From Planctomycetaceae bacterium (GTDB taxonomy: Bacteria; Planctomycetota; Planctomycetia; Pirellulales; Pirellulaceae): a stretch of DNA of 64,000 nucleotides. The translations under genes and the position numbers were made by a program. The stretch lies in NCBI GenBank assembly GCA_002723275.1, contig PBNZ01000029.1:1-64000 (forward strand), in the 5' to 3' direction. How positions within the stretch are numbered: the first letter of the stretch is position 1; the number at the start of each line of letters is the position of its first letter. This document shows, piece after piece, positions 1 to 64,000 of the stretch. Below the pieces are notes generated by a model, which worked only from the letters and a program-made list of their open reading frames with translations, had not been told where the DNA came from and did no database searches.

Positions 1-15
1 ATCTCGACCGCTGAG

Positions 16-225
16 TTATTCGTCAACGCGCGGGCTGCCGTCGCACCGGAGCAGCTCGAAAGCGTAGTCCAAGACAGCATCGCGGCTCTGGGACAAGAAA
101 AAGGGCTGAATTTCACCCAACAGAAACTGCAACGCTTTTCTCCCGCTCCGCCAGTACCAACCCATCGCTTCGCCTCCTCTTGATGCCACTGCAGCCAAAG
201 CAGTGGCTGCACTCGCGAGCAACAA
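16..225 (-). CDS. possible small hypothetical protein
   Basis: This is a 69-codon frame starting at TTG; an internal ATG at 165 would give 49 residues. The product is unrecognised. The region after the internal start is moderately aromatic and ends in an acidic tail. No signal peptide or motif supports it, and the window edge hides the context. It may be a short real gene or chance. Confidence 0.2.
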   Translation of the reverse strand: MLLASAATALAAVASRGGEAMGWYWRSGRKALQFLLGEIQPFFLSQSRDAVLDYAFELLRCDGSPRVDE

Positions 226-357
226 CCGGCACGCGAAATAAGTCTGGTCAACTATAAGGGCGTCTGCTATTCTTCGCGCCCACTGCTACCGTGGAGCTTG
301 CGCGGGAGTGGCCTCGGTCGATATCCAACTCGCTTTTGCCTGAAAGCCTTAGATACC

Positions 358-1086
358 ATGCGGACAAAAAACCGAATCTTTCACCCATTGTGTTATGTCG
401 CCTGTCTCGTGGCAGTCACGTTTTTTTTCATGGGTTGCGCCATGAACAGTTTCAGCATGCCCACGCCTTTCTGGGGAAAAAACTCTGCTGAAAGCAGCTA
501 TGACAATGGCGTGCACGAGCGGCTCGATAGCCTCAAAGAGGTGCAAAAAACCGTTGAAAAGATGTCTCCCGAGGAACAAGAACGCATCGCCCAATCCCTG
601 GCGAGATCCTATGCCAACAAGCAACCTCAGGCCGTGCAGATTGGCATCACCGAGACTTTCGGATACATCAATACCCCGACAGCGATCAAGGGACTCGAGA
701 TGGCGCTCCAAGATGCCAACCCTGAAATCCGAATCGAGGCTGTGAGATCCTTAGGACGCCTGAGGTCTCCTGCTGCATTACAAGCCTTAGTCGCTACCCA
801 GAACAGTGACACCAATCTGGATGTGCGCCTGGCGGTCACGGAAGAACTAGGAGGATTCAAGTCGAATCAAGCCGTTCTTGCACTTAGCCAATCTTTAAAG
901 GATTCTGATCCGGCCATGCAGTTCCTGGCCATGCAATCGTTAAGCCAGGTCACGGGAGAAGACCTCGGCAACGATGTTCGTCAATGGCAGCAGTACGTGA
1001 GTCGCCTGCCCACTTCACCTTCAAACGGAACGCCAGAATCCAATTCGCCCGAAAATGTGGCCAATGAGCTCCGGGATCTGCGCTGA
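358..1086 (+). CDS. HEAT-repeat lipoprotein
   Basis: The product is a secreted lipoprotein of about 242 residues, probably a scaffold or binding protein at the cell envelope; its partner is unknown. The start at 358 is chosen because it gives a basic n-region, a hydrophobic stretch and a lipobox ending FFFMGC. An upstream in-frame start at 298 would add 20 residues that do not fit a signal peptide. From about residue 85 onward, helical pairs of HEAT/PBS-lyase type appear, with repeated patterns such as NPEIRIEAVRSLG and LDVRLAVTEELGG. The C-terminal 30 residues are polar and low in complexity. It stands alone. The family is clear, but the function is not inferable. Confidence 0.75.
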   Translation: MRTKNRIFHPLCYVACLVAVTFFFMGCAMNSFSMPTPFWGKNSAESSYDNGVHERLDSLKEVQKTVEKMSPEEQERIAQSLARSYANKQPQAVQIGITETFGYINTPTAIKGLEMALQDANPEIRIEAVRSLGRLRSPAALQALVATQNSDTNLDVRLAVTEELGGFKSNQAVLALSQSLKDSDPAMQFLAMQSLSQVTGEDLGNDVRQWQQYVSRLPTSPSNGTPESNSPENVANELRDLR

Positions 1087-1530
1087 GCCGGTCGTGAGGT
1101 TCACCGATTCTTCATCAGGGCGGAACCGCTAAACCTTCCCCAAAGGGTACCGATAGCAAATCCCCTGGCGGTTGAAATACCGCGTTGAATCCGTTCTGAT
1201 CGGCCGGCTTTCACTGAGTATCACCAGCTGTGTTTGCCGACGAAACCAATACGGCCGATTAAGTCTTACGAGAAGCGGCGTTCCGTTGCCGTTTGAAGGT
1301 TTGCGGACTACATCAAATAAGCCTAGAACAGGCGCGGTCCAGGCGACAGAACTCGTCCATTCGAGCGCTGACGGTTGAAATCCACCTGTGAAATCGCGAG
1401 AGACACATGAACTGACTGAGGATGGTGTCCGATATCACTGCAACAAGTGCAATCATCTGCACCGTTCGCACGGCATAAGTATGACTGCCGGACAGACGCT
1501 TCCACCCCTTGAGACTGCAGAAACATACTA
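1087..1530. other. intergenic stretch, no gene seen
   Basis: About 440 bases lie between the HEAT lipoprotein and the next gene. Short open frames on both strands show no motif or signal peptide. No RNA gene, terminator hairpin or repeat was recognised. It may carry the promoter of the following gene. Confidence 0.5.
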
Positions 1531-3093
1531 ATGACGCAGCAAGCCTCGAATTGTTTTTCGCTCCATCGCGTAAAACCCTCGATCATCATTATTTTCGCCA
1601 TCAGCACGACCCTCATGGTCGGATTGCTGCTAGCAAATGTTCCTGCCATTGCATCGCCCCGGGGATTACTTTGGCTATCGCCGGAGCTCAGCGACTTTGA
1701 AGAGCACGCTCGCGTCGCTAAGCTCGTGACCAGTCCAACCCCGGATCAAGAAGCAGCTTCAACAACACCGGTCATCACGGATACGACGAGTCCAGCGGCT
1801 CAAACCGACACAGATCAGGTCGAATCGGTTTTTGGAGACGTTCTGGACGAAAACGACCTAAACATTAACTCTCCTAAAGCAGCGGAAGAATCGAAGAACC
1901 AAGATTCATCTCCACGTTTGGCTAACAAGGCGTCCACCGGCAAGTCCGAATCGGCCAAGGACGTAGAGACTCAAGAAACATCCACCTCGAATGCAACAGA
2001 CGAAGTACCCGCGACCGAACCGAAGCCCACCGCGGAACTTGAAGAGTCAGAGCAACCACCTGCACCGGTCATTCCGGCCCGAGTTGCCCGCCTTCGCAAG
2101 CCGATCGAGAATTGCCTGCGTCTGTATGAACCGATCCTCCTGAACAGCGGTGAACACAGTTGCTGGTCGATGATGCATTCATTTCTCGGCTGGGGCCTCG
2201 ATAGTGACATTCGTGTGGGCAGCTCAAAGGGTCGTCGCACAAGCGTCTTTAACTGGCTTTGCGAGAACCAGTCGTGTGCTGGACGGCGTCTGTTCTACGT
2301 TTCTAATGGCCGCATTAAAGGCCGTGAAGGACCTGGCTACCAGGGTCATGCTGGCCAGTTCCTGGCGATGGCAGCGCAAACGAATGCTCCACGAGAGACG
2401 GCGATCCGTGTCCAAGGGCGCGACTTCACGATTGAAGAGCTGATCATGGAAGAACAGTTAACCTGCCGCGAGCCGTCGGAGCTAACTTTCAAGCTGATCG
2501 GATTCGCTCACTATCTTGATAGCGATGCAAAATGGAAAAACGATCGGGGCGAATCATGGGACCTTCCCCGTGTGATCCGAGCTGAATTAGCTCAAACCAT
2601 CAACGGTGCAGCTTGTGGTGGTACTCACCGCATTATGGGCCTGACCTACGCAGTCAAAATGCGAGATGCAGCTGAAAAGCCGATGGAAGGCCAGTGGTGG
2701 AGAGCCAAAAAATTCGTCGACGACTATTACGCTTACTCGCTTACCCTGCAAAACAGGGATGGCAGCTTCAGTAGTGACTGGTTCAAGCGACGAGGTAACT
2801 GGGGTGGAAACGATCGCAAATTCCAGACAACGGGCCACATTCTGGAATGGATGGTCTATGCGGCGGAAGAAAATCAACTGCATGATGAACGAATTGTTCG
2901 TTCCGTCGCTTATCTGGCGAACTTAATGGTTCAACATCGTTACCACGACTGGGAATATGGTCCCAAGGGTCATTCGGTTCGCGCCTTACGACTTTATCAC
3001 GAACGAGTTTTTGGTAACGACTGGAAACGTCCTACCCAAGTTGTGAAACGCGACAAAAAATCTTCTTCGACGAAACGATCAAGAAAGCGTTAG
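1531..3093 (+). CDS. membrane-anchored conserved hypothetical protein
   Basis: The product has 520 residues. Residues about 17-42 form one hydrophobic segment (signal anchor or signal peptide). They are followed by a roughly 130-residue low-complexity linker rich in Thr, Ser, Glu and Ala, then a conserved-looking domain from about residue 185 to 500. That domain contains repeated GHxxxxLxW and HRxxGLxxA patterns (for example GTHRIMGLTYA and TTGHILEWMVY), which recall alpha/alpha-toroid proteins, but no catalytic motif can be named. The tail is strongly basic (KRDKKSSSTKRSRKR). I recognise this architecture from planctomycete genomes, where it is annotated only as hypothetical. The linker suggests a periplasmic domain tethered to the inner membrane. 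The start is the first ATG that keeps the hydrophobic segment near the N terminus. Confidence 0.75.
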   Translation: MTQQASNCFSLHRVKPSIIIIFAISTTLMVGLLLANVPAIASPRGLLWLSPELSDFEEHARVAKLVTSPTPDQEAASTTPVITDTTSPAAQTDTDQVESVFGDVLDENDLNINSPKAAEESKNQDSSPRLANKASTGKSESAKDVETQETSTSNATDEVPATEPKPTAELEESEQPPAPVIPARVARLRKPIENCLRLYEPILLNSGEHSCWSMMHSFLGWGLDSDIRVGSSKGRRTSVFNWLCENQSCAGRRLFYVSNGRIKGREGPGYQGHAGQFLAMAAQTNAPRETAIRVQGRDFTIEELIMEEQLTCREPSELTFKLIGFAHYLDSDAKWKNDRGESWDLPRVIRAELAQTINGAACGGTHRIMGLTYAVKMRDAAEKPMEGQWWRAKKFVDDYYAYSLTLQNRDGSFSSDWFKRRGNWGGNDRKFQTTGHILEWMVYAAEENQLHDERIVRSVAYLANLMVQHRYHDWEYGPKGHSVRALRLYHERVFGNDWKRPTQVVKRDKKSSSTKRSRKR

Positions 3094-3218
3094 AGATCGG
3101 CCAACATGCAGCCCGCTGAACTACTCATCGGGTTGCGATATCCAAAAAAAGAGTCTAGGATTCTAGCTAGTTTAATGCTCAGCTCCTAACAGACTCGTAA
3201 GTCTGCGCGACCCTTCGT

Positions 3219-4154
3219 ATGACGGCTCAGAAGTCAACAGAACCGATGGATCCGATTTACGAGATCGCGGTCCAGCTTGCCAAATCAGTCGATGCGGACG
3301 CAGTATTACTGTTGAGGGAGTCTTCGGTCGACCTGGATCGCCTCAAAAAACTTGTGGGGCGTCGTCGCAAGCTGATCATTGCCGGCGACACCATCGAGGA
3401 TCTTGCGGGTGCGGAAGAAACCGAACTCGAAACCGTTCTGCTGAACATGCCGGAGGCACCGGTCTACGACAAATTGACGCACGCTCTGTTGACGTCAATC
3501 GCGAATGAACAGCTGGCACCCGGGGCTGATGTCATCGCTTTGTACTGTGGCTTTGAGGCAGGGCAAGTCGATTCAGTAAGCCACATTCGCCTGGACGACC
3601 ACCTCGGACGTCTGACGGCGCGCGACCTGAGAAAGCTAGGGACCAATGTCCCCCTGGAAACGCTCAAGACCGTCGTGGATCTTGCTGTGGAAATCGGTCG
3701 GGAAGGCCGAGAGGGCAAGCCGGTGGGCACCATTCTGGTGGTCGGAGATAGTCGAAACGTCATCAAGAGCAGTGAGCCATTGGGATTTGACCCGGTCAAG
3801 GGATACAATCGCCGAGACCGCAACATTCAGGATCTCAGAGTTCGAGAGGCGATCAAAGAGATCGCTCCGCTCGACGGAGCGATCGTCGTTTCCTCCGACG
3901 GCACCGTAGACGCCGCCTGCCGCTATCTGAATGCGACCGCTGCGAACGTCACGCTCTCAAAGGGGCTCGGCGCCCGACATTGGGCAGCCGCAGCCATCAC
4001 GAAAAAAACCAAAGCCGTCGCGGTAACGGTGAGCGAATCGAACGGTACGGTGCGTCTGTTCCACAAAGGAGAGGTGCTGCTACGAGTCGAGCCGTTTCGT
4101 CGTGCGATGAAGTGGAAAGACTTTGAGTACGAACCACCCCAAACGGACGAATAG
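3219..4154 (+). CDS. diadenylate cyclase, archaeal DacZ-like (DisA_N domain)
   Basis: Predicted to make cyclic di-AMP from two ATP. The C-terminal half (about residues 165-295) is a DisA_N/DAC domain. It has the DGA motif at 219-221 (LDGAIVVSSDG), a GARHW stretch at 251-255 where canonical enzymes have RHR, and the SESNGTV strand at 272-278. The N-terminal half (about 11-150) is not the membrane region of CdaA nor the DNA-binding part of DisA. It resembles the pyruvate-kinase C-terminal-like domain found in front of the DAC domain in archaeal DacZ. The protein is soluble, with no signal peptide or membrane helix. The third position of RHR is Trp, so nucleotide binding may differ. The start is ATG 3219; ATG 3246 is a possible alternative. 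The 3' end overlaps the next gene by 32 bases, suggesting co-expression. Confidence 0.82.
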   Translation: MTAQKSTEPMDPIYEIAVQLAKSVDADAVLLLRESSVDLDRLKKLVGRRRKLIIAGDTIEDLAGAEETELETVLLNMPEAPVYDKLTHALLTSIANEQLAPGADVIALYCGFEAGQVDSVSHIRLDDHLGRLTARDLRKLGTNVPLETLKTVVDLAVEIGREGREGKPVGTILVVGDSRNVIKSSEPLGFDPVKGYNRRDRNIQDLRVREAIKEIAPLDGAIVVSSDGTVDAACRYLNATAANVTLSKGLGARHWAAAAITKKTKAVAVTVSESNGTVRLFHKGEVLLRVEPFRRAMKWKDFEYEPPQTDE

Positions 4155-4638
4155 TCCGCTGTCCGTCGAGTTGCGGCGAGCCGACCTCTCTGATGCGAAC
4201 CATCAAAGGTTCTTTCTAGAACTCCTCGATGCTTACATGCAGCATCCCATGGGCGCGGACAAGCCGATGCCGTTCGAGAATCGCGACAAACTGATCAGAG
4301 ACCTTACCGAACATCCCTTTCAGCGCACGCTATTCGCAATGGACCAAGAGGAAGCCATTGGTCTGGCGGTTTGCTTCTTGGGATATTCCACCTTCTACGC
4401 TCAACGTCTCTTGAATATCCACGATTTATTTGTCGCGGCAGATTATCGCGGCCAAGGAGTTGGCCTGCTCTTGCTCCAGGGCGTGGAAGACTGGGCACGA
4501 GAACTGGGTTGCTGTAAGGTGACGCTCGAGGTCCACGGCGACAACCTTCGAGGCCAAAGCGTCTATCAAGAATTTGGGTTCGATGGAGGTCGGGACAAAA
4601 TGTCATTCTGGACCAAACTCTTGGTCGACTCCTGCTAG
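4123..4638 (+). CDS. GNAT family N-acetyltransferase
   Basis: The product is a 171-residue acetyl-CoA-dependent acyltransferase of unknown substrate. The acetyl-CoA-binding motif A is clear: a strand (IHDLFVAADY) followed by RGQGVG and a long helix. Motif B is seen in the C-terminal GQSVYQEFGF. This is a complete single GNAT domain. The start overlaps the diadenylate cyclase gene by 32 bases in another frame, so the two are probably translated from one message. A later in-frame start would remove the overlap without cutting the fold, so the true start is uncertain. Confidence 0.8.
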   Translation: MSTNHPKRTNSPLSVELRRADLSDANHQRFFLELLDAYMQHPMGADKPMPFENRDKLIRDLTEHPFQRTLFAMDQEEAIGLAVCFLGYSTFYAQRLLNIHDLFVAADYRGQGVGLLLLQGVEDWARELGCCKVTLEVHGDNLRGQSVYQEFGFDGGRDKMSFWTKLLVDSC

Positions 4639-4653
4639 AACAGCGTAGCTCCG

Positions 4654-5304
4654 TCAAACCGCAAATTGATGAAGGAGCTTCCACGGAACGCCAATCGAAA
4701 CGATGTGCAACTGACCGACCCAAGGTTGTGCTTCTTCCTGGAGTAAGCCGGGTTTAGCAGCCACAAAGGTACAGGTGTGGTCCGCTCTCACGGTGCGATC
4801 AGCCGGCTTTCCCGAATCGGCATCAAGGCCACTGGGGATATCAATGGCCAGCTTTCGTCCAGCCGCCGCATTGATGGCTAGAATTGCCTCATCGTACGGA
4901 GGCCGAGGCTGTCCGTGCGACCCTGTCCCCAACAGAGCGTCCAAAATCCAATCCTCATCCTGCACGCCTGGCAGTACATCGATACGATCCGTGATTCGGA
5001 CCCGGGTCTGGCTCAACAACTCGAAGTTAACTGCAGCATCGCCCTTTAGCTGCCTCACATCCCCGACGGTTATCACACAAACATCAATATCCAGGAGATC
5101 GAGCTGCCGAGCGATCACAAAGCCGTCACCCGCATTATTGCCTTTGCCGCAAGCGATAAAAACGCGTTCCGGCCGGCTCGTCTCGCACAATCGATCAACG
5201 ACACCTCGCCCGGCGTTTTCCATCAATACGAGACCGGACATTCCTAGCTCTTCGATCGCGATACGATCAACCTCGCGCACCTGCTCACGTGTCAACACAT
5301 TCAC
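4654..5304 (-). CDS. nnrE: NAD(P)H-hydrate epimerase (YjeF N-terminal type)
   Basis: This metabolite-repair enzyme interconverts the R and S forms of hydrated NAD(P)H so that the dehydratase can restore the cofactor. At 216 residues it is a stand-alone YjeF_N domain. It carries the glycine-rich GKGNNAGDGFV motif at about 53-63, DALLGTG at about 116-122 and the late IDIPSGLDADSG motif at about 154-165. The dehydratase domain (NnrD) is not fused here and not seen in the window. The gene faces the GNAT gene tail to tail. Confidence 0.9.
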   Translation of the reverse strand: MNVLTREQVREVDRIAIEELGMSGLVLMENAGRGVVDRLCETSRPERVFIACGKGNNAGDGFVIARQLDLLDIDVCVITVGDVRQLKGDAAVNFELLSQTRVRITDRIDVLPGVQDEDWILDALLGTGSHGQPRPPYDEAILAINAAAGRKLAIDIPSGLDADSGKPADRTVRADHTCTFVAAKPGLLQEEAQPWVGQLHIVSIGVPWKLLHQFAV

Positions 5305-5432
5305 AACGAACCTCTCTTTACCAACATCCTGGTGGTTTCACTGATTGCCATTTCCCCGTACCATTGGACGGTTGCTCAAAGCACCCTACGAACCATCTTG
5401 ATTCTAACTCGTTTTCGTGAGAAGGGCGGATC

Positions 5433-5735
5433 ATGCGTGTCGTCGCTGTATCTCGTAAAGATGTTCCAGCCTTGGAAATGCCAACTCGATTCCAGACGGA
5501 CATCACTTATTTCATCACGCCGGAAAGCGAACCAGGAGTCCCAAAGCTCGGGGAAAACGAATTCTGGGTTCGCCAGGAAGACGCAAAACAATGGCTAGAT
5601 GACCTGGTAATCGAAGTCGTTTCTCCTCTCTCCGCTGAGATGAAAGCTGAAATCGAACTCACGGAGGACCAAGAACGTTGGCTGGAGTGGCTGATTGAAT
5701 ACAAGGTTGAGCATATTCGCCTGGAGAAACCGTGA
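5433..5735 (+). CDS. conserved-looking hypothetical protein, translationally coupled to esterase
   Basis: The product is a 100-residue acidic soluble protein with no recognised domain. It is rich in Glu and Trp in the C-terminal half (EDQERWLEWLIEYK), suggesting a helix. A good Shine-Dalgarno-like AGGGCGG precedes the ATG by six bases. Its TGA stop overlaps the GTG start of the next gene as GTGA, so the two are likely translated together. Its role is unknown. Confidence 0.65.
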   Translation: MRVVAVSRKDVPALEMPTRFQTDITYFITPESEPGVPKLGENEFWVRQEDAKQWLDDLVIEVVSPLSAEMKAEIELTEDQERWLEWLIEYKVEHIRLEKP

Positions 5736-6598
5736 CATTCGACCCTGAATCCTCCGATTTCACCGCCAATCTCATGATCGACGACCGGCAGCGAATGTTT
5801 CGGGTCCATCAACCTCAGCCGGCAGTCAACAACCGCGCTCTGATCATTGCTTTTCACGGCACGGGTATCAACGGCCAACGAATGGCAGAATTCTGCAATC
5901 TTAATTCGTTAGCCGACGAATCCGATTTCATTGTCCTCTATCCAGACGGCAGCGGCCGGAACGAAATGTCGCTCCAGTGGAACACAGGCCACTCGGCGAG
6001 TTTTGCGACGCGATATCAAGTCAACGACCTTGAGTATGTAAAACGGTTGATCGATTGGTCGATCCAGCATCTGCAAGTCGATCCTGGCCGGATCTATCTG
6101 GCGGGCATGTCCAGTGGTGGAATTCTCTGCTACGAGCTGGCCATCCAAATTCCTTCGCAAATTGCAGCCGTCGCTTCCGTCGCGGGCACGCTGCGTGATT
6201 TCAGCCGTCCCCCCGTTGCTGTCCCTGTCATTCATTTCCATGGCACCAACGACTCTTATGTCCCCTACGAGGGTGGCCGAGGAGCTCGCAGCCTCTCCCA
6301 AATCGAATTCTCGTCAGTCGCGAACACAATGGATTGGTGGGCCAAAGCCAATCAGTGTACGCATCGAAGAATGCAAAGACCTTGCGTCACGATCAACGAC
6401 GGAACATGGATTGTCCGTGAGGCCTACTTGAACTCAGCTGAGGAAGAACGCGTGCTTCTCTACACCATCAAGAACGGTGGCCACACATGGCCTGGTTCAG
6501 CCTGGTCTGAATCCGCTGCTCATTCCCTTGGAACGACAACGCTGAATCTCCATGCAAATCAGGAGATCTGGTCATTCTTCCAAAAACATAAATGCTGA
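5732..6598 (+). CDS. polyhydroxybutyrate depolymerase / feruloyl esterase-like alpha/beta hydrolase
   Basis: The product is a 288-residue serine hydrolase of the LpqC/PHB-depolymerase-like esterase family. Motifs in order: an IIAFHGTG oxyanion strand near residue 33, the nucleophile elbow AGMSSGG (Ser at about 127), the acid region HFHGTNDSYVPYEGG at about 169-183, and the catalytic His in NGGHTWPG at about 250. No clear signal peptide is present, so it may act in the cytoplasm unless the start is further upstream. It begins with GTG overlapping the stop of the preceding hypothetical gene. The natural substrate cannot be named; short polyesters or acylated sugars are typical of the family. 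Confidence 0.83.
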   Translation: MTFDPESSDFTANLMIDDRQRMFRVHQPQPAVNNRALIIAFHGTGINGQRMAEFCNLNSLADESDFIVLYPDGSGRNEMSLQWNTGHSASFATRYQVNDLEYVKRLIDWSIQHLQVDPGRIYLAGMSSGGILCYELAIQIPSQIAAVASVAGTLRDFSRPPVAVPVIHFHGTNDSYVPYEGGRGARSLSQIEFSSVANTMDWWAKANQCTHRRMQRPCVTINDGTWIVREAYLNSAEEERVLLYTIKNGGHTWPGSAWSESAAHSLGTTTLNLHANQEIWSFFQKHKC

Positions 6599-6896
6599 TT
6601 GGCATCCTGTAACGAATGAATGCATGCACAGCGACACAGCCAACATTCTCCACGCATCCATTCCCCAACGACGTCGACTCGAGCAAAAACAGGCTTGGGA
6701 TCCACAGAGGGTACCTAACGGCGATTACCATTTAGCATTTTCATTTTCCCAAGTGCCGTTCATTCTGGCAGCAAATGGGGGGGAAATTCCTTTCAAATCC
6801 TGAAAATCGTCTATCAACAAGGCAACCTTATTCGCTCAGTAGGTTACGATAACCGCTTCTGAGTCAGTTCCCACCGTGCCCCTGAATTAACGCTCA
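6599..6896. other. intergenic stretch, no gene seen
   Basis: About 300 bases precede the glycosyltransferase gene. A short plus-strand frame through it has no features of a gene. No hairpin terminator or RNA was recognised. Confidence 0.5.
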
Positions 6897-7760
6897 ATGC
6901 TTTCCGTCGTCACACTACATCTGCAGCGTAAGGAACAAACCGAGCGGTTCATCAAGGCTCTGTACGAGATGACGGAGCGAGAGTTTGAGCTCATTGTAGT
7001 GAGCCAAGAATCCGACACGGAAACCATCGCGTGGTTGACGCGATTACAACAGGAACAAAAAAACTTTGAGATCGTGTGGAATGAGCACAACATCGGAACT
7101 GCGGCCGGAAGGAATCTTGGAGTAAGCGCCGCATCCGGCGAGTACATTGTTTTTCTCGACAACGATGTTGAAGTCACTCAAGGCTGGCTCGAACCGTTAA
7201 TCGACACAGCCCAAAAACAGAAGTCGATCGCCGCTGTGGGCGCTTTAATACTCTTGCCACAGGGCGAAGTTCAATATTGTTCTCACTACGTTGTCGAGTA
7301 CTCCGAGAACACAGAACAGCACTCGATCGGCCTACACATCGATTGCATCCTCAAGCCAGACTCCCCCGAAATCGATGATGAATGCGAAGTCCCCTGGTAC
7401 CCAACAACCTGCCTCTTGATAAAGAGGCAGGCGTTCTTAAATTCTGGAAGCTTTGACGAACAACTCACGATTTGCGAAGAAGACAAAGACCTCTGTCTTG
7501 CGTTGCGTCAGGCTGGTTACAAAATATTTAGTAATCCGGCTTCGAAAGTCGTGCACCACAGTCACCCCAGAACTCCCGCCTACGCCCAGATCCGAGAATC
7601 TCTATCCCAGACATTTCGAGACAAAGCTTTTTTTGAAAAGAAGTGGAATCTAAAATCGATCCACCAAAAGTCGAAACGATACTTAATCGAAACGGGAATG
7701 TCGGACGACGAGATTGCCGAACTTGAAAAGTTTAAAATGTTCGTACAAGTGGTTTCCTAA
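6897..7760 (+). CDS. glycosyltransferase family 2
   Basis: The product is a 287-residue GT-A-fold sugar transferase, cytoplasmic or membrane-associated, with no membrane helix. Evidence: an N-terminal nucleotide-binding strand (SVVTLHLQRKEQ), the conserved HNIGTAAGRNLG segment, the metal-binding FLDNDVE motif at about residue 80, and a late EEDKDLCLALRQAG acidic motif typical of the catalytic base region. It lies six bases upstream of a radical SAM gene, so the two probably form an operon. The acceptor is unknown; polysaccharide or protein are both possible. Confidence 0.82.
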   Translation: MLSVVTLHLQRKEQTERFIKALYEMTEREFELIVVSQESDTETIAWLTRLQQEQKNFEIVWNEHNIGTAAGRNLGVSAASGEYIVFLDNDVEVTQGWLEPLIDTAQKQKSIAAVGALILLPQGEVQYCSHYVVEYSENTEQHSIGLHIDCILKPDSPEIDDECEVPWYPTTCLLIKRQAFLNSGSFDEQLTICEEDKDLCLALRQAGYKIFSNPASKVVHHSHPRTPAYAQIRESLSQTFRDKAFFEKKWNLKSIHQKSKRYLIETGMSDDEIAELEKFKMFVQVVS

Positions 7761-7766
7761 AACACT

Positions 7767-8774
7767 TTGCCGCAAAAGACCATGAAACGTCCCGCCCAAT
7801 TGATCCTGACCATTACCGATCAGTGCAATCATGGCTGTCGAATGTGCTACTACCACAGCTCACTCAACCGTCGCACCAAGGTCATGACTTTGGAGGAATA
7901 TCAAAAGCTCTCGGATGAACTTGACGAGTTGGAACTCTTGCTGATTTCGGGTGGAGAACCCTTCCTTCGCCAAGACATCGCAGAAGTCATCCAAATATTT
8001 TACCGAAGCAATCAAACTCGCTCGGTCTTCATCCCGACCAATGGTTCAACTCCTGACCGCATCATCTCCACCGTCAGTCAGATGCTGGATTTGATGCCCG
8101 AGTTACAACTCACTTTGATGATGTCACTGGAAGGGCTGCATGAAGAACATGATGCGATCCATGAGCAAAAAGACGCATTCAACTCGGTTGTGGAAACAAC
8201 TCGGCGATTAACGCTTCTCCGCGCGCATCGACAAAGCCAGGGAAAACAGGGGTTCTCAGTACTCTTGAATTCCGTCGTCTCCAATGAAAATGCCGATCGT
8301 ATTATTCCCCTCATGGAATATGCAAAAGAACATCTTTACGTCGACACACACACGTTCACGCCCATGCGTGGTGAGGGGCCAACCCCGGATTGCCGAGCAC
8401 CGACACCCGCTCAGTTTGAATCTCTTCAAAAGCAGGCACAACCTTATTTCCAACATTATCTCGCCAAGGAACCGGCTGCCCTCAAGCATATCTTGGATCG
8501 TTACGGGCTTTGGATGGGATTATTGAGAGGCGAAGGCCTGCCTTTCCAATGCCAGGCAGGCCATTACATCGGCGTGATCGAACCCGACGCAAAAGTCCGG
8601 CTTTGCGAATTGACCCCTGTGATCGGCGACCTACGAGCATCAGAATTTAACTTCGAACGGGTTTGGAACTCAGACGAAGCCAATGAATTGCGTCAACAAC
8701 TCATTGGCTGCTCATGCACGCATGCTTGTTTCATCAACGCAAGCCAAAGATACTATTCTCTGCAGGACCAATAA
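7767..8774 (+). CDS. radical SAM protein with C-terminal SPASM/twitch-like cysteines
   Basis: This is a 335-residue AdoMet radical enzyme. The cluster-binding motif is CNHGCRMC (Cys 20, 24, 27), followed by the SAM-binding ISGGEP strand at about 60-65. The C-terminal region has further cysteines in QCQAGH, RLCEL and CSCTHAC, consistent with an auxiliary iron-sulfur cluster of the SPASM/twitch kind. Such enzymes often modify peptides or carbohydrates. The start drawn is TTG at 7767; ATG at 7782 is an alternative and loses nothing of the fold. It sits six bases after a family 2 glycosyltransferase. The substrate is unknown; the peptides encoded near 14.3-14.8 kb are a speculative candidate. Confidence 0.82.
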   Translation: MPQKTMKRPAQLILTITDQCNHGCRMCYYHSSLNRRTKVMTLEEYQKLSDELDELELLLISGGEPFLRQDIAEVIQIFYRSNQTRSVFIPTNGSTPDRIISTVSQMLDLMPELQLTLMMSLEGLHEEHDAIHEQKDAFNSVVETTRRLTLLRAHRQSQGKQGFSVLLNSVVSNENADRIIPLMEYAKEHLYVDTHTFTPMRGEGPTPDCRAPTPAQFESLQKQAQPYFQHYLAKEPAALKHILDRYGLWMGLLRGEGLPFQCQAGHYIGVIEPDAKVRLCELTPVIGDLRASEFNFERVWNSDEANELRQQLIGCSCTHACFINASQRYYSLQDQ

Positions 8775-8976
8775 CCCAATTCCCGCGGCAGTTGGCATAA
8801 AGTAGTCAAATGCTTGATCAGTTCTCCATAGGCGAATTGATCCATTCCTTTCCTGATCGCGGCCTTTAACACGGTCAAACAGGATCGACCAGCAACCCGT
8901 GCCCTAGCTGACGTTCAGGTCAGGAAAAGCAAACATCCACCGTCAACCCAGTTTGGCAACTCGAAAGCAAATACAG

Positions 8977-10953
8977 ATGGCCCCCCAATTCGTTCTCGAA
9001 CTATCGACTGTCGCCTTACTTCATCGAGCCAGCAGGCCTTTGCCTTGGTTCTATTTTCTATTGTCGGCCCTCTGCCTGATTCCGAGCCACGTGGAAGCTC
9101 AACTGATCTTTGATGAAGAACTTGGACACTACAAGGATCTTTCTTATGGGGCATTATCGGAGGAAGGCCTCACGTGGGAGCAACGAGCCAGCTTATTTGG
9201 TGGTGAAACAGCTCATTACCAAGAGCTATCCGATTTGGATCGAGAACAAAAGACCGACGAATTGCAGAAGTTATTAGCAACGATCGATGAACGCGAAAGC
9301 CAGACATGGGCCGATCCAAAACTGCTCTCACGGGTCGAACAAGAAATCCTGACGTGGCTAGATCAACAAACAACCAACGAGATCCCAACGCAATACAGCG
9401 GCGCGAACATCCAAAGTCTGCGCACCAACACCGTGGGGCTCCTGAGAGCCTACGAGATCTTCGGAGATGAGAACTACCTGAACACCGCACTCCGATCGGC
9501 CGACGTCATCCTGTCAGCCCAATGGCCCCAGGGGCATTGGCCTTGGGGTGAACTTGCCGCGGATTTCGTTCGAATCCAAGACGGCTTTAATAACGAACCT
9601 TTTTGGATCATGCTCTACGCGTACAAAGTGAGCGGAGACAAGAAATATCTCGCCTCTGCCCAACGATGCGCCGACCTGCTGCTGACCCTCCAACGGGAAA
9701 ATGGGGGCTGGCCCGATCAATGGTCATTCAGCGGACGTAGCTCGGGACATTCTGGAGTCCGCAACGGTGTTTCGTTTAACGACAACGCGACGAACTCCTG
9801 CTTTCAGATGATGGTCATGATGCACCACCTAACGGGAGATGAGAAATACGTCGCCAAACTCAGTCGACTTGGAGATTTTCTTGCAAAGGCCAACATGGGC
9901 GAAGGCGACGTGGTGGGTTGGTGCGAACAATACCACGACAACGGGAAACCAGTCCGAGCTCGCCAATATGAGATTGAGCTACCCTATCCACGAGCTCTCA
10001 CACGTGGGGTTGGCCCGCTGCTGATCTGGCTCTATCTGATCGACGGAAACGAATCACACATGAATTTATTGCGTCGAGCCTACGCCTGGCACGAACATGT
10101 CCGCCAGCAGGAGATTGATCCTAAGGTTTTGAGCCAATGGCGGGCGATGAGTGAGCGTTGGACTCCCGCCCATCACATTCTGTCTGACAATTTCCTAATG
10201 GAATACCAACCAGGCTGGCCAGACGCCTGGTTACCTGACGGTTCGAATTGGGGTCGGGTACTCGGCTTCAAACTCATGGCCTGGAACCCATTGACGACTG
10301 AGCAAAAGAAGAACTACGGGAACCTGATCGATCACGACTGGCCCCCCGTTTCAGAATTAGCCAAAATCGCAAAATCAGGCCACAATCCGCCTCGCAATTA
10401 CAACATGTACGTCTTTTGCCATTCGAGCATGGGAAATTCACTTTCTGAAATTCGACGAGCGTTGCTGGAACACAAGCGAGGCGGCCACTCGTCCCTTCAA
10501 AAATATTACTCAAACCCCACTCGTTACTCACCCGACCAGTATCTGCAGGCCCGCATTGACGCGGCACATCGCGTCCTCGACCTGCGCAATCGAAGAATGG
10601 CCTACCCCTACCTGGGGCGACCTGGCTATGCAGGTATTTCAACAATGCCCGATTTCGGCTATCTCAGTTCCAAGGGACGTTGGTATGGCAGTCGGAATTC
10701 AAAATGGGGACAGGCATTTCAACACGTGTACCCGTCCAATCATGTCGCGTGGTATCAATGGCAACTCGTTTACGACGCAAAGCTCGCACGTGGTGAAATT
10801 GACGCCGATGCGGCTGCGCGAGGCGGGCGCGGCCTCGAATCCGTAGCCAGTCAGACGCATCTTGATTCGTGGGATGTCCTGGGCGAATGGGGAATGGCAT
10901 CCTACGAAATGGAAAATCACTTTCACCTGAAGCTGGACGTGAAGAACGACTAG
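8977..10953 (+). CDS. secreted PL10-like pectate lyase family protein
   Basis: The product has about 658 residues. It is predicted to be exported: a signal peptide with hydrophobic core FYFLLSALCLIP ends near HVEA. The middle part follows the alpha/alpha-toroid layout of pectic acid lyases of polysaccharide lyase family 10: an NGGWPDQW motif, SFNDNATNSCFQMM, GWCEQYHDNGKPVRARQYE, and then a PYPRALT segment. In known family members these positions form the substrate cleft. The protein is longer than typical single-domain PL10 enzymes (about 330 residues), with extra helical sequence at both ends. A TTG at 8953 is an alternative start. It is separated by about 180 bases from the radical SAM gene. 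It may degrade pectin-like uronates or be a divergent relative. Confidence 0.7.
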   Translation: MAPQFVLELSTVALLHRASRPLPWFYFLLSALCLIPSHVEAQLIFDEELGHYKDLSYGALSEEGLTWEQRASLFGGETAHYQELSDLDREQKTDELQKLLATIDERESQTWADPKLLSRVEQEILTWLDQQTTNEIPTQYSGANIQSLRTNTVGLLRAYEIFGDENYLNTALRSADVILSAQWPQGHWPWGELAADFVRIQDGFNNEPFWIMLYAYKVSGDKKYLASAQRCADLLLTLQRENGGWPDQWSFSGRSSGHSGVRNGVSFNDNATNSCFQMMVMMHHLTGDEKYVAKLSRLGDFLAKANMGEGDVVGWCEQYHDNGKPVRARQYEIELPYPRALTRGVGPLLIWLYLIDGNESHMNLLRRAYAWHEHVRQQEIDPKVLSQWRAMSERWTPAHHILSDNFLMEYQPGWPDAWLPDGSNWGRVLGFKLMAWNPLTTEQKKNYGNLIDHDWPPVSELAKIAKSGHNPPRNYNMYVFCHSSMGNSLSEIRRALLEHKRGGHSSLQKYYSNPTRYSPDQYLQARIDAAHRVLDLRNRRMAYPYLGRPGYAGISTMPDFGYLSSKGRWYGSRNSKWGQAFQHVYPSNHVAWYQWQLVYDAKLARGEIDADAAARGGRGLESVASQTHLDSWDVLGEWGMASYEMENHFHLKLDVKND

Positions 10954-11032
10954 CTCGCAGCCTTCTCTCTACGCGGCACCCGCACCGATGCAGGGCGGAT
11001 GTGCGTCATCTGAGATCCTCTCGAGAAGAACG

Positions 11033-11887
11033 TCAATTCGGCTCCAAGAGACGGAGCACAGCTTGCCTGGTTTCGTTCTCACCGATCGACAACCGGTGAC
11101 AGGCCGCGCGATTAACCAGCGGCTCTAACACCTGCAATACGGCAAGCACCGAATCCGATTTCGTGGGAACGACTTGCGACAAAAGGATTTCCAGTGCGTC
11201 CTGCGATGGCAGTGGCGACACCGATAACGTCCCTTCCGTCCGTTCGAGCAATACCATCCTGGAGATGGATTTCCTTTCCACGTATCGAAGCATTCCGGTT
11301 GCCTGTCGACTGACGACTAATCGATGAACATCGTGCATTCGACCTTCGACGAAGCCGGCCTCTGCAATTTTTTGTTGAGCATCCTTCGAAAGCGAATCAA
11401 AGCTCAATCGAGGCTTAAACGTCTTAGGGAAGGGAATCACGGTCCTGTTTTCACAATCAATGGCGATCCAATCATCTCCAATCACGGGGACGCCTTCCAA
11501 CCAGGCGGTTAGTGCGAACAATGATTTCCCGGCATAGGGTTCCCCCACAAACAACACCGCCTGACCATCAATCAAGACAGCCCCCGAGTGCAAAACAAGA
11601 TGGCACGTTTTCCTCAGAAAAGATGCACTGACGTAGGTCGTAACGGCAAGAAAGCAATCCTCTGAATTTTCACAATGGCAGCAACGCCCTTCGAAGAAAA
11701 CATCAAAGCCACCAGCATTTAGGTCATCAACATCAACATCAACATCAACAGCCGCCGAAGTAGCAACGGGCAAAATATCGAGAAAAGTCCCCACGCGTTC
11801 CACCAACTGCGGATCGCTCATGGAAACGACAACAATGGCATCTTCCCATCGAAAGGCATACTTCATGGATCGATTCGAGGCCCCCAT
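11033..11887 (-). CDS. HPr-kinase-like P-loop protein
   Basis: The product has 284 residues with a Walker A motif GEPYAGKS at about 115-122, preceded by HSGAVLIDGQAVLFV and followed by a VPVIGDDW strand at about 134-140. This is the pattern of the HPr kinase/phosphorylase C-terminal domain and of HprK-related kinases in peptide-type gene clusters. The N-terminal 90 residues do not match the HprK sensory domain. They include a Val-Asp repeat encoded by a hexamer microsatellite. It is the last gene of a minus-strand block with two glycosyltransferases, a PqqD domain, two short peptides and a nucleotidyltransferase-fold gene. In lasso-peptide clusters related kinases phosphorylate the peptide. 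Here the substrate is unknown. Confidence 0.75.
   Translation of the reverse strand: MGASNRSMKYAFRWEDAIVVVSMSDPQLVERVGTFLDILPVATSAAVDVDVDVDDLNAGGFDVFFEGRCCHCENSEDCFLAVTTYVSASFLRKTCHLVLHSGAVLIDGQAVLFVGEPYAGKSLFALTAWLEGVPVIGDDWIAIDCENRTVIPFPKTFKPRLSFDSLSKDAQQKIAEAGFVEGRMHDVHRLVVSRQATGMLRYVERKSISRMVLLERTEGTLSVSPLPSQDALEILLSQVVPTKSDSVLAVLQVLEPLVNRAACHRLSIGENETRQAVLRLLEPN
11725..11750. repeat. hexanucleotide microsatellite
   Basis: Four exact copies of CATCAA plus two bases lie in frame inside the HprK-like gene and encode alternating Val and Asp. Because the unit is a multiple of three, slippage would change only the length of the acidic stretch. Confidence 0.85.
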
Positions 11888-11991
11888 CCTGGTGCGAAAT
11901 CACCTCTCTGCGGAAAATGCTCGAACGGTTGTTCGAGGCAAGCACAACGTGACAAGCTTAAATCGTTTTCTGCGAGGTTCCACTTCACGCT

Positions 11992-12654
11992 TTACAACCT
12001 TGTTCGTTCCGAAGAAAGGGACCGTCGATAAAGATAGATCGGGTCAGCAATGTAGACGATGTACTTGCCTGAGGCCCGACAAAAACGATAGAGCTTTTGG
12101 AAGAATTCAACATCCTGTGCCCTTACAATACCGCTCCACTTTACATGCTCAACCACCGAGCGGCGAATTGACACGGGACCATTCGCGTAGCCCTTCTGCC
12201 CCTTTATCCAGGGCCATGAAGACGAGTTATCGGGGGTAATCTCTTTGGTTTGTTCAAAAAAATCTTTCGGCTGAAGATCTTCAATCAAACCATGCACTAA
12301 ACCGTAGGCGTTTAGCCGAGAAGCAAAGGCCTGCTGAATAATCTCAACGCGTCCCCGTGCTGGTAAATCATCCGCATCATTGAAGATTAGAATATCACCG
12401 CTGCTATGCTTAGCCGCCAGATTCCGATTCTCTCCAGCGTAAAGTCGGCCCACGGAGCAAATCACTTTCACAGGAAAAGAAGTGTCGTATTTCTCTGGCA
12501 ACGAACAAAGACGCGACTCAGAAAGAGATATCACGAGTTCGTCTGGATGAACGGTCTGTTGCTCATAGGCATCAATCAGTTCCTCAACGAATTTAAAATG
12601 AGGCGCATAACACGGTACACAAACGGTCGTTTTCAGACGTTCCTCCATTGCCAC
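11992..12654 (-). CDS. glycosyltransferase family 2
   Basis: The product is a 220-residue GT-A domain. Evidence: the N-terminal TTVCVPCYAPHFKFVEELI strand-helix typical of family 2, a GENRNLAAKHSSGDIL segment and the metal-binding FNDADD motif at about residue 92. The region QDVEFFQKLYRFC supplies the acidic catalytic-base position. No membrane helix is present. It lies between the HprK-like gene and the glycosyltransferase-PqqD fusion on the same strand. A second ATG two codons in (12648) is an equal start choice. The sugar and acceptor are unknown. Confidence 0.8.
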   Translation of the reverse strand: MAMEERLKTTVCVPCYAPHFKFVEELIDAYEQQTVHPDELVISLSESRLCSLPEKYDTSFPVKVICSVGRLYAGENRNLAAKHSSGDILIFNDADDLPARGRVEIIQQAFASRLNAYGLVHGLIEDLQPKDFFEQTKEITPDNSSSWPWIKGQKGYANGPVSIRRSVVEHVKWSGIVRAQDVEFFQKLYRFCRASGKYIVYIADPIYLYRRSLSSERTRL

Positions 12655-12898
12655 GGTCCCTACGCATCAACCTTGTGTTGAAAAGATCAAACGTTGCGAC
12701 AACGTTGTGTCGCCAGCCATTCTTAAAATCAGACGAATCTAACACAGAGGAAATCGGTAATTCTCACAGACTTTCCATCGGTGACACTGAATCCAAGAGG
12801 AATAACCGTTGCTCCTTCAATGCGATCGCCTCAGACTTTTCGCGTGAAAAATGAATCGCTGAATTCAATCACATTGTCGAACACATTTTCGAACCTAG

Positions 12899-14194
12899 CT
12901 ATTCGCCGGAGTCGCATATCTCAAGAAAGCTCTCGCTATGAAGCAAAGCTAAAGTCTGAGACAAAGCCTCTTCAAGCTCTCCAGCGTCTGATTCAGGATG
13001 AGCTTCGGCCAAAAGATCAGAAAGATCCTTTCGAGTAACTCGCCAAGCAAGCGCCTGCCAAATGACCGCCGCAGTCGGATTCAACACAATCACTTTCCGA
13101 GTATCCATATGGAGCAACACGCGGTCGCCGTCGAATTCCTCCTCCTCAATACGATCACTCCTCGCAAATTGAGTGTCCGGCCCAAAGGAAGCTTCAGGTT
13201 TACTATCGTCCACAGTCCAATCCTTCACCATTTGGGTAAGGTAATTCATAATTCCGTCGCGATTCTGCCCCAACAGTTCAGTGGGAAATGCATAGTTTTG
13301 GTCAAACGCCGCATGCTGCAGAACCTTCTCGAGAAAACACAGGCGATCTTCATCAACCTCTCCAGTGGAACGAAGACCATCTGCCAGAACAGCCAGTTGC
13401 AGTGAAACGATGAGTGGATTGCGACTCAACACTGTCAGAGCAGGCTCCGGATGCCCCAATTCACAAAGCACTCCCGCGGCGATATGGCGTCGATCAACGT
13501 AGTTGGATGGGCGTACATCGGGGTGCTCAAAACACTGCAGCCAACGCTGTACGTTTTCCTCCGATCGATCTCCTCCACCGGAACTCGCCAAGACTGTCAT
13601 CGCGCCATGCGATGCCTCGCCTTTGTCAATTTGCTGCTGTGCGATCGACAGGTTCCGTTGATATTTTTCTGGATACAGGAGCGGATCTTCATAGCCTTCA
13701 TGAAGAACCAAAATCCCCGGAAGTGTTCGAGGGCTGTCATCGTCCCCACTCGTTGAGCGAAGCTGTTCATGAATCGCACCAACCCAACTCACATTGCCAT
13801 TATTCCGATGACAGCGGACCCGCGTCGCGGCTGTGAGATTAGCTTCATCACAGATACGAACCGCATGCAGATCTCCTTGCAGGTCACTCCAATCAATCTC
13901 GGAAAAGCTAAGTAGGATCTCGTCGCTATCGATCCACAATACGAATTCCGAATCGACCTGAGAGAGCAGGCTATTCCGTGCTGCAGCAAAATCATTTTCC
14001 CATTGGATCAGGTGCTGGTGAACTCCAACAATGCCTTCCAGCTCTTCACGTTGCTCTGCAACCGCTACGTGAACCTCTATCCCGAATTCCCTGACCGTCT
14101 GAATAGCTTTTAGAATAGCGGGACGCCGATCTGCACCCAGGATGCAAATGGACACCGAGTACAACTTTGAATTAACGTAGTCCTGAGTCTCCAA
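12899..14194 (-). CDS. glycosyltransferase family 2 fused to C-terminal PqqD-like domain
   Basis: The product has 431 residues in two parts. Residues about 10-180 form a family 2 glycosyltransferase with DSDE at 89-92. The stretch about 190-330 is helical and of unknown type. Residues about 342-428 match the PqqD peptide-chaperone fold: DGDRVLLHMDTRKVIVLNPTAAVIW, then a helical segment ending LALLHSESFLEI. PqqD domains bind leader peptides and hand them to modifying enzymes. The fusion suggests that the sugar transferase is brought to a peptide. Immediately upstream on the same strand (88 bases away) are two copies of a 60-residue peptide gene, the natural candidates for the bound peptide. 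That link is inference. Confidence 0.8.
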   Translation of the reverse strand: METQDYVNSKLYSVSICILGADRRPAILKAIQTVREFGIEVHVAVAEQREELEGIVGVHQHLIQWENDFAAARNSLLSQVDSEFVLWIDSDEILLSFSEIDWSDLQGDLHAVRICDEANLTAATRVRCHRNNGNVSWVGAIHEQLRSTSGDDDSPRTLPGILVLHEGYEDPLLYPEKYQRNLSIAQQQIDKGEASHGAMTVLASSGGGDRSEENVQRWLQCFEHPDVRPSNYVDRRHIAAGVLCELGHPEPALTVLSRNPLIVSLQLAVLADGLRSTGEVDEDRLCFLEKVLQHAAFDQNYAFPTELLGQNRDGIMNYLTQMVKDWTVDDSKPEASFGPDTQFARSDRIEEEEFDGDRVLLHMDTRKVIVLNPTAAVIWQALAWRVTRKDLSDLLAEAHPESDAGELEEALSQTLALLHSESFLEICDSGE

Positions 14195-14282
14195 TTGAGA
14201 TCAATTACTCCTGACGGGATCGCTTAAGGTTCCGACCTACGAGCAAAAACGGCGAATGGCTTATACGACAGTCACACCAGAA

Positions 14283-14465
14283 TCAGGGGTCACCAAAAGC
14301 AGAACTCGATTTAAACGATAGCGCCGTCGCGATTGGAGCGGCGACGACTGCTTTGCGAAGGCGTTTCAGTAATTCGCGACGAGAATGCCCTGGCATACCA
14401 TCTGCTTGACCTTGAATGACTTTCCGATTGGAATCTGTTGGCTGCAACTCAGATGGTTTTGACAT
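14283..14465 (-). CDS. 60-residue twin-arginine-motif peptide, copy 1
   Basis: This short peptide has a polar N-terminal half (Ser, Gln, Asp rich) and a C-terminal half with HSRRELL (Arg 29-30), a basic patch, and a hydrophobic run AVVAAPIATALS, ending in a small-residue tail FGDP. The arginine pair, hydrophobic run and AFG end resemble a Tat-type signal that stops right after the hydrophobic part. It is 77 percent identical (46 of 60) to copy 2, which lies exactly 297 bases away. The start ATG at 14465 is the one shared by both copies. Most of the sequence from Arg 29 onward is conserved between copies. It sits just upstream of the PqqD-fused glycosyltransferase. Plausible roles are a modified peptide precursor or a small exported protein; neither is shown. 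Confidence 0.65.
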   Translation of the reverse strand: MSKPSELQPTDSNRKVIQGQADGMPGHSRRELLKRLRKAVVAAPIATALSFKSSSAFGDP

Positions 14466-14540
14466 TCCGATAAGCCCCCGATGAAATCCATTGGAGTCAA
14501 GGCGAACTACAAGTCCACGAAAGGCTGACTACAAACCTCA

Positions 14541-14560
14541 ATCTTAACTGAAATAAATCC
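14541..14560 (-). promoter_or_regulatory. conserved upstream box, copy 1
   Basis: A 20-base AT-rich box lies about 75 bases upstream of the copy 1 ATG and is matched at 18 of 20 positions by the box upstream of copy 2. On the minus strand it reads GGATTTATTTCAGTTAAGAT, whose end resembles a -10 element. A promoter is the simplest reading, but duplication alone could explain the similarity. Confidence 0.4.
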
Positions 14561-14579
14561 ACGATTTCAGCGAAAAAAA

Positions 14580-14762
14580 TCAGGCTTCACCAAAAGCAGC
14601 ACTCGATTTAAGCGATAGCGCCGTCGCGGATGGAGCGGCTACGACTGCCTTGCGAAGGCGTTCCAGCAATTCGCGACGAGAATGTTCTGGAATACGGTCT
14701 GCTTGGCTTTGACTTACTTCCTGATTGGAATCTGTCGCCTGCAGTTCAGATGGTTTTGACAT
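14580..14762 (-). CDS. 60-residue twin-arginine-motif peptide, copy 2
   Basis: This is the paralogue of copy 1, with the same length, an SRRELLERLRK motif at 28-38, hydrophobic AVVAAPSATALS and a tail ending FGEA. It differs at 14 positions, 8 of them in the N-terminal 26 residues, so the C-terminal half changes less. That is what one expects if the second half carries the function. An in-frame GTG upstream at 14807 would add 15 residues, but copy 1 lacks a matching start codon there, so the ATG at 14762 is preferred. It lies between the nucleotidyltransferase-fold gene and copy 1. Confidence 0.65.
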   Translation of the reverse strand: MSKPSELQATDSNQEVSQSQADRIPEHSRRELLERLRKAVVAAPSATALSLKSSAAFGEA

Positions 14763-14837
14763 TTCGGTGAACCCTCGATGAAATTCATTGGAGTCTTGTC
14801 GAATCACAAGTTCACTAAAAACTGGATGACGCCGTTC

Positions 14838-14857
14838 ATTTTAACTCAAATAAATCC
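14838..14857 (-). promoter_or_regulatory. conserved upstream box, copy 2
   Basis: This is the counterpart of the copy 1 box at the same distance from the copy 2 ATG. The minus strand reads GGATTTATTTGAGTTAAAAT, ending in a TTAAAAT that could be a -10 element. Confidence 0.4.
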
Positions 14858-14996
14858 GCAATTCCAGAGAACAGAATCCGACAAGAAATGACGACCAAAC
14901 GGCGAAATCCAGTACAACCATCGCTTTCCGGTAAAATCCCGTCAAGGACCTCGCGAAGGTCATCCCGTAAACAGACCATGTTCCTGGATCGCCCCA

Positions 14997-16226
14997 TCAC
15001 AACCTCCCTGATCCATCATCGTCATCGGAACGCTTACCCAAAAGATGACGCCATCCATACAAGAAACCCACCTTGAACAGATACGGGACTAGGTCACGAT
15101 AGCGACGAACATGCCAGACCTTGGTCAGAAACGAGGGAAAATTTAATAACTTCCAGCAAAAACCCCGCTTCGGATAATAGCGAGACAACTGACACCATCG
15201 CCCGATCAACGTGAACTTGTAATTCTTATCACGACGCCGAACGCTATACTCAAGCCGTTCCCGTAAGGCAACGGGAGAGTCGGCAAGACGCTCGCGGAAG
15301 CCTTGTGGAATCGCAACTTCGAGAACTTCATCCATTGCCTGAAAGGCATGCTGCAAAATATAGATGAAGGATCGGGCTCTAGCCTCTTCCAACAGACGTT
15401 CCCAATCAATCTGGCTGCCGGATGTTTTTATGATTGTAACGACATCAGGAATCCAGCGAGTTACAGGAGCCCCATTCCGCATCGATCCGTGCACACAGGT
15501 GTGCAGCAGCATATCTGTCGGCGACAGAAACCAGACTCTCTGCCCATGGCACTTCAGCGAAGTCGCCTGATCCCAAAACACAAGATCAGCACTTGGAAAG
15601 CAGCAGTCATGGAAAATGTGCCAATGCAGATCGCATTTGTCATCAGCGTCATTCACCAGATTCACGCCGGGCATAGCATCCGTCGCAATCTCAGCCTCCT
15701 TCCCGGCCAGCATCTCATCGAGCTTCCACTGATGCTCCTGGAGTAAGGCGAACGCTCGTTCGCCTTGCTCAGTCGGCACCAAAACATCAAAATCCCCCAT
15801 CGGCCTTAGACCTAGTTCCTCGTAATAGGCGAGGATCAATGCAGCACCTTTGAGAGCCATGCAAGGGATTCCAGCATCAGCGAGCAGTCCTACTACTTCC
15901 GCCATCACTCGAATTCGATCTCGATTGACGAACTGGCACAGGTGCCCTCGATGCTCCAACTGTTTCGGCCAAGGATATTCAGCGCCAGCCCGTTTCAAAT
16001 TCCTGTGTACCAGCGGCATCAAATCGCGAGTTTTTTCATCAATCGATGCAAAACCATAGTCTGCAGTCCACTCCTGCCACGCGGACAGCGCATCTTCGTC
16101 ACCGCACAGCGCGGACCTCAACAAAAGCCGATGAGATCTTTCGATCGCGGGCGATCTTGTACCGGAAGAGATTGAAACGCTACACATGAGAGACATTTTC
16201 GGATGCGGAGTCATTAACGCAGGCAT
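14997..16226 (-). CDS. nucleotidyltransferase-fold protein (NTP_transf_5 type)
   Basis: The product has 409 residues. The central part has the uncharacterised nucleotidyltransferase pattern: GIPCMALKGAALILAYY, then GLRPMGDFDVLV with the paired acidic residues (D-x-D) expected to bind metal, and later DLHWHIFHDCC. The C-terminal region is basic and helical. This family is often found in natural-product peptide clusters and exopolysaccharide loci next to HprK-like and PqqD-like proteins; its reaction is not established. It is the first gene of the minus-strand block that continues with the two peptides and the PqqD fusion. Several early ATGs exist (for example 16214 and 16196), so the exact start is uncertain. 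Confidence 0.75.
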   Translation of the reverse strand: MPALMTPHPKMSLMCSVSISSGTRSPAIERSHRLLLRSALCGDEDALSAWQEWTADYGFASIDEKTRDLMPLVHRNLKRAGAEYPWPKQLEHRGHLCQFVNRDRIRVMAEVVGLLADAGIPCMALKGAALILAYYEELGLRPMGDFDVLVPTEQGERAFALLQEHQWKLDEMLAGKEAEIATDAMPGVNLVNDADDKCDLHWHIFHDCCFPSADLVFWDQATSLKCHGQRVWFLSPTDMLLHTCVHGSMRNGAPVTRWIPDVVTIIKTSGSQIDWERLLEEARARSFIYILQHAFQAMDEVLEVAIPQGFRERLADSPVALRERLEYSVRRRDKNYKFTLIGRWCQLSRYYPKRGFCWKLLNFPSFLTKVWHVRRYRDLVPYLFKVGFLYGWRHLLGKRSDDDDGSGRL

Positions 16227-16445
16227 TGCCAGAGCAATAGATTAACCAAAAACCCGAGCCGAATGCCAATGCGAATCCGACCGCTTGATTCCACGGACCT
16301 CTCGCACTCGGAGGCTGGCTGTTATTTCATCAGGAGAAACAACCGGTCTGGACGTTGAGATCTGGACTCCTTGACGTGTCATGTCAGATGCTGAACGATC
16401 CCAGTTGCACGCTACGTTCCGAATTCTGATCTCCCCGGATAGAAT

Positions 16446-17270
16446 ATGGCGGATTCGACTCTTCAACAGCCGGGGAAATCAATGTCCGTTCTCGATCAGT
16501 TTTTAATGAAGCGTGAAGTGGCCGTCGTGACGGGTGCCGGTGGTGGCCTGGGAAGTGAACTCGCGAAGATTCTAGCATCCGCAGAGGCAACCGTCGCACT
16601 TGTAGATCGAAACTGGAATTCAATACAGCATCTCGCCGATGACCTTCAGCAGCAGGGTAAATAAGCGACGGCCTACGAATGCGACGTGCCCGATGCCCAG
16701 GCGATTCATCAGTTGATTGATAAATTTGACGATAATTATGGGCGACTGGACGCACTCATCAATTGCGCCGGCATTCTCGGTGCTGATGACTACATGTTCG
16801 AGATCGAAGCGTCGGATTGGGATGCGGTGATGAATGTCAATCTGAAGGCTACCTGGCAAGCATCAACCTGCGCAGCCGCTTACATGATCAAGAAGGGCAT
16901 CCAAGGCCGCATCGTCAACATCTCATCATCGCTCGGCGGCCGATTGCAAAGAAAGCGTATTCACTACGCCACATCCAAGGCCGGAGTCGAACACCTGACG
17001 CGAAACATGGCAATGGAGTTAGTCAAAAACAACATTCGAGTTAACTGCCTAGTACCCGGTTGGCTTGCGACTCCAATGGTGCAAGATATCCTGAACGGCC
17101 CCCAGGGAGAGCATTAGCGAAAGGCGATTCCGATGGATAGAGCAGCTGCTCCCGAGGAACTAGCCGGATCGCTTCTCCTGTTGGCATCAAGAGCCTCCAG
17201 TTATATGACAGGAAGTGTCTTGCGAGTTGATGGCGGATACGCTTATCGCGGAATCGAATGTGACGAATGA
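16446..17270 (+). pseudogene. short-chain dehydrogenase/reductase interrupted by two in-frame stops
   Basis: One reading frame carries a whole SDR fold: the TGAGGGLGSELA cofactor motif, NCAGIL, NISSSLGG with the catalytic Ser, YATSK with catalytic Tyr and Lys, and a C-terminal DGGYAYRG. The frame is never shifted, but it is cut by TAA at 16662 and TAG at 17115. Family members are about 250 residues, matching the total length here; the likely original ATG is 16482. Both stops could arise by one C-to-T change from a Gln codon. They are not TGA, so selenocysteine readthrough cannot explain them. It is probably a recent pseudogene unless the stops are sequencing errors. Confidence 0.85.
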
Positions 17271-17578
17271 ATTCCCCACCCGAATTTTGTGAGACCAGCA
17301 ATTAGACTGAACAGAGATCGCGACGTCCCCACCAAAGACCTAGGCCAATCGGCCTGAGAATCGGTCCCTCAAAGTCAATCTCACTCGATTGCAACCATCC
17401 CCAATTCCTTGCCTAGAAACCGACTGAACTCGACAAGCATTCAGGATGACCACTCGACGCCCGACCTGCTAGCTGACAGGGAATATCGAGCAACCTACGT
17501 TGACCGAAACCGAGACAATCCCTATGTTTGGCCAGAATTTTGGGATCCTGAATCAGTTCATCACATCACTCTACTTCC
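17271..17578. other. intergenic stretch, no gene seen
   Basis: About 300 bases lie between the broken SDR and the first lipoprotein hydrolase. A short frame crosses into the hydrolase gene without features of its own. No RNA or terminator was recognised. Confidence 0.5.
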
Positions 17579-19597
17579 ATGTCACACCAAGCTCGCAGAG
17601 CGAGCCTTCCAGCCAATCATCGACCCTCACTTCCCCAGACGCTACGTCAGCGATGCGTCGGTGCGCTGATGATTAGCCTGATCATGCATCTTGGCTGCAC
17701 CTCGACTGACTGGGTGCGAGTCCGCAATCGACCAGCCATTCCCCTCGCAACGGAACTAAATGTTTTCTCATATCTCGGTCCCAAGCCGACACCGCGAACG
17801 CAACAATTGCTGCGTCGGTATGACCTGGACACCACGGCCTTAGATGAGCCGATCACGTTGGTCACTCAACTTCAAGAGATCAGCAGTGATGACCCCACAT
17901 CCGAAAACGCATTGGCGACGGCAGAGGTGGCCTACATCGTCGGTTTGGAATTGCAGGAGGACGGCAAGTCGATAGACGCGTTGGACATGTTCGGAATTTC
18001 CGTCGCGAACGCTTACTCCTATCTCTTCAGCGATGCATACAGCCAAAACCGAAATCCGTACGATCCACAATTCCGCCAGGCATCGGATATCTACAATGGT
18101 GCGTTAGAGAGTGCACTGCGTGTCGTCCAGGAGCAAGGACAGCTCAAGCCGGGCACGACTCACATTGTCGAAACAGAGACTCAGCAATACGAGGTATCCA
18201 TCGAGTGTCGAGGTCCTCTTCGTAACGCGGACATTTCTGAACTAAAATTCATCAGTGATTTCGAGGTCAACGGACTGCAGAATCATTATCGGAGCTATGG
18301 TCTTGGCGTGCCCCTGATCGCCGTCCATCGAAACAGCGGCGAGAACCCAGCCGAACGCTACTACGCTCCGGGCATGAGCATTCCGGTGACGGCCTTCCTG
18401 CAGGTGGTTCCTGATGCGAAAACCACAAGCGAGGACGGAAAAGAACGACGCTATTGCGTGCTTGAGTTACACGATCCGCTAACTTCGAACAACATTTCGA
18501 TTGCCAAAGAGCTCGTTCCGCTGGAAACCGATCTGAGTACACCTTTGGCTTACGGCCTGAATGACCCCGTCTTCCAGGCTGCCAACGAGTCGACCAAGGG
18601 ACTCCTTAACTGGGAGAGCTCAAAGGCAACTCAAGGCCTTTATATGCTGGAACCCTACGATCCCGAAAAAGTTCCCGTGCTGATGATCCATGGGCTTTGG
18701 GACAACGTTGTGACGTGGATGGACATGTTCAATGACCTGCGGGGCACGCCAGAGATTCGCAACCATTACCAGTTTTGGTTTTACACGTACCCGACGGGTC
18801 AGCCATTCTGGCTGAGCGCCGCTCAGCTTCGGTCAGAACTCGCAAAAGTTCGACGGAACCTGGATCCAGCTCTGCAGTCACGGACTCTTGATGAATTAGT
18901 GCTGGTTGGTCACAGCATGGGTGGGCTCGTTGCCAAAATGCAGACGGTTGAAAGCGGCAGCGATTTCTGGCGGCTCGTCAGTGATGGACCGAGCAATCAA
19001 CTCGATGCACCAGACCCGGTTGTAAAATCACTGCGAGATGCACTTTATTTCGGCCCGAATCCTTCGATCAAACGAGTGATCACAATCGCATCACCGCACC
19101 GTGGCAGTCAATTCGCCAATGGAGCGACTCAATGGTTAGGACGAAGAATCATCACGCTTCCTGACCTGGTAGAGCGAACCGTCGATCAGCTTGCCGGCAA
19201 AGGCCCGATCAACAAACAGGCGAAACTCTTGGAATCACAGACGAGTATCGATTCCCTGAACCCCACATCACCGGTACTCACCGTGCTACTCGATTCTCGC
19301 CCTGCGGGCTGGGTGAAATACCATAATGTGATCGGTCAAGTCGCCGAAGAAGGGTTTCTCTCAAAGGTCGCCGGCAAGAGTGACGGCGTTGTGACGATGG
19401 ATAGTGCGAGATTGAATGAGGCGACCAGCGAACTGGTGGTCGCAGCCGACCATTTCAAGATTCACAGCCATCCCAAAACAGTGCTGGAGGTGCAACGCGT
19501 CTTGCTGGAGCACCTCGACGACGTTAGCCGAACAGCGATGCAACGACTTCCTGATCCTGCAATCAGTCGTTTGCCTGTGCCAGAACGATTCGACTAA
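17579..19597 (+). CDS. lipoprotein alpha/beta hydrolase, paralogue 1
   Basis: The product has 672 residues. It has an N-terminal export signal ending in the lipobox-like IMHLGC, so it is likely lipid-anchored. A large N-terminal region (about 40-345) of unknown fold is followed by an alpha/beta hydrolase domain: VLMIHGLWDN, the nucleophile elbow VGHSMGG, ASPHRGSQFAN, and a late DGVVTMDSA and DHFKIHSH segment holding the acid and His. This resembles bacterial lipase/PGAP1-like serine hydrolases. It is paralogous to the gene at 21912-23864 over most of its length (matching YPTGxPFxxSAAxLRxxL and GHSxGGLVAK). The start chosen gives a basic n-region; ATG 17669 would leave too short a signal. Its stop overlaps the convergent csrA stop by three bases. 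Confidence 0.8.
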   Translation: MSHQARRASLPANHRPSLPQTLRQRCVGALMISLIMHLGCTSTDWVRVRNRPAIPLATELNVFSYLGPKPTPRTQQLLRRYDLDTTALDEPITLVTQLQEISSDDPTSENALATAEVAYIVGLELQEDGKSIDALDMFGISVANAYSYLFSDAYSQNRNPYDPQFRQASDIYNGALESALRVVQEQGQLKPGTTHIVETETQQYEVSIECRGPLRNADISELKFISDFEVNGLQNHYRSYGLGVPLIAVHRNSGENPAERYYAPGMSIPVTAFLQVVPDAKTTSEDGKERRYCVLELHDPLTSNNISIAKELVPLETDLSTPLAYGLNDPVFQAANESTKGLLNWESSKATQGLYMLEPYDPEKVPVLMIHGLWDNVVTWMDMFNDLRGTPEIRNHYQFWFYTYPTGQPFWLSAAQLRSELAKVRRNLDPALQSRTLDELVLVGHSMGGLVAKMQTVESGSDFWRLVSDGPSNQLDAPDPVVKSLRDALYFGPNPSIKRVITIASPHRGSQFANGATQWLGRRIITLPDLVERTVDQLAGKGPINKQAKLLESQTSIDSLNPTSPVLTVLLDSRPAGWVKYHNVIGQVAEEGFLSKVAGKSDGVVTMDSARLNEATSELVVAADHFKIHSHPKTVLEVQRVLLEHLDDVSRTAMQRLPDPAISRLPVPERFD

Positions 19598-19983
19598 CCG
19601 ATCACAGAATTCATCTTGCCCCGAACACGGTCGACACGATGCTGCAGTGTCGAAGAACGATTTTCGTGGGACGAACGAGTACGCTCTCTCATGTTAGCCA
19701 CGGTCCATCGATCCGCATGTGAAGTCGCCGAATCGACCTCCTGCCGTCGATCCTGTTCATCGCGTATCTCTGGATTGAGACCGATCGATGCAATCCTCGG
19801 TAATCCAGCTTTCTGCTGAGAAACTTCCTGCTCAAAAGGCTCGAGCTCACCTCGGACCACGCGCACTTCGCGCGGAGCTTCAATCCCCAGGCGAACCGAG
19901 TTTCCCCTAACTCGCAAGACAGTCACGATGATCCGTTCGTCAATCTGAATCTTTTGATTTTGCTTTCGAGACAATACTAGCAT
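19594..19983 (-). CDS. csrA: carbon storage regulator CsrA with long C-terminal extension
   Basis: This RNA-binding translational regulator binds GGA-containing leaders of mRNAs. The first 60 residues are a complete CsrA: MLVLSRKQNQKIQI, the VTVLRVRGNSVRLGIEAP core and VRVVRGEL. In the known family the Arg near position 44 and the Leu at position 4 contact RNA. The protein then continues for about 65 residues of polar, Arg-rich sequence without a recognised fold; typical CsrA is 60-75 residues. The start at 19983 is chosen because MLVLSRK is the canonical N terminus; eight upstream residues are in frame but not family-like. It is converging with, and overlapping, the hydrolase stop. Confidence 0.9.
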   Translation of the reverse strand: MLVLSRKQNQKIQIDERIIVTVLRVRGNSVRLGIEAPREVRVVRGELEPFEQEVSQQKAGLPRIASIGLNPEIRDEQDRRQEVDSATSHADRWTVANMRERTRSSHENRSSTLQHRVDRVRGKMNSVIG

Positions 19984-20259
19984 TTCACACTCCTTTGCCT
20001 GTTCCACCGAGAATAGAGAGCTTTACCAGGACGCGATAACGTCCTCGATCAAGCGTTCGATGGAAACATAACGCACAGAGTGTGCCAACACGCGTTGAAA
20101 AAATCAGTATTTCGGATAAGTCGAGCAGCGACGCGACGTTAGAGCGATCGCGTCACTTCTCGCCAGAGACACTTAGTCACCAGATTTACAACGGTTTTGA
20201 AATGCTAGCCGCCGTACTGGCAAGCCTCACTGCTATCGCAGCAACTGCGAGACAGCTTA

Positions 20260-21514
20260 TCACTGTTCAGGCACAGGCAGGCGACAACAAGAGCCTCGTC
20301 CGAATCGCCAAGTCAGCCCGACTGCAACCCAATAGCTTTCGAGTTCAGCAGAGGATTCACCGAACTGTTCCGAGGCATTGAACATCCCGCCTCCGATCAA
20401 ATCGATATCGATTCTCGGTAAGGCATCTCGAATTCCGGTGCCTCCTGTCATCCGATGCGGGTTAATCGCTGGTAGAAGGGTTTGCACAAACTGCAATGCA
20501 TCGGTGGTTCCAGGCAAATCAATGCCGCCAATGCTGCCCGTTGGGTTGGCAATCATCGCATTCTCAGCAGAGACATAACCAAGTCGGATTCGAACGCGTC
20601 GGTTGACCTTGTACTGCATGCCAGTGCTGAACAGCCATTGGTCATGGTAAACGGTGGAAAACAGACTGGTGTCGGATTAATTCTTAAAGATCACGTCGGC
20701 CGCCAATAACAAACGCCCCCCATAAACCGATTACTGGCGATACCGAAACCAACATTCCGAGGCAGATCAAGATCGACATCGAATGTTTGTGAAAATGCAC
20801 CGCCGAAGAATTCGATCCGAATGGCGTCGTCATAGGTGAAGCCTTGCTTCGTTGCGTAGTAAACACCTACCTGGGTACAGCGATCGAGGTCGTAATTGAG
20901 TCCGATAGCTCCACGCAAGGCGTAGTCATAAGCGGCAGCCCCAAGGCCGACAAAGGGACCATCAAAGGTACTATTGCCCATCATCAGATTCGTCCCGACA
21001 GACAAATTGTCGGTCAGATCGATCCCGAGACCGACCCCGATTTCCAACACACCGATCAACGCCGAAGTCCCGTTGCTGGCAGGAACACCACGTAAGCTTA
21101 CGCCGGCTCCTGAAAAGGCCAACAGACCAATCCCCAACGTTCCAGGGACTCCAAGAGCTCGCACGTCCTGAGCGATGGCGATATTGCCAATCGCATTTCC
21201 TTGCGCTTCCGACTTGTTCTGGAACTCACCTACATTCGGCAAGACACTACCGGAGTTACCAACGTTGAAGGGGGCTCAACCCAGGCACCACTGTTACAGA
21301 ACTGAGTGCCGCGAAACCGGGCAAGATTGGAGGGATTAACATTGAGAGCGGACGGCACATCCATCGTTCGTGCGATGCTCAGTCCCCCCATGCATCCTGA
21401 AACAGGCATCAGGATATTGTGCAGTTCGACACCGTAACCTTGCGCTCGCAGATCAGCAGAATTAATAGCAAACGTCACAGCGGCGCAAAGCACCGTAATC
21501 CACCAACGACTAAT
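20260..21514 (-). pseudogene. broken FadL/OMPP1-like outer membrane transport protein
   Basis: Three minus-strand frames together give one OMPP1/FadL-type barrel: an N-terminal signal peptide and NPSNLARFRGTQF, the central NVGNSGSVLPNVGEF to PRNVGFGIASNRF, and the C-terminal MQYKVNRRVRIRLGY to VAVGLTWRF. The first shift lies near 21270 in a run of C, the second near 20716 in a run of G. Between the second shift and the C-terminal frame there is also an in-frame TAA where a Trp is plausible (KN-stop-SDT). The expected start codon is ATT at 21514. At least three lesions make a true pseudogene likely. Homopolymer sequencing errors could explain only the two shifts. Intact proteins of this family import hydrophobic compounds across the outer membrane. 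Confidence 0.8.
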
Positions 21515-21911
21515 TGTCGCCTATCGAAGCTCTATCCTGGAGCCTCTTTCCCATCCGTTTCAAATGCATTCGACACATCGCAAATCCCAAGCAAAACAAT
21601 TCACTCGAAGTCTGTTTACAGAATCGTTGACGGATATCGGAACAACTCCAGCGAATTGAATTGAAAAAGCCAGGGAAACTTTAAGGCAACACCCCTGCAG
21701 CATAATTCCTGCTGAACGTTTCTTCTCGATAAGTGCGAGCGACGGCCTGAAGCCCGAAAAGCTTCTCCAATTGTTGTGACAGACGCAGTCAAGTGGCGTT
21801 TCTCGATAATCCCAAGTCACGAGAGGTGAATCATCCGGCACCTAATTCAGGAGGTGGTACGCTTCCCTGACTCGAAAGGATCTAGGACGGCTTTAGCTCG
21901 AGTGAATTGAC
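21515..21911. other. intergenic stretch, no gene seen
   Basis: About 400 bases lie between the FadL-like pseudogene and the second lipoprotein hydrolase. A minus-strand frame of 93 codons has no family features and is Cys-rich at random. No RNA or terminator was recognised. It presumably holds divergent promoters. Confidence 0.45.
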
Positions 21912-23864
21912 ATGGAATCAATGACTTTCACGGATGCACGCGCGACCTCTTGCGCACTTATCATTTCGATCCTCGCAATTCTCCTCTTTGCCGGTTGCGC
22001 AGAATACACAAGTCGCAGTGACTTCGCGGCTCCGCGAAAATACGCTCCGACGGTACCGAGTTTTCCATCCACTGAACCGCCGCCCAATCCAAAGTATCAG
22101 AGGATCCACGATCACATTCATCGCAAGCTCCACCACCACAAAAAAGAACAGCCGATTGACCCGGTGATGGCAGCCATTGAGGGGCATTACAAGCAAGCGA
22201 ACGAACACGAGCAAAAGTTCAAGCCTGAGTGCCTGTATCATTACTACCAGGCGGCAACACTCAGTTGGCCCTTAATTCGCCCTGAACTCACTCCCAACGT
22301 GGAAGAAGAGTCACGCGTCTGGAAAATCTACCACTCATCCCTCAGTAAACTGTCTGTTTTACCTCCAAGATTCAACCTCTTTGATCCATCGCAAGGGATT
22401 ACCATACCGTCGCCGGCAGGAAACATGGTTCTGCCGGTGAGCTACACCGGGTTTCCGTGGTACCCCGAAGATTTCCAGCAACTCTCATTGGTGACGGTCG
22501 CTCAAAGTGACGACTTAGCTCGCTACCATTCTTACGAAGGTGTGGGGATACCGATCATCGTTGAAGGTAAGCGGGATCCAGCTCCGGACTTCATGCGTCC
22601 CGACCACGCATTTGCCGCGACCACGTTACTTCGGCCCTCATCGGAGGGTACTTGGGTTTTCTCGTTCTACGACCCGGTCCGAGTTCGGGATATTACCGTG
22701 GGCGCTCAGAATGTGCCTCTGGCACGAGATCTTACAGCCCCCTTTGTCGCCAAATACGGCAACCCTGAACGTAAATCTCTACAGGGCCTGTTGCGTCCCG
22801 ACAGTCCCGTTGATTCGGCCAAGCTGCAGATGATCGAACCCTTTCAACCGGGGAAGATTCCGATCGTCTTCGTACATGGGTTAGCCTCGGATCGTTTCAC
22901 ATGGGCCAACATGGCCAACGACCTGCGAGCCGATCCGGCAATGATTGACCGATATCAGATCCTTGCCTTTCAATATCCAACGGGACGCCCATTCCTGGAA
23001 TCTGCCGCAAAGCTACGGCAACAGCTAACGCGACTCCGTCAAGGCGCGAATCCTCAAGGAGAAGATATTGCCTTCGACCAGATGGTGATTGTGGGCCATA
23101 GCCTTGGGGGACTCGTCGCTAAGCTGCAGGTCACTTATAGCCAACAGACACTCTGGGACTCGATCGCCTACGAGCCATTCAATTCAATTTGTGTCGAACC
23201 TAAATTGAGATCGAAACTTAGCGAGGCGTTCTTCTTTGATCCCGTTCCCTTCGTGCAGCGAGTCGTCTTTATTGCCACACCGCACCTGGGCTCAAACTAT
23301 GCTCAACGCACGGTGGGCCGTGTCACCTCCTGCCTGGTCAAACCTTCACCGCAAGATGTGGAAGCTCATCGCCGCCTCATCGCTGACAACCCAGGTGTCT
23401 TCACCGGTCAATTCCGCAAGCGAGTGCCGAACAGCGTCGACCTGCTCGAACCGGAAAATAGAATCCTGCTCGCGATCTATAAACTGCGATATTCACCCCA
23501 AGTCAAATACCATTCGATCATTGGCACCGGATATCACATGAAGGGTGGGGAGGGGGACAAGGTCGTTCTCGTCGAGAGTGCGGAGCAGGCTGGGGCAGCA
23601 AGCCAGAATCTTGTAGTCGCTCGACACTCAGAAATTCAACGGAATCCGAATACGGCAAATGACCTGATCCGGATCATGACAGAAAACTTGTCGAGTTCGC
23701 CGATCGTAGCTCCTCCGAGCCCGCCGACTTCGGGTCCCCCCATCAACATTCTGTTTGCTTCATCCGCGACTGTGTCACCGGCAATCGTCGCGCCTCCACC
23801 GGTCGTCACAGGATTCCGCCTTATCCCGAACCCTGAGACACCCGCATTGAGCGCAGCACCATGA
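21912..23864 (+). CDS. lipoprotein alpha/beta hydrolase, paralogue 2
   Basis: The product has 650 residues and a clear lipoprotein signal: the hydrophobic IISILAILLFAGC ends in a lipobox Cys at about residue 28. The N-terminal half is of unknown fold and includes a His/Lys-rich stretch HIHRKLHHHKKE. The hydrolase domain has IPIVFVHGLASDRFTW, the elbow VGHSLGG, ATPHLGSNYA and a late ARHSEIQRNP holding the His. The C-terminal 50 residues are Pro/Ser-rich. It is a paralogue of the gene at 17579. The two flank csrA and a broken FadL-like porin, so they may once have served uptake or breakdown of a lipidic substrate. That is inference. Confidence 0.82.
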   Translation: MESMTFTDARATSCALIISILAILLFAGCAEYTSRSDFAAPRKYAPTVPSFPSTEPPPNPKYQRIHDHIHRKLHHHKKEQPIDPVMAAIEGHYKQANEHEQKFKPECLYHYYQAATLSWPLIRPELTPNVEEESRVWKIYHSSLSKLSVLPPRFNLFDPSQGITIPSPAGNMVLPVSYTGFPWYPEDFQQLSLVTVAQSDDLARYHSYEGVGIPIIVEGKRDPAPDFMRPDHAFAATTLLRPSSEGTWVFSFYDPVRVRDITVGAQNVPLARDLTAPFVAKYGNPERKSLQGLLRPDSPVDSAKLQMIEPFQPGKIPIVFVHGLASDRFTWANMANDLRADPAMIDRYQILAFQYPTGRPFLESAAKLRQQLTRLRQGANPQGEDIAFDQMVIVGHSLGGLVAKLQVTYSQQTLWDSIAYEPFNSICVEPKLRSKLSEAFFFDPVPFVQRVVFIATPHLGSNYAQRTVGRVTSCLVKPSPQDVEAHRRLIADNPGVFTGQFRKRVPNSVDLLEPENRILLAIYKLRYSPQVKYHSIIGTGYHMKGGEGDKVVLVESAEQAGAASQNLVVARHSEIQRNPNTANDLIRIMTENLSSSPIVAPPSPPTSGPPINILFASSATVSPAIVAPPPVVTGFRLIPNPETPALSAAP

Positions 23865-23910
23865 GTGGCAAAAATTGAGAAGGGGAGGGAAGAGGAGCAA
23901 CGAGGATCGA

Positions 23911-24642
23911 TCAGTCCTCACGACCGGATAATCGATCACGAAGCTCGGCTGCCAATTCATATTGTTCGGAAGCAATCGCGTCGACGAGCTGTTCTTCAAG
24001 CGTGCGACCAACATCAAATTTTTCGCGAACTGACTCACGCAATTCGACGAGGCGTGCAACGAGCTCATTCTCCTCAAAATCTTCCTCTGCCTCGAATTCC
24101 CCGAAGAACTGCCGCATGCGGCTGAGCCCCTGGTTTACCTCTTCAATGGCCAATTCGGCATCTTCGTCTTCCAAAGCCATCAGAGTGGCTGCTTGGATTC
24201 GATGAAACATCACAAAGGGCCGATACTGTTCGTGGGTCAACGTCCAAGACTCGTCAGGAGAATGTTTCCGACAGAAATCCATCAATCCAAGAGTATGATC
24301 GGCGTCTCGTTTTGCACGTTCGAATTCTCGAATTGCAAGCCAACAGATACGACGATGATAGAACTGAACGAATTCACGATCAGCTTCCGCACACTGATCC
24401 TCCGTCATTGTCATTTCATCAGTCTGGAGTGAAAGACTCATGAGATAATCATAAAAGGTCTGATGGCCTTCGGGTCGATCGCCATCGGGACGTCCAACCG
24501 TTTCAAGCTGAAGGACCCCCATTTCAATTCGCATTTGAATGATATCTCGTCCGTCCTTGCCTTTTGCCTTGCGCACGCTGACAGAACTGGGCTCATACGG
24601 CCAGTCACGCAACATATCATCGAGGTCTGGAATACGTGCCAT
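23911..24642 (-). CDS. UVR-motif protein of unknown function
   Basis: The product has about 243 residues and is soluble and acidic. The C terminus (about 212-240) is a UvrB/UvrC-type UVR motif: LEEQLVDAIASEQYELAAELRDRLS. In UvrB, UvrC, ClpC and McsA this short helical pair mediates protein contact. The rest is helical and not recognised; an acidic EAEEDFEENE stretch precedes it. No nuclease domain is seen, so it is not a UvrC. The start MARIPDLDDM at 24642 is preferred over 24651, three codons earlier. Confidence 0.65.
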   Translation of the reverse strand: MARIPDLDDMLRDWPYEPSSVSVRKAKGKDGRDIIQMRIEMGVLQLETVGRPDGDRPEGHQTFYDYLMSLSLQTDEMTMTEDQCAEADREFVQFYHRRICWLAIREFERAKRDADHTLGLMDFCRKHSPDESWTLTHEQYRPFVMFHRIQAATLMALEDEDAELAIEEVNQGLSRMRQFFGEFEAEEDFEENELVARLVELRESVREKFDVGRTLEEQLVDAIASEQYELAAELRDRLSGRED

Positions 24643-24718
24643 AAAATTCAAATCCAGATGTTAGTGGGTCCTTCACTCTCAAAGTATACCAGGAATTGTT
24701 CGCGTTGCGCCTAGGCTG

Positions 24719-24792
24719 AAACTTAGCGAGTCTTGCTTGCTTCAAACTTGGCTTGCCTGAAACTTGGCTTGCTTCAAACTTGCATCCTTCAA
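24719..24792. repeat. short 16-base tandem repeats
   Basis: Imperfect 16-base units of the form SAAACTTGGCTTGCYT occur about three times in a row (24745-24792), with a weaker unit before them. They lie between two minus-strand genes, the UVR-motif gene and arfB. No CRISPR-like spacers are present. The function is unknown. Confidence 0.7.
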
Positions 24793-24844
24793 CATGCAAA
24801 CATTATCCAACTGAATTCAACAAAACGCTAGTGTTAGATTAGAA

Positions 24845-25273
24845 CTAGTCATCAAGTTTAGGCAAGTGACGCAGCTTTTTCTTATCAGACTTTTTCTGTT
24901 TATCACGTCGACGTTTCAATTTACTGGCCATGGTTGGTCGCGTCGGTTTACGTCGTTTCAATGTCTTGGCAGCGTCAAGAATCATAACGCGCAATTTGCT
25001 TAAACAATCCTCATGATTACGACTGCGCAATCGATGACGTTGACTCGTTATCGTCAACCATCCTTCTTTGGAAACCCGATGACCGAGAGCGAGTAACAAT
25101 CGGCGTTTGACAGTCGGACTAATACTGTCGCTGGCATAGACATTCCAACGTAAAATGACTTTTGTATTGACCTTATTGACATTTTGCCCACCTGGACCGC
25201 TGCTGCGCACGGAACTGATCTTCAGTTCTTCTGAAGGAATCTCAATACGTTCGTTGATAATCAAGTTTGACAT
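24845..25273 (-). CDS. arfB: alternative ribosome-rescue factor ArfB (YaeJ-type peptidyl-tRNA hydrolase)
   Basis: ArfB enters the empty mRNA channel of stalled ribosomes and hydrolyses the peptidyl-tRNA. The product has 142 residues with the release-factor catalytic motif SSGPGGQNVNKVNTK (GGQ at about 28-30) and a highly basic C-terminal tail (KLKRRRDKQKKSDKKKLR) that in the known family inserts into the ribosomal mRNA channel. Length and layout match ArfB and exclude RF1/RF2, which need further domains. It is a stand-alone gene. Confidence 0.9.
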   Translation of the reverse strand: MSNLIINERIEIPSEELKISSVRSSGPGGQNVNKVNTKVILRWNVYASDSISPTVKRRLLLALGHRVSKEGWLTITSQRHRLRSRNHEDCLSKLRVMILDAAKTLKRRKPTRPTMASKLKRRRDKQKKSDKKKLRHLPKLDD

Positions 25274-25371
25274 TGGGTATCATCCACATTGTGGGTCGCA
25301 AATGATCCGTTGCATTTTGTGGATCGCGTACCATTGACCATCACAAACATCACTCATTCCTGTTGTATCAA

Positions 25372-26799
25372 ATGAACTGTGCCATGAATCCTTACTTGTT
25401 GCCAATCTCTTGGACACGTTTGCATCCGGTCATTTGGATGGGTTGTTTTCTTGTCCTGGTTCTGACGCCAACCGTCAATGCTGAACCTACCGTCAAAAGA
25501 CTCGGCAAAAGACAGCAGGGTTCGGATTGGCCAATTTTTCTTGGGCCGACCGCTGACAGCCGATCGATCGAAACAGGAATCACCGCCTGGCCCGCTAGCG
25601 GCCCGCGGCTCGTTTGGTCACGTCCCTTAACGGAAAGTTATGGAATCGGCAGTGTAAGCCAAGGCAGGTACTACCAATTTGACTATGCCAATGGTCGTGC
25701 CTTGCTGGACTGTCTCGAAAGCGAAACGGGGGAACCGATCTGGCAATTTTCTTATCCATCGAAATACACCGATACCTATGGATACAATCGAGGACCTCGC
25801 TGCTCCCCTGTCATCGACGACAACCGAGTTTACATTTATGGCGCGGAGGGAATGCTACATTGCCTGGACGCAGTCCGAGGCACCGAAATCTGGAAAGTAG
25901 ACGTCAACCGAAAGTTCGGAGTCGTCCAAAATTTCTTTGGAGTTGGTAGCAGCCCTGTCATTCACCAGGACCTCTTGATCGTCATGGTCGGCGGGAGTCC
26001 CGCTGAGGACCAAACAATCCCTCCGGGACAACTTGATCGGGTCAGCGGAAATGGAACAGGAATTGTTGCCTTTGAAAAGTTGACGGGTAAAGTTCGATAT
26101 CAGCTGAGCGATGACCTGGCAAGTTACGCGGGCCCTCGTATCGTCAAACACGGCGGGCGAGATTGGGGCTTCATGTTCTTGAGAGCGGGCCTGACTCTAT
26201 TCAATCCGACGACCGGTAAACAAGACGACGAGTTTCCATGGCGAGCGCGTCTACTGGAAAGCGTGAATGCAAGTACCCCGATCATTGTCGATGACATGGT
26301 ATTCATTTCAGAGACTTATGGACCGGGCAGTGCTCTGCTACGGTTCGGAAACGGGAAGTTGGAACCGGTTTGGCAAGACAACCCACGCCAGCGACAAAAA
26401 AGCATGCAGGCCCACTGGAACACCCCTGTCTATCACGACGGTTTCCTCTACGGGTCGAGCGGTCGCCATTCTTACAACGCAGAACTTCGTTGCATCGAAT
26501 TGAAAACAGGAAAGGTTCGTTGGAGCCAACCTAGATTGACTCGGTGCTCACTCCTCTATGTCGACGAACATCTCGTCTGCCTTGGCGAGGATGGCACCCT
26601 GCGACTCCTGAAAGCGAATCCAGAAAAATACGAAGTCGTCTCGACGGTCACCCCTACGTTGAAATCAGCAAATCCGGTCGGCGAACGACCGCTTTTGAAA
26701 TATCCAGCCTGGGCAGCACCGATCCTGTCTCACGGACTGATGTACGTTCGCGGAGCGGACTACCTCGCCTGCTATGATCTCATTCCTGTGGAACAATAA
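25372..26799 (+). CDS. exported PQQ-like beta-propeller protein
   Basis: The product has about 475 residues with an N-terminal signal peptide (hydrophobic FLVLVLTPTVNA). Repeated blades follow the pyrrolo-quinoline-quinone-like pattern: ALLDCLESETGEPIWQF, MLHCLDAVRGTEIWKV, GIVAFEKLTGKVRYQL, ELRCIELKTGKVRWSQ. These W-docking repeats build a beta-propeller as in BamB and planctomycete PQQ-repeat proteins. The catalytic residues of quinoprotein dehydrogenases are not evident, so a structural or binding role is more likely. Starts at TTG 25363, ATG 25372 and ATG 25384 are all possible. It converges with the sugar isomerase gene four bases away. Confidence 0.8.
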   Translation: MNCAMNPYLLPISWTRLHPVIWMGCFLVLVLTPTVNAEPTVKRLGKRQQGSDWPIFLGPTADSRSIETGITAWPASGPRLVWSRPLTESYGIGSVSQGRYYQFDYANGRALLDCLESETGEPIWQFSYPSKYTDTYGYNRGPRCSPVIDDNRVYIYGAEGMLHCLDAVRGTEIWKVDVNRKFGVVQNFFGVGSSPVIHQDLLIVMVGGSPAEDQTIPPGQLDRVSGNGTGIVAFEKLTGKVRYQLSDDLASYAGPRIVKHGGRDWGFMFLRAGLTLFNPTTGKQDDEFPWRARLLESVNASTPIIVDDMVFISETYGPGSALLRFGNGKLEPVWQDNPRQRQKSMQAHWNTPVYHDGFLYGSSGRHSYNAELRCIELKTGKVRWSQPRLTRCSLLYVDEHLVCLGEDGTLRLLKANPEKYEVVSTVTPTLKSANPVGERPLLKYPAWAAPILSHGLMYVRGADYLACYDLIPVEQ

Positions 26800-26802
26800 T
26801 GC

Positions 26803-27609
26803 CTAAGCGCTAATCAATTCGCTGAGAGCATGCGTGGAGTGTTCGAGAATCTGCTCATAGGTACAATCTTCGATGTCCTCACCAATGAGCTCGACGTCGT
26901 AGAAGCCCCTGTAGCCACCGTCTTGGAGTGCACTCACGATTTCCCGGATCGGCACCGAACCTTCACCCAGCAGGCAACGATTTTGTTCACCCGCAGGCGG
27001 ACGTTGCGAATCCGCCAAATGCACGACGCCGACAAAAGGCGCAATCTGCTGCACGATTTCAAGAGAAACAGGCGGCTGCCCCAGGTGATAGGTATCGAAA
27101 ACCATCTTCAGATGCCGTGACCGAAAGGAAGAAATAAACTCGAGCGTCTCGTCAATACCGTGCAGGAAGGTCCAATCTCCACCACATTCGGCATGAACCG
27201 GCTCAACGGCCAGCGTGACGCCCTGCGTTTCCGCAAAGGGGAGCAATTCATGAAGAGCGTTGCGCATCATGCGTCGGGCGTGATTATAGATGTGCCCACC
27301 ACGAGAACCGCTATAGAGCACCAGACAATCCGCCCGCATCGCGGCGGCCAATTCGATGGCTTCGAATCCGTCCTCGACAGCGTCGTCATACCGGCGACCA
27401 TCGCTACCGGTAAATCCGCCGGCCCACATCAAGTTGGAAACGGACAAACCGCACTCGAGAAGCAAATCAATCCCTCGCTCTTCACCGAAGTCGGTCAATT
27501 TCTGACGCCAGACTCCGATTCCTTCATATCCCGCCGCAACATAGTGCTCCACATCCTCTTCGAACGTCCACGAAAACGTGGATATCTCGTTCATCGACAT
27601 CCGTACCAT
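26803..27609 (-). CDS. sugar phosphate isomerase/epimerase, TIM-barrel family
   Basis: The product has 268 residues of the xylose-isomerase-like/AP endonuclease 2 superfamily. Visible barrel motifs are FEEDVEHYVAAGYEGIGVW, GVTLAVEPVHAECGGD (metal-binding Glu at strand 5), KMVFDTYHLGQ (Asp and His) and VVHLADSQR with a final GFYDVELIGED (Glu). The metal-ligand set looks complete. The family includes hydroxypyruvate isomerase, inosose dehydratase and keto-sugar epimerases; the exact substrate cannot be fixed from sequence. The start MVRMSMNEI at 27609 is preferred over the longer frame to 27660, whose first residues do not fit the barrel. Confidence 0.8.
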   Translation of the reverse strand: MVRMSMNEISTFSWTFEEDVEHYVAAGYEGIGVWRQKLTDFGEERGIDLLLECGLSVSNLMWAGGFTGSDGRRYDDAVEDGFEAIELAAAMRADCLVLYSGSRGGHIYNHARRMMRNALHELLPFAETQGVTLAVEPVHAECGGDWTFLHGIDETLEFISSFRSRHLKMVFDTYHLGQPPVSLEIVQQIAPFVGVVHLADSQRPPAGEQNRCLLGEGSVPIREIVSALQDGGYRGFYDVELIGEDIEDCTYEQILEHSTHALSELISA

Positions 27610-27816
27610 CACACACGGACTCCATCTAATTCGTGTTGCGGATTGTTTTGCTTGAGTCAAATGCCAGTATGCGAAATTCCCAGTCTTGTGTAAAGCAAGA
27701 GATCGTTTCTTTGAGAGAGTAATTCCACAGATCTACGAGAGATTCATCGCTCAGAAGAGTCGATGCAGAAACCGCGCAAGATGTAAGCTGCCAAAAATCT
27801 TTTTTTAGACAACACT

Positions 27817-27867
27817 CCGGACTTGACAGAGACGCCCGTACTTGAAAGTGACGCCCGGACTTGATCA
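27817..27867. repeat. 19-base tandem repeat, 2.6 copies
   Basis: Units CCGGACTTGACAGAGACGC, then CCGTACTTGAAAGTGACGC, then a partial third. They lie in the roughly 250-base gap between the sugar isomerase and the TraB-like gene. There is no coding or CRISPR sense, and the function is unknown. Confidence 0.75.
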
Positions 27868-27911
27868 TTGCAGGCATTCACAAAGAGATCGAAATGGATA
27901 GGTTGAATCTT

Positions 27912-28880
27912 CTACTTCTTCTTCGTCGACATGTCCCAGGCTTGCACCCAGTCTTCCTTCGTGGGCCTTAACTCAAAATCGACCTGCAAACGCTTCTCCA
28001 TGTCTGGCATGTGTCCCGCGCCGTAAAAGATGCCGATCTTCTTGTGGCCTTTTTCAATCTCCTGTTGCAAAACTTCCAAGGCCTTCTTGTTTCGCTCACC
28101 AAGCAAAGTAGATCCGTTCGGACCGTCAATGACTCGCATTTGACTTTCCATGTCTTGAAACTGCTTTGCCATCACTCGCTTCAGTTTCAACGCGCGGTCG
28201 GATGACAACAACGCTAACAAGAAATCGGTATCCGAAGGAGTATTGTCATCGCTTGCCTGCGCAGCTGCCTGGCCCATCATGCGAAAGAACATCTGCAAAA
28301 AGCTCTCGCCACGATCCTCCATACTCTTGGCAAATTCGTCAGGAGACATGTCCGCGTGAACCAGGTTATCCGCCGTGTAATCGATGTGATCAAGCTGATA
28401 GGAAAGCTCGAGAAGCGTCTTGATTCCCTGCTGCATGCGTCCCACAGGATGTTGCGATTTTTGACCGGCTTTCGGCACCCGAGCACCTTCCGGCGCAACG
28501 AGTTCATACAACACGACGTCATAGTCCTTAAAACGATCGTTCAACGCTTCGTAATAGGATCGATCGCCAACGTGAATCGCACCAATCAGATCGACCAAGA
28601 GCTCGCCGTCCTCGGATTCCAGAGACGACACGGAGGTTTCGAGAGCAACGGGAGTCCCCTTGGAATTTTTGAGAACACGTACGTATTCCCGCTTTTGGGG
28701 GACGAGTGACAGCAACGCTTGATCGAGTTCCGCTCGATCGAGCTTGCCATCTGCATCCGCATCGAATTTTTGAATCAGTTCCTTCGCCCGCGGCAGGCTC
28801 TTTTCCGCAAACCCGGTGGCCGGCAACAACAGTAGACAACCAAATCCTGCCAAAAGCGGAAGCTGAAGAGCTCGATTCAT
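27912..28880 (-). CDS. secreted TraB/TIKI-like protein with an N-terminal EF-hand
   Basis: The product has 322 residues. A signal peptide (LLAGFGCLLLLPATGFA) is followed by one EF-hand loop DADADGKLDRAEL at about 39-51. The main domain resembles the TraB/GumN (TIKI-like) superfamily: LIGAIHVGDRSYYEALNDR near its start with the GxxH pattern, VVLYELV, and the C-terminal IGIFYGAGHMPDME with a second His. Some eukaryotic members are proteases; bacterial functions are unclear. The start at 28880 gives a normal signal peptide, and a GGAG lies upstream. It is probably periplasmic and calcium-responsive if the EF-hand is functional. Confidence 0.72.
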   Translation of the reverse strand: MNRALQLPLLAGFGCLLLLPATGFAEKSLPRAKELIQKFDADADGKLDRAELDQALLSLVPQKREYVRVLKNSKGTPVALETSVSSLESEDGELLVDLIGAIHVGDRSYYEALNDRFKDYDVVLYELVAPEGARVPKAGQKSQHPVGRMQQGIKTLLELSYQLDHIDYTADNLVHADMSPDEFAKSMEDRGESFLQMFFRMMGQAAAQASDDNTPSDTDFLLALLSSDRALKLKRVMAKQFQDMESQMRVIDGPNGSTLLGERNKKALEVLQQEIEKGHKKIGIFYGAGHMPDMEKRLQVDFELRPTKEDWVQAWDMSTKKK

Positions 28881-29177
28881 CGTGAAAATCTCCAAGGAGG
28901 TCGCTAATGCTGTAAATATAGGCCGCTAACGAAAAGAGGACAATTCGGCATCTCCCTGATTGCGAGAGGTGCGTTGTCCGTGCCAGCAGCCAAAATCCCC
29001 CAAAACCGACAAAAAGCCGCCCACCAGCAACGACAGCAACCGGCCCAAAGATTCAAACTTTTCGGTAACGTTTACCAGTGTTCCTCAACTTGCGCGACAG
29101 ACATGTCCGATATTACCGACACTCCCGGAGAAGTAACCGGGGTTTACACGGATGTCCACAGGGGTGGGAATGGAACC

Positions 29178-30425
29178 ATGTTGTTGAAAAGCAAAATCTT
29201 CCTTCTGATGCTGCTAACCGCCTGGATCACGAACGTCGCTGATTCCGCACAGGCCGAGATCGTGCATGAAAACCACCTGTTTCCGGATTTTTGTCCGGAA
29301 GACTTGGATTTCAATTGGTTTGAACCCATCTACTGCAATGAGGACAAACGTCCCGCAGCCAACTTAGGCTATTTCTTCGAATATCAACGCCTCTCGACAA
29401 GCGTCAGTCGGCCGAAACAGGGAACCGTCGTGATTCCGACGAACATCGACCAACTCCCTACCACTGAAGTCAATGTCGACATTGGTGGTGATCAATATTC
29501 GGACTGGACCAACGGCAATCTCTTCGATTTTGGTTACATGAGAGAATCAGACCGCCACGGCGCTGCCAGCGGTTGGCTTGTTTCTGTCATGAAAATCGAC
29601 AATCCTCGCCATCGTCTCACGAATCCCAACGTTGCTTTTGATGGGACGACGATCAACGATGTCGCAGGAAATCCCATCGGAGAGACGTTTGTCACCGAGA
29701 ACGCCTTCAACATCTATGGAATTGATGTCAATCGAGTGTGGAGAATGGAGCCAACCTTTAAGGGAGCGATCATCGAGCCCTTTATCGGACTTCGCTATAC
29801 CCGAATTCGAGATCACTTTGATTATCTGGTCTACAACCGCGAGCCCACAGTACCTTTCCCTGGCTCCATCCCCATCTTGGATGGTAATGGACAAACTCGA
29901 GCACGCACCCTATTCGACCAGTTCTACAGCAGCAACTCCTACACTGACAATGATCTCTTCGGCGGTCAGCTGGGTATGCGAGTTCAGAAGCGACGCGGTC
30001 GCTGGCGACTGGGCACGGAACTCAAGGGCTTCGCAATGAATAACTTCTCGCAATCGACCGCCGTCGTAACGACACAAACGACGGAACAGGTCCAGATCGC
30101 GAATTACGATATCTTCGGAGCTCGAGTCGATATCCAGAATCAGGGCGATCCCGTGATCGATATCGAACCTCGAGGAGTTGTTACGAAGACGGCCAATCGG
30201 TTTGTCTGGGGTGGAGAACTTCGCCTCAATGCAGGCTTCGACATCACCAAGAAATTCTCCATCGAAGTGGGTGGCCACTTCATGGCCTTTGCTGACGGCA
30301 TCGGTCGAGGGCAGGGTTATCCCACTCTCAACTCGCCTGAACAAGACGTTCCGACGGAAGGCCAGAATCGCGGTGGGGCGTTCACCACAGCAGGTGCCAC
30401 GCTTGGCTTCTCGATCAACCGCTGA
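29178..30425 (+). CDS. outer membrane beta-barrel protein (BBP7-like)
   Basis: The product has 415 residues with a signal peptide MLLKSKIFLLMLLTAWITN cut near SAQA. The mature part alternates hydrophobic and polar residues, with aromatic girdles typical of barrels (NLGYFFEYQRL, IEPFIGLRYTRI, RWRLGTELKGF, FSIEVGGHFMAF), and ends TTAGATLGFSINR. The length and pattern fit the barrel proteins common in planctomycetes. No transport substrate can be named. The longer frame from 28974 adds 68 residues with no signal character, so the internal ATG is used. A bidirectional terminator follows the stop. Confidence 0.75.
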   Translation: MLLKSKIFLLMLLTAWITNVADSAQAEIVHENHLFPDFCPEDLDFNWFEPIYCNEDKRPAANLGYFFEYQRLSTSVSRPKQGTVVIPTNIDQLPTTEVNVDIGGDQYSDWTNGNLFDFGYMRESDRHGAASGWLVSVMKIDNPRHRLTNPNVAFDGTTINDVAGNPIGETFVTENAFNIYGIDVNRVWRMEPTFKGAIIEPFIGLRYTRIRDHFDYLVYNREPTVPFPGSIPILDGNGQTRARTLFDQFYSSNSYTDNDLFGGQLGMRVQKRRGRWRLGTELKGFAMNNFSQSTAVVTTQTTEQVQIANYDIFGARVDIQNQGDPVIDIEPRGVVTKTANRFVWGGELRLNAGFDITKKFSIEVGGHFMAFADGIGRGQGYPTLNSPEQDVPTEGQNRGGAFTTAGATLGFSINR

Positions 30426-30444
30426 TCCAGCGACGAAACCAATA

Positions 30445-30483
30445 AAAAACCCCCGAGCCGCAACAGCGCCTCAGGGGTTTTTG
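30445..30483. terminator. bidirectional rho-independent terminator
   Basis: A GC stem with arms CCCCGAG and CTCAGGGG (one mismatch) is flanked by an A-run on the left and a T-run on the right. It can end both the plus-strand barrel gene and the convergent minus-strand small gene. Confidence 0.85.
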
Positions 30484-30510
30484 TATTAGGTGGGCGAAAA
30501 CTATGCCATC

Positions 30511-30696
30511 CTAGCTATTATTCGCCAAACAAATGTCGCGCAGCTCCTCTAACTCTTGAGACAGACGATGGCGGAGCGGACTTTCGAGCCGCAACTCATC
30601 GATTAATTCCTCAGCTCGATCACAGAGTTCGGGAGAAATCTCAGCCTCTTGGAAAAGCTTTGTGAAACTGCGCTGAATTTGCGCTTCTGTGAGCAC
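30511..30696 (-). CDS. small hypothetical helical protein
   Basis: The product has 61 residues, is acidic and is almost entirely amphipathic helix (SPELCDRAEELIDELRLES, then LSQELEELRDICLANN). No known family was recognised. It lies downstream of the large ligase/aminotransferase gene on the same strand and just before the bidirectional terminator, which supports a real expressed gene. Confidence 0.6.
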   Translation of the reverse strand: MLTEAQIQRSFTKLFQEAEISPELCDRAEELIDELRLESPLRHRLSQELEELRDICLANNS

Positions 30697-30822
30697 TTGT
30701 TACACCTCATCGATTGGGGGGAAAGAGAGACAACCACATGCTGAAGGCTCTATTTTTATGATTCCCCCGAATCAACGCAACACCTTTTTTTTGCGAACAA
30801 GCTCAATCAGAAAGTTTGGCGT

Positions 30823-34586
<3,764 letters not shown>

Positions 34587-36068
34587 TCAGGCATGGCGTC
34601 GTAACGATCCACGACGCACCAGAAGCAGCCCACACAAGCTAGCGGCCAGCCAAGAAAGAGTTGAGGGCTCTGGTACGGCAATGGCCAGGCTGCGGGGCCC
34701 CTGTTCGTATCCTCCCCCTTGAAAAGCGATAATCAGATCTCCCGTATCGAATTCCAGGTCACCATTCCAATCTCCTGAGACCCAGCCTGAATTCAATGGG
34801 ATACGATCCTCAAAGGTTCCGGAAATAAAAACGGTGATGAGATCATCATTGGCAAACTGGCCATCCAGATTCGCGTCACCGAACCAAGTATTAAGAATGC
34901 GTTCTACCAAAAAGACTCGATCCTCGGTGGTAACGCTTCCATCCAAATTCACATCATAAATGAGCTCATCTTCCGCTCGTGAGAGAAGGTCGATGTCAAG
35001 ACGATCGACGGTTCCATCGGCGTTGAAATCGCCTGGCAAGATAGCAGCGTTACCTGCCCGCGAAGCTCCCCAATAACGTTGAGGGATCTCGATGCTAAAG
35101 TGGTCGAGTACAGTGGGCGCGACATCGGCGTGAGAAACGGGAGTTCCACCTCGCTCTTCCATCACGTCCTGGGAGGCTTGCTTGCTGGAAACGATGAAGG
35201 GAATCCGTCTTTCCAATTCAGATTGGCCTCCGTGCCCACCACTCGGCCGGTGACCATGATCGGACGTCAACACGATCTGCCAGTTTTCACTCAGCAGGTT
35301 TTCACGCGATCGAATACTATCCAACATTCGGCCAACCATGACGTCAGCAATCCGTATTGATCGTTCATAGCATTCGCCGGAGCTTCCGCACTGATGACCG
35401 GCAATGTCGACATCATCAATGGCGACGAAAACGGCATGCGATGAATTAGGATCTGCTTCACGCAAATGTTTGACCGCGGCACTGGAGACCGAAAAATCAG
35501 AGGCCAAATCCGAACGTTTATCCATCCGGGAATCCGCATCGTCTGCCGTCTTCAGGATCTTTTTGTCGATTGGGTCCCAATTCACAAAACTGGCGGTCAC
35601 GATGTCAGGATTCGTTTCTTCGAGCGTTTCCAGATAGACCGGATTACGTTCGTAGTCGGGATTGGAAAAACTATTCCCGGTAACTCGATGGCGATCGGTC
35701 CAAACGCCCGTTAGGATGGTACTCCACCCCGGCCCGCTCACGGTGGATTGTTGCGTTCTCGTCCACAAGAGGCCCCCAGCAAAAGCCTCATCGGTATAGC
35801 TTCCGGAGTAGCCGGCATTCCAGGAGCCATCCATCAGGCTGTCGATTTTCGGCGTATCAACCCGGTCTAAGCCCCGCTGACCATATCCCAATCCGTCGAT
35901 TCCAATCACCAGTGAATTCGTTGGCAGTCCGGCGAAAGCGGGTACTACCAGCACCGTCGAAAAGGCAAGAAAGCTACCAACCATCAGGAGATGACCGTTG
36001 CGTATCCGTCCGGAATGACTTCCCTGACGACAAATGGATTGAGGCGAAAGCTTTGTCCTCGCGATCAT
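34587..36068 (-). CDS. PEP-CTERM-anchored alkaline-phosphatase-superfamily phosphodiesterase with dockerin-like repeats
   Basis: The product has about 493 residues. A signal peptide (LLMVGSFLAFSTVLVVPAFA) precedes a catalytic domain of the type I phosphodiesterase/nucleotide pyrophosphatase kind: VIGIDGLGY (metal Asp), SGPGWSTILTG (Thr nucleophile region), DDVDIAGH and LTSDHGH (metal ligands). Then come several calcium-loop dockerin-like repeats (GDFNADGTVDRLD, DVNLDGSVTTED, GDANLDGQFAND, GDWNGDLEFDTGD). The end is VPEPST, a hydrophobic helix and an Arg-rich tail, which is the PEP-CTERM sorting signal recognised by exosortase. It is a surface or exported enzyme; the substrate is unknown. The start at 36068 gives a normal signal peptide. 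Confidence 0.82.
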   Translation of the reverse strand: MIARTKLSPQSICRQGSHSGRIRNGHLLMVGSFLAFSTVLVVPAFAGLPTNSLVIGIDGLGYGQRGLDRVDTPKIDSLMDGSWNAGYSGSYTDEAFAGGLLWTRTQQSTVSGPGWSTILTGVWTDRHRVTGNSFSNPDYERNPVYLETLEETNPDIVTASFVNWDPIDKKILKTADDADSRMDKRSDLASDFSVSSAAVKHLREADPNSSHAVFVAIDDVDIAGHQCGSSGECYERSIRIADVMVGRMLDSIRSRENLLSENWQIVLTSDHGHRPSGGHGGQSELERRIPFIVSSKQASQDVMEERGGTPVSHADVAPTVLDHFSIEIPQRYWGASRAGNAAILPGDFNADGTVDRLDIDLLSRAEDELIYDVNLDGSVTTEDRVFLVERILNTWFGDANLDGQFANDDLITVFISGTFEDRIPLNSGWVSGDWNGDLEFDTGDLIIAFQGGGYEQGPRSLAIAVPEPSTLSWLAASLCGLLLVRRGSLRRHA

Positions 36069-36458
36069 TGAATCGACAGGCCTGTGATGGATGGGATGAA
36101 AAACGGATGGGCAGCAGCCGTCTGAAGCAAGGCGACAACAAGCCCGCACGGACCGCTATTTTATCCGATGTTCCCCAAAAACGCTCACCCGAGTTCAATA
36201 CATGGCAAACTTTCACATTTCCCAGGTGTGCCCAGCAGATCGGGATGAAAAGACCTCAACCAGCGGACATATTCCAGTCGCTGAAGCCGGCGTCAAGAAT
36301 GATGAATTCAGCGATGTTGACTGAATACGGGGAACAAGATGCGAGGATTTCGAGAATTCCTGCATCATCCCCAGGTCACCGACTCCTGATCGAGTCGAGA
36401 CGAGTTAATCAAGCGAGCAAGAAGGGCAGGGGAGAGAGCGTCCGTTGCCCATGAGGAT
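36069..36458. other. intergenic stretch, no gene seen
   Basis: About 390 bases lie between the PEP-CTERM phosphodiesterase and the TadG-like gene. Plus-strand frames through it lack gene features. It likely contains the promoter of the phosphodiesterase; no hairpin terminator was seen. Confidence 0.45.
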
Positions 36459-38381
36459 CTACGGCAAATCGTAGATGAGCTTGGCGGGCGGTACATTAGC
36501 AGCAATTTGGCTGAAGGCCGAGGACACCTGTTCCTCCATTTCAGAGACGGTTGAACCACCCGGAATATCAATCCAGAGACCTCCTCCAATGAATGCGATC
36601 GCCGCCATTAAATCACGATCTGCGTTGGCACCGACACTCATGGTGTGAACGGTAAAGCCTAGATCAACGGCCTCTTTTGCTTTTCCAATCGCATAGAGCT
36701 TATTGGCATCCGAAGTGGAATAGTCAGCCGAGCCATCGCCATCAAAATCGGTCACTTGATCCCAATCCCAATCGGCAGGCAACGACCAACTGGAATCTCT
36801 CCGATTTGCATTCCCATCGGTCATGACAATGATGGTGGGACGAGCTCCATTTCGACCATTATCCGACAGCAGCTGAATGGCGTCATCGATGCCACCACCG
36901 ATGTTTGTCAAAAATCCGTAATGACCGGCTTGCTTGTGTGCCTGAATCGTATCGATCGCATCATAATCCGCTGTCAGGGGATCACCATTCAAATCGACAT
37001 AAGGCATCCCAGCATCATCCAAACCATATTCGATGCGGGACGTTTCATCGTAGGTCACGAGACCCAGGTAATCACCAAATTCAAGATCTGTCAGAAAATC
37101 GCAAAAGAGCGTGGCACCTTCCTTCACAGCATGAAATGGATAGTGTCGCGTCTTCCACAGATCCGGCGTTTGCGAAAAGCCTTTGTGATGCTTGACCCAG
37201 AATTCAACCAGAGTGAGCATTCCAAATTTCCGCCGATGTCCGGCGTAATAGATCTGTACTTCATACCACGAGGTTGATCCGTTCGAATCGCGGCAATAAT
37301 CAATGTAGTCATCCCAACTTCCAGACGGATACGGGTAGGGAACACTGTGCAGGCCCAAGGCACTCTTGATTGCAGAATAGGTGTAGAACCGATAGGGAAT
37401 CCAATCGCCTCCAACTTGCAACCAGGCATTCATGATCAAATCACCAGAATAGCTCCCCGTCCCCTGAAACGATTCAATCTGCCCGGGACTTCCACCGGAA
37501 AAGGCTTGCCCGCCACCATTGAGATACTGAAGGTAGACCTGTGAAACGGTCTGACTGTAGTTAACCTCAATGGTGCTACCCGTCCAGGTTATCGCTCCGG
37601 GCGAAAGGCTGACCGTTGCATACTTCGGTTCGAATTCCAGGTTACCGTAAGTGGGTGAACCCAAATCCTGCCAAATGTCTTGCAGGTTATCTTCAACCGC
37701 AGTCTGCCCAAGTTTATCGATCGTTTCCTCTCGAAACTGGCTGTCATAATTCATCGAACCCGAGTAATCGAGGACCAGAGCGATATCACGGGCCTCGATG
37801 AAGGCCGATGCACTCGCTGTTAATGCAGCTGTCGGCATCCCCACCGCCCAACCGAAGTTAAGTTTAATTTTTCCATCTGGCTCAGCGATGTTTTCCTGAT
37901 CCCGCCGAGCTGTTACGCGAACGACGTTATAGGGTGGTACGTTCCACGTGATCGGCCAGGAATCCGAGGCTTCATCGTAGGCCCGATTGCCAAACTCAAC
38001 ATCAATAACAGGATCGATGAAGACACCATTCGCCAAGGCCACCTGTTCAGCAATCAATCTTGCATTCGTCACAGCTAGATCATTTGCATCGCCGATTGTC
38101 ATACCTTCATCCTCACCGGCCTGAAGGATCGCTCCTCGAATCTCCTGAGATGCAGCCAGGGCAGCGGCATCAACAGCATTCTGCAAATTGATTTGAGTCA
38201 ACGCGAGGACACCGGTATCGACGGCAAATGAAACGAAGGCAAAGAGCACTGCCAACAAGACCGCAGCCAGGTACGCCACAGCCCCCTTTCGACGAGGTGG
38301 ACCCGAATAGCATCGGCACCCTCGCTGATGGTTACGCAAACGCTTCAACAAGCGATTGGAGATTTCTCTGGCGATACTCAT
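36459..38381 (-). CDS. TadG-like protein with von Willebrand A domain
   Basis: The product has 640 residues. The N-terminal pattern RRKGAVAYLAAVLLAVLFAFVSFAVDTG is the TadG/TadE-like pseudopilin-type membrane segment, followed by LQNAVDAAALAASQE. A vWA domain starts at about residue 200 with the MIDAS motif DYSGSMNYDS. It is interrupted by about 180 residues rich in Tyr and Gly and resumes at IIVMTDGNANRRD and a late DLGFTVHTMSVG. TadG proteins belong to the tight-adherence (Flp pilus) export system. No TadA, TadB or CpaB gene is in the window. It is downstream of two TadE-like genes on the same strand, so the three probably form an operon. Confidence 0.82.
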   Translation of the reverse strand: MSIAREISNRLLKRLRNHQRGCRCYSGPPRRKGAVAYLAAVLLAVLFAFVSFAVDTGVLALTQINLQNAVDAAALAASQEIRGAILQAGEDEGMTIGDANDLAVTNARLIAEQVALANGVFIDPVIDVEFGNRAYDEASDSWPITWNVPPYNVVRVTARRDQENIAEPDGKIKLNFGWAVGMPTAALTASASAFIEARDIALVLDYSGSMNYDSQFREETIDKLGQTAVEDNLQDIWQDLGSPTYGNLEFEPKYATVSLSPGAITWTGSTIEVNYSQTVSQVYLQYLNGGGQAFSGGSPGQIESFQGTGSYSGDLIMNAWLQVGGDWIPYRFYTYSAIKSALGLHSVPYPYPSGSWDDYIDYCRDSNGSTSWYEVQIYYAGHRRKFGMLTLVEFWVKHHKGFSQTPDLWKTRHYPFHAVKEGATLFCDFLTDLEFGDYLGLVTYDETSRIEYGLDDAGMPYVDLNGDPLTADYDAIDTIQAHKQAGHYGFLTNIGGGIDDAIQLLSDNGRNGARPTIIVMTDGNANRRDSSWSLPADWDWDQVTDFDGDGSADYSTSDANKLYAIGKAKEAVDLGFTVHTMSVGANADRDLMAAIAFIGGGLWIDIPGGSTVSEMEEQVSSAFSQIAANVPPAKLIYDLP

Positions 38382-38532
38382 AAGTTGGGTCCTCGGCTCT
38401 GGATGACGTCACACCACTGAATGCAACACAGGGAAAGCATAAAGTCGCTCAAGTCAGTTCATCCTTCGAATGGTTCATTTGAACTGCATCACCGTTTCAG
38501 AAAAACGCATTAAATGAAAAATTGAATGACCG

Positions 38533-39015
38533 TTACTGAACAATCTTGGTCCGGCCATTCCGAAACACCACACTGGCCACGATATCCATATCTTCAGGCA
38601 ACTCGATGACATTCGAATTAAACGTGGAATAAGGGACTTCTATCCTCAACTCAAAAAGCTCCAGGTCATTGTCCGGGTCGTCGAGATCGAATTCGGTCGT
38701 ATGATCTTCAGCATCGACGATAAAAATTTCAGCAGCGTCACCGTTCAATCCATTCGCTGTTAGGATGTGACGAATGTCATCAGTAACTTTTTCATTAATG
38801 GTTTGCCCTTCATCGAGCAAACCTTCTCGACGCATCGCGGCCAATCGCGCGCCTTCTCGAGCTGCAACGGCAACCTGATTCTGAGTATCCAAGAGGCGAC
38901 TTACCTCGATCATGCCCAGGATCAAAATCAGGAATATTGGCACGACGAAGGCAAATTCAACGGTGGCAACACCTTTTCGATCGTTCGGATTCGAAACACT
39001 ACGGTCACGAGTCAT
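38533..39015 (-). CDS. TadE-like pseudopilin, second copy in the operon
   Basis: The product has 160 residues. RKGVATVEFAFVVPIFLILILGMIEVSRL is the TadE signature: a positive patch, an invariant Glu and a hydrophobic helix (about residues 13-40), with the rest outside. DTQNQVAVAAREGARLAAM follows as in the family. TadE proteins are minor pseudopilins of the tight-adherence system. It is 21 bases downstream of the first TadE-like gene and upstream of the vWA TadG-like gene. Confidence 0.85.
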   Translation of the reverse strand: MTRDRSVSNPNDRKGVATVEFAFVVPIFLILILGMIEVSRLLDTQNQVAVAAREGARLAAMRREGLLDEGQTINEKVTDDIRHILTANGLNGDAAEIFIVDAEDHTTEFDLDDPDNDLELFELRIEVPYSTFNSNVIELPEDMDIVASVVFRNGRTKIVQ

Positions 39016-39036
39016 GTAAAAATCTCCGTCAGAATT

Positions 39037-39537
39037 CTATTCGTGTCGCATAATCGCTTGCCCGCTAATCACCATCCCGTCCATCCATTGCCAGGGGATC
39101 AGAGCGATGTCGTTGTATGCAATGTCGGCTCGAATAAGAAACAGTTGTCTCGGTTCGGCGTCGGTAAGTTCGAGGGTTGGCAGGGCCGCATAATCACTTG
39201 AGGTCACGGGTAAGGCACCATCTCCATCAAAGACTGATGCGTCCTTGACGAGAACCGTGACATCATCGGTATTCATCGCAGGCCCAAGAATCTGAGTGAC
39301 TCGAGTGATCGCTTGGCTTGTCGAAACACCTTCAGTCGTCCCCAATCGAGACGCTTGCCGACAAGCATTTTTCAATAAATTGACGGTCATTTGCAGGCGA
39401 CCGTATTCGATGATGCCGAAGACCAGCAAAAGGAAAACTGGCAATACAATCGAAAACTCGACAAGAGTCGCACCACGACGGCGCAATATTTTTCTCGTCT
39501 TCAAGTTTCTAGCCTCGCTAGATTTACCCCGCACCAT
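39037..39537 (-). CDS. TadE-like pseudopilin, first copy in the operon
   Basis: The product has 166 residues. RRRGATLVEFSIVLPVFLLLVFGIIEYGRL is the TadE membrane segment with its Glu, followed by NACRQASRLGTTEG. It is the first gene of the TadE-TadE-TadG set. A predicted prepilin peptidase target is usual for the family, but the enzyme is not in this window. Confidence 0.85.
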   Translation of the reverse strand: MVRGKSSEARNLKTRKILRRRGATLVEFSIVLPVFLLLVFGIIEYGRLQMTVNLLKNACRQASRLGTTEGVSTSQAITRVTQILGPAMNTDDVTVLVKDASVFDGDGALPVTSSDYAALPTLELTDAEPRQLFLIRADIAYNDIALIPWQWMDGMVISGQAIMRHE

Positions 39538-40251
39538 GAATTTGCAGCAGGGCCGGTTTCTCGATGTCTATCAACGATGTATCTCTTGAAGCAGTGTGTT
39601 TCCGTGAAAGATGTGAACGAAAACGTTTCGAGCCTCAGTAATCGCACAGGCTAACGGGTGCACCAAGAATCAATCTATTCGGGTCCTACGTTCTCCTATC
39701 TAAAAGAGATAGCTCGACATTGAAGAGTGGTCAAACGCCAACTTACGATGGAAATAAAATTTCCCTTTCAAAGTCCAAACAAGGTCATCGCAACTGACAT
39801 CACACGACCGTCAATCCGGAAAAAGGGTCTCGCGACAACAACGAAATGAGCCTCGATTCTCGAGAGTTTCCTACTCTCACCAAAACAATCTGCTGAACAA
39901 CTTGAAACACTGAAGATGGGCGTCCACCTGACCGCACTTCCATGTAATTCTTTCAGTGAACGGATCGGTAAAGTGTGATCATCGTCGCAGCACTAACTTG
40001 CGAGAATAAGGATTCGCACTGATCAGACCGGTGCGAATTATTCCGGCATCACGGATTCAACCGGAATTCGAAACCAGCGTCAGACCGACCGTGCGAAGCC
40101 ATCTCAATCGTGCTTGATCGACGCGTGATCGTCGTCCACACAGGTTCCAAGCACAATCCATCGATAAAGATCGGAATCGGTCGGAGGTCCCAAGCCATGA
40201 AAAGGCTTGCACCCGACGAAAAGACACACTGCGAGCCATCGCCAACAAAAA
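39538..40251. other. gene-poor stretch before the tRNA-Sec
   Basis: About 710 bases contain no frame with recognisable protein features. Long minus-strand frames overlapping its end are shadows across the tRNA-Sec. It probably includes the promoter of the tad operon. No RNA family was recognised. Confidence 0.5.
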
Positions 40252-40351
40252 TGGCGGAAGTGCATGGGAATCGAACCCACCGACCGCATGCTTTACATAC
40301 GGCCCAACGGTTTTGAAGACCGCGGCCGCCACCAGGCGTACAAGCACTTCC
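40252..40351 (-). tRNA. selC: tRNA-Sec, anticodon TCA
   Basis: The minus strand folds as a selenocysteine tRNA of 100 bases including an encoded CCA end (40252-40254). The 8-base acceptor stem pairs GGAAGTGC with GCACTTCC. The anticodon loop is CTTCAAA with TCA at 40314-40316. The long variable arm (GGGCCGTATGTAAAGCATGCGGTC region) and the T arm GGTGGGTTCGATTCCCATG are clear. The long acceptor, TCA anticodon, large variable arm and G discriminator are what separate tRNA-Sec from serine and suppressor tRNAs. Its presence implies SelA, SelB and SelD elsewhere. A selenoprotein is encoded in this same window at 51394. Confidence 0.93.
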
Positions 40352-40812
40352 CGCAATGTCACAGAAAAACAGAATCACTGAAAACAGAAGCATTTCAGAC
40401 GCTCTGTTCCACACGTTCCCGACACTCACTGGGCACTGAAACCAAATGAAGATCGTTTTTTTCTGCCCTCGCAATTTTAGCGTCGGGAAGTGCATGACGA
40501 AACCGGTGAAGCCGTTTCGACTGCAGGGTGATCCGATGCCGCCGGCCGATTTCGCACCCAAATTGACGGAAGCTGACGAGACAAGCCTCGTGGATCTTTA
40601 GAACTTGGAGCTTTCGTCCGTACCCCTACGGTTGCCATGACCACGAACAGAGGCGACTCCCGAACAACTCTTCCAGGCCACCCGGGAATCCGTTGGCCAC
40701 TGAATGCGGCCCCCCCAAAAAAAAGGGACCGTAGACTTGTCGCCTGACCTTTCCAAGACTCACCCCTTTGCTTCATCGTAAGCAGCAGCCTCGAAGCTTC
40801 CCTTTGCTCCCC

Positions 40813-40847
40813 AAAAAACCGCTTCATTTCAAAGAAACGAAGCGGTT
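40813..40847 (-). terminator. orphan rho-independent terminator, minus strand
   Basis: A perfect 9-base stem (AACCGCTTC / GAAGCGGTT) with a 13-base loop is followed on the minus strand by six T. No minus-strand coding gene lies between it and 41302. Either it ends readthrough from the rsmA direction or it marks a small RNA. Confidence 0.75.
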
Positions 40848-41022
40848 CCCCCACCCTGGTGCATCCCTGCATGTGGTGGCACAGGCATCGAATGCATCCG
40901 ATTCCGGTGGGTTTGTTATCACAAAAACGCGACTTGGCGGTAAAGCGACACGATTGGCGGAAGGCGCCAAGCAGCGTTCGTCAGTTCATCCAAGTCATGA
41001 AGATATCCCTAGCCCGATTCAG

Positions 41023-41050
41023 ACACGGTCGCCTGAACACGGTCGCCTGA
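41023..41050. repeat. 14-base perfect direct repeat
   Basis: ACACGGTCGCCTGA occurs twice back to back. The function is unknown; it lies in the gene-poor segment near the tRNA-Sec. Confidence 0.8.
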
Positions 41051-41172
41051 TAGAACAGAAAGAAACTTCTGGGATCGAGGGCTGATCGGATGCAAGAAAG
41101 CATCCAGAAAAAACCGAGTGCGAAGGATTTGGCGGACTCGACAATAGCTTCCCGCGTAATCTTATGCAGCGG

Positions 41173-41232
41173 GAGCCCGTCCAGCTCTTAATCTTCCCGT
41201 GGTTTTGCTTCCCAGGGCGGGCTCTCTTTTTT
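41173..41232 (+). terminator. hairpin with T-run, plus strand
   Basis: A 10-base stem (GAGCCCGTCC with GGGCGGGCTC, one G-U) has a loop of about 32 bases and a TCTTTTTT tail. The large loop makes it unusual for a simple terminator. There is no plus-strand gene upstream for more than 10 kb, so a plus-strand small RNA is possible. Confidence 0.5.
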
Positions 41233-41301
41233 CCAACCGCAATTATGGAACGACGGTCGGGATACCCCAAAATAAAGGCAGGAAAATTACAGCGAACGGC
41301 A

Positions 41302-41529
41302 CTAGGCCCAATCCATTCCGGTTTCTTTTTGGATACGGGCGCGAAAATCGCCTAAGAGGCCTCCGATGACATCCCAACCGTCAGTTCGCCGGAGTTCGAT
41401 ATCGCCTTGTTCGTTGATCCTGACAACGCTGTCGTCAGTGACGCCCGAATTTTTCAAATCGTCCTCGGCGATTTCATCATCACGAATGAGTTTCGTCAAA
41501 ACGGCGCCGGATAGTTCCACAAACTTCAT
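41302..41529 (-). CDS. small conserved-looking hypothetical protein
   Basis: The product is a 75-residue acidic soluble protein beginning MKFVELSGAVLTKLI. The upstream in-frame extension to 41613 is rejected because it is basic, random-looking and would bury the better ATG. The end is GLLGDFRARIQKETGMDWA. It may share a transcript with rsmA, 96 bases upstream on the same strand. The function is unknown. Confidence 0.7.
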   Translation of the reverse strand: MKFVELSGAVLTKLIRDDEIAEDDLKNSGVTDDSVVRINEQGDIELRRTDGWDVIGGLLGDFRARIQKETGMDWA

Positions 41530-41625
41530 CCAATACAACTCCAAGAAAAAGAAGCGTTCCGATTTCCCCAATCTTAGTAATCTAGCAGATGGCTGCGAGG
41601 CAGGGAAACGCACCCTCCGTCATGC

Positions 41626-42531
41626 CTATTCTGCGGAATCTTTCAAACTATCCACAGTATGCCAAAGAGCCAGCATCTGATCGACGGTCAATTCCTCAGC
41701 TCGACTCTCCGGGCCCAGACCGAGTTGCTGCATGATCCCATCGACATCTGGCTTGGACAATTGTTTTTGGGAGCTGATGAGCGAACTGCGGAGAAATTTT
41801 CGTCGGTGCAGAAAAATTCCTCTGACAAATTGATGAAACCCCGAAAGATTCAAGATACTAACACGACGCTGCGGATCCAAAACCATTTGCACGATTGCTG
41901 AATAAACCTTAGGGCGAGGCCAGAACACCGTCGGGGCCAGTTCGCGGACGATCGCCGCATAACACTGACTTTGCACCCAGACGCTCAGACTGCCGTAATC
42001 CTTTGTCCGAGGATCAGCGACGATCCGCTCTCCGAGTTCTTTTTGGATCGTCACCGTCATACTGGCCGGGGTGACAACACAATCAAGAAAATTAGAGATG
42101 ATGGGAGTCGCGACAGAGTAGGGGAGATTGGCAACAAGTTTAAAGTCTCGTTGTCCGGCTTCCTTCATTTTCTCCTGAAGCGTCGCAATCACTTGATCAC
42201 TGAAATTGTTCTTATTGCGCAAGACATCCTGTTGCACGAGCGTGACATTATTGGCTCCGTCGAGCTGTTCGAGTGCCAACTCGGCCAAATGCGGATCGAT
42301 TTCAACCGTCACCACATGAGCAGCCCGCTCAACAAGCCGAGCGGTCAGCGATCCAGTCCCTGCTCCGATCTCAAGCACCACATCGGATGGCCCAACGTCA
42401 GCAACACGAACCAACAGATCGAGCAGATTGAGATCGATCAGAAAGTTCTGCCCGTGTTTGGCATAAGGACGAAATCCTACTTCCTGGAAACGTCCGCGTA
42501 GAAATGAAACGGTTTGTTTTTTGGACGACAT
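41626..42531 (-). CDS. rsmA: 16S rRNA (adenine1518-N6/adenine1519-N6)-dimethyltransferase
   Basis: The enzyme dimethylates two adjacent adenines in the 3' end loop of 16S rRNA during small-subunit maturation. The product has 301 residues, slightly longer than the usual 270-290. Motifs: HGQNFLIDLNLL, the AdoMet site LEIGAGTGSLTARLVE, VEIDPHLAEL, and the catalytic NLPYS (LVANLPYSVATPIISNFL). The C-terminal helical domain is present. It lies ten bases downstream of ribE on the same strand. Confidence 0.94.
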   Translation of the reverse strand: MSSKKQTVSFLRGRFQEVGFRPYAKHGQNFLIDLNLLDLLVRVADVGPSDVVLEIGAGTGSLTARLVERAAHVVTVEIDPHLAELALEQLDGANNVTLVQQDVLRNKNNFSDQVIATLQEKMKEAGQRDFKLVANLPYSVATPIISNFLDCVVTPASMTVTIQKELGERIVADPRTKDYGSLSVWVQSQCYAAIVRELAPTVFWPRPKVYSAIVQMVLDPQRRVSILNLSGFHQFVRGIFLHRRKFLRSSLISSQKQLSKPDVDGIMQQLGLGPESRAEELTVDQMLALWHTVDSLKDSAE

Positions 42532-42540
42532 GATTTCTCG

Positions 42541-43140
42541 CTAGGACGTTTGCTCGCCAGGAATTTGCCGCTGGACATATTTCGCCAGCAAATCCGTTTC
42601 GATATTTACGACGTCACCCACCTTTTTTTTCCCCAGGGTGGTCACCTCCAGGGTATGCGGAATCAGGGCGACGCTAAACCGGTCTTGTTCAACATCGACG
42701 AGCGTCAGACTGATGCCATCAACGGCGACAGATCCCTTGGAGGCCATCTGTCGAGTAAGTTGCGCAGGAACCCGAAACCAAAAAGTCGACCAATCCTGAT
42801 CATCAATCCGCTCGTCAACGTGGCCGATGGCGTCGACATGGCCGGTGACAAAATGCCCTCCCAGCCGATCTCCGATGGACAGGGATCGCTCAAGATTGAC
42901 GGAAGTCCCCTCCCGCAATTCCCCCAAATTGGTACGGGCCAGCGTCTCTGGACCGGCATCGAATTCCAGATGATCCCCATCGATTTTGACCACCGTCAGG
43001 CAACAGCCATTAATGGCGATACTGTCGCCCAGACCGGCATCCGACGCGACCTGCCGAGTTGCGATTCGCAAGCGGCATCCGGGATCCGCGGGCACGACTC
43101 TTTCAACCCGCCCCAACTCCTCTACGATTCCTGCGAACAT
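42541..43140 (-). CDS. ribE: riboflavin synthase alpha chain
   Basis: The enzyme dismutates two 6,7-dimethyl-8-ribityllumazine to riboflavin plus a pyrimidinedione. The product has 199 residues with the family N terminus MFAGIVEELG and two lumazine-binding repeats. Repeat 1 has AINGCCLTV and GGHFVTGHVDAIG; repeat 2 has VAVDGISLTLVDV and IPHTLEVTTLG. Length and both repeats are complete. It is transcribed with rsmA (gap of 9 bases). No FMN riboswitch was seen upstream. Confidence 0.95.
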   Translation of the reverse strand: MFAGIVEELGRVERVVPADPGCRLRIATRQVASDAGLGDSIAINGCCLTVVKIDGDHLEFDAGPETLARTNLGELREGTSVNLERSLSIGDRLGGHFVTGHVDAIGHVDERIDDQDWSTFWFRVPAQLTRQMASKGSVAVDGISLTLVDVEQDRFSVALIPHTLEVTTLGKKKVGDVVNIETDLLAKYVQRQIPGEQTS

Positions 43141-43379
43141 CTATTTTTCGCCTTTCAAAACGAATGGACGAGTATCAGCGCGATCTGCAATTGTGAAAGT
43201 CCTGAGCGGATTTCGCAACACGTGGTCTCCATCACCTAGAAAACAAATCCCGAATCGGGCAGAATACAGCGGTGCAGATCGTTATTGATCGACGCCAAAT
43301 CTAGGCAACCGTCTATCCCGCTGTTGGGTTCGATTCGCTTTCGCGGACCAAATCGACAGCTTCGCATCCTTCGAATTAA

Positions 43380-44672
<1,293 letters not shown>

Positions 44673-44708
44673 TTGCCAAGGGGCTCGATCAAGCGGGCTT
44701 CGAATCGC

Positions 44709-45059
44709 ATGACGTCCCAAGCGCAAAACCAAGATAAATCTGCTAAACCGCCAGTCCGTTCACTGACGGACTCGGTTTGGTTCTGGGTCTATCTTTTCGG
44801 CACGGGTGGCCTGGTCGCTCTTTATATTGCAGGCCCCAAGTACCGCCAGCGACAGACGCAACTGGAACGCCAGTTCTCGGCACGTCAAAGCGGAGGCCAG
44901 GCCGTTTCAGGCGTCGATGGCCCGGTCGATCCGACCAATTCAGAGCAAATTATTTCGCTCGACCCCCTGGTGGTTCTCATGGGCACCCTCCTGGCCATCG
45001 GCTGGTTCGGACTCTGGTATCACCGGTTTCGAAAACGAAAGCAGACCGACAACTCGTAA
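44709..45059 (+). CDS. small membrane protein with two predicted helices
   Basis: The product has 116 residues. It has two hydrophobic segments, VWFWVYLFGTGGLVALYIAG (about 23-42) and PLVVLMGTLLAIGWFGLW (about 86-103). A hydrophilic loop full of Gln and Arg lies between them, and the ends are basic. No family was recognised. The start at 44709 is used because upstream in-frame sequence overlaps the end of eno. It is followed by another two-helix protein, so the pair may work together. Confidence 0.65.
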   Translation: MTSQAQNQDKSAKPPVRSLTDSVWFWVYLFGTGGLVALYIAGPKYRQRQTQLERQFSARQSGGQAVSGVDGPVDPTNSEQIISLDPLVVLMGTLLAIGWFGLWYHRFRKRKQTDNS

Positions 45060-45120
45060 ACACTGACGTTCCTACACACCCCTTGGGACCTTTCAGGGTT
45101 CTCGACAACCGGTGGATCCG

Positions 45121-45657
45121 ATGAACTGGCTTTTTGAAAGTCCGACGATTCCGTTGTTCTTCGGAGCTTTGATCTTGGCGGTCTTTACCGCCATCTGGGT
45201 GCAAACCCAGGACGGGCGGGCGTTACTCGGATGTGCCGCCGTCGCTTTCTTCACGGCAAGCTGGCTGGCCATCCAATATTTTGTGGTGACCGAAGTCGAA
45301 CAAATCAAGAATACGATCAGGAGTATCGCCACCTTGGCCGAAACCGGCGACGTCGAAGGGATTGTCGGTCACATCTCAGAATCCAAGCCTGAATTGGCCG
45401 AAGAGGTTCGGTCGGCATTCGAATTGGCCGAAGTGGAAAAAGTTTCGATCAAGCGAAATCTGCGAGCGACCGTGTCAGAACAGCGAGGATATCTCTCCGG
45501 GGAAGCCCGATTTAACGCTGTCGCGACGATCAAATCTCGCCGCGGTGGTTGGGAATCGAGACCCGTTCCCCGCTTCTTCATCGTCCAACTGCGCAAGGAA
45601 GACAACCAATGGCGTGTCCGAAGTTATGAAGCACGAGATCCACGAGAAGGTCTGTAG
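45121..45657 (+). CDS. membrane protein with two helices and a small C-terminal domain
   Basis: The product has 178 residues. Two adjacent hydrophobic segments (IPLFFGALILAVFTAIWV and LLGCAAVAFFTASWLAIQYFV) are followed by a domain of about 120 residues. It runs from TEVEQIKNTIRSIATLAETGDVEGIVGHISE to FIVQLRKEDNQWRVRSYEA and has the spacing of a small alpha+beta barrel of SnoaL/NTF2 type; that fold call is tentative. GTG at 45112 is an alternative start. It converges with surE with a one-base gap. Confidence 0.65.
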   Translation: MNWLFESPTIPLFFGALILAVFTAIWVQTQDGRALLGCAAVAFFTASWLAIQYFVVTEVEQIKNTIRSIATLAETGDVEGIVGHISESKPELAEEVRSAFELAEVEKVSIKRNLRATVSEQRGYLSGEARFNAVATIKSRRGGWESRPVPRFFIVQLRKEDNQWRVRSYEARDPREGL

Positions 45658-45658
45658 A

Positions 45659-46426
45659 TCAGGATTTCGGCAACTCAACTTCCCAATCGTGCATCTCTCG
45701 CAACATGTCGAATTTAGTCATGTCGTAGTCAAGTGCCGTTAGGGTCACATATCCAGCTGCCAACGCGGTTAGATCCGTTTCGTTTTCGGTCGGCTTGGGA
45801 GGAGGATCATTGGTCGCCCAATAATAATCGCGTCCCTTGGGATCCTGTCGCTTGATATACAGCTCCCCATAACGCTCAACCCCCATCGGAACGACGCGCA
45901 ACCCCTTGGGTGACTTCATCGCGGAGGTCGGGAAATTTAAATTGAAAAGCTGTCGGGATGCACGTTGCTGCGCGAGCAGTTGCTCAATCACTCCTCGTGC
46001 CATCGCTGCCGCCTGGTCAAAATCGGCGTGTTCATCATGTTCCAAGGAAACAGCGATACTGGTGATGCCAAAGAAAGATCCCTCGATCGCAGCTGCTACA
46101 GTCCCGGAGTAGAGCACGTTGATTCCAGCATTCAAACCGCCATTAATGCCGCTGACCACCAGATCCGGGCGTTTCTTGCACAATTCAAAGACGCCAAGTT
46201 TCACACAATCCGCGGGGCTTCCTTCAACGGCCCAGCCGCGAAATCGCTCCCCGTCGAACACCTCACGTGCTGTGAGCGGGCTGAGAAAGGTAATCGAGTG
46301 GCCAACGCCGCTCTGTTCGGTCACGGGAGCGACCACACAAACATCAGCAATTTTGCGTAATTCCCGTTCCATGGCCGCCAGGCCCGGAGCGTAAATCCCA
46401 TCATCGTTCGTCAAAAGAATCTGCAA
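45659..46426 (-). CDS. surE: 5'/3'-nucleotidase SurE
   Basis: SurE is a metal-dependent nucleotidase acting on 5'- and 3'-mononucleotides and short polyphosphate in survival conditions. The product has about 255 residues, the usual length. Motifs: ILLTNDDGIYAPGLAAM (metal Asp pair), VVAPVTEQSGVGHSIT, PADCVKLGVFEL, VSGINGGLNAGINVLYSGTVAAAIEG. The start is TTG 46426 before QILLTNDDG; the frame continues to 46513 but those residues are not family-like. It converges with the preceding plus-strand gene. Confidence 0.93.
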   Translation of the reverse strand: MQILLTNDDGIYAPGLAAMERELRKIADVCVVAPVTEQSGVGHSITFLSPLTAREVFDGERFRGWAVEGSPADCVKLGVFELCKKRPDLVVSGINGGLNAGINVLYSGTVAAAIEGSFFGITSIAVSLEHDEHADFDQAAAMARGVIEQLLAQQRASRQLFNLNFPTSAMKSPKGLRVVPMGVERYGELYIKRQDPKGRDYYWATNDPPPKPTENETDLTALAAGYVTLTALDYDMTKFDMLREMHDWEVELPKS

Positions 46427-46623
46427 GACTTTTCCTTTGCTAGGGCTTTTCGCGAGCCATTTGCGGCTCCAAGATAAGGCTTCAGAGTACACGGTGACAG
46501 GCTTCAAATTCAAGGGACCCCTGATTCCAAAACGGATCCAGGAACGCCTCGCCCCAGCTGAAATCGCCTAAGGCCGGAGCGCCTTGGCTTCCCCCGCGGA
46601 GCCAGGCCAACCTCGCGTGGCAC

Positions 46624-46652
46624 TGGCAGCCTCGCCTGCACACACTTATAAT
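46624..46652 (+). promoter_or_regulatory. predicted sigma-70-type promoter of guaA
   Basis: A perfect TATAAT at 46647-46652 has a TGGCAG about 17 bases upstream as a weak -35 box. It lies 65 bases before the GTG start of guaA. Confidence 0.5.
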
Positions 46653-46717
46653 CCGGGGTTTCCGATCCAGAGGCGGCCAAGCGGATATCCAGCAGCCCTA
46701 GGTAAAGGACGCCAGCA

Positions 46718-48301
46718 GTGAGTTCCATCGCATCGATCAATAACCCTACCGGAACCCGAATCTCCCAGGAACGCGTCTTAGTTCTTGACTTCGGTTCTCA
46801 ATATTCGCAACTCATTGCCCGTCGGGTGCGCGAGCAGAACGTTTATTGTGAAATCGTCCGACATGATATTTCACCGGAACGTATTCGAGAGCATTCCGCG
46901 CGTGGGCTGATTCTTTCCGGTGGTCCGTCGAGTGTCTACGAGAGCGGCTCACCCCAATGCGATCCGGGTATCTTCGAGCTAGGCATTCCGGTCCTCGGCA
47001 TTTGTTACGGCATGCAATTGGCCTGCGATGCGTTAGGAGGCGAAGTTCGTAATACCCCCTCCCGCGAGTATGGTCGTGCACGTTGCCGGATCAAAAGCCC
47101 CAATGAGCTTTTTGATGGGCTCCCTGAGGAAACCGATGTCTGGATGAGTCATGGCGACCAGGTCGCTCAGGTATCGTCGAATTTCATTCCCTTAGCGGAA
47201 ACCGATACCTGCCCGATCGCGGCGGTACGTCACTGTGATTTACCGGTGTTTGGCCTGCAATTTCATCCTGAAGTGACGCACACCGACCTGGGCAAGCAGG
47301 TACTGCGAAACTTCCTGGTTCGCATTTGCGAATGTAATGGGACCTGGAAGCTGGGGGATTTCGCCAACGAAACCATTGAATCGATTCGACAACAGGTCGG
47401 TTCTTCGCGAGTGATTTGCGGCCTTTCTGGCGGCGTCGATTCATCCGTCGTCGCGGCATTACTTTACAAGGCAATTGGGTCGCAACTCACATGTATTCTC
47501 GTGGATAACGGACTGCTCCGGCAAAACGAAGCCGAAACCGTCATCGAAGAGTTCACCAATCACTTCGAAACAGACCTGCATGTCGTGGACGCCGAGGAGA
47601 TTTTCCTGGAACGGCTTGCCGGAATCGAGGACCCTCAGGAAAAACGAACATTAATCGGCCACGCCTTCATCGACTGCTTTCAGGCCGAGGCTGCGAAAGT
47701 CGAAGATGCCAGGTTCCTGGCACAAGGCACCCTTTATCCCGATGTGATTGAAAGCGGCGCTGCTCCCGATGGTCCTGCCGCCACGATCAAGACGCATCAC
47801 AACGTCGGTGGACTCCCGGACGAATTAGGTTTTCATTTGATCGAACCACTCCGAGATCTATTCAAAGACGAGGTTCGACAACTCGGCTTGGAACTTGGCC
47901 TTCCCGAAGAACTGGTATGGCGACATCCGTTCCCTGGACCAGGCCTAGCCGTGCGTTGCCTCGGCGCCGTCTCCAAGGACCGATTGGAAACTCTCCGACA
48001 CGCCGACAACATCGTCGTCTCAGAAATCAAAAACGCTGGACTCTATCAGAAAACGTCCCAGGCCTTCGCAGTGTTGCTTCCCGTCCAGAGCGTTGGGGTG
48101 ATGGGGGATGCTCGCACCTACGAAAACGCGGCGGTCATTCGTTGCGTCGATACCGACGATTTCATGACCGCGGATTGGTCGCGACTGCCCTATGACCTCC
48201 TGGCAAAAATTTCGACACGAATCATCAATGAAGTGAAGGGGGTCAATCGCGTCGGCTACGACATCAGCACCAAACCCCCGGCCACGATCGAGTGGGAGTA
48301 A
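46718..48301 (+). CDS. guaA: GMP synthase (glutamine-hydrolysing)
   Basis: GMP synthase converts XMP, glutamine and ATP to GMP. The product has 527 residues. The glutaminase domain has the nucleophile in GICYGMQLA (Cys 96) with His 183 and Glu 185 in FHPEVTH. The ATP-pyrophosphatase P-loop is GLSGGVDSS at 235-243. The dimerisation domain ends KPPATIEWE. All family features are present. The start is GTG with MSSIAS. A response-regulator gene converges with it on the other strand. Confidence 0.97.
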
Positions 48302-48305
48302 TCGT

Positions 48306-48749
48306 TCAGGTCGGCAAGATAACGTCGGCGTGCCAGAAGTGCTTGAACTTTCTGACTAACTCGACAAATTTCTTCAGATCGACAGGCTTTACCATATAGG
48401 CATCGACCTGTAACAGTTCACTGCGAATGAGATCTTCGTGGGCCTCCGAAGCAGTGAGAACAACGACGGGTACTTGCTTGAGATCGGAATCAGACCGGAT
48501 CGCTGCCAATACTTCTCGACCATCAAGCTTGGGCAGATGGAGATCCAGCAACACCAGGTCGGGCCGAGGCACCCGCAGAAATCGTCCGGTTCTCTGTAGA
48601 AACTCGAGAGCCTCCTCCCCGTCGCGAACGAGTGTCAATCGGTGCTTAATGTCGCCTCGCTTGAGTGCCTCGATAGCGAGCCGAGCGTCGACGAGACTAT
48701 CCTCGACTAACAAAATCTCCATTGGTCGACCGACCACTTCTTGATTCAT
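48306..48749 (-). CDS. single-domain response regulator (Rcp1-like)
   Basis: The product is a 147-residue receiver domain without an output domain. MEILLVEDSLVDARLA carries the acidic pocket, LVLLDLHLPKLDGREV carries the phospho-acceptor Asp, VVVLTASEA the Thr/Ser switch, and MVKPVDLKKF the Lys. The pattern with an insertion GDIKHRLTLVRDGEEAL is that of the Rcp1 (cyanobacterial phytochrome response regulator) family. The frame is open to 48902, but the ATG at 48749 begins the domain. Partner histidine kinase not in window. Confidence 0.85.
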   Translation of the reverse strand: MNQEVVGRPMEILLVEDSLVDARLAIEALKRGDIKHRLTLVRDGEEALEFLQRTGRFLRVPRPDLVLLDLHLPKLDGREVLAAIRSDSDLKQVPVVVLTASEAHEDLIRSELLQVDAYMVKPVDLKKFVELVRKFKHFWHADVILPT

Positions 48750-49293
48750 TCGAAGGTATCCCAGCCGTATCGATTGGTATCCGGCAAACCTACCGGTCAT
48801 CCCCAAAAGCATTGAAACAGGACTACGCAGTTCATCTCGTCGGATTTTTTCCGAAGAACGACTCACTTGCAGAAATTTAAGGGATGAAAAAAAAATCGTC
48901 AATGTTGGACTCGCACATCGGCCATCAGAGCACCCCAGAAGGAGATCGCTTCGAATTTCTCATTGACGGTCAATCCGAAGTGCGAGTGAAAAAAAACAAG
49001 CACAGCTGCGGGGAACAGCCGTGCTTGTGGCAGGAAAGTTGCTTAAGGTAGTCCGGCTAGGGGCGGGATGAGCTCTCGTGGGTGGAGGAAGAGGCTCGGT
49101 GCCGTCCCACCAAAAGCGGCGGGGATGATAACAGGTGAGCTTTCACACGAGACATCGTCATCGTACGATTGGTTGGAAAAGATTTTTCAGTACGTAACGC
49201 ATACCAGGAACATTCGGCAGAGAATTCCTAGCCGTTAAAGCTTATCAAACGACCATTTACTCGCTGTTCTTAGCGGACCGAAAGCAAACCACG
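48750..49293. other. intergenic stretch with an orphan terminator
   Basis: About 540 bases lie between the divergent response regulator and ettA. It contains a strong minus-strand terminator (48989-49027) that does not follow any minus-strand coding gene. Everything from 49028 to 49293 could therefore be a small RNA; no known RNA family was recognised. Confidence 0.5.
48989..49027 (-). terminator. orphan rho-independent terminator, minus strand
   Basis: The stem CAAGCAC / GTGCTTG is extended inward by GCTG / CAGC, with a short loop. On the minus strand it is followed by eight T. It is the best-formed terminator in this part of the window. No minus-strand coding gene lies to its right before ettA. 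Confidence 0.75.
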
Positions 49294-50967
49294 ATGGGCG
49301 AAAAATACATCTACACGATCGCGAATCTCACCAAAAAGCATGGACCTCGAGCGGTGCTCGAGGATATTTGGCTAGCGTTCTATCCGGGCGCCAAGATTGG
49401 TGTTCTGGGCCGTAACGGTGCAGGCAAAAGCACCTTACTGCGGATCATGGCGGGGCTGGACAAGGATTTCGAGGGCGAGGCGCGTTTAACAGACGGCTTT
49501 ACAGCCGGCTATTTACCGCAGGAACCCCAACTGGACGAAAGCACGGACGTATTCGGCAATGTCATGCAGGCAGTTGAGCCAAAACGGGCGTTGCTCGACC
49601 GCTTTAACGAAATCAATACGGAACTGGCTGAACCGCTTGAAACCGAGGCGATGGAAAAACTGTGCGACGAATTGGCCGTGGTACAGGACAAGATCGATGC
49701 TGAAAACCTGTGGGACCTGGATCGCCAGCTTGAGGTCGCCATGGACGCCATGAATCTGCCGCCGGGTGATGCCCAGGTCGACACACTTTCCGGCGGCGAA
49801 CGTCGACGTGTGGCGTTATGCAAGATTCTGCTGGAACAACCTGACCTGCTCCTCCTCGACGAACCCACAAATCACCTGGACGCAGAATCGGTGGCTTGGC
49901 TGGAACGACACCTCGCGGAGTACCCGGGCACGGTTGTGGCCGTGACACACGACCGATATTTCCTGGACAACGTTGCCGGATGGATTCTGGAACTGGACCG
50001 TGGCCGCGGCATCCCCTGGGAGGGCAATTATTCTTCCTGGCTTGATCAGAAGCAGGCAAGATTAGCGGCTGAGGAGAAATCAGCTACCGCCAAACAGAAG
50101 ACACTTCAGCGAGAGCTGGAATGGATTCGCATGGCACCGCGAGCTCGGCAAGCCAAGAGCAAGGCGAGGCTCAAAGCCTACGAACAACTTTCCAATGAAG
50201 GATTTGAAGAACGACTCGACGAATTTGAAATGCAGATTCCACCGGGCCAGCACCTTGGCGATCTGGTTTTCGAGGCCGACAAGATCAGCAAATCATTTGA
50301 CGAACATCTCCTGATTGAAAACCTTAGCTTTCATCTGCCACCCGGTGGAATTGTGGGAGTGATTGGCGCCAACGGTGCGGGAAAGACCACCTTGTTTCGC
50401 ATGTTGACGGGTGAAGAAGAAGCGACCGAAGGCGTCCTCCGAAAAGGGTCAACCGTCGAACTGGGTTACGTGGATCAATCTCGTGACGCATTGGGCGCCG
50501 AAACCTCGGTCTTCGAAGAAATCTCTGGAGGCCACGAGACATTAAAGATGGGTGGCAAACAGGTGAATGCGCGGGCTTATGTCTCACGATTCAACTTCCG
50601 CGGCACCGATCAGGAACGGAAAGTCGCCACGCTTTCTGGTGGCGAGAGAAATCGAGTCCATCTTGCGAAACTTCTGCGCCGCGGATGCAACGTATTGTTG
50701 CTGGACGAACCCACCAACGACCTCGACGTCGACACGCTGAGGGCACTTGAGGAAGCAATCCTCAATTTCGCAGGCTGCGTGGTCGTCATCAGTCACGATC
50801 GCTGGTTCCTAGATCGCATTGCCACGCATATCCTGGCGTTTGAAGGAGATGCCTACGTTCATTGGTGCGAGGGAAATTACGAGACCTACGAACAACAGCG
50901 TCAAGAACGACTTGGAAAACGAGATTCCGACCCCAAACGGTTCAAATACAAACGACTCCAACGATAA
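49294..50967 (+). CDS. ettA: energy-dependent translational throttle protein EttA (ABC-F)
   Basis: This ABC-F ATPase binds the ribosomal E site and gates the first peptide bond according to ATP/ADP. The product has 557 residues. Two ABC domains: Walker A GRNGAGKS (about 38-45) and GANGAGKT (about 359-366); signature [11 protein letters not shown] and [11 protein letters not shown]; Walker [16 protein letters not shown] and [15 protein letters not shown]. The toe/linker and the arm insert in domain 1 ([32 protein letters not shown]) match EttA rather than Uup or MsrA. No membrane segment. Confidence 0.93.
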
Positions 50968-51195
50968 CGCCAGGACGGCTGAGCCCGGAAAATCTTTGAC
51001 TGAGATTTTCTACCGGAAATTTCTCTCGAAATTCTAAGCCGAGAGAGGCCATTTTTACACCACTCTCCACGAGACATTTCCGAATCAAATCCGCAAGTAC
51101 CTTGACCATCAGATCAGCTTCGGTTACGACAGGGAACTTGGTTGGGTCAAGAATGCGGCCCCTGTCAAACTTCCCCATATAGAGGGCGATCGAAA

Positions 51196-51345
51196 ATGTC
51201 TATCGTGCGTGTCGGTTCCACAAGCAAGTACTCGGATGGTTGGGACAGTGCTTTTGGAAAAAAACGAAAGTCAACGACCAGCGACAAAAAGCAAGCGAAA
51301 CGAGCCACCAAAAAGACGGCGACAAAGCGCAAGAAGAAAAGTTAG
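51196..51345 (+). CDS. small basic protein with Lys/Thr-rich tail
   Basis: The product has 49 residues. MSIVRVGSTSKYSDGWDSAFGKKRK is followed by a Lys/Arg/Thr-rich tail (KKQAKRATKKTATKRKKKS). The tail resembles nucleic-acid-binding tails in planctomycetes, but no family could be assigned. The start is the ATG at 51196, with GGGCGATCGAAA before it; an upstream frame to 51142 is not used. It lies 48 bases upstream of the selenoprotein gene. Confidence 0.55.
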   Translation: MSIVRVGSTSKYSDGWDSAFGKKRKSTTSDKKQAKRATKKTATKRKKKS

Positions 51346-51393
51346 GCCTCACGCCTTCCGCAAGAAGGCAGCCCGTACAAAGGACTCCTCAAC

Positions 51394-51627
51394 ATGCAGG
51401 TAAATCTTCGCTATTGCTCGATGTGAAATTACGAGCCGCAAGCCGTCAGTTTGGCGGAAAAAATCCTCAGCACCTACAAACAGAAAGTCGTATCGATGGC
51501 ACTCGAGCCGTCCGGAGGCGGATGCTTTGAGCTCACCATCGGCGATGAACTGGTTTACTCAAAGCTGGAAACAGGATCGTTTCCCAACGAGGATCAACTG
51601 GTAAGCCAGATTGCCGACAAATTCTAG
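51394..51627 (+). CDS. SelW-like (Rdx family) selenoprotein with CxxU motif
   Basis: The frame from ATG 51394 to TAG 51627 reads through one in-frame TGA at 51424-51426 (codon 11) and gives 77 residues. Read as selenocysteine it makes YCSMU, the CxxU redox motif of the selenoprotein W/T/H-type Rdx family, directly after the first strand. The remainder matches the family: PQAVSLAEKIL helix, SGGGCFELTIGDELVYSK (GG-F-E pattern of the central strands) and ETGSFPNEDQLVSQI. Without readthrough the peptide would be ten residues. A Shine-Dalgarno-like AAGGA lies upstream. The hairpin at 51436-51457 sits where bacterial SECIS elements do. The tRNA-Sec is at 40252. The likely role is a small thioredoxin-like redox protein. 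Confidence 0.9.
51436..51457 (+). promoter_or_regulatory. predicted bacterial SECIS hairpin
   Basis: Eight base pairs (CCGC with GCGG, then AAGC with GUUU, one bulged G) close a five-base loop CGUCA. The loop is 18-22 bases after the TGA, within the distance at which SelB-binding hairpins occur in bacterial genes. Only the position and stem were judged; SelB binding is not shown. Confidence 0.55.
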
Positions 51628-51699
51628 CGGTCGGCCATTTTCAGAGTCGATACCTAGGCCGACGCATCTTGCAGCGACGGCCAAGCATTTCCTGAGAGA

Positions 51700-52263
51700 T
51701 CAGGCACGAGAGAGATAATCTCCGGTTCGTGTGTCGACTTTAACACGTTCTCCCTGAGACAAATACTCAGGAACCTGCACGATCAGTCCCGTTTCCAACG
51801 TCGCAGGCTTAGACCGCTTTGTCGCTGAATCGCCTTTGACACCAGGATCGCACTGAGTCACGAGCAGCTCGACAGTCAAGGGAAGCTGAAGGCCGACACA
51901 CTCGTCGTTGTAGATCAAAGCTCGCATCCCTTCGAGGCCCTCTGTAATGTATGGTCGCTCGGCCTCAACATCTTCCAGCGGCAACGAATACTGGTTGTAG
52001 TCAACCTGATCGAGCAGATGCATATCGGTCGCATCGAGATACATGAGTTTCACATCGCGCCGTTGAAAGTCGGCTTCATCCAGAGACTCAGTTCCCTTGA
52101 GCGTCAAATCGACCTTCTGTTTGGCGACCAGATTGCGACCACGAAACTTGTAGAGCGTCGCCGCGCCACGAGCCGAAGGGGTTTGAACAGTAACCGCATT
52201 GATCAGTACCGGCGCCCCATTGTAATTCACCACTGTGCCGGGCTTAATTTCTTTCGCAAGCAT
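51700..52263 (-). CDS. efpL: elongation factor P-like protein EfpL (YeiP)
   Basis: The product has 187 residues in three barrel domains like EF-P. The N-terminal loop reads TPSARGAATLYKFR, the arrangement seen in YeiP/EfpL, with Arg instead of the modified Lys of EF-P. The C terminus has KPATLETGLIVQVPEYLSQGERVKVDTRTGDYLSRA, very close to YeiP. In E. coli, EfpL relieves ribosome stalling at proline motifs. No EF-P gene itself was seen in the window. Confidence 0.87.
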   Translation of the reverse strand: MLAKEIKPGTVVNYNGAPVLINAVTVQTPSARGAATLYKFRGRNLVAKQKVDLTLKGTESLDEADFQRRDVKLMYLDATDMHLLDQVDYNQYSLPLEDVEAERPYITEGLEGMRALIYNDECVGLQLPLTVELLVTQCDPGVKGDSATKRSKPATLETGLIVQVPEYLSQGERVKVDTRTGDYLSRA

Positions 52264-52301
52264 ACTTCTCTGTCAGCTGAATGAATGAGTGATTTTGATC
52301 C

Positions 52302-52796
52302 TTAAAGGATCGTGTTGGCCTGAGGATCGACTACGACACCGCCGCAAAGTTCCGCAATTCTTTCCATCACGGACAACAATGCTCCTGGGTCCATAAAATC
52401 ATCCTCTTCACTTTCGGTGTCACGTCCCACGAATGTCAACTGCTCGAAATGGTAAACATCGAACCGACATCGACAATCAGCGAGAGTACGAATTGTATCT
52501 TTTTCTTCGTCCGTAAATGCGGCCTTCAACAGCTCGTCAATCAACTCAGCCGTCTGCTCCACTACCTCCTCACCGGTGACAAATGAGATATCCATCGCGG
52601 CGTAGTCATCCGGAGAGACGAGGGTCAGAGCTTCAAAGCGCCCCTCGTCATCGGAAAGCACATTCTGCACTTCGTAGCGAGGATCGAGTTTCTTGAGTGC
52701 CTTCTCCACCTTTTCTGCAGGTGGCCGATTCTCTTCTTCAAACAAGATGAAGTACGTTTCGCGCCACTGGTATTCATCATTTTCAAATAAAGACAT
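52302..52796 (-). CDS. hypothetical protein
   Basis: The product is a 164-residue acidic protein starting MSLFENDEYQWRETYFILFEEENRP. No domain was recognised. An acidic cluster (RDTESEEDDFMDP) lies in the C-terminal half. The start at 52796 is chosen over 52862 because the extension is basic and unlike the rest. It lies between efpL and a small protein on the same strand, suggesting a shared transcript. Confidence 0.7.
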   Translation of the reverse strand: MSLFENDEYQWRETYFILFEEENRPPAEKVEKALKKLDPRYEVQNVLSDDEGRFEALTLVSPDDYAAMDISFVTGEEVVEQTAELIDELLKAAFTDEEKDTIRTLADCRCRFDVYHFEQLTFVGRDTESEEDDFMDPGALLSVMERIAELCGGVVVDPQANTIL

Positions 52797-52834
52797 TAAA
52801 TCGCCCTTACAGTGAACTTGCTTGCTTCCCAAAC

Positions 52835-53056
52835 CTAGGGACCACCCATCCCGCCTTGCCAAGACTCCAACAGCGAAATCATCTGATCTCGCTCCTCACG
52901 GTTCGCCCATACCGACTCATCCTGCTCAAGGCGAATCTCATATCGCCCCTCGTACAGACAATCGTCGTGACCACAAAAATGCGGCAGATCCGACACCCAA
53001 ATCACTCGGTACAGAGGAATATGTTTGTCGTCGATAATGCACAAGATTGAAGTCAA
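52835..53056 (-). CDS. small hypothetical protein
   Basis: The product has about 73 residues and begins at TTG (53056 or 53044). It includes CIIDDKHIPLYRVIWVSDLPHFCG and a second HDDC segment, and ends ESWQGGMGGP. Conserved-looking Cys and His could bind a metal, but only two cysteines and two histidines lie close together. An upstream stop codon makes 53056 the first possible start. No family named. Confidence 0.6.
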   Translation of the reverse strand: MTSILCIIDDKHIPLYRVIWVSDLPHFCGHDDCLYEGRYEIRLEQDESVWANREERDQMISLLESWQGGMGGP

Positions 53057-53262
53057 CTACCGGCCCTTTCCACGATGGAGACCTGATCTCGCAATCTCGC
53101 CAGCGGTCGAGCATGACTCCTGACACCCTCAGTTTAGTAAGTTTGGCCATCAGGTGCATCCAGGCGTCCTCAATCTTCATCTTTCACAGGCAGACCCTCG
53201 TAACCCAATCGGCAACGGCAGCCGACATGCCCGGCTTAAGCGTTCCGACAAAATGCTCGAGT

Positions 53263-54069
53263 CTAGTCCTCTGACTGCCCCAGCTCACGCGAACGTTCCG
53301 CCGCGACCTTGACGGCCTGAATCACAGTTCCTCGGAAGGCTCCCTGCTCAAGCGCATCGATGCCGGCGATCGTCGTTCCACCGGGACTCGTCACCCGATC
53401 CTTCAAAACTGCCGGATGGTCACCGCTGGCCTTAACCATCTCCGCCGCCCCTGAGACAGTCTGCGCGGCCAATTGAAGAGCGATGTCGCGAGGTAACCCC
53501 ATGCGAACGCCACCATCACTCAAGGACTCAATAAATTTATACACAAATGCTGGCCCCGATCCCGACAGACCGGTAACCGCATCCAAAAGAGGTTCGGCCA
53601 ACTCAAAGCAAATCCCCACGGACTCCAGTAGCCTCCGCACTTCATCTCGATCCTTGTCGGTGACGGACGGCCCACAGCAATATCCACTCGCTCCAACCCC
53701 AACTAAACAGGGCGTATTCGGCATCACTCGAACGACTCGATCGGTTGAGAACCAGTCCGAGAGCTGCTCTAAAGTCACTCCTGCCGCAATCGAGATAAGC
53801 AGCTTTTCATCCGAGAGCTTCCCTAAGGCAGTCGCCACTAAAGGAACGTGGTGAGGCTTCACCGCCAACAAGACCAGATCGGCATTGGCCGCGACCGCTT
53901 GGTTATCGTCCTGAGTGGTTGCTCCGGGCACTCCCTGCTCAAAGAGATCGCGAGCTGCTTGCGAGCAATCAGCTGCCGCCAGATCACTTGCCGCAACCAA
54001 TCCCTGATTCACCATCCCGCTAGCAAATGCCCTCGCCATTTGCCCGGCACCAATAAAACCGATTCGCAT
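53263..54069 (-). CDS. proC: pyrroline-5-carboxylate reductase
   Basis: ProC reduces 1-pyrroline-5-carboxylate to proline with NAD(P)H. The product has 268 residues. Motifs: the cofactor-binding MRIGFIGAGQMARAFASGMV (GxGxMA), DLVLLAVKPHHVPL, VRVMPNTPCLVGVG and the C-terminal LSGSGPAFVYKFIESLSDGGVRMGLPRDIA region that forms the dimer and active site. The length is typical. Next to two small hypothetical genes on the same strand. Confidence 0.95.
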   Translation of the reverse strand: MRIGFIGAGQMARAFASGMVNQGLVAASDLAAADCSQAARDLFEQGVPGATTQDDNQAVAANADLVLLAVKPHHVPLVATALGKLSDEKLLISIAAGVTLEQLSDWFSTDRVVRVMPNTPCLVGVGASGYCCGPSVTDKDRDEVRRLLESVGICFELAEPLLDAVTGLSGSGPAFVYKFIESLSDGGVRMGLPRDIALQLAAQTVSGAAEMVKASGDHPAVLKDRVTSPGGTTIAGIDALEQGAFRGTVIQAVKVAAERSRELGQSED

Positions 54070-54311
54070 CCCAAATCCTTCATGACGTCATTTTTGCTTG
54101 CAATAAACCTCAGCCGTATCGTACGACGCGGATATCGAATGAGCAACGGAAGTGGGCCGGTGGCTCGCCCTGTAGGCCGCATTTCTTGCAAAATCGACCT
54201 AGACACACACAAATCTTTCTGGAAGACTTCGCCGCGCCTTCGCAGCCGACACTCCATTGGCAGCTGCGATCACCTCTTCACAACAACTTTTCTCATCTAG
54301 GAGTCGAGCCG

Positions 54312-54734
54312 ATGACGTGCTTACGTCTTTGCCTCACAGCGATGGCACTTGCCGTGATCATCTCCGCGCCCGCTGCCGCGCAGTCCGAAGCTGAATCGGG
54401 TTGGTCGATCAAAAAACTAATCCCTCGCCTGCCTGAAAAGTCAGCAAAACCGAAGACTAAAGCGGAACCTTCTACCTTCACCAAGATCAATAACAGCACG
54501 AAAGCCTTTTTCGCGAAATCCAAGGCATTGGTGCCGTCCTGGCTGATGCCAGAAACACAAGATCGAGTGCGCCAATCCTCGCAGAGCCTGCAAAACTCAG
54601 CGACCAACATTCGCCAAGAAGTTCGCACGGCGAAACGCAAGACGCTCCTGCCATGGATCAGCAAACCCGAACCGGAACCCAAGAAGCCAGAGACAGTGCC
54701 TGACTTTCTGGCACTCCCGAAACCGGGTTACTAA
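54312..54734 (+). CDS. small exported hypothetical protein
   Basis: The product has 140 residues with a signal peptide (LCLTAMALAVIISAPAAA, cleavage near AQS) and no other recognisable domain. The mature part is basic, rich in Lys, Pro and Ser, ending PKKPETVPDFLALPKPGY. A terminator follows. The start at 54312 fits the signal peptide; the frame further up is not used. Confidence 0.7.
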   Translation: MTCLRLCLTAMALAVIISAPAAAQSEAESGWSIKKLIPRLPEKSAKPKTKAEPSTFTKINNSTKAFFAKSKALVPSWLMPETQDRVRQSSQSLQNSATNIRQEVRTAKRKTLLPWISKPEPEPKKPETVPDFLALPKPGY

Positions 54735-54750
54735 TCCATTCGGAATCGAC

Positions 54751-54787
54751 AAACGCCGTTTGCATTTTGAATGCGAGCGGCGTTTTT
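54751..54787 (+). terminator. rho-independent terminator
   Basis: The hairpin AACGCCG ... CGGCGTT has an inner GCAT/ATGC pairing and a T-run, 16 bases after the stop of the exported protein. Confidence 0.85.
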
Positions 54788-54838
54788 GATGCGCTCCCGC
54801 TAAAAGCTGACACCAACAAACAACCGCATTCCGCCAGA

Positions 54839-56017
54839 TCACGCAGCCTTTAATTGAGAAGAAGATTCGTACTGCTGAAGCGATTGAGCATAGTAGTCGG
54901 CAAGGCTTGACCAGATTGCAGTCGAGCGAAATTCCTGGATCACTCTCTGGCGACCAGCCTCCCCATGCTGACGCCGTAAAGCGGGCTCGTTCACATACCT
55001 TCGAATGGCGTTTACGAGCTGAGCAATGCCCCCCAACGGGACAAGCGTCCCCGTCTCACCGTCGGCAACCGCGTCCACGCACCCAGTGACACGGGTCGCA
55101 ACCGTAGGCAACTCCATTGCTGCGGCTTCAAGCAAAACAACGCCGAGTCCCTCTCGATGCGATGGCAAAACAAAAACATCCATCGCTGCATAATAGGGCC
55201 TGGCACACCAGTCCACGCCGGCAAGATGAACACGAGGATCGGCCTCCAAAGCAGCTCGCTGCTCCGAGGGCACTGCGTCCCCCGACTCGAATGGCCCCAC
55301 AAGCATCAGGTGCAACTGAGGAAACTCACGGCGTAACTGTTGCCAGGCCTCATGCAGCTCAATAATCCCTTTATCCTTCACGAGCCTTCCGATGAATCCC
55401 ATCAGAATGGCATCCTCAGGAATCCCGAACCGACGCCGGACCTGACGTCGCAGCATCCCTGTACGATCGGGAGCAAACTTGGCAGCATCGACCCCATTGG
55501 CACTTCCTTGCTGCAAAACGCTCGCCTCCGCTTCACGGAATAGATTTCCACGAACGGCCGCCGCCTTTAACGACGGACTCACGCACAGGCGCCCCGTTGC
55601 CGCTCGACACGCTGTCAGTTCGGTACCCCTCAAAAGCGATCGCTGCCAACCACAAGCCGTCTCATAACGGAGGCCATGCAGCTGATAAATACGCACTGGA
55701 ACGCGACAGGCTTTGGCTGCCAACATGGACAGCAGCCCCGCCTTTGGCGTGTGGCCATGGACAATTTGAGGCCGTAAACGGCGAAACAGGCGCACCAAAC
55801 GCCTCAGTGACAAAAGATCGCACATCGGTGCGATCGACCGCCGCATCGGTACGATGTCGCAATAGATCCCCTCTTGCTCAGCAAATTGGTCAATCCCGTC
55901 TCCCGGAGAAGTTACAAGAGAGACGCGATAACCGTGTTGCTCAAGATAGCTAAGCTGCCCCACCAAAAACGAGGTTGCTGTCTGCGGCACAGTCGTAACG
56001 TGGATCACTCGAGTCAT
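54839..56017 (-). CDS. glycosyltransferase family 4
   Basis: The product is a 392-residue GT-B-fold enzyme. Evidence: the N-terminal VIHVTTVPQTATSFLVGQL, HGHTPKAGLLSMLAAKACRVP, a C-terminal GFIGRLVKDKGI, then PSHREGLGVVLLEAAAMELPTVATRVTGCVDAV with the EGxxxxxxEA retaining-transferase motif. No membrane helix. The start MTRVIHVTTVPQ at 56017 is used; upstream frame to 56170 is not family-like. It lies beside the polysaccharide export genes and may build the same exopolysaccharide. Confidence 0.85.
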   Translation of the reverse strand: MTRVIHVTTVPQTATSFLVGQLSYLEQHGYRVSLVTSPGDGIDQFAEQEGIYCDIVPMRRSIAPMCDLLSLRRLVRLFRRLRPQIVHGHTPKAGLLSMLAAKACRVPVRIYQLHGLRYETACGWQRSLLRGTELTACRAATGRLCVSPSLKAAAVRGNLFREAEASVLQQGSANGVDAAKFAPDRTGMLRRQVRRRFGIPEDAILMGFIGRLVKDKGIIELHEAWQQLRREFPQLHLMLVGPFESGDAVPSEQRAALEADPRVHLAGVDWCARPYYAAMDVFVLPSHREGLGVVLLEAAAMELPTVATRVTGCVDAVADGETGTLVPLGGIAQLVNAIRRYVNEPALRRQHGEAGRQRVIQEFRSTAIWSSLADYYAQSLQQYESSSQLKAA

Positions 56018-56308
56018 CGTTGTCTCGCAAGTAGTTCCGAGCGCAAATCGCTGGCAAGGAAAAGCGTGAATTTCGGCGTTTCTATTAAACCAACCGACCA
56101 CCTGCGTCAACATGCATGCGCTCGTCCCGCAGTCTGTCGGACCATTGCCTGCCGTTAATCGAATCAACATTCAGTTCGATTCAGGATTCGATGACCGGAA
56201 GCCGATACCTAATTGACAAGGTGAACGCAGACCGAAAAGTCGGCATTGCCCGATCACGAGCAATCACCGCTTGCAGAATCCAAAAATGCCTTGATCACGA
56301 GGACTCTC

Positions 56309-56869
56309 ATGAAGTCTCTAAACCTGTCACGACGACTCGTAGTATTGCTGGCATGTATTTCGCTGGCATGGCCACCTTCAAGTCGCCTGCTTGCCGCTGA
56401 AACTGCGACAGCACCCATGACACGGGACATTCAACTCGACGCGAGTGGCCGACTAGTCGGACAACTCGTTGACCGAGAAGGCAGTCCCGTGAAAAGCGCA
56501 TGGATTGGACTTCGCCAGGGACAAGAAGAGCCTCGCTACGTCCAGACGAATAATCAAGGCGAATTCGCCTTTGCCAGCATGCGAGGCGGAGTTTACCAGC
56601 TGTTCTCCGAAGATGCCGGTGGACTTTATCGAGTCTGGACCGCTAAATCCGCTCCTCCGATCAGCCAACCAGCCGCCATGCTGGTGACCGGTGACGCTCA
56701 TCGAGGTCAAAACAATTGCCCACCCACACGACAGATGGGCCTGGGTGCCGGCCATTACGGCGGGGCCATCATGAATACACTGAACAACCCATGGGTCTTT
56801 GGCGGAGCAGTGGCTGCTGGCATCGCCATCCCCATCTTGCTGTCCAACAACGACGACAATGGCAGCTGA
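56309..56869 (+). CDS. small secreted protein with Cna/CarboxypepD-like repeat and C-terminal helix, copy A
   Basis: The product has 186 residues. A signal peptide (RRLVVLLACISLAWPPSS) precedes a beta-sandwich-like segment similar to carboxypeptidase regulatory domains (DASGRLVGQLVDREGSPVK ... NNQGEFAFASMRGGVYQL). The C terminus is a hydrophobic helix VFGGAVAAGIAIPILL with a short polar tail NNDDNGS. It is paralogous to the next gene, whose C-terminal helix (AAIAIPIVIH) and APP motif match. The helix and the genes around it suggest an envelope role in exopolysaccharide export. Confidence 0.7.
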   Translation: MKSLNLSRRLVVLLACISLAWPPSSRLLAAETATAPMTRDIQLDASGRLVGQLVDREGSPVKSAWIGLRQGQEEPRYVQTNNQGEFAFASMRGGVYQLFSEDAGGLYRVWTAKSAPPISQPAAMLVTGDAHRGQNNCPPTRQMGLGAGHYGGAIMNTLNNPWVFGGAVAAGIAIPILLSNNDDNGS

Positions 56870-56895
56870 TTGCCGAACCGAACAATACCGCGACG

Positions 56896-56931
56896 ACGCC
56901 AGCCCACTCTCATCACGGGCTGGCGTTTTTT
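56896..56931 (+). terminator. rho-independent terminator
   Basis: A perfect 10-base stem (ACGCCAGCCC with GGGCTGGCGT), an 11-base loop and six T follow copy A by 27 bases, so copies A and B are separate transcripts. Confidence 0.9.
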
Positions 56932-57336
56932 ATGCCTACATCTCCCCCCAGAATCCAGCCATCCCTCAGCCACTCATCTCGACCACGCCGACCTTTCGAG
57001 ATCCGCTAGCGGCCACGCTTCACCCCCACGCCTGCCAGCGTTCTGATTGGCCTTCTTTCGCCGATAGTTTTTCGTTAACATCCCGCCGCGCTCGAGCGTG
57101 AGCATGGTCACGCCTTCCTTTTCACATCTTGATTGCGTGACACAACAACCATCATTCGGTGGTCGAATTACTGAGGTTGCATCAGATCCTAACCAACAAA
57201 TTGTATTGAACATGAGCTGATTGCATTTGAGCAGCGTGCAAGCTGCACGGATCAATTCAAATGATGATCACCTCGCTACCAATCCCTGGCCGGATCACAC
57301 TTTGAGTATTTGGAAATTACAGGCGAAGGAGTCGTC
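56932..57336. other. intergenic stretch, likely promoter region
   Basis: About 400 bases lie between the terminator and the second small secreted protein. No gene-like frame or RNA was seen. It presumably holds the promoter of copy B and the Wza-like gene. Confidence 0.45.
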
Positions 57337-57858
57337 ATGTCTAGTTTTGTGAAACAGCTGCGCCAAACCGCAATTGCACTGTCGGTTTTCGGAATGCTCT
57401 GCCCGTCGATAACGATTGCGAACGAGCCCCTAACCCCCGCCTGTAAGGTTCACGATGTTCAGTTAACAGAAAACGGGAAGCTCCCAATCGTTGTTGTGAA
57501 TGCTCAAGGAAAACCTCAGCCGAACGTTACCTTTGAGATTACGCGAGCGGGAGATGCTGAGTGCATCAAGGGTGTAACCAGCGAGGCAGGGCAGTATCAG
57601 GTTGAAGGTCTCAAAGGTGGTGTTTATCAGATCCGCACCGACCAAGGACTTTGTGCGTGTCGAGTTTGGACACATCAAGCAGCTCCTCCGACATCCGCTA
57701 AGAGCTTGTTTCTCGTCAACGATCGTGTGGTCCGCGGCCAGCGGCCAATCAGCGAGCTATTCAGCTCGGATCCGATTCTCATGACAGCCATCGTCGCAGC
57801 AGCGATCGCGATACCGATTGTTATTCACCAGACTCGGGACAAATCTTCGGGCAGCTAA
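57337..57858 (+). CDS. small secreted protein with carboxypeptidase-regulatory-like segment and C-terminal helix, copy B
   Basis: The product has 173 residues. It has an N-terminal signal (AIALSVFGMLCPSITIANE), a segment like copy A (VVNAQGKPQPNVTFEITRAG ... SEAGQYQVEGLKGGVYQIRT), a CACRVWTHQAAPPTS stretch (the APP and RVWT match copy A), and the C-terminal helix MTAIVAAAIAIPIVIH ending RDKSSGS. It is followed directly by the Wza-like export gene, so it is probably in that operon and involved in exopolysaccharide export. The specific function is not known. Confidence 0.7.
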   Translation: MSSFVKQLRQTAIALSVFGMLCPSITIANEPLTPACKVHDVQLTENGKLPIVVVNAQGKPQPNVTFEITRAGDAECIKGVTSEAGQYQVEGLKGGVYQIRTDQGLCACRVWTHQAAPPTSAKSLFLVNDRVVRGQRPISELFSSDPILMTAIVAAAIAIPIVIHQTRDKSSGS

Positions 57859-57891
57859 AAAGATCACGTGTAGATGCAGGGATTGCTATTC

Positions 57892-58998
57892 ATGTCATTC
57901 GACAAAGCCAGGCAAGTAAATCTTGACCGAAGGCAAACTCCGTGGTTGATCCTCTTGCTTTTGTTCGGCGGCTTGTCGAGCGGTTGCAAATCTGTCGTCG
58001 ACTACAAGGGCAGCACGTTGCCGCAAGACCTAAGGGCAAAATCCGAGATCACCAACTATGACATCGATCTATCGACACTCGCCAGTCATTCGATTGATGA
58101 AGACTTGATCTATCCGGGCGACGTACTGGAAGTGACCGTCACGACCGGCCTCGAAGAGACCAAACCTTTATCGTGGTCGCTTCGCGTAAGCGAAAGCGGC
58201 GAAATCGATGCACCTCTGGTTGGAACGGTCAATCTGGCAGGTCGAACCTTAGCAGACGCTGAATACACCATCCGTGAGGCTAGTATCGAGCGGGATGTTT
58301 TTCGCCAGCCCCACGTCGCCGTGCTGATGAAGAACCGCCAGATGATTAAAGTGCGTGTTGTAGGGGCGGTAAAGGCTCCTGGAGTCTACGAGTTACCGGC
58401 TGCCGGTTCGGACCTCTTGGCAGCGATCGTCGCAGCCGATGGCTTGAGCGAGGAGGCGGGCAAAGAGGTTGAGATCCGTCACCCCAATGGAAGACGCACC
58501 CTCTCGAACAATGCCAGCCACACGGGTGTCGTCCTGGCTTCGTTCGAGCAATCTCCCGAAACACCTCAACGCATGGTCATCGTCGACCTCACGGCCCCCG
58601 ATCAGAACGGAGTCGACCTGCACGTAGAGGACGGCAGTGTCGTCATGGTGAAAGAACAGGAAAGCCACTCGATCAGTGTGCTGGGACTCGTCAAGCGACC
58701 GGGGAATTACGATCTGCCCCTCGATGAGACCTACCGACTCTTGGATGCTGTCGCCATGGCAGGTGGAACGACGGTGTCGATCGCCGACAAAGTTCGCGTC
58801 ATACGTCGGCTCGACCAAGACAGCGTTCCGTTTGTGATTGAGGTATCCATCAAGGCAGCCAAACATACTTCCGATGAAAACCTCGTCCTCATGCCAGGCG
58901 ACACCGTATCCATCGAGGAGACGCCAGCAACCTTTGTCGTAGAGACCGTTCGCAGCTTCGTTAGGTTCGGGTTCTCCAGCGCGATCCCAGCATTTTAG
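57892..58998 (+). CDS. polysaccharide export outer-membrane lipoprotein (Wza-like)
   Basis: The product has 368 residues with a lipoprotein signal ending LSSGC. The N-terminal poly-export (PES) domain runs YPGDVLEVTVTTGLEE ... RVSESGEIDAPLVGTVNLAGRTLADAEYTI, typical of Wza. Two SLBB-type segments follow: VRVVGAVKAPGVYELPAAGSDLLAAIVAADGLSEEAG and SVLGLVKRPGNYDLPLDETYRLLDAVAMAGG. The protein is predicted to form the outer-membrane channel for exopolysaccharide. The inner-membrane Wzc-type partner is not in the window. The start at 57892 is used; ATG 57874 is an alternative. Confidence 0.87.
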   Translation: MSFDKARQVNLDRRQTPWLILLLLFGGLSSGCKSVVDYKGSTLPQDLRAKSEITNYDIDLSTLASHSIDEDLIYPGDVLEVTVTTGLEETKPLSWSLRVSESGEIDAPLVGTVNLAGRTLADAEYTIREASIERDVFRQPHVAVLMKNRQMIKVRVVGAVKAPGVYELPAAGSDLLAAIVAADGLSEEAGKEVEIRHPNGRRTLSNNASHTGVVLASFEQSPETPQRMVIVDLTAPDQNGVDLHVEDGSVVMVKEQESHSISVLGLVKRPGNYDLPLDETYRLLDAVAMAGGTTVSIADKVRVIRRLDQDSVPFVIEVSIKAAKHTSDENLVLMPGDTVSIEETPATFVVETVRSFVRFGFSSAIPAF

Positions 58999-59073
58999 AC
59001 CCACGTTTGAAGAACCGTATCGAAAGCCATTTGATCACCGGAAACATCTGATCTCCTGAACTGAGAAGTCACG

Positions 59074-60957
59074 ATGATTCATCCAAGTCAACTGTACGAA
59101 TCCCTGAAGCGGCACCAGAAAAGCCTGGCATACCTGCTGCTTTCCATGCCGCTTTTCGCGATCATCCAATACACGGCCTATTGGCTGCGATTCGAAGGTC
59201 AACTCGACGCCTCCACTCAACTACATTTACAACACACCTTAATCGCAGTGGTGTTTATCAAGGTCGTAACCTTTACTTGGTTCCGAATCTACCAAGGCTG
59301 GAATCGCTACCTCACCTTCTATGACCTGATTACACTGGCACAGGCAACGGTGGCCAGCTCACTCGTATTGGTTCTGGCAGCCTACCTGTTTACTCCGAAT
59401 GTCGTGATTCCTCGCAGCGTGTTTTTACTCGACTGTTTTGGAACGATCATTGTGTTTGGTGGTTTAAGATCGATGATTCGGTTCATCGAAGAGCTTTCAC
59501 CATCATGGATTCCAAGTCGAGGACGCACACGAGCATTAATTGTCGGAGCGAATGATGCAGGCGAATCCATTTTGCGAACCGTACGTCGCAACCGACAACT
59601 CTCCTATCAGATCGTGGGTTTCATCTCGACACCAGACCAGCCGATTGATTCGGCACGAATCGGCGGAATCCCGGTGCTTGGAAGCGTGGAACAGATCGAA
59701 CGGATCGCAAAACGTTATCACATCGCAGAAATCCTCATCACTGCCGGTGAATTCTCAGGCAAGGATGTGCGGGAAATCGTTCATCGTGGTCGCGCAGCCG
59801 GTGTGGCAGTCAAGGTCTTACCAAGCTTTGAACAACTGTTGAGCGGAAGAGTCGACCTCAAACCAAGAACGGTCTCGATTCAAGACCTATTGCGTCGAGA
59901 TCCGGTCAAGCTGGACATGAAGGGTCTCCATCACTGGATTGATGACAAGGTTCTCTGGGTGACAGGTGCTGCCGGCAGTATCGGCTCCGAAATCTGTCGA
60001 CAGCTGCTTCAATTTGAACCTCGCCGTATGATTTTCATCGACCGCAGTGAAAACAGCTTGTTCTTTCTCGAACAGGAATTGCGAAAAATCGCAACCAATG
60101 TTGAACTCGAATTCTGCATTGCCGATGCAAGTGACGCGACTCGTATGGAACAATTGTTGATCGACCACCGGCCTGACATTGTTTTTCATGCGGCCGCCTA
60201 CAAGCACGTCCCTTTGATGGAGGCTCATCCCGGAGAAGCCGTGAAAAATATCGTGCGAGCCACACAGACACTCGCAGACCTCGCACATCAGCACCGCGTG
60301 GGATCGTTTGTCATGATTTCCACGGACAAGGCCGTGAACCCGACAAGCGTCATGGGTGCCTGTAAACGAGTTGCTGAGATCTACGTCCAGAGCCTGGCCG
60401 CGAATTCGTCCTGCAACTTCGTGACGGTCCGCTTCGGCAACGTCTTGGACTCTGCCGGAAGTGTCGTACCGATCTTTCGTGAACAGATTGCCAACGGCGG
60501 TCCCGTCACCGTTACCCACCCGGATATGCAGCGTTACTTCATGATGATTCCAGAGGCGTCCCAATTGGTGATCCAGGCTGGGGCCATGGGTCACGGCGGC
60601 GAGGTTTTCGTCCTCGACATGGGAGATCCGGTGAGAATCGTCGACTTGGCCAAGGAGATGATCCATCTGTCTGGTATGGAAGTTGGGCGCGATATTGAGA
60701 TTCAATTCTCCGGCATGCGACCTGGCGAAAAACTTTTTGAAGAGCTCCATGTGAGCGGTGAAAACCATCTCCCCACGATTCACCCGAAAATCATGGTAGC
60801 CGAATCCAAGCATGACAGTCATCAGCAAGTCCGCGCCGCCATCGAGCAGCTTATGCAGGCAGCAACCTACACGCCAGAATCAGTCGTCGATCAGTTGAGA
60901 GAAATCGTGCCTCATTACCGAGCTCCGGTAGAGAGAGCCGCTCCTCGAGCCGCCTAG
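59074..60957 (+). CDS. nucleotide-sugar 4,6-dehydratase, CapD/FlaA1/WbpM type
   Basis: The product has 627 residues. The N terminus has four predicted helices (about 17-35, 45-65, 80-107, 112-132), then a CoA-binding-like domain (RALIVGANDAGESILRTV). From about residue 290 lies the catalytic SDR-like domain: VTGAAGSIGSEICRQLL (NAD site), FHAAAYKHVPLMEAHP, ISTDKAVNPTSVMGACKR (the catalytic Thr-Asp-Lys type triad of this family). Enzymes of this type make 4-keto-6-deoxy sugar nucleotides for surface polysaccharide. It follows the Wza-like gene by about 75 bases, supporting a role in the same exopolysaccharide. Confidence 0.9.
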   Translation: MIHPSQLYESLKRHQKSLAYLLLSMPLFAIIQYTAYWLRFEGQLDASTQLHLQHTLIAVVFIKVVTFTWFRIYQGWNRYLTFYDLITLAQATVASSLVLVLAAYLFTPNVVIPRSVFLLDCFGTIIVFGGLRSMIRFIEELSPSWIPSRGRTRALIVGANDAGESILRTVRRNRQLSYQIVGFISTPDQPIDSARIGGIPVLGSVEQIERIAKRYHIAEILITAGEFSGKDVREIVHRGRAAGVAVKVLPSFEQLLSGRVDLKPRTVSIQDLLRRDPVKLDMKGLHHWIDDKVLWVTGAAGSIGSEICRQLLQFEPRRMIFIDRSENSLFFLEQELRKIATNVELEFCIADASDATRMEQLLIDHRPDIVFHAAAYKHVPLMEAHPGEAVKNIVRATQTLADLAHQHRVGSFVMISTDKAVNPTSVMGACKRVAEIYVQSLAANSSCNFVTVRFGNVLDSAGSVVPIFREQIANGGPVTVTHPDMQRYFMMIPEASQLVIQAGAMGHGGEVFVLDMGDPVRIVDLAKEMIHLSGMEVGRDIEIQFSGMRPGEKLFEELHVSGENHLPTIHPKIMVAESKHDSHQQVRAAIEQLMQAATYTPESVVDQLREIVPHYRAPVERAAPRAA

Positions 60958-60963
60958 CAGGGC

Positions 60964-63288
60964 TCAGGCACTTGGTGGATCCGGTATCTCACGAATCTCC
61001 TTGATCGTGCGCCGAACATATTCTCGAGAGCGACCATCCAGTTTCTCGGCAAGTTTCTCGAGCACGGGAATTGCAGTCTTGGCTGTCGGCCCTGACTTCT
61101 TCAACAGATGGAGCGCAAAAAATCGAAGACGTCGATTGTCACCAGCGTTCTCAAGCATTTCGATCAGAACGGGAACTGCAGCAGGAGGTGCGATATCGAT
61201 CTCACGCAGCGCATCGGAGGCTAAATCTTCGTCGTCGTCATCATCGCTCTGCAACAGCAGCAACAACTCAGGTACTGCGTTGATTGCTTTTTCCCCCAAC
61301 GCACCGAGCGAATCGGCCGACTTTCGACGCACTGACCATTCGCTGTCTCGCAAGCCTTCAATCAAAATTGGCACAAGCTGCTCGGCCTCATCGATCACTT
61401 CCGCAAGGGCCACGATGGCAGCCACACGCACGGATTCTTGCTCGTTCGACAACTGGGCCCTGAGTTGCTCGGCAGCTTGATGCTCACTCGACCCAATGCT
61501 TCCCAGCGACTCAATAACCGCGAGTCGCCGATCGACATCTTCCACGGTCAACATTTCCAACAAAAGAGGAACAGCTTCTTTCGCATCGCCACCGAGCATA
61601 CCGAGGGATGCGATTGCCTGCGTTTGAACCTCGGAATTCTCATCCGCCATTAACTCCGTGAGTCGAGACGCCGCGGCAGCGACCTTCGCACGGCCAGCAG
61701 CGAGCGCCGCCGACTCTCTCACTTGCGATGCATCATCCGACAAAGCTGTCAGCAGAGCTTCGGTGGCCGATTCGTCGAAAGGATCAAGTTTCCCGATCGC
61801 ATCCGCAGCATTCACACGTACCTGTACACTCTCGTCAGCGCTGGCAGCGATTAACGAGGCAACCAACTCCGGGTTTTGCCCCCCAATCGACACTAAGGCA
61901 ACAAGCGTCGCGGCACGAACATCCGGGCTCTCGTCACTGATTCGTTCGAGCAGTTGCTCCCGGGATCCCACGGCGTTTTTGCCGAGTGTCTCGAGTGCGT
62001 TGCACGCAGCGACACGTACCTCACTCGCTGGATCTGTCAGTTGCCGTATTGCAATTTCGACAACGGCGGCAGGATCCTCTCCGGCCTGCGTCAACGCCAA
62101 TAGGGCGGTCGCACGTCGTCGTGGTGAATCGTTGGCTAACTCCTGCTCCAGACCCTTCGCCGCCCGAGGTCCCATCGCTCCAACAATCTCGGCAGCCTGC
62201 TCGACCCCAATTTGTCCGTCGCTGACCGACTGAAACAACTGAGGAATCGCGAGCGGACCGATTCGACTAATCACCAAAGCCGCCTTGGAGGATGGATCGT
62301 CAGAAACCGTTTCGATTAAGGCAGGCACGGCTTGAGTCGCATTGCCTCCAAAACCACCAAGTGCATAGGCGGCCAGAGATGCCGTTTCCTCGTCGTCCTT
62401 CAATCGTTCGATTAAGGCGGGAATATTGTCGACTGCCCGCTGCCTCAATCGCAACGTCGCTGCGATCGCGGCGCGGCGCACCGTTGCGTCGTCATCTTCC
62501 ATGGATTGCCGAAGCTGAGAGATCACCCGGGAATCATCACGCGCGACCAAAGCGAGAGAATTCAATGCGGTCGATCTTACCTGCGGAGAAACATCCTGCG
62601 TGCCCTTCAACAAGACGTCCGTCGAAGCAATCGCCTGTGGCCCGATTCGCCCCAACGATTCGATCGCTTGCTGACGCAGCTTTTCGTTTTCCGCGGTACA
62701 CTTCGCCATCAAGGCAGTCACCGCGGGTTCACCGATTCGCCAGAGCGATTCGGCGGCGGTGGCCGATACTTCTTCGTCCGCATCGGAAAGACGATCCACC
62801 AACGGCCCTACGGCAGGCGCAGCCTCTTCTCTCATCCAGCCAAGCGCCTTCGCGACGCCGACCCGGCGGCGAACATCAGAATCAGCAAGGAGCTCTTTCA
62901 GTTGCTCAACTCGTTGAGTCCCCACGCGCCCTAAGGCGAACGAAATTCGATAATGCCGCTGCCCGGTTGAGCCTTTTAATTGCTCCAGGAGAACAGGGAC
63001 TGCCTCATCGGCAGCGGTTCCCATCGCAGCGAGAACCCGAATCGAGTTGGCCCAGACCTGAGTGTCCTTATCACCGAGACTTTTAATGACGGCGGGGAGT
63101 GCCTCTTTGGCTTCGGGGCCAAGCTCTTTCAGTTCGAGCAAAGCCACTCGGCGTTTTTCAAGATCTCCGCCTTCAAGATCTGCCACCAGTTCAGTAACGG
63201 ACCTGGCTTCCTGTCCGAGAACGGGACTCGACGCCCCCATCAAGCAAGCGATGAGCGTGACGAGAATGAGCCGAATTGCGCGCATCAA
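60964..63288 (-). CDS. large exported HEAT-repeat protein
   Basis: The product has 774 residues. A signal peptide (MMRAIRLILVTLIACLMGA) is followed by about 18 HEAT/PBS-lyase repeats to the end, with the usual pattern such as DKDTQVWANSIRVLAAMGTAADEAVPVLLEQL and SEWSVRRKSADSLGALGEKAINAVPELLLLL. One acidic run (SDDDDDEDL) breaks the series near the C terminus. No enzyme domain. Planctomycetes commonly carry such proteins; they are likely scaffolds for other exported proteins. It converges with the dehydratase gene with a six-base gap. Confidence 0.83.
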   Translation of the reverse strand: MMRAIRLILVTLIACLMGASSPVLGQEARSVTELVADLEGGDLEKRRVALLELKELGPEAKEALPAVIKSLGDKDTQVWANSIRVLAAMGTAADEAVPVLLEQLKGSTGQRHYRISFALGRVGTQRVEQLKELLADSDVRRRVGVAKALGWMREEAAPAVGPLVDRLSDADEEVSATAAESLWRIGEPAVTALMAKCTAENEKLRQQAIESLGRIGPQAIASTDVLLKGTQDVSPQVRSTALNSLALVARDDSRVISQLRQSMEDDDATVRRAAIAATLRLRQRAVDNIPALIERLKDDEETASLAAYALGGFGGNATQAVPALIETVSDDPSSKAALVISRIGPLAIPQLFQSVSDGQIGVEQAAEIVGAMGPRAAKGLEQELANDSPRRRATALLALTQAGEDPAAVVEIAIRQLTDPASEVRVAACNALETLGKNAVGSREQLLERISDESPDVRAATLVALVSIGGQNPELVASLIAASADESVQVRVNAADAIGKLDPFDESATEALLTALSDDASQVRESAALAAGRAKVAAAASRLTELMADENSEVQTQAIASLGMLGGDAKEAVPLLLEMLTVEDVDRRLAVIESLGSIGSSEHQAAEQLRAQLSNEQESVRVAAIVALAEVIDEAEQLVPILIEGLRDSEWSVRRKSADSLGALGEKAINAVPELLLLLQSDDDDDEDLASDALREIDIAPPAAVPVLIEMLENAGDNRRLRFFALHLLKKSGPTAKTAIPVLEKLAEKLDGRSREYVRRTIKEIREIPDPPSA

Positions 63289-63356
63289 TCAACCTCGCTG
63301 AATGAACCGAGGTTCGCCGAAGGGGCACTCTCTCGGCGTCTGGCACTTAAAGACTG

Positions 63357-64000
63357 CTAACTGAGGAAAGGCAAGCGACCCGTGCTATCACCAAATCCGT
63401 CAATCGAGACTCCCATCCGATCAAGCAGAGACAGGAACAGATTGTTCATCGGCGTTTCAACGTCATAAACAATGTGACGTCCCGTCTCGATACTTCCTCC
63501 ACCTCGACCGGCCAACAACAACGGTAGATTCTCGTTGTTGTGTCGATTGCCATCACTGAGACCGCTGCCGTAAACAATCATGCAATTGTCCAGTAGCGTC
63601 CCGTCTCCCTCTGGAATCGCCTTCATGCGTTCCAGGAAGTAGGCGAACTGTTCCATGTGGTAACGATTAATGCGTTTGATCTTTTCAAGCTTGTCAGCGT
63701 TGCCACCGTGGTGAGAAAGATCATGGTGACCGTCACGGACACCGATTTCTCGATAGGATCGATTACTTCCGGCTCGCGAGAACATGCAAGTACTGACTCG
63801 AGTCATGTCCGTCTGGAAAGCGAGCACCATCATGTCACTCATTAAGCGGACATGAGCGGCATAGTCGTCCGGAATCCCTTCGGGCTTAGAATATGTGACT
63901 TTCTGCAATTCGAAATCACGCTCGCTATTATCGATACGTCGCTCGATTTCTCGGACGCTGGTGATGTACTGATCCAACTTCTGGCGATCCGATTGCCCAA
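63357..64000 (-). CDS. DUF1552 family protein, 5' part beyond the window
   Basis: The C-terminal 214 residues of a DUF1552 protein, a family common in planctomycetes and usually next to a DUF1592/DUF1588 cytochrome-like gene. The frame is open to the right edge and reads QSDRQKLDQYITSVREIERRI, so the apparent start at 63977 is internal. Family motifs include DMMVLAFQTDMTRVSTCMFSRAGSNR, GHHDLSHH, FAYFLERMKAIPEGDGTLLDNCMIVYGSG, and NNLFLSLLDRMGVSIDGFGDSTGRLPFLS as the C terminus. The function is unknown. Confidence 0.87.
   Translation of the reverse strand, partial: GQSDRQKLDQYITSVREIERRIDNSERDFELQKVTYSKPEGIPDDYAAHVRLMSDMMVLAFQTDMTRVSTCMFSRAGSNRSYREIGVRDGHHDLSHHGGNADKLEKIKRINRYHMEQFAYFLERMKAIPEGDGTLLDNCMIVYGSGLSDGNRHNNENLPLLLAGRGGGSIETGRHIVYDVETPMNNLFLSLLDRMGVSIDGFGDSTGRLPFLS

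Follow-up and report, generated by a model that had tools for sequence, protein, structure and literature searches.

What would a tandem pair of 60-residue peptides with a twin-arginine (RR) motif be doing among genes for glycosyltransferases, a kinase and a nucleotidyltransferase in a planctomycete? The window, that is, the whole stretch of DNA analysed, comprises 64,000 nucleotides of contig PBNZ01000029.1 from a Planctomycetaceae bacterium, and the six open reading frames that a preliminary description had placed on one strand at 11033-16226 were confirmed in place, strand (minus) and order (Table 1). We believe, with a probability of roughly 0.6, that they form a peptide-tailoring cassette of a short-peptide variant, in which the RR peptides would be the substrates, docked by PqqD, phosphorylated, glycosylated and perhaps inserted by Tat.

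Table 1. Genes of the block in the window; L240 is the corresponding locus in genome G438.
Feature	Position	Strand	Evidence or relatives
NTP_transf_5 (PF14907) nucleotidyltransferase-fold protein (NTP5), 409 aa	14997..16226	-	PF14907 E 2.2e-37; 71% identity at L240
RR peptide 1, 60 aa, C-terminal end ...SRRELLERLRKAVVAAPSATALSLKSSAAFGEA	14580..14762	-	relatives at L240
RR peptide 2, 60 aa, tandem duplicate of peptide 1	14283..14465	-	78% identity over 59 aa
Family-2-like glycosyltransferase fused to C-terminal PqqD/RRE, 431 aa	12899..14194	-	PF05402; 81% at L240
Second family-2 glycosyltransferase, 220 aa	11992..12654	-	PF00535 E 2.1e-9; 74% at L240
HprK-like P-loop kinase, 284 aa	11033..11887	-	H100/K121/D138/D139; 67% at L240

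The entire block was present at L240 in G438, a genome of the same genus, with enzymes 67-81% identical to those of the window and in the same order: SDR, NTP5, peptides, glycosyltransferase-PqqD fusion, glycosyltransferase, HprK-like kinase and a pectate-lyase-like gene. The SDR gene adjoining the window block has two in-frame stops. L240 encodes two intact peptides and a third that is out of frame. Comparison of the 28 codons of the RR half between the species gave a dN/dS of 0.21-0.26 for four pairs, two of them involving the third, out-of-frame copy; in two further pairs dS was not finite and the ratio is undefined. The RR half is under purifying selection between species. Among 199 sampled genomes of the family (32 first-look candidates scored per genome), strong peptide matches (E <= 3.5e-17) were found in G000 and G438 only, and these were also the sole two genomes with an NTP5 above 600 bits, the next best scoring 134 bits. 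The enzymes and the peptides thus travel together, as had been supposed, and their pairing is well supported. A single-peptide search of 248 genomes of the class gave weak matches alone outside the window (best E 0.006). In G558, a weak match to the window-type peptide (E 1.6e-4) lies in a frame that contains a stop. A radical SAM and glycosyltransferase pair at 6.9-8.8 kb, earlier suspected of belonging to the block, was ruled out on synteny, since the radical SAM protein has its relative in G438 (85%) on contig C9, outside the 20 kb that surround the block on contig C53.

In the fusion protein, the PqqD domain was recognised at residues 359-423 (PF05402, E 5e-9), the N-terminal part gave a sub-threshold GT2 match (PF00535, E 0.014), and the SunS-like model TIGR04195 matched at E 4.9e-4, with 19 of 350 bits. 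When the whole fusion was the query, 25 of 199 phylum genomes matched at E <= 0.001; the matches outside the window were weak (best E 5.4e-9) and fell on the N-terminal glycosyltransferase part, and a genome-contig search gave no relative. The single-sequence AlphaFold model of the fusion was uninformative (mean pLDDT 40.5). Single models matched the HprK-like protein weakly (PF07475, E 0.059). Its profile-profile comparison (hhalign) with four HprK_rel_A-type kinases gave a probability of 94.5 and an E of 8e-8 over 137 columns, and the His-Lys-Asp-Asp kinase residues are kept (alignment A4).

SRRx[FL]L is the Tat signal motif, and the window peptides show the features of a Tat substrate, namely this motif, a hydrophobic run and a Tat translocase in the genome. 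By eye, a signal-peptidase site is likely after A56, which leaves 3-4 residues; the window peptides therefore have hardly any core and no Tat-type exported cargo behind the cleavage site. Peptide 2 scored 15.2 bits against TIGR02811 ("formate dehydrogenase region TAT target"), below the cut-off of 48.45. The two peptides were the only ones among the 40-90-codon reading frames of the 64-kb window to combine an uncharged hydrophobic run with an [ST]RR-x-hydrophobic motif. The mean number of such frames in random first-order Markov windows was 0.25, with 1 of 60 windows having at least two, and the two window copies are not independent because they arose by tandem duplication. Between these copies the RR half gave a dN/dS of 0.66 and the whole peptide one of 0.43, each resting on few changes. 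Across the four intact peptides, the only invariant hydroxyl residues were S12, S28 and T47.

In published work, kinases of this HprK-like type phosphorylate precursor peptides, and hexose on phospho-Ser has been linked to PsmN (PMC9266682; PMC13381572). The phosphorylated and glycosylated lasso peptides paeninodin and pseudomycoidin (PMC9266682) resemble the window in the His-Lys-Asp-Asp HprK-like kinase, the NTP transferase and the tailoring of a precursor. Unlike those systems, the window block has no macrolactam cyclase and no B2 protease; this agrees with the preliminary description and rules out a lasso cluster. Another related system is that of the linear polyphosphorylated peptides (LPP) of Bacillota, published in 2026, in which no cyclase takes part and a linear precursor is acted on by an RRE, an HprK-like kinase and an NTP transferase that is uncharacterised (PMC13381572); polyphosphorylated Ser is one of its defining features. 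According to the portions of that paper used here, each cluster has one to three precursors and often lies within a capsular polysaccharide locus, and deletion of LppN, the NTP transferase, brought no change in a heterologous test. The window shares with LPP the His-Lys-Asp-Asp HprK-like kinase and the NTP transferase, LppN being equated by this function and not by Pfam family. It differs from LPP, as far as those portions describe it, in that the RRE (PqqD) is fused to a glycosyltransferase instead of being a discrete protein, the peptides are of RR/Tat type and almost coreless, and the host is a planctomycete. Neither a peptidase like the SpI-like LppS nor an MsbA-like exporter was found in the block common to the window and G438, nor in a Pfam scan of 14 flanking proteins at 1.5-27.7 kb, and the LPP leader YxxPxVLxHQxIxFETxxS was not seen by eye in the window peptides. 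Fusions of an RRE to a glycosyltransferase, as in the window, were noted by RRE-Finder (PMC7470986; PMC12710340, there PF00535); the portions of these papers used here describe no precursor, HprK or NTP transferase partners for them.

A further relative is HPr-rel-A (TIGR04352/TIGR04353), which is named in NCBIfam and for which no study was found in the open-licence literature. We took the best 80 of at least 532 confirmed HPr-rel-A loci, where PqqD and NTP5 each occur in 78 of 80, and built an RR-leader HMM from 37 proteobacterial leaders (match threshold iE < 0.01). This HMM matched 65 of the 80 loci, once per locus and nowhere else there; all 65 partners are on the HprK strand, 62 upstream and 3 downstream within about 2.3 kb. 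Of the 65, 37 are the seeds themselves, 3 share their leader exactly with a seed and 25 are independent (<80% identity to every seed); one of the 25, L141, is the contig of G385, which had itself served as a query in the scan. After the leader, the HMM-found partners continue for 24-266 residues (median 145), in some cases with an SGNxS stretch. Among the 15 loci without a match, a divergent RR leader was seen by eye in 11 (L158, L159, L162, L187-L191, L200, L206 and L216) and none in the ranges inspected of the other four (L146, L168, L182 and L212). HPr-rel-A loci therefore have an unnamed partner gene, usually directly upstream of PqqD, whose product has an RR, Tat-like leader. In 248 genomes of the class (30 first-look candidates scored per genome), 52 had a match to the general leader profile at E <= 0.01; most of these matches were weak and lay in long frames.

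The window is like HPr-rel-A in joining PqqD, an HprK-like protein, NTP_transf_5 and a gene with an RR motif. For the RR-leader partner, a feature defined in the present analysis and not by NCBIfam, the motif and position fit and the profile match is non-significant. The window-type peptides aligned in register with the general RR leaders (hhalign E 6.5e-4, probability only 27.5), the general profile reported no window peptide at E <= 0.01, and the seed HMM scored peptide 2 at 8.9 bits (iE 1.8), with 8.7 bits for the G429 peptide; the profile similarity is weak. In contrast to HPr-rel-A, the window kinase scored 25.5 bits against the TIGR04352 cut-off of 200, the PqqD of the fusion had no TIGR04353 match up to E 1, and the 60-aa partner has next to nothing after its leader. 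The window NTP5 also lies in another clade: it groups with PqqD cassettes bearing a DxIH-GWP tail, apart from HPr-rel-A (100/100 branch), in a tree of 24 hand-chosen HPr-rel-A NTP5 proteins out of 78 with long, uncertain branches. The model cut-offs and this tree rule out a plain HPr-rel-A member. The earlier label of an undescribed system needs qualifying, because tailoring by RRE, HprK-like kinase and NTP transferase is already published as LPP (PMC13381572). By a defining test of each, as far as the sources describe them, the window falls outside LPP, lasso peptides and HPr-rel-A.

Related loci link the parts further. Four other planctomycetes likewise have RR peptides next to PqqD/HprK/NTP5 sets, and the RR segment is fused to PqqD in two planctomycete genomes (L119 and L120). 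PqqD is fused to HprK at L113 (PqqD by HMM, the HprK part by eye) and HprK to NTP5 at L110, L111 and L116; together with the window fusion, the parts are therefore linked pairwise. The RR-PqqD protein of L120 ends in ASGGCGSS and adjoins a SagD/YcaO heterocyclase above cut-off, as would be expected of a RiPP precursor. An SRREL peptide is not always adjacent, as had been asked, since our own scan found related cassettes of the family without an RR peptide, in which PqqD bears the DxIH-GWP tail instead. These cassettes resemble the window in the grouping of NTP5 and, by eye at L114, L241 and L244, in having an HprK-like protein and a glycosyltransferase; they differ in that no RR peptide was seen and PqqD has its own C-terminal tail. 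NTP5 also occurs at L115 and L250-L252.

In the window, an RRE, a candidate precursor and modifying enzymes stand together in one conserved locus, which is the general criterion for a RiPP, the modification itself being predicted. We infer the binding, the reaction order, the modified residue and the use of Tat as follows. PqqD, as the RRE, would bind the peptide by its conserved RR-hydrophobic half and so bring it to the fused glycosyltransferase. The HprK-like protein would phosphorylate a hydroxyl residue, and a nucleotidyl or sugar group may be assembled on the peptide by NTP_transf_5 together with both glycosyltransferases, giving a very short phospho- or glycopeptide. As the RR half resembles a Tat-type signal, the housekeeping Tat and signal peptidase route may insert or export the product, and we propose that this is why no dedicated protease or exporter was seen. 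Several observations speak against this explanation. The peptides are almost coreless, and a positive-inside reading would leave their hydrophilic N-terminal half cytoplasmic; three hydroxyls are invariant, so no single modified residue can be named, and the dN/dS between the window copies is not low. The reported LppN deletion without effect (PMC13381572), the grouping of the window NTP5 with differently tailed PqqD cassettes and the low scores of the window peptides against the general leader profile and the seed HMM also count against it. Of the broader proposal in the preliminary description, a modified short peptide or small exported protein, the pairing of peptides with enzymes stands (G438, RR-leader partners and PqqD-RR fusions) and the radical SAM pair drops out.

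The RR peptides could instead be ordinary Tat-type signals or small membrane proteins, with PqqD serving as a chaperone for their export; the kinase, the NTP transferase and the glycosyltransferases would then have another substrate, for example a glycan. The SRRELL motif, the basic c-region and the TatC found in both genomes (window and G438) fit Tat, and polysaccharide genes are found close to some of the related loci (a Wza-like gene in 21 of the best 80 HPr-rel-A loci). We consider this unlikely, because the window peptides carry almost no cargo after the signal, because it leaves the glycosyltransferase-PqqD fusion and the PqqD-RR fusions unexplained, and because the RR leader can be told apart from other signals of Tat-like kind: in each of 10 HPr-rel-A genomes (7 contributing to the leader profile; in 4, 150 of 200-262 first-look candidates scored), the top profile match was at the locus and the next best had E >= 0.002. 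It is improbable that the peptides are leaders or regulators in trans, which activate or recruit the PqqD-fused enzyme, are themselves unmodified and have their true core encoded elsewhere: they do resemble leaders with almost no core, and their copy number varies (two versus three, one out of frame), but no other candidate core was seen in the conserved block, and in relatives the same gene continues past the RR leader. That a longer RR-leader protein has decayed to these peptides, in a cassette losing its substrate, seems very improbable, since the out-of-frame G438 copy, the stops in the SDR gene and the dN/dS of 0.43-0.66 between the window copies are set against a lower between-species dN/dS of the RR half and intact copies of equal length in two species.

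A wider class can be suggested, although we hold it only tentatively and think it may well be wrong. In this widespread RRE-guided class, made up of HPr-rel-A of proteobacteria and planctomycetes and the window type, PqqD would read a Tat-type RR leader, HprK and the NTP transferase would tailor the passenger before export, and Tat and signal peptidase would replace a dedicated peptidase and exporter; the window would be its most reduced form, nearly without a passenger and with a glycosyltransferase added to the reader.

The window resembles a new version of a recently described bacterial peptide tailoring. For HPr-rel-A, a widespread orphan system, it suggests where the missing substrates may be sought, the RR-leader partners being a concrete, testable substrate family. 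The window also connects twin-arginine leaders with peptide tailoring directed by an RRE, and it offers a minimal case of a peptide reader fused to a glycosyltransferase.

The six ORFs of the cassette had the coordinates, order and minus strand given in the preliminary description. With Pfam/NCBIfam models, one cassette protein matched NTP_transf_5 (NTP5; E 2.2e-37), a glycosyltransferase (GT)-like protein matched PqqD in its C-terminal part (E 5e-9), and another matched family-2 glycosyltransferase (E 2.1e-9). The HprK-like assignment of the cassette's last protein was weak with these models and is backed by two results. Profile comparison matched this protein and its counterpart in G438, a same-genus genome, to four HprK_rel_A-type kinases with a probability of 94.5 (E 8e-8), and the window protein retains H100, K121, D138 and D139. 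A mutation-tested His-Lys-Asp-Asp motif is reported in a review for kinases phosphorylating lasso precursors (PMC9266682).

The two short twin-arginine (RR) peptides of the window are genes. Both have 60 aa, with 78% identity over 59 aa, and they were the only 2 small Tat-like ORFs that a fixed rule returned in the window, compared with a mean of 0.25 in random first-order Markov windows. The G438 block has the same order and the same flanking neighbours, with two intact RR peptides of 59-60 aa. The four intact peptides have SRRE[LM]L-LRKA-P-ATAL-K-AF in common and terminate 2-3 residues after it; S12, S28 and T47 are their only invariant hydroxyl residues. For the RR-hydrophobic half (28 codons), the dN/dS between window and G438 was 0.21-0.26 in four pairs, two of which take in an out-of-frame G438 copy, and was undefined in two further pairs. 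Between the two window copies it was 0.66, a value that few changes underlie. Among the 199 family genomes sampled, strong peptide matches were restricted to the window genome and G438, and the same was true of NTP5 matches above 600 bits. A radical SAM and glycosyltransferase pair had been suggested as a possible part of the cassette; we reject this, because the 85% identical radical SAM relative in G438 lies on a different contig from the block. That relative contains one internal stop.

Features of the window, of its counterpart block in G438 (L240) and of the fusion locus L120, with window-G438 identity
Feature	Position	Strand	Identity	Remark
SDR-family gene	16446-17270	+		First in shared block; in-frame TAA at 16662 and TAG at 17115; G438 copy open there (262 aa); likely pseudogene or sequencing error
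Six-ORF cassette	11033-16226	-		
NTP5			71%	
RR peptides				Between NTP5 and GT-PqqD in both genomes
GT-PqqD fusion			81%	
GT			74%	
HprK-like			67%	
Pectate-lyase-like			81%	Last in shared block
MftF-like GT and radical SAM	6897-8774	+		Adjoining; weak SPASM match in the radical SAM protein
DacZ-like diadenylate cyclase	3219-4154	+		DacZ_P and DAC domains
Third RR peptide copy, L240	about 11808-11998			Out of frame, split over two frames
PqqD-RR fusion, L120	12578-12988			ASGGCGSS end; HprK-like kinase and NTP_transf_5 match nearby
SagD/YcaO heterocyclase, L120	10243-12498			

A search of 248 genomes of the class gave 59 over cut-off for NTP_transf_5 and 65 for PqqD, and selected neighbourhoods of the best matches were inspected. 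RR peptides separate from PqqD adjoin PqqD/HprK/NTP5 sets in four genomes (G385, G418, G287 and G429). In G356 and G302, the PqqD C-terminus is fused to an RR segment whose end consists of an A-x-A site plus a short tail. In G302 this tail reads ASGGCGSS; the fusion is adjoined by a SagD/YcaO heterocyclase (TIGR03604, 274.6 bits, cut-off 219.25), and this locus, L120, possibly makes an azole-forming RiPP bearing a Tat-type leader. G306 has a lasso-type cluster by eye. The RR peptide is not always beside the enzymes, since our scans did not find it in other planctomycete cassettes.

In these cassettes, thirteen PqqD proteins carry a C-terminal tail, with D[PV][IV]H...GWP in 12 and, by eye, an aromatic-xxP motif ahead of it in 11 (L113, L114, L118, L241, L242 and L244-L249 mostly show this order; the L243 tail is a variant without the DxIH...GWP part). 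Such tailed proteins resemble an RRE, a peptide-reading domain, fused to its own leader, and their aromatic-xxP is similar to [Y/W]xxPx[L/V/I/F/A], which lasso RREs recognise according to PMC13381572. In the NTP5 tree, the window protein clusters with tailed-PqqD cassettes (support 97/81), and the clade of HPr-rel-A, the system of kinase TIGR04352 and PqqD TIGR04353, is apart (100/100). Hence more than one lineage of these enzymes is accompanied by RR peptides, through either repeated recruitment or a shared origin.

One profile scan of contigs, queried with four aligned HprK_rel_A-type kinases, gave 532 confirmed HPr-rel-A loci, and the best 80, mostly proteobacterial, were analysed; L141, among them, is the contig of G385, itself a scan query. 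PqqD and NTP5 were each present in 78/80, a Wza-like gene in 21/80 and a trypsin-like gene in 27/80. Usually directly upstream of PqqD is a partner gene, whose protein has an RRxFxKxGLAxxPVxLTLxSRPxLA-like leader. An HMM built from 37 proteobacterial leaders matched 65/80 loci at iE < 0.01, once per locus and always on the HprK strand (62 upstream and 3 downstream of HprK); six-frame translations of these 65 loci gave no second match. In the 28 non-seed loci, 3 leaders were identical to a seed and 25 had <80% identity to every seed. By eye, 11 of the 15 HMM-negative loci have a divergent RR leader and none was seen in four. SGNxS lies shortly behind the leader in 36 of the 65 partners. In ten whole genomes picked from the best 80 (seven in the profile, three not; candidates partly scored in 4/10), the top leader match was the HPr-rel-A locus in 10/10, with the next best at E >= 0.002. 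No NCBIfam/Pfam family was matched over cut-off by three of the partner proteins or by three RR peptides encoded apart from PqqD. In the two annotated plasmid records inspected from eight matches (Vibrio alfacsensis and Sphingomonas parapaucimobilis), the upstream gene is annotated 'hypothetical protein' and carries the RR leader.

Position, motif and fusions appear to tie the window to this pattern, and sequence profiles do so weakly. In hhalign, window-type peptides aligned in register with the general leaders at probability 27.5; the seed HMM gave window peptide 2 8.9 bits, and the general leader profile did not report window-type peptides at E <= 0.01.

We believe that the peptide is most likely read by PqqD, phosphorylated, and elaborated by NTP_transf_5 and the glycosyltransferases. 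As an RRE-type reader, the PqqD domain would bind the RR peptide, and its fusion would bring this to the glycosyltransferase. The HprK-like protein may phosphorylate a residue of it, and NTP_transf_5 and the glycosyltransferases may then elaborate it. The kinase and elaboration steps are modelled on LppK, which adds up to four phosphates at one Ser of a linear precursor (PMC13381572), and on PsmK/PsmN, where a hexose is joined to phospho-Ser (PMC9266682), with the reservation that PsmN could be a genuine nucleotidyltransferase. Since the RR half resembles a Tat signal and both the window genome and G438 encode TatC, Tat could stand in for the peptidase and exporter that clusters for linear polyphosphorylated peptides (LPP) encode. 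The weak point of this scheme is that the window peptides seem to have almost nothing behind the signal.

The enzyme logic is already known from LPP and phosphorylated lasso peptides, and RRE-glycosyltransferase fusions were noted in PMC7470986 and PMC12710340. HPr-rel-A is a named orphan system. Our searches of the open-licence literature, outside which most subscription papers lie, returned no study of HPr-rel-A, of its RR-leader partners or of this combination. The main value of our results is that they offer the orphan HPr-rel-A system a family of candidate substrates that can be tested.
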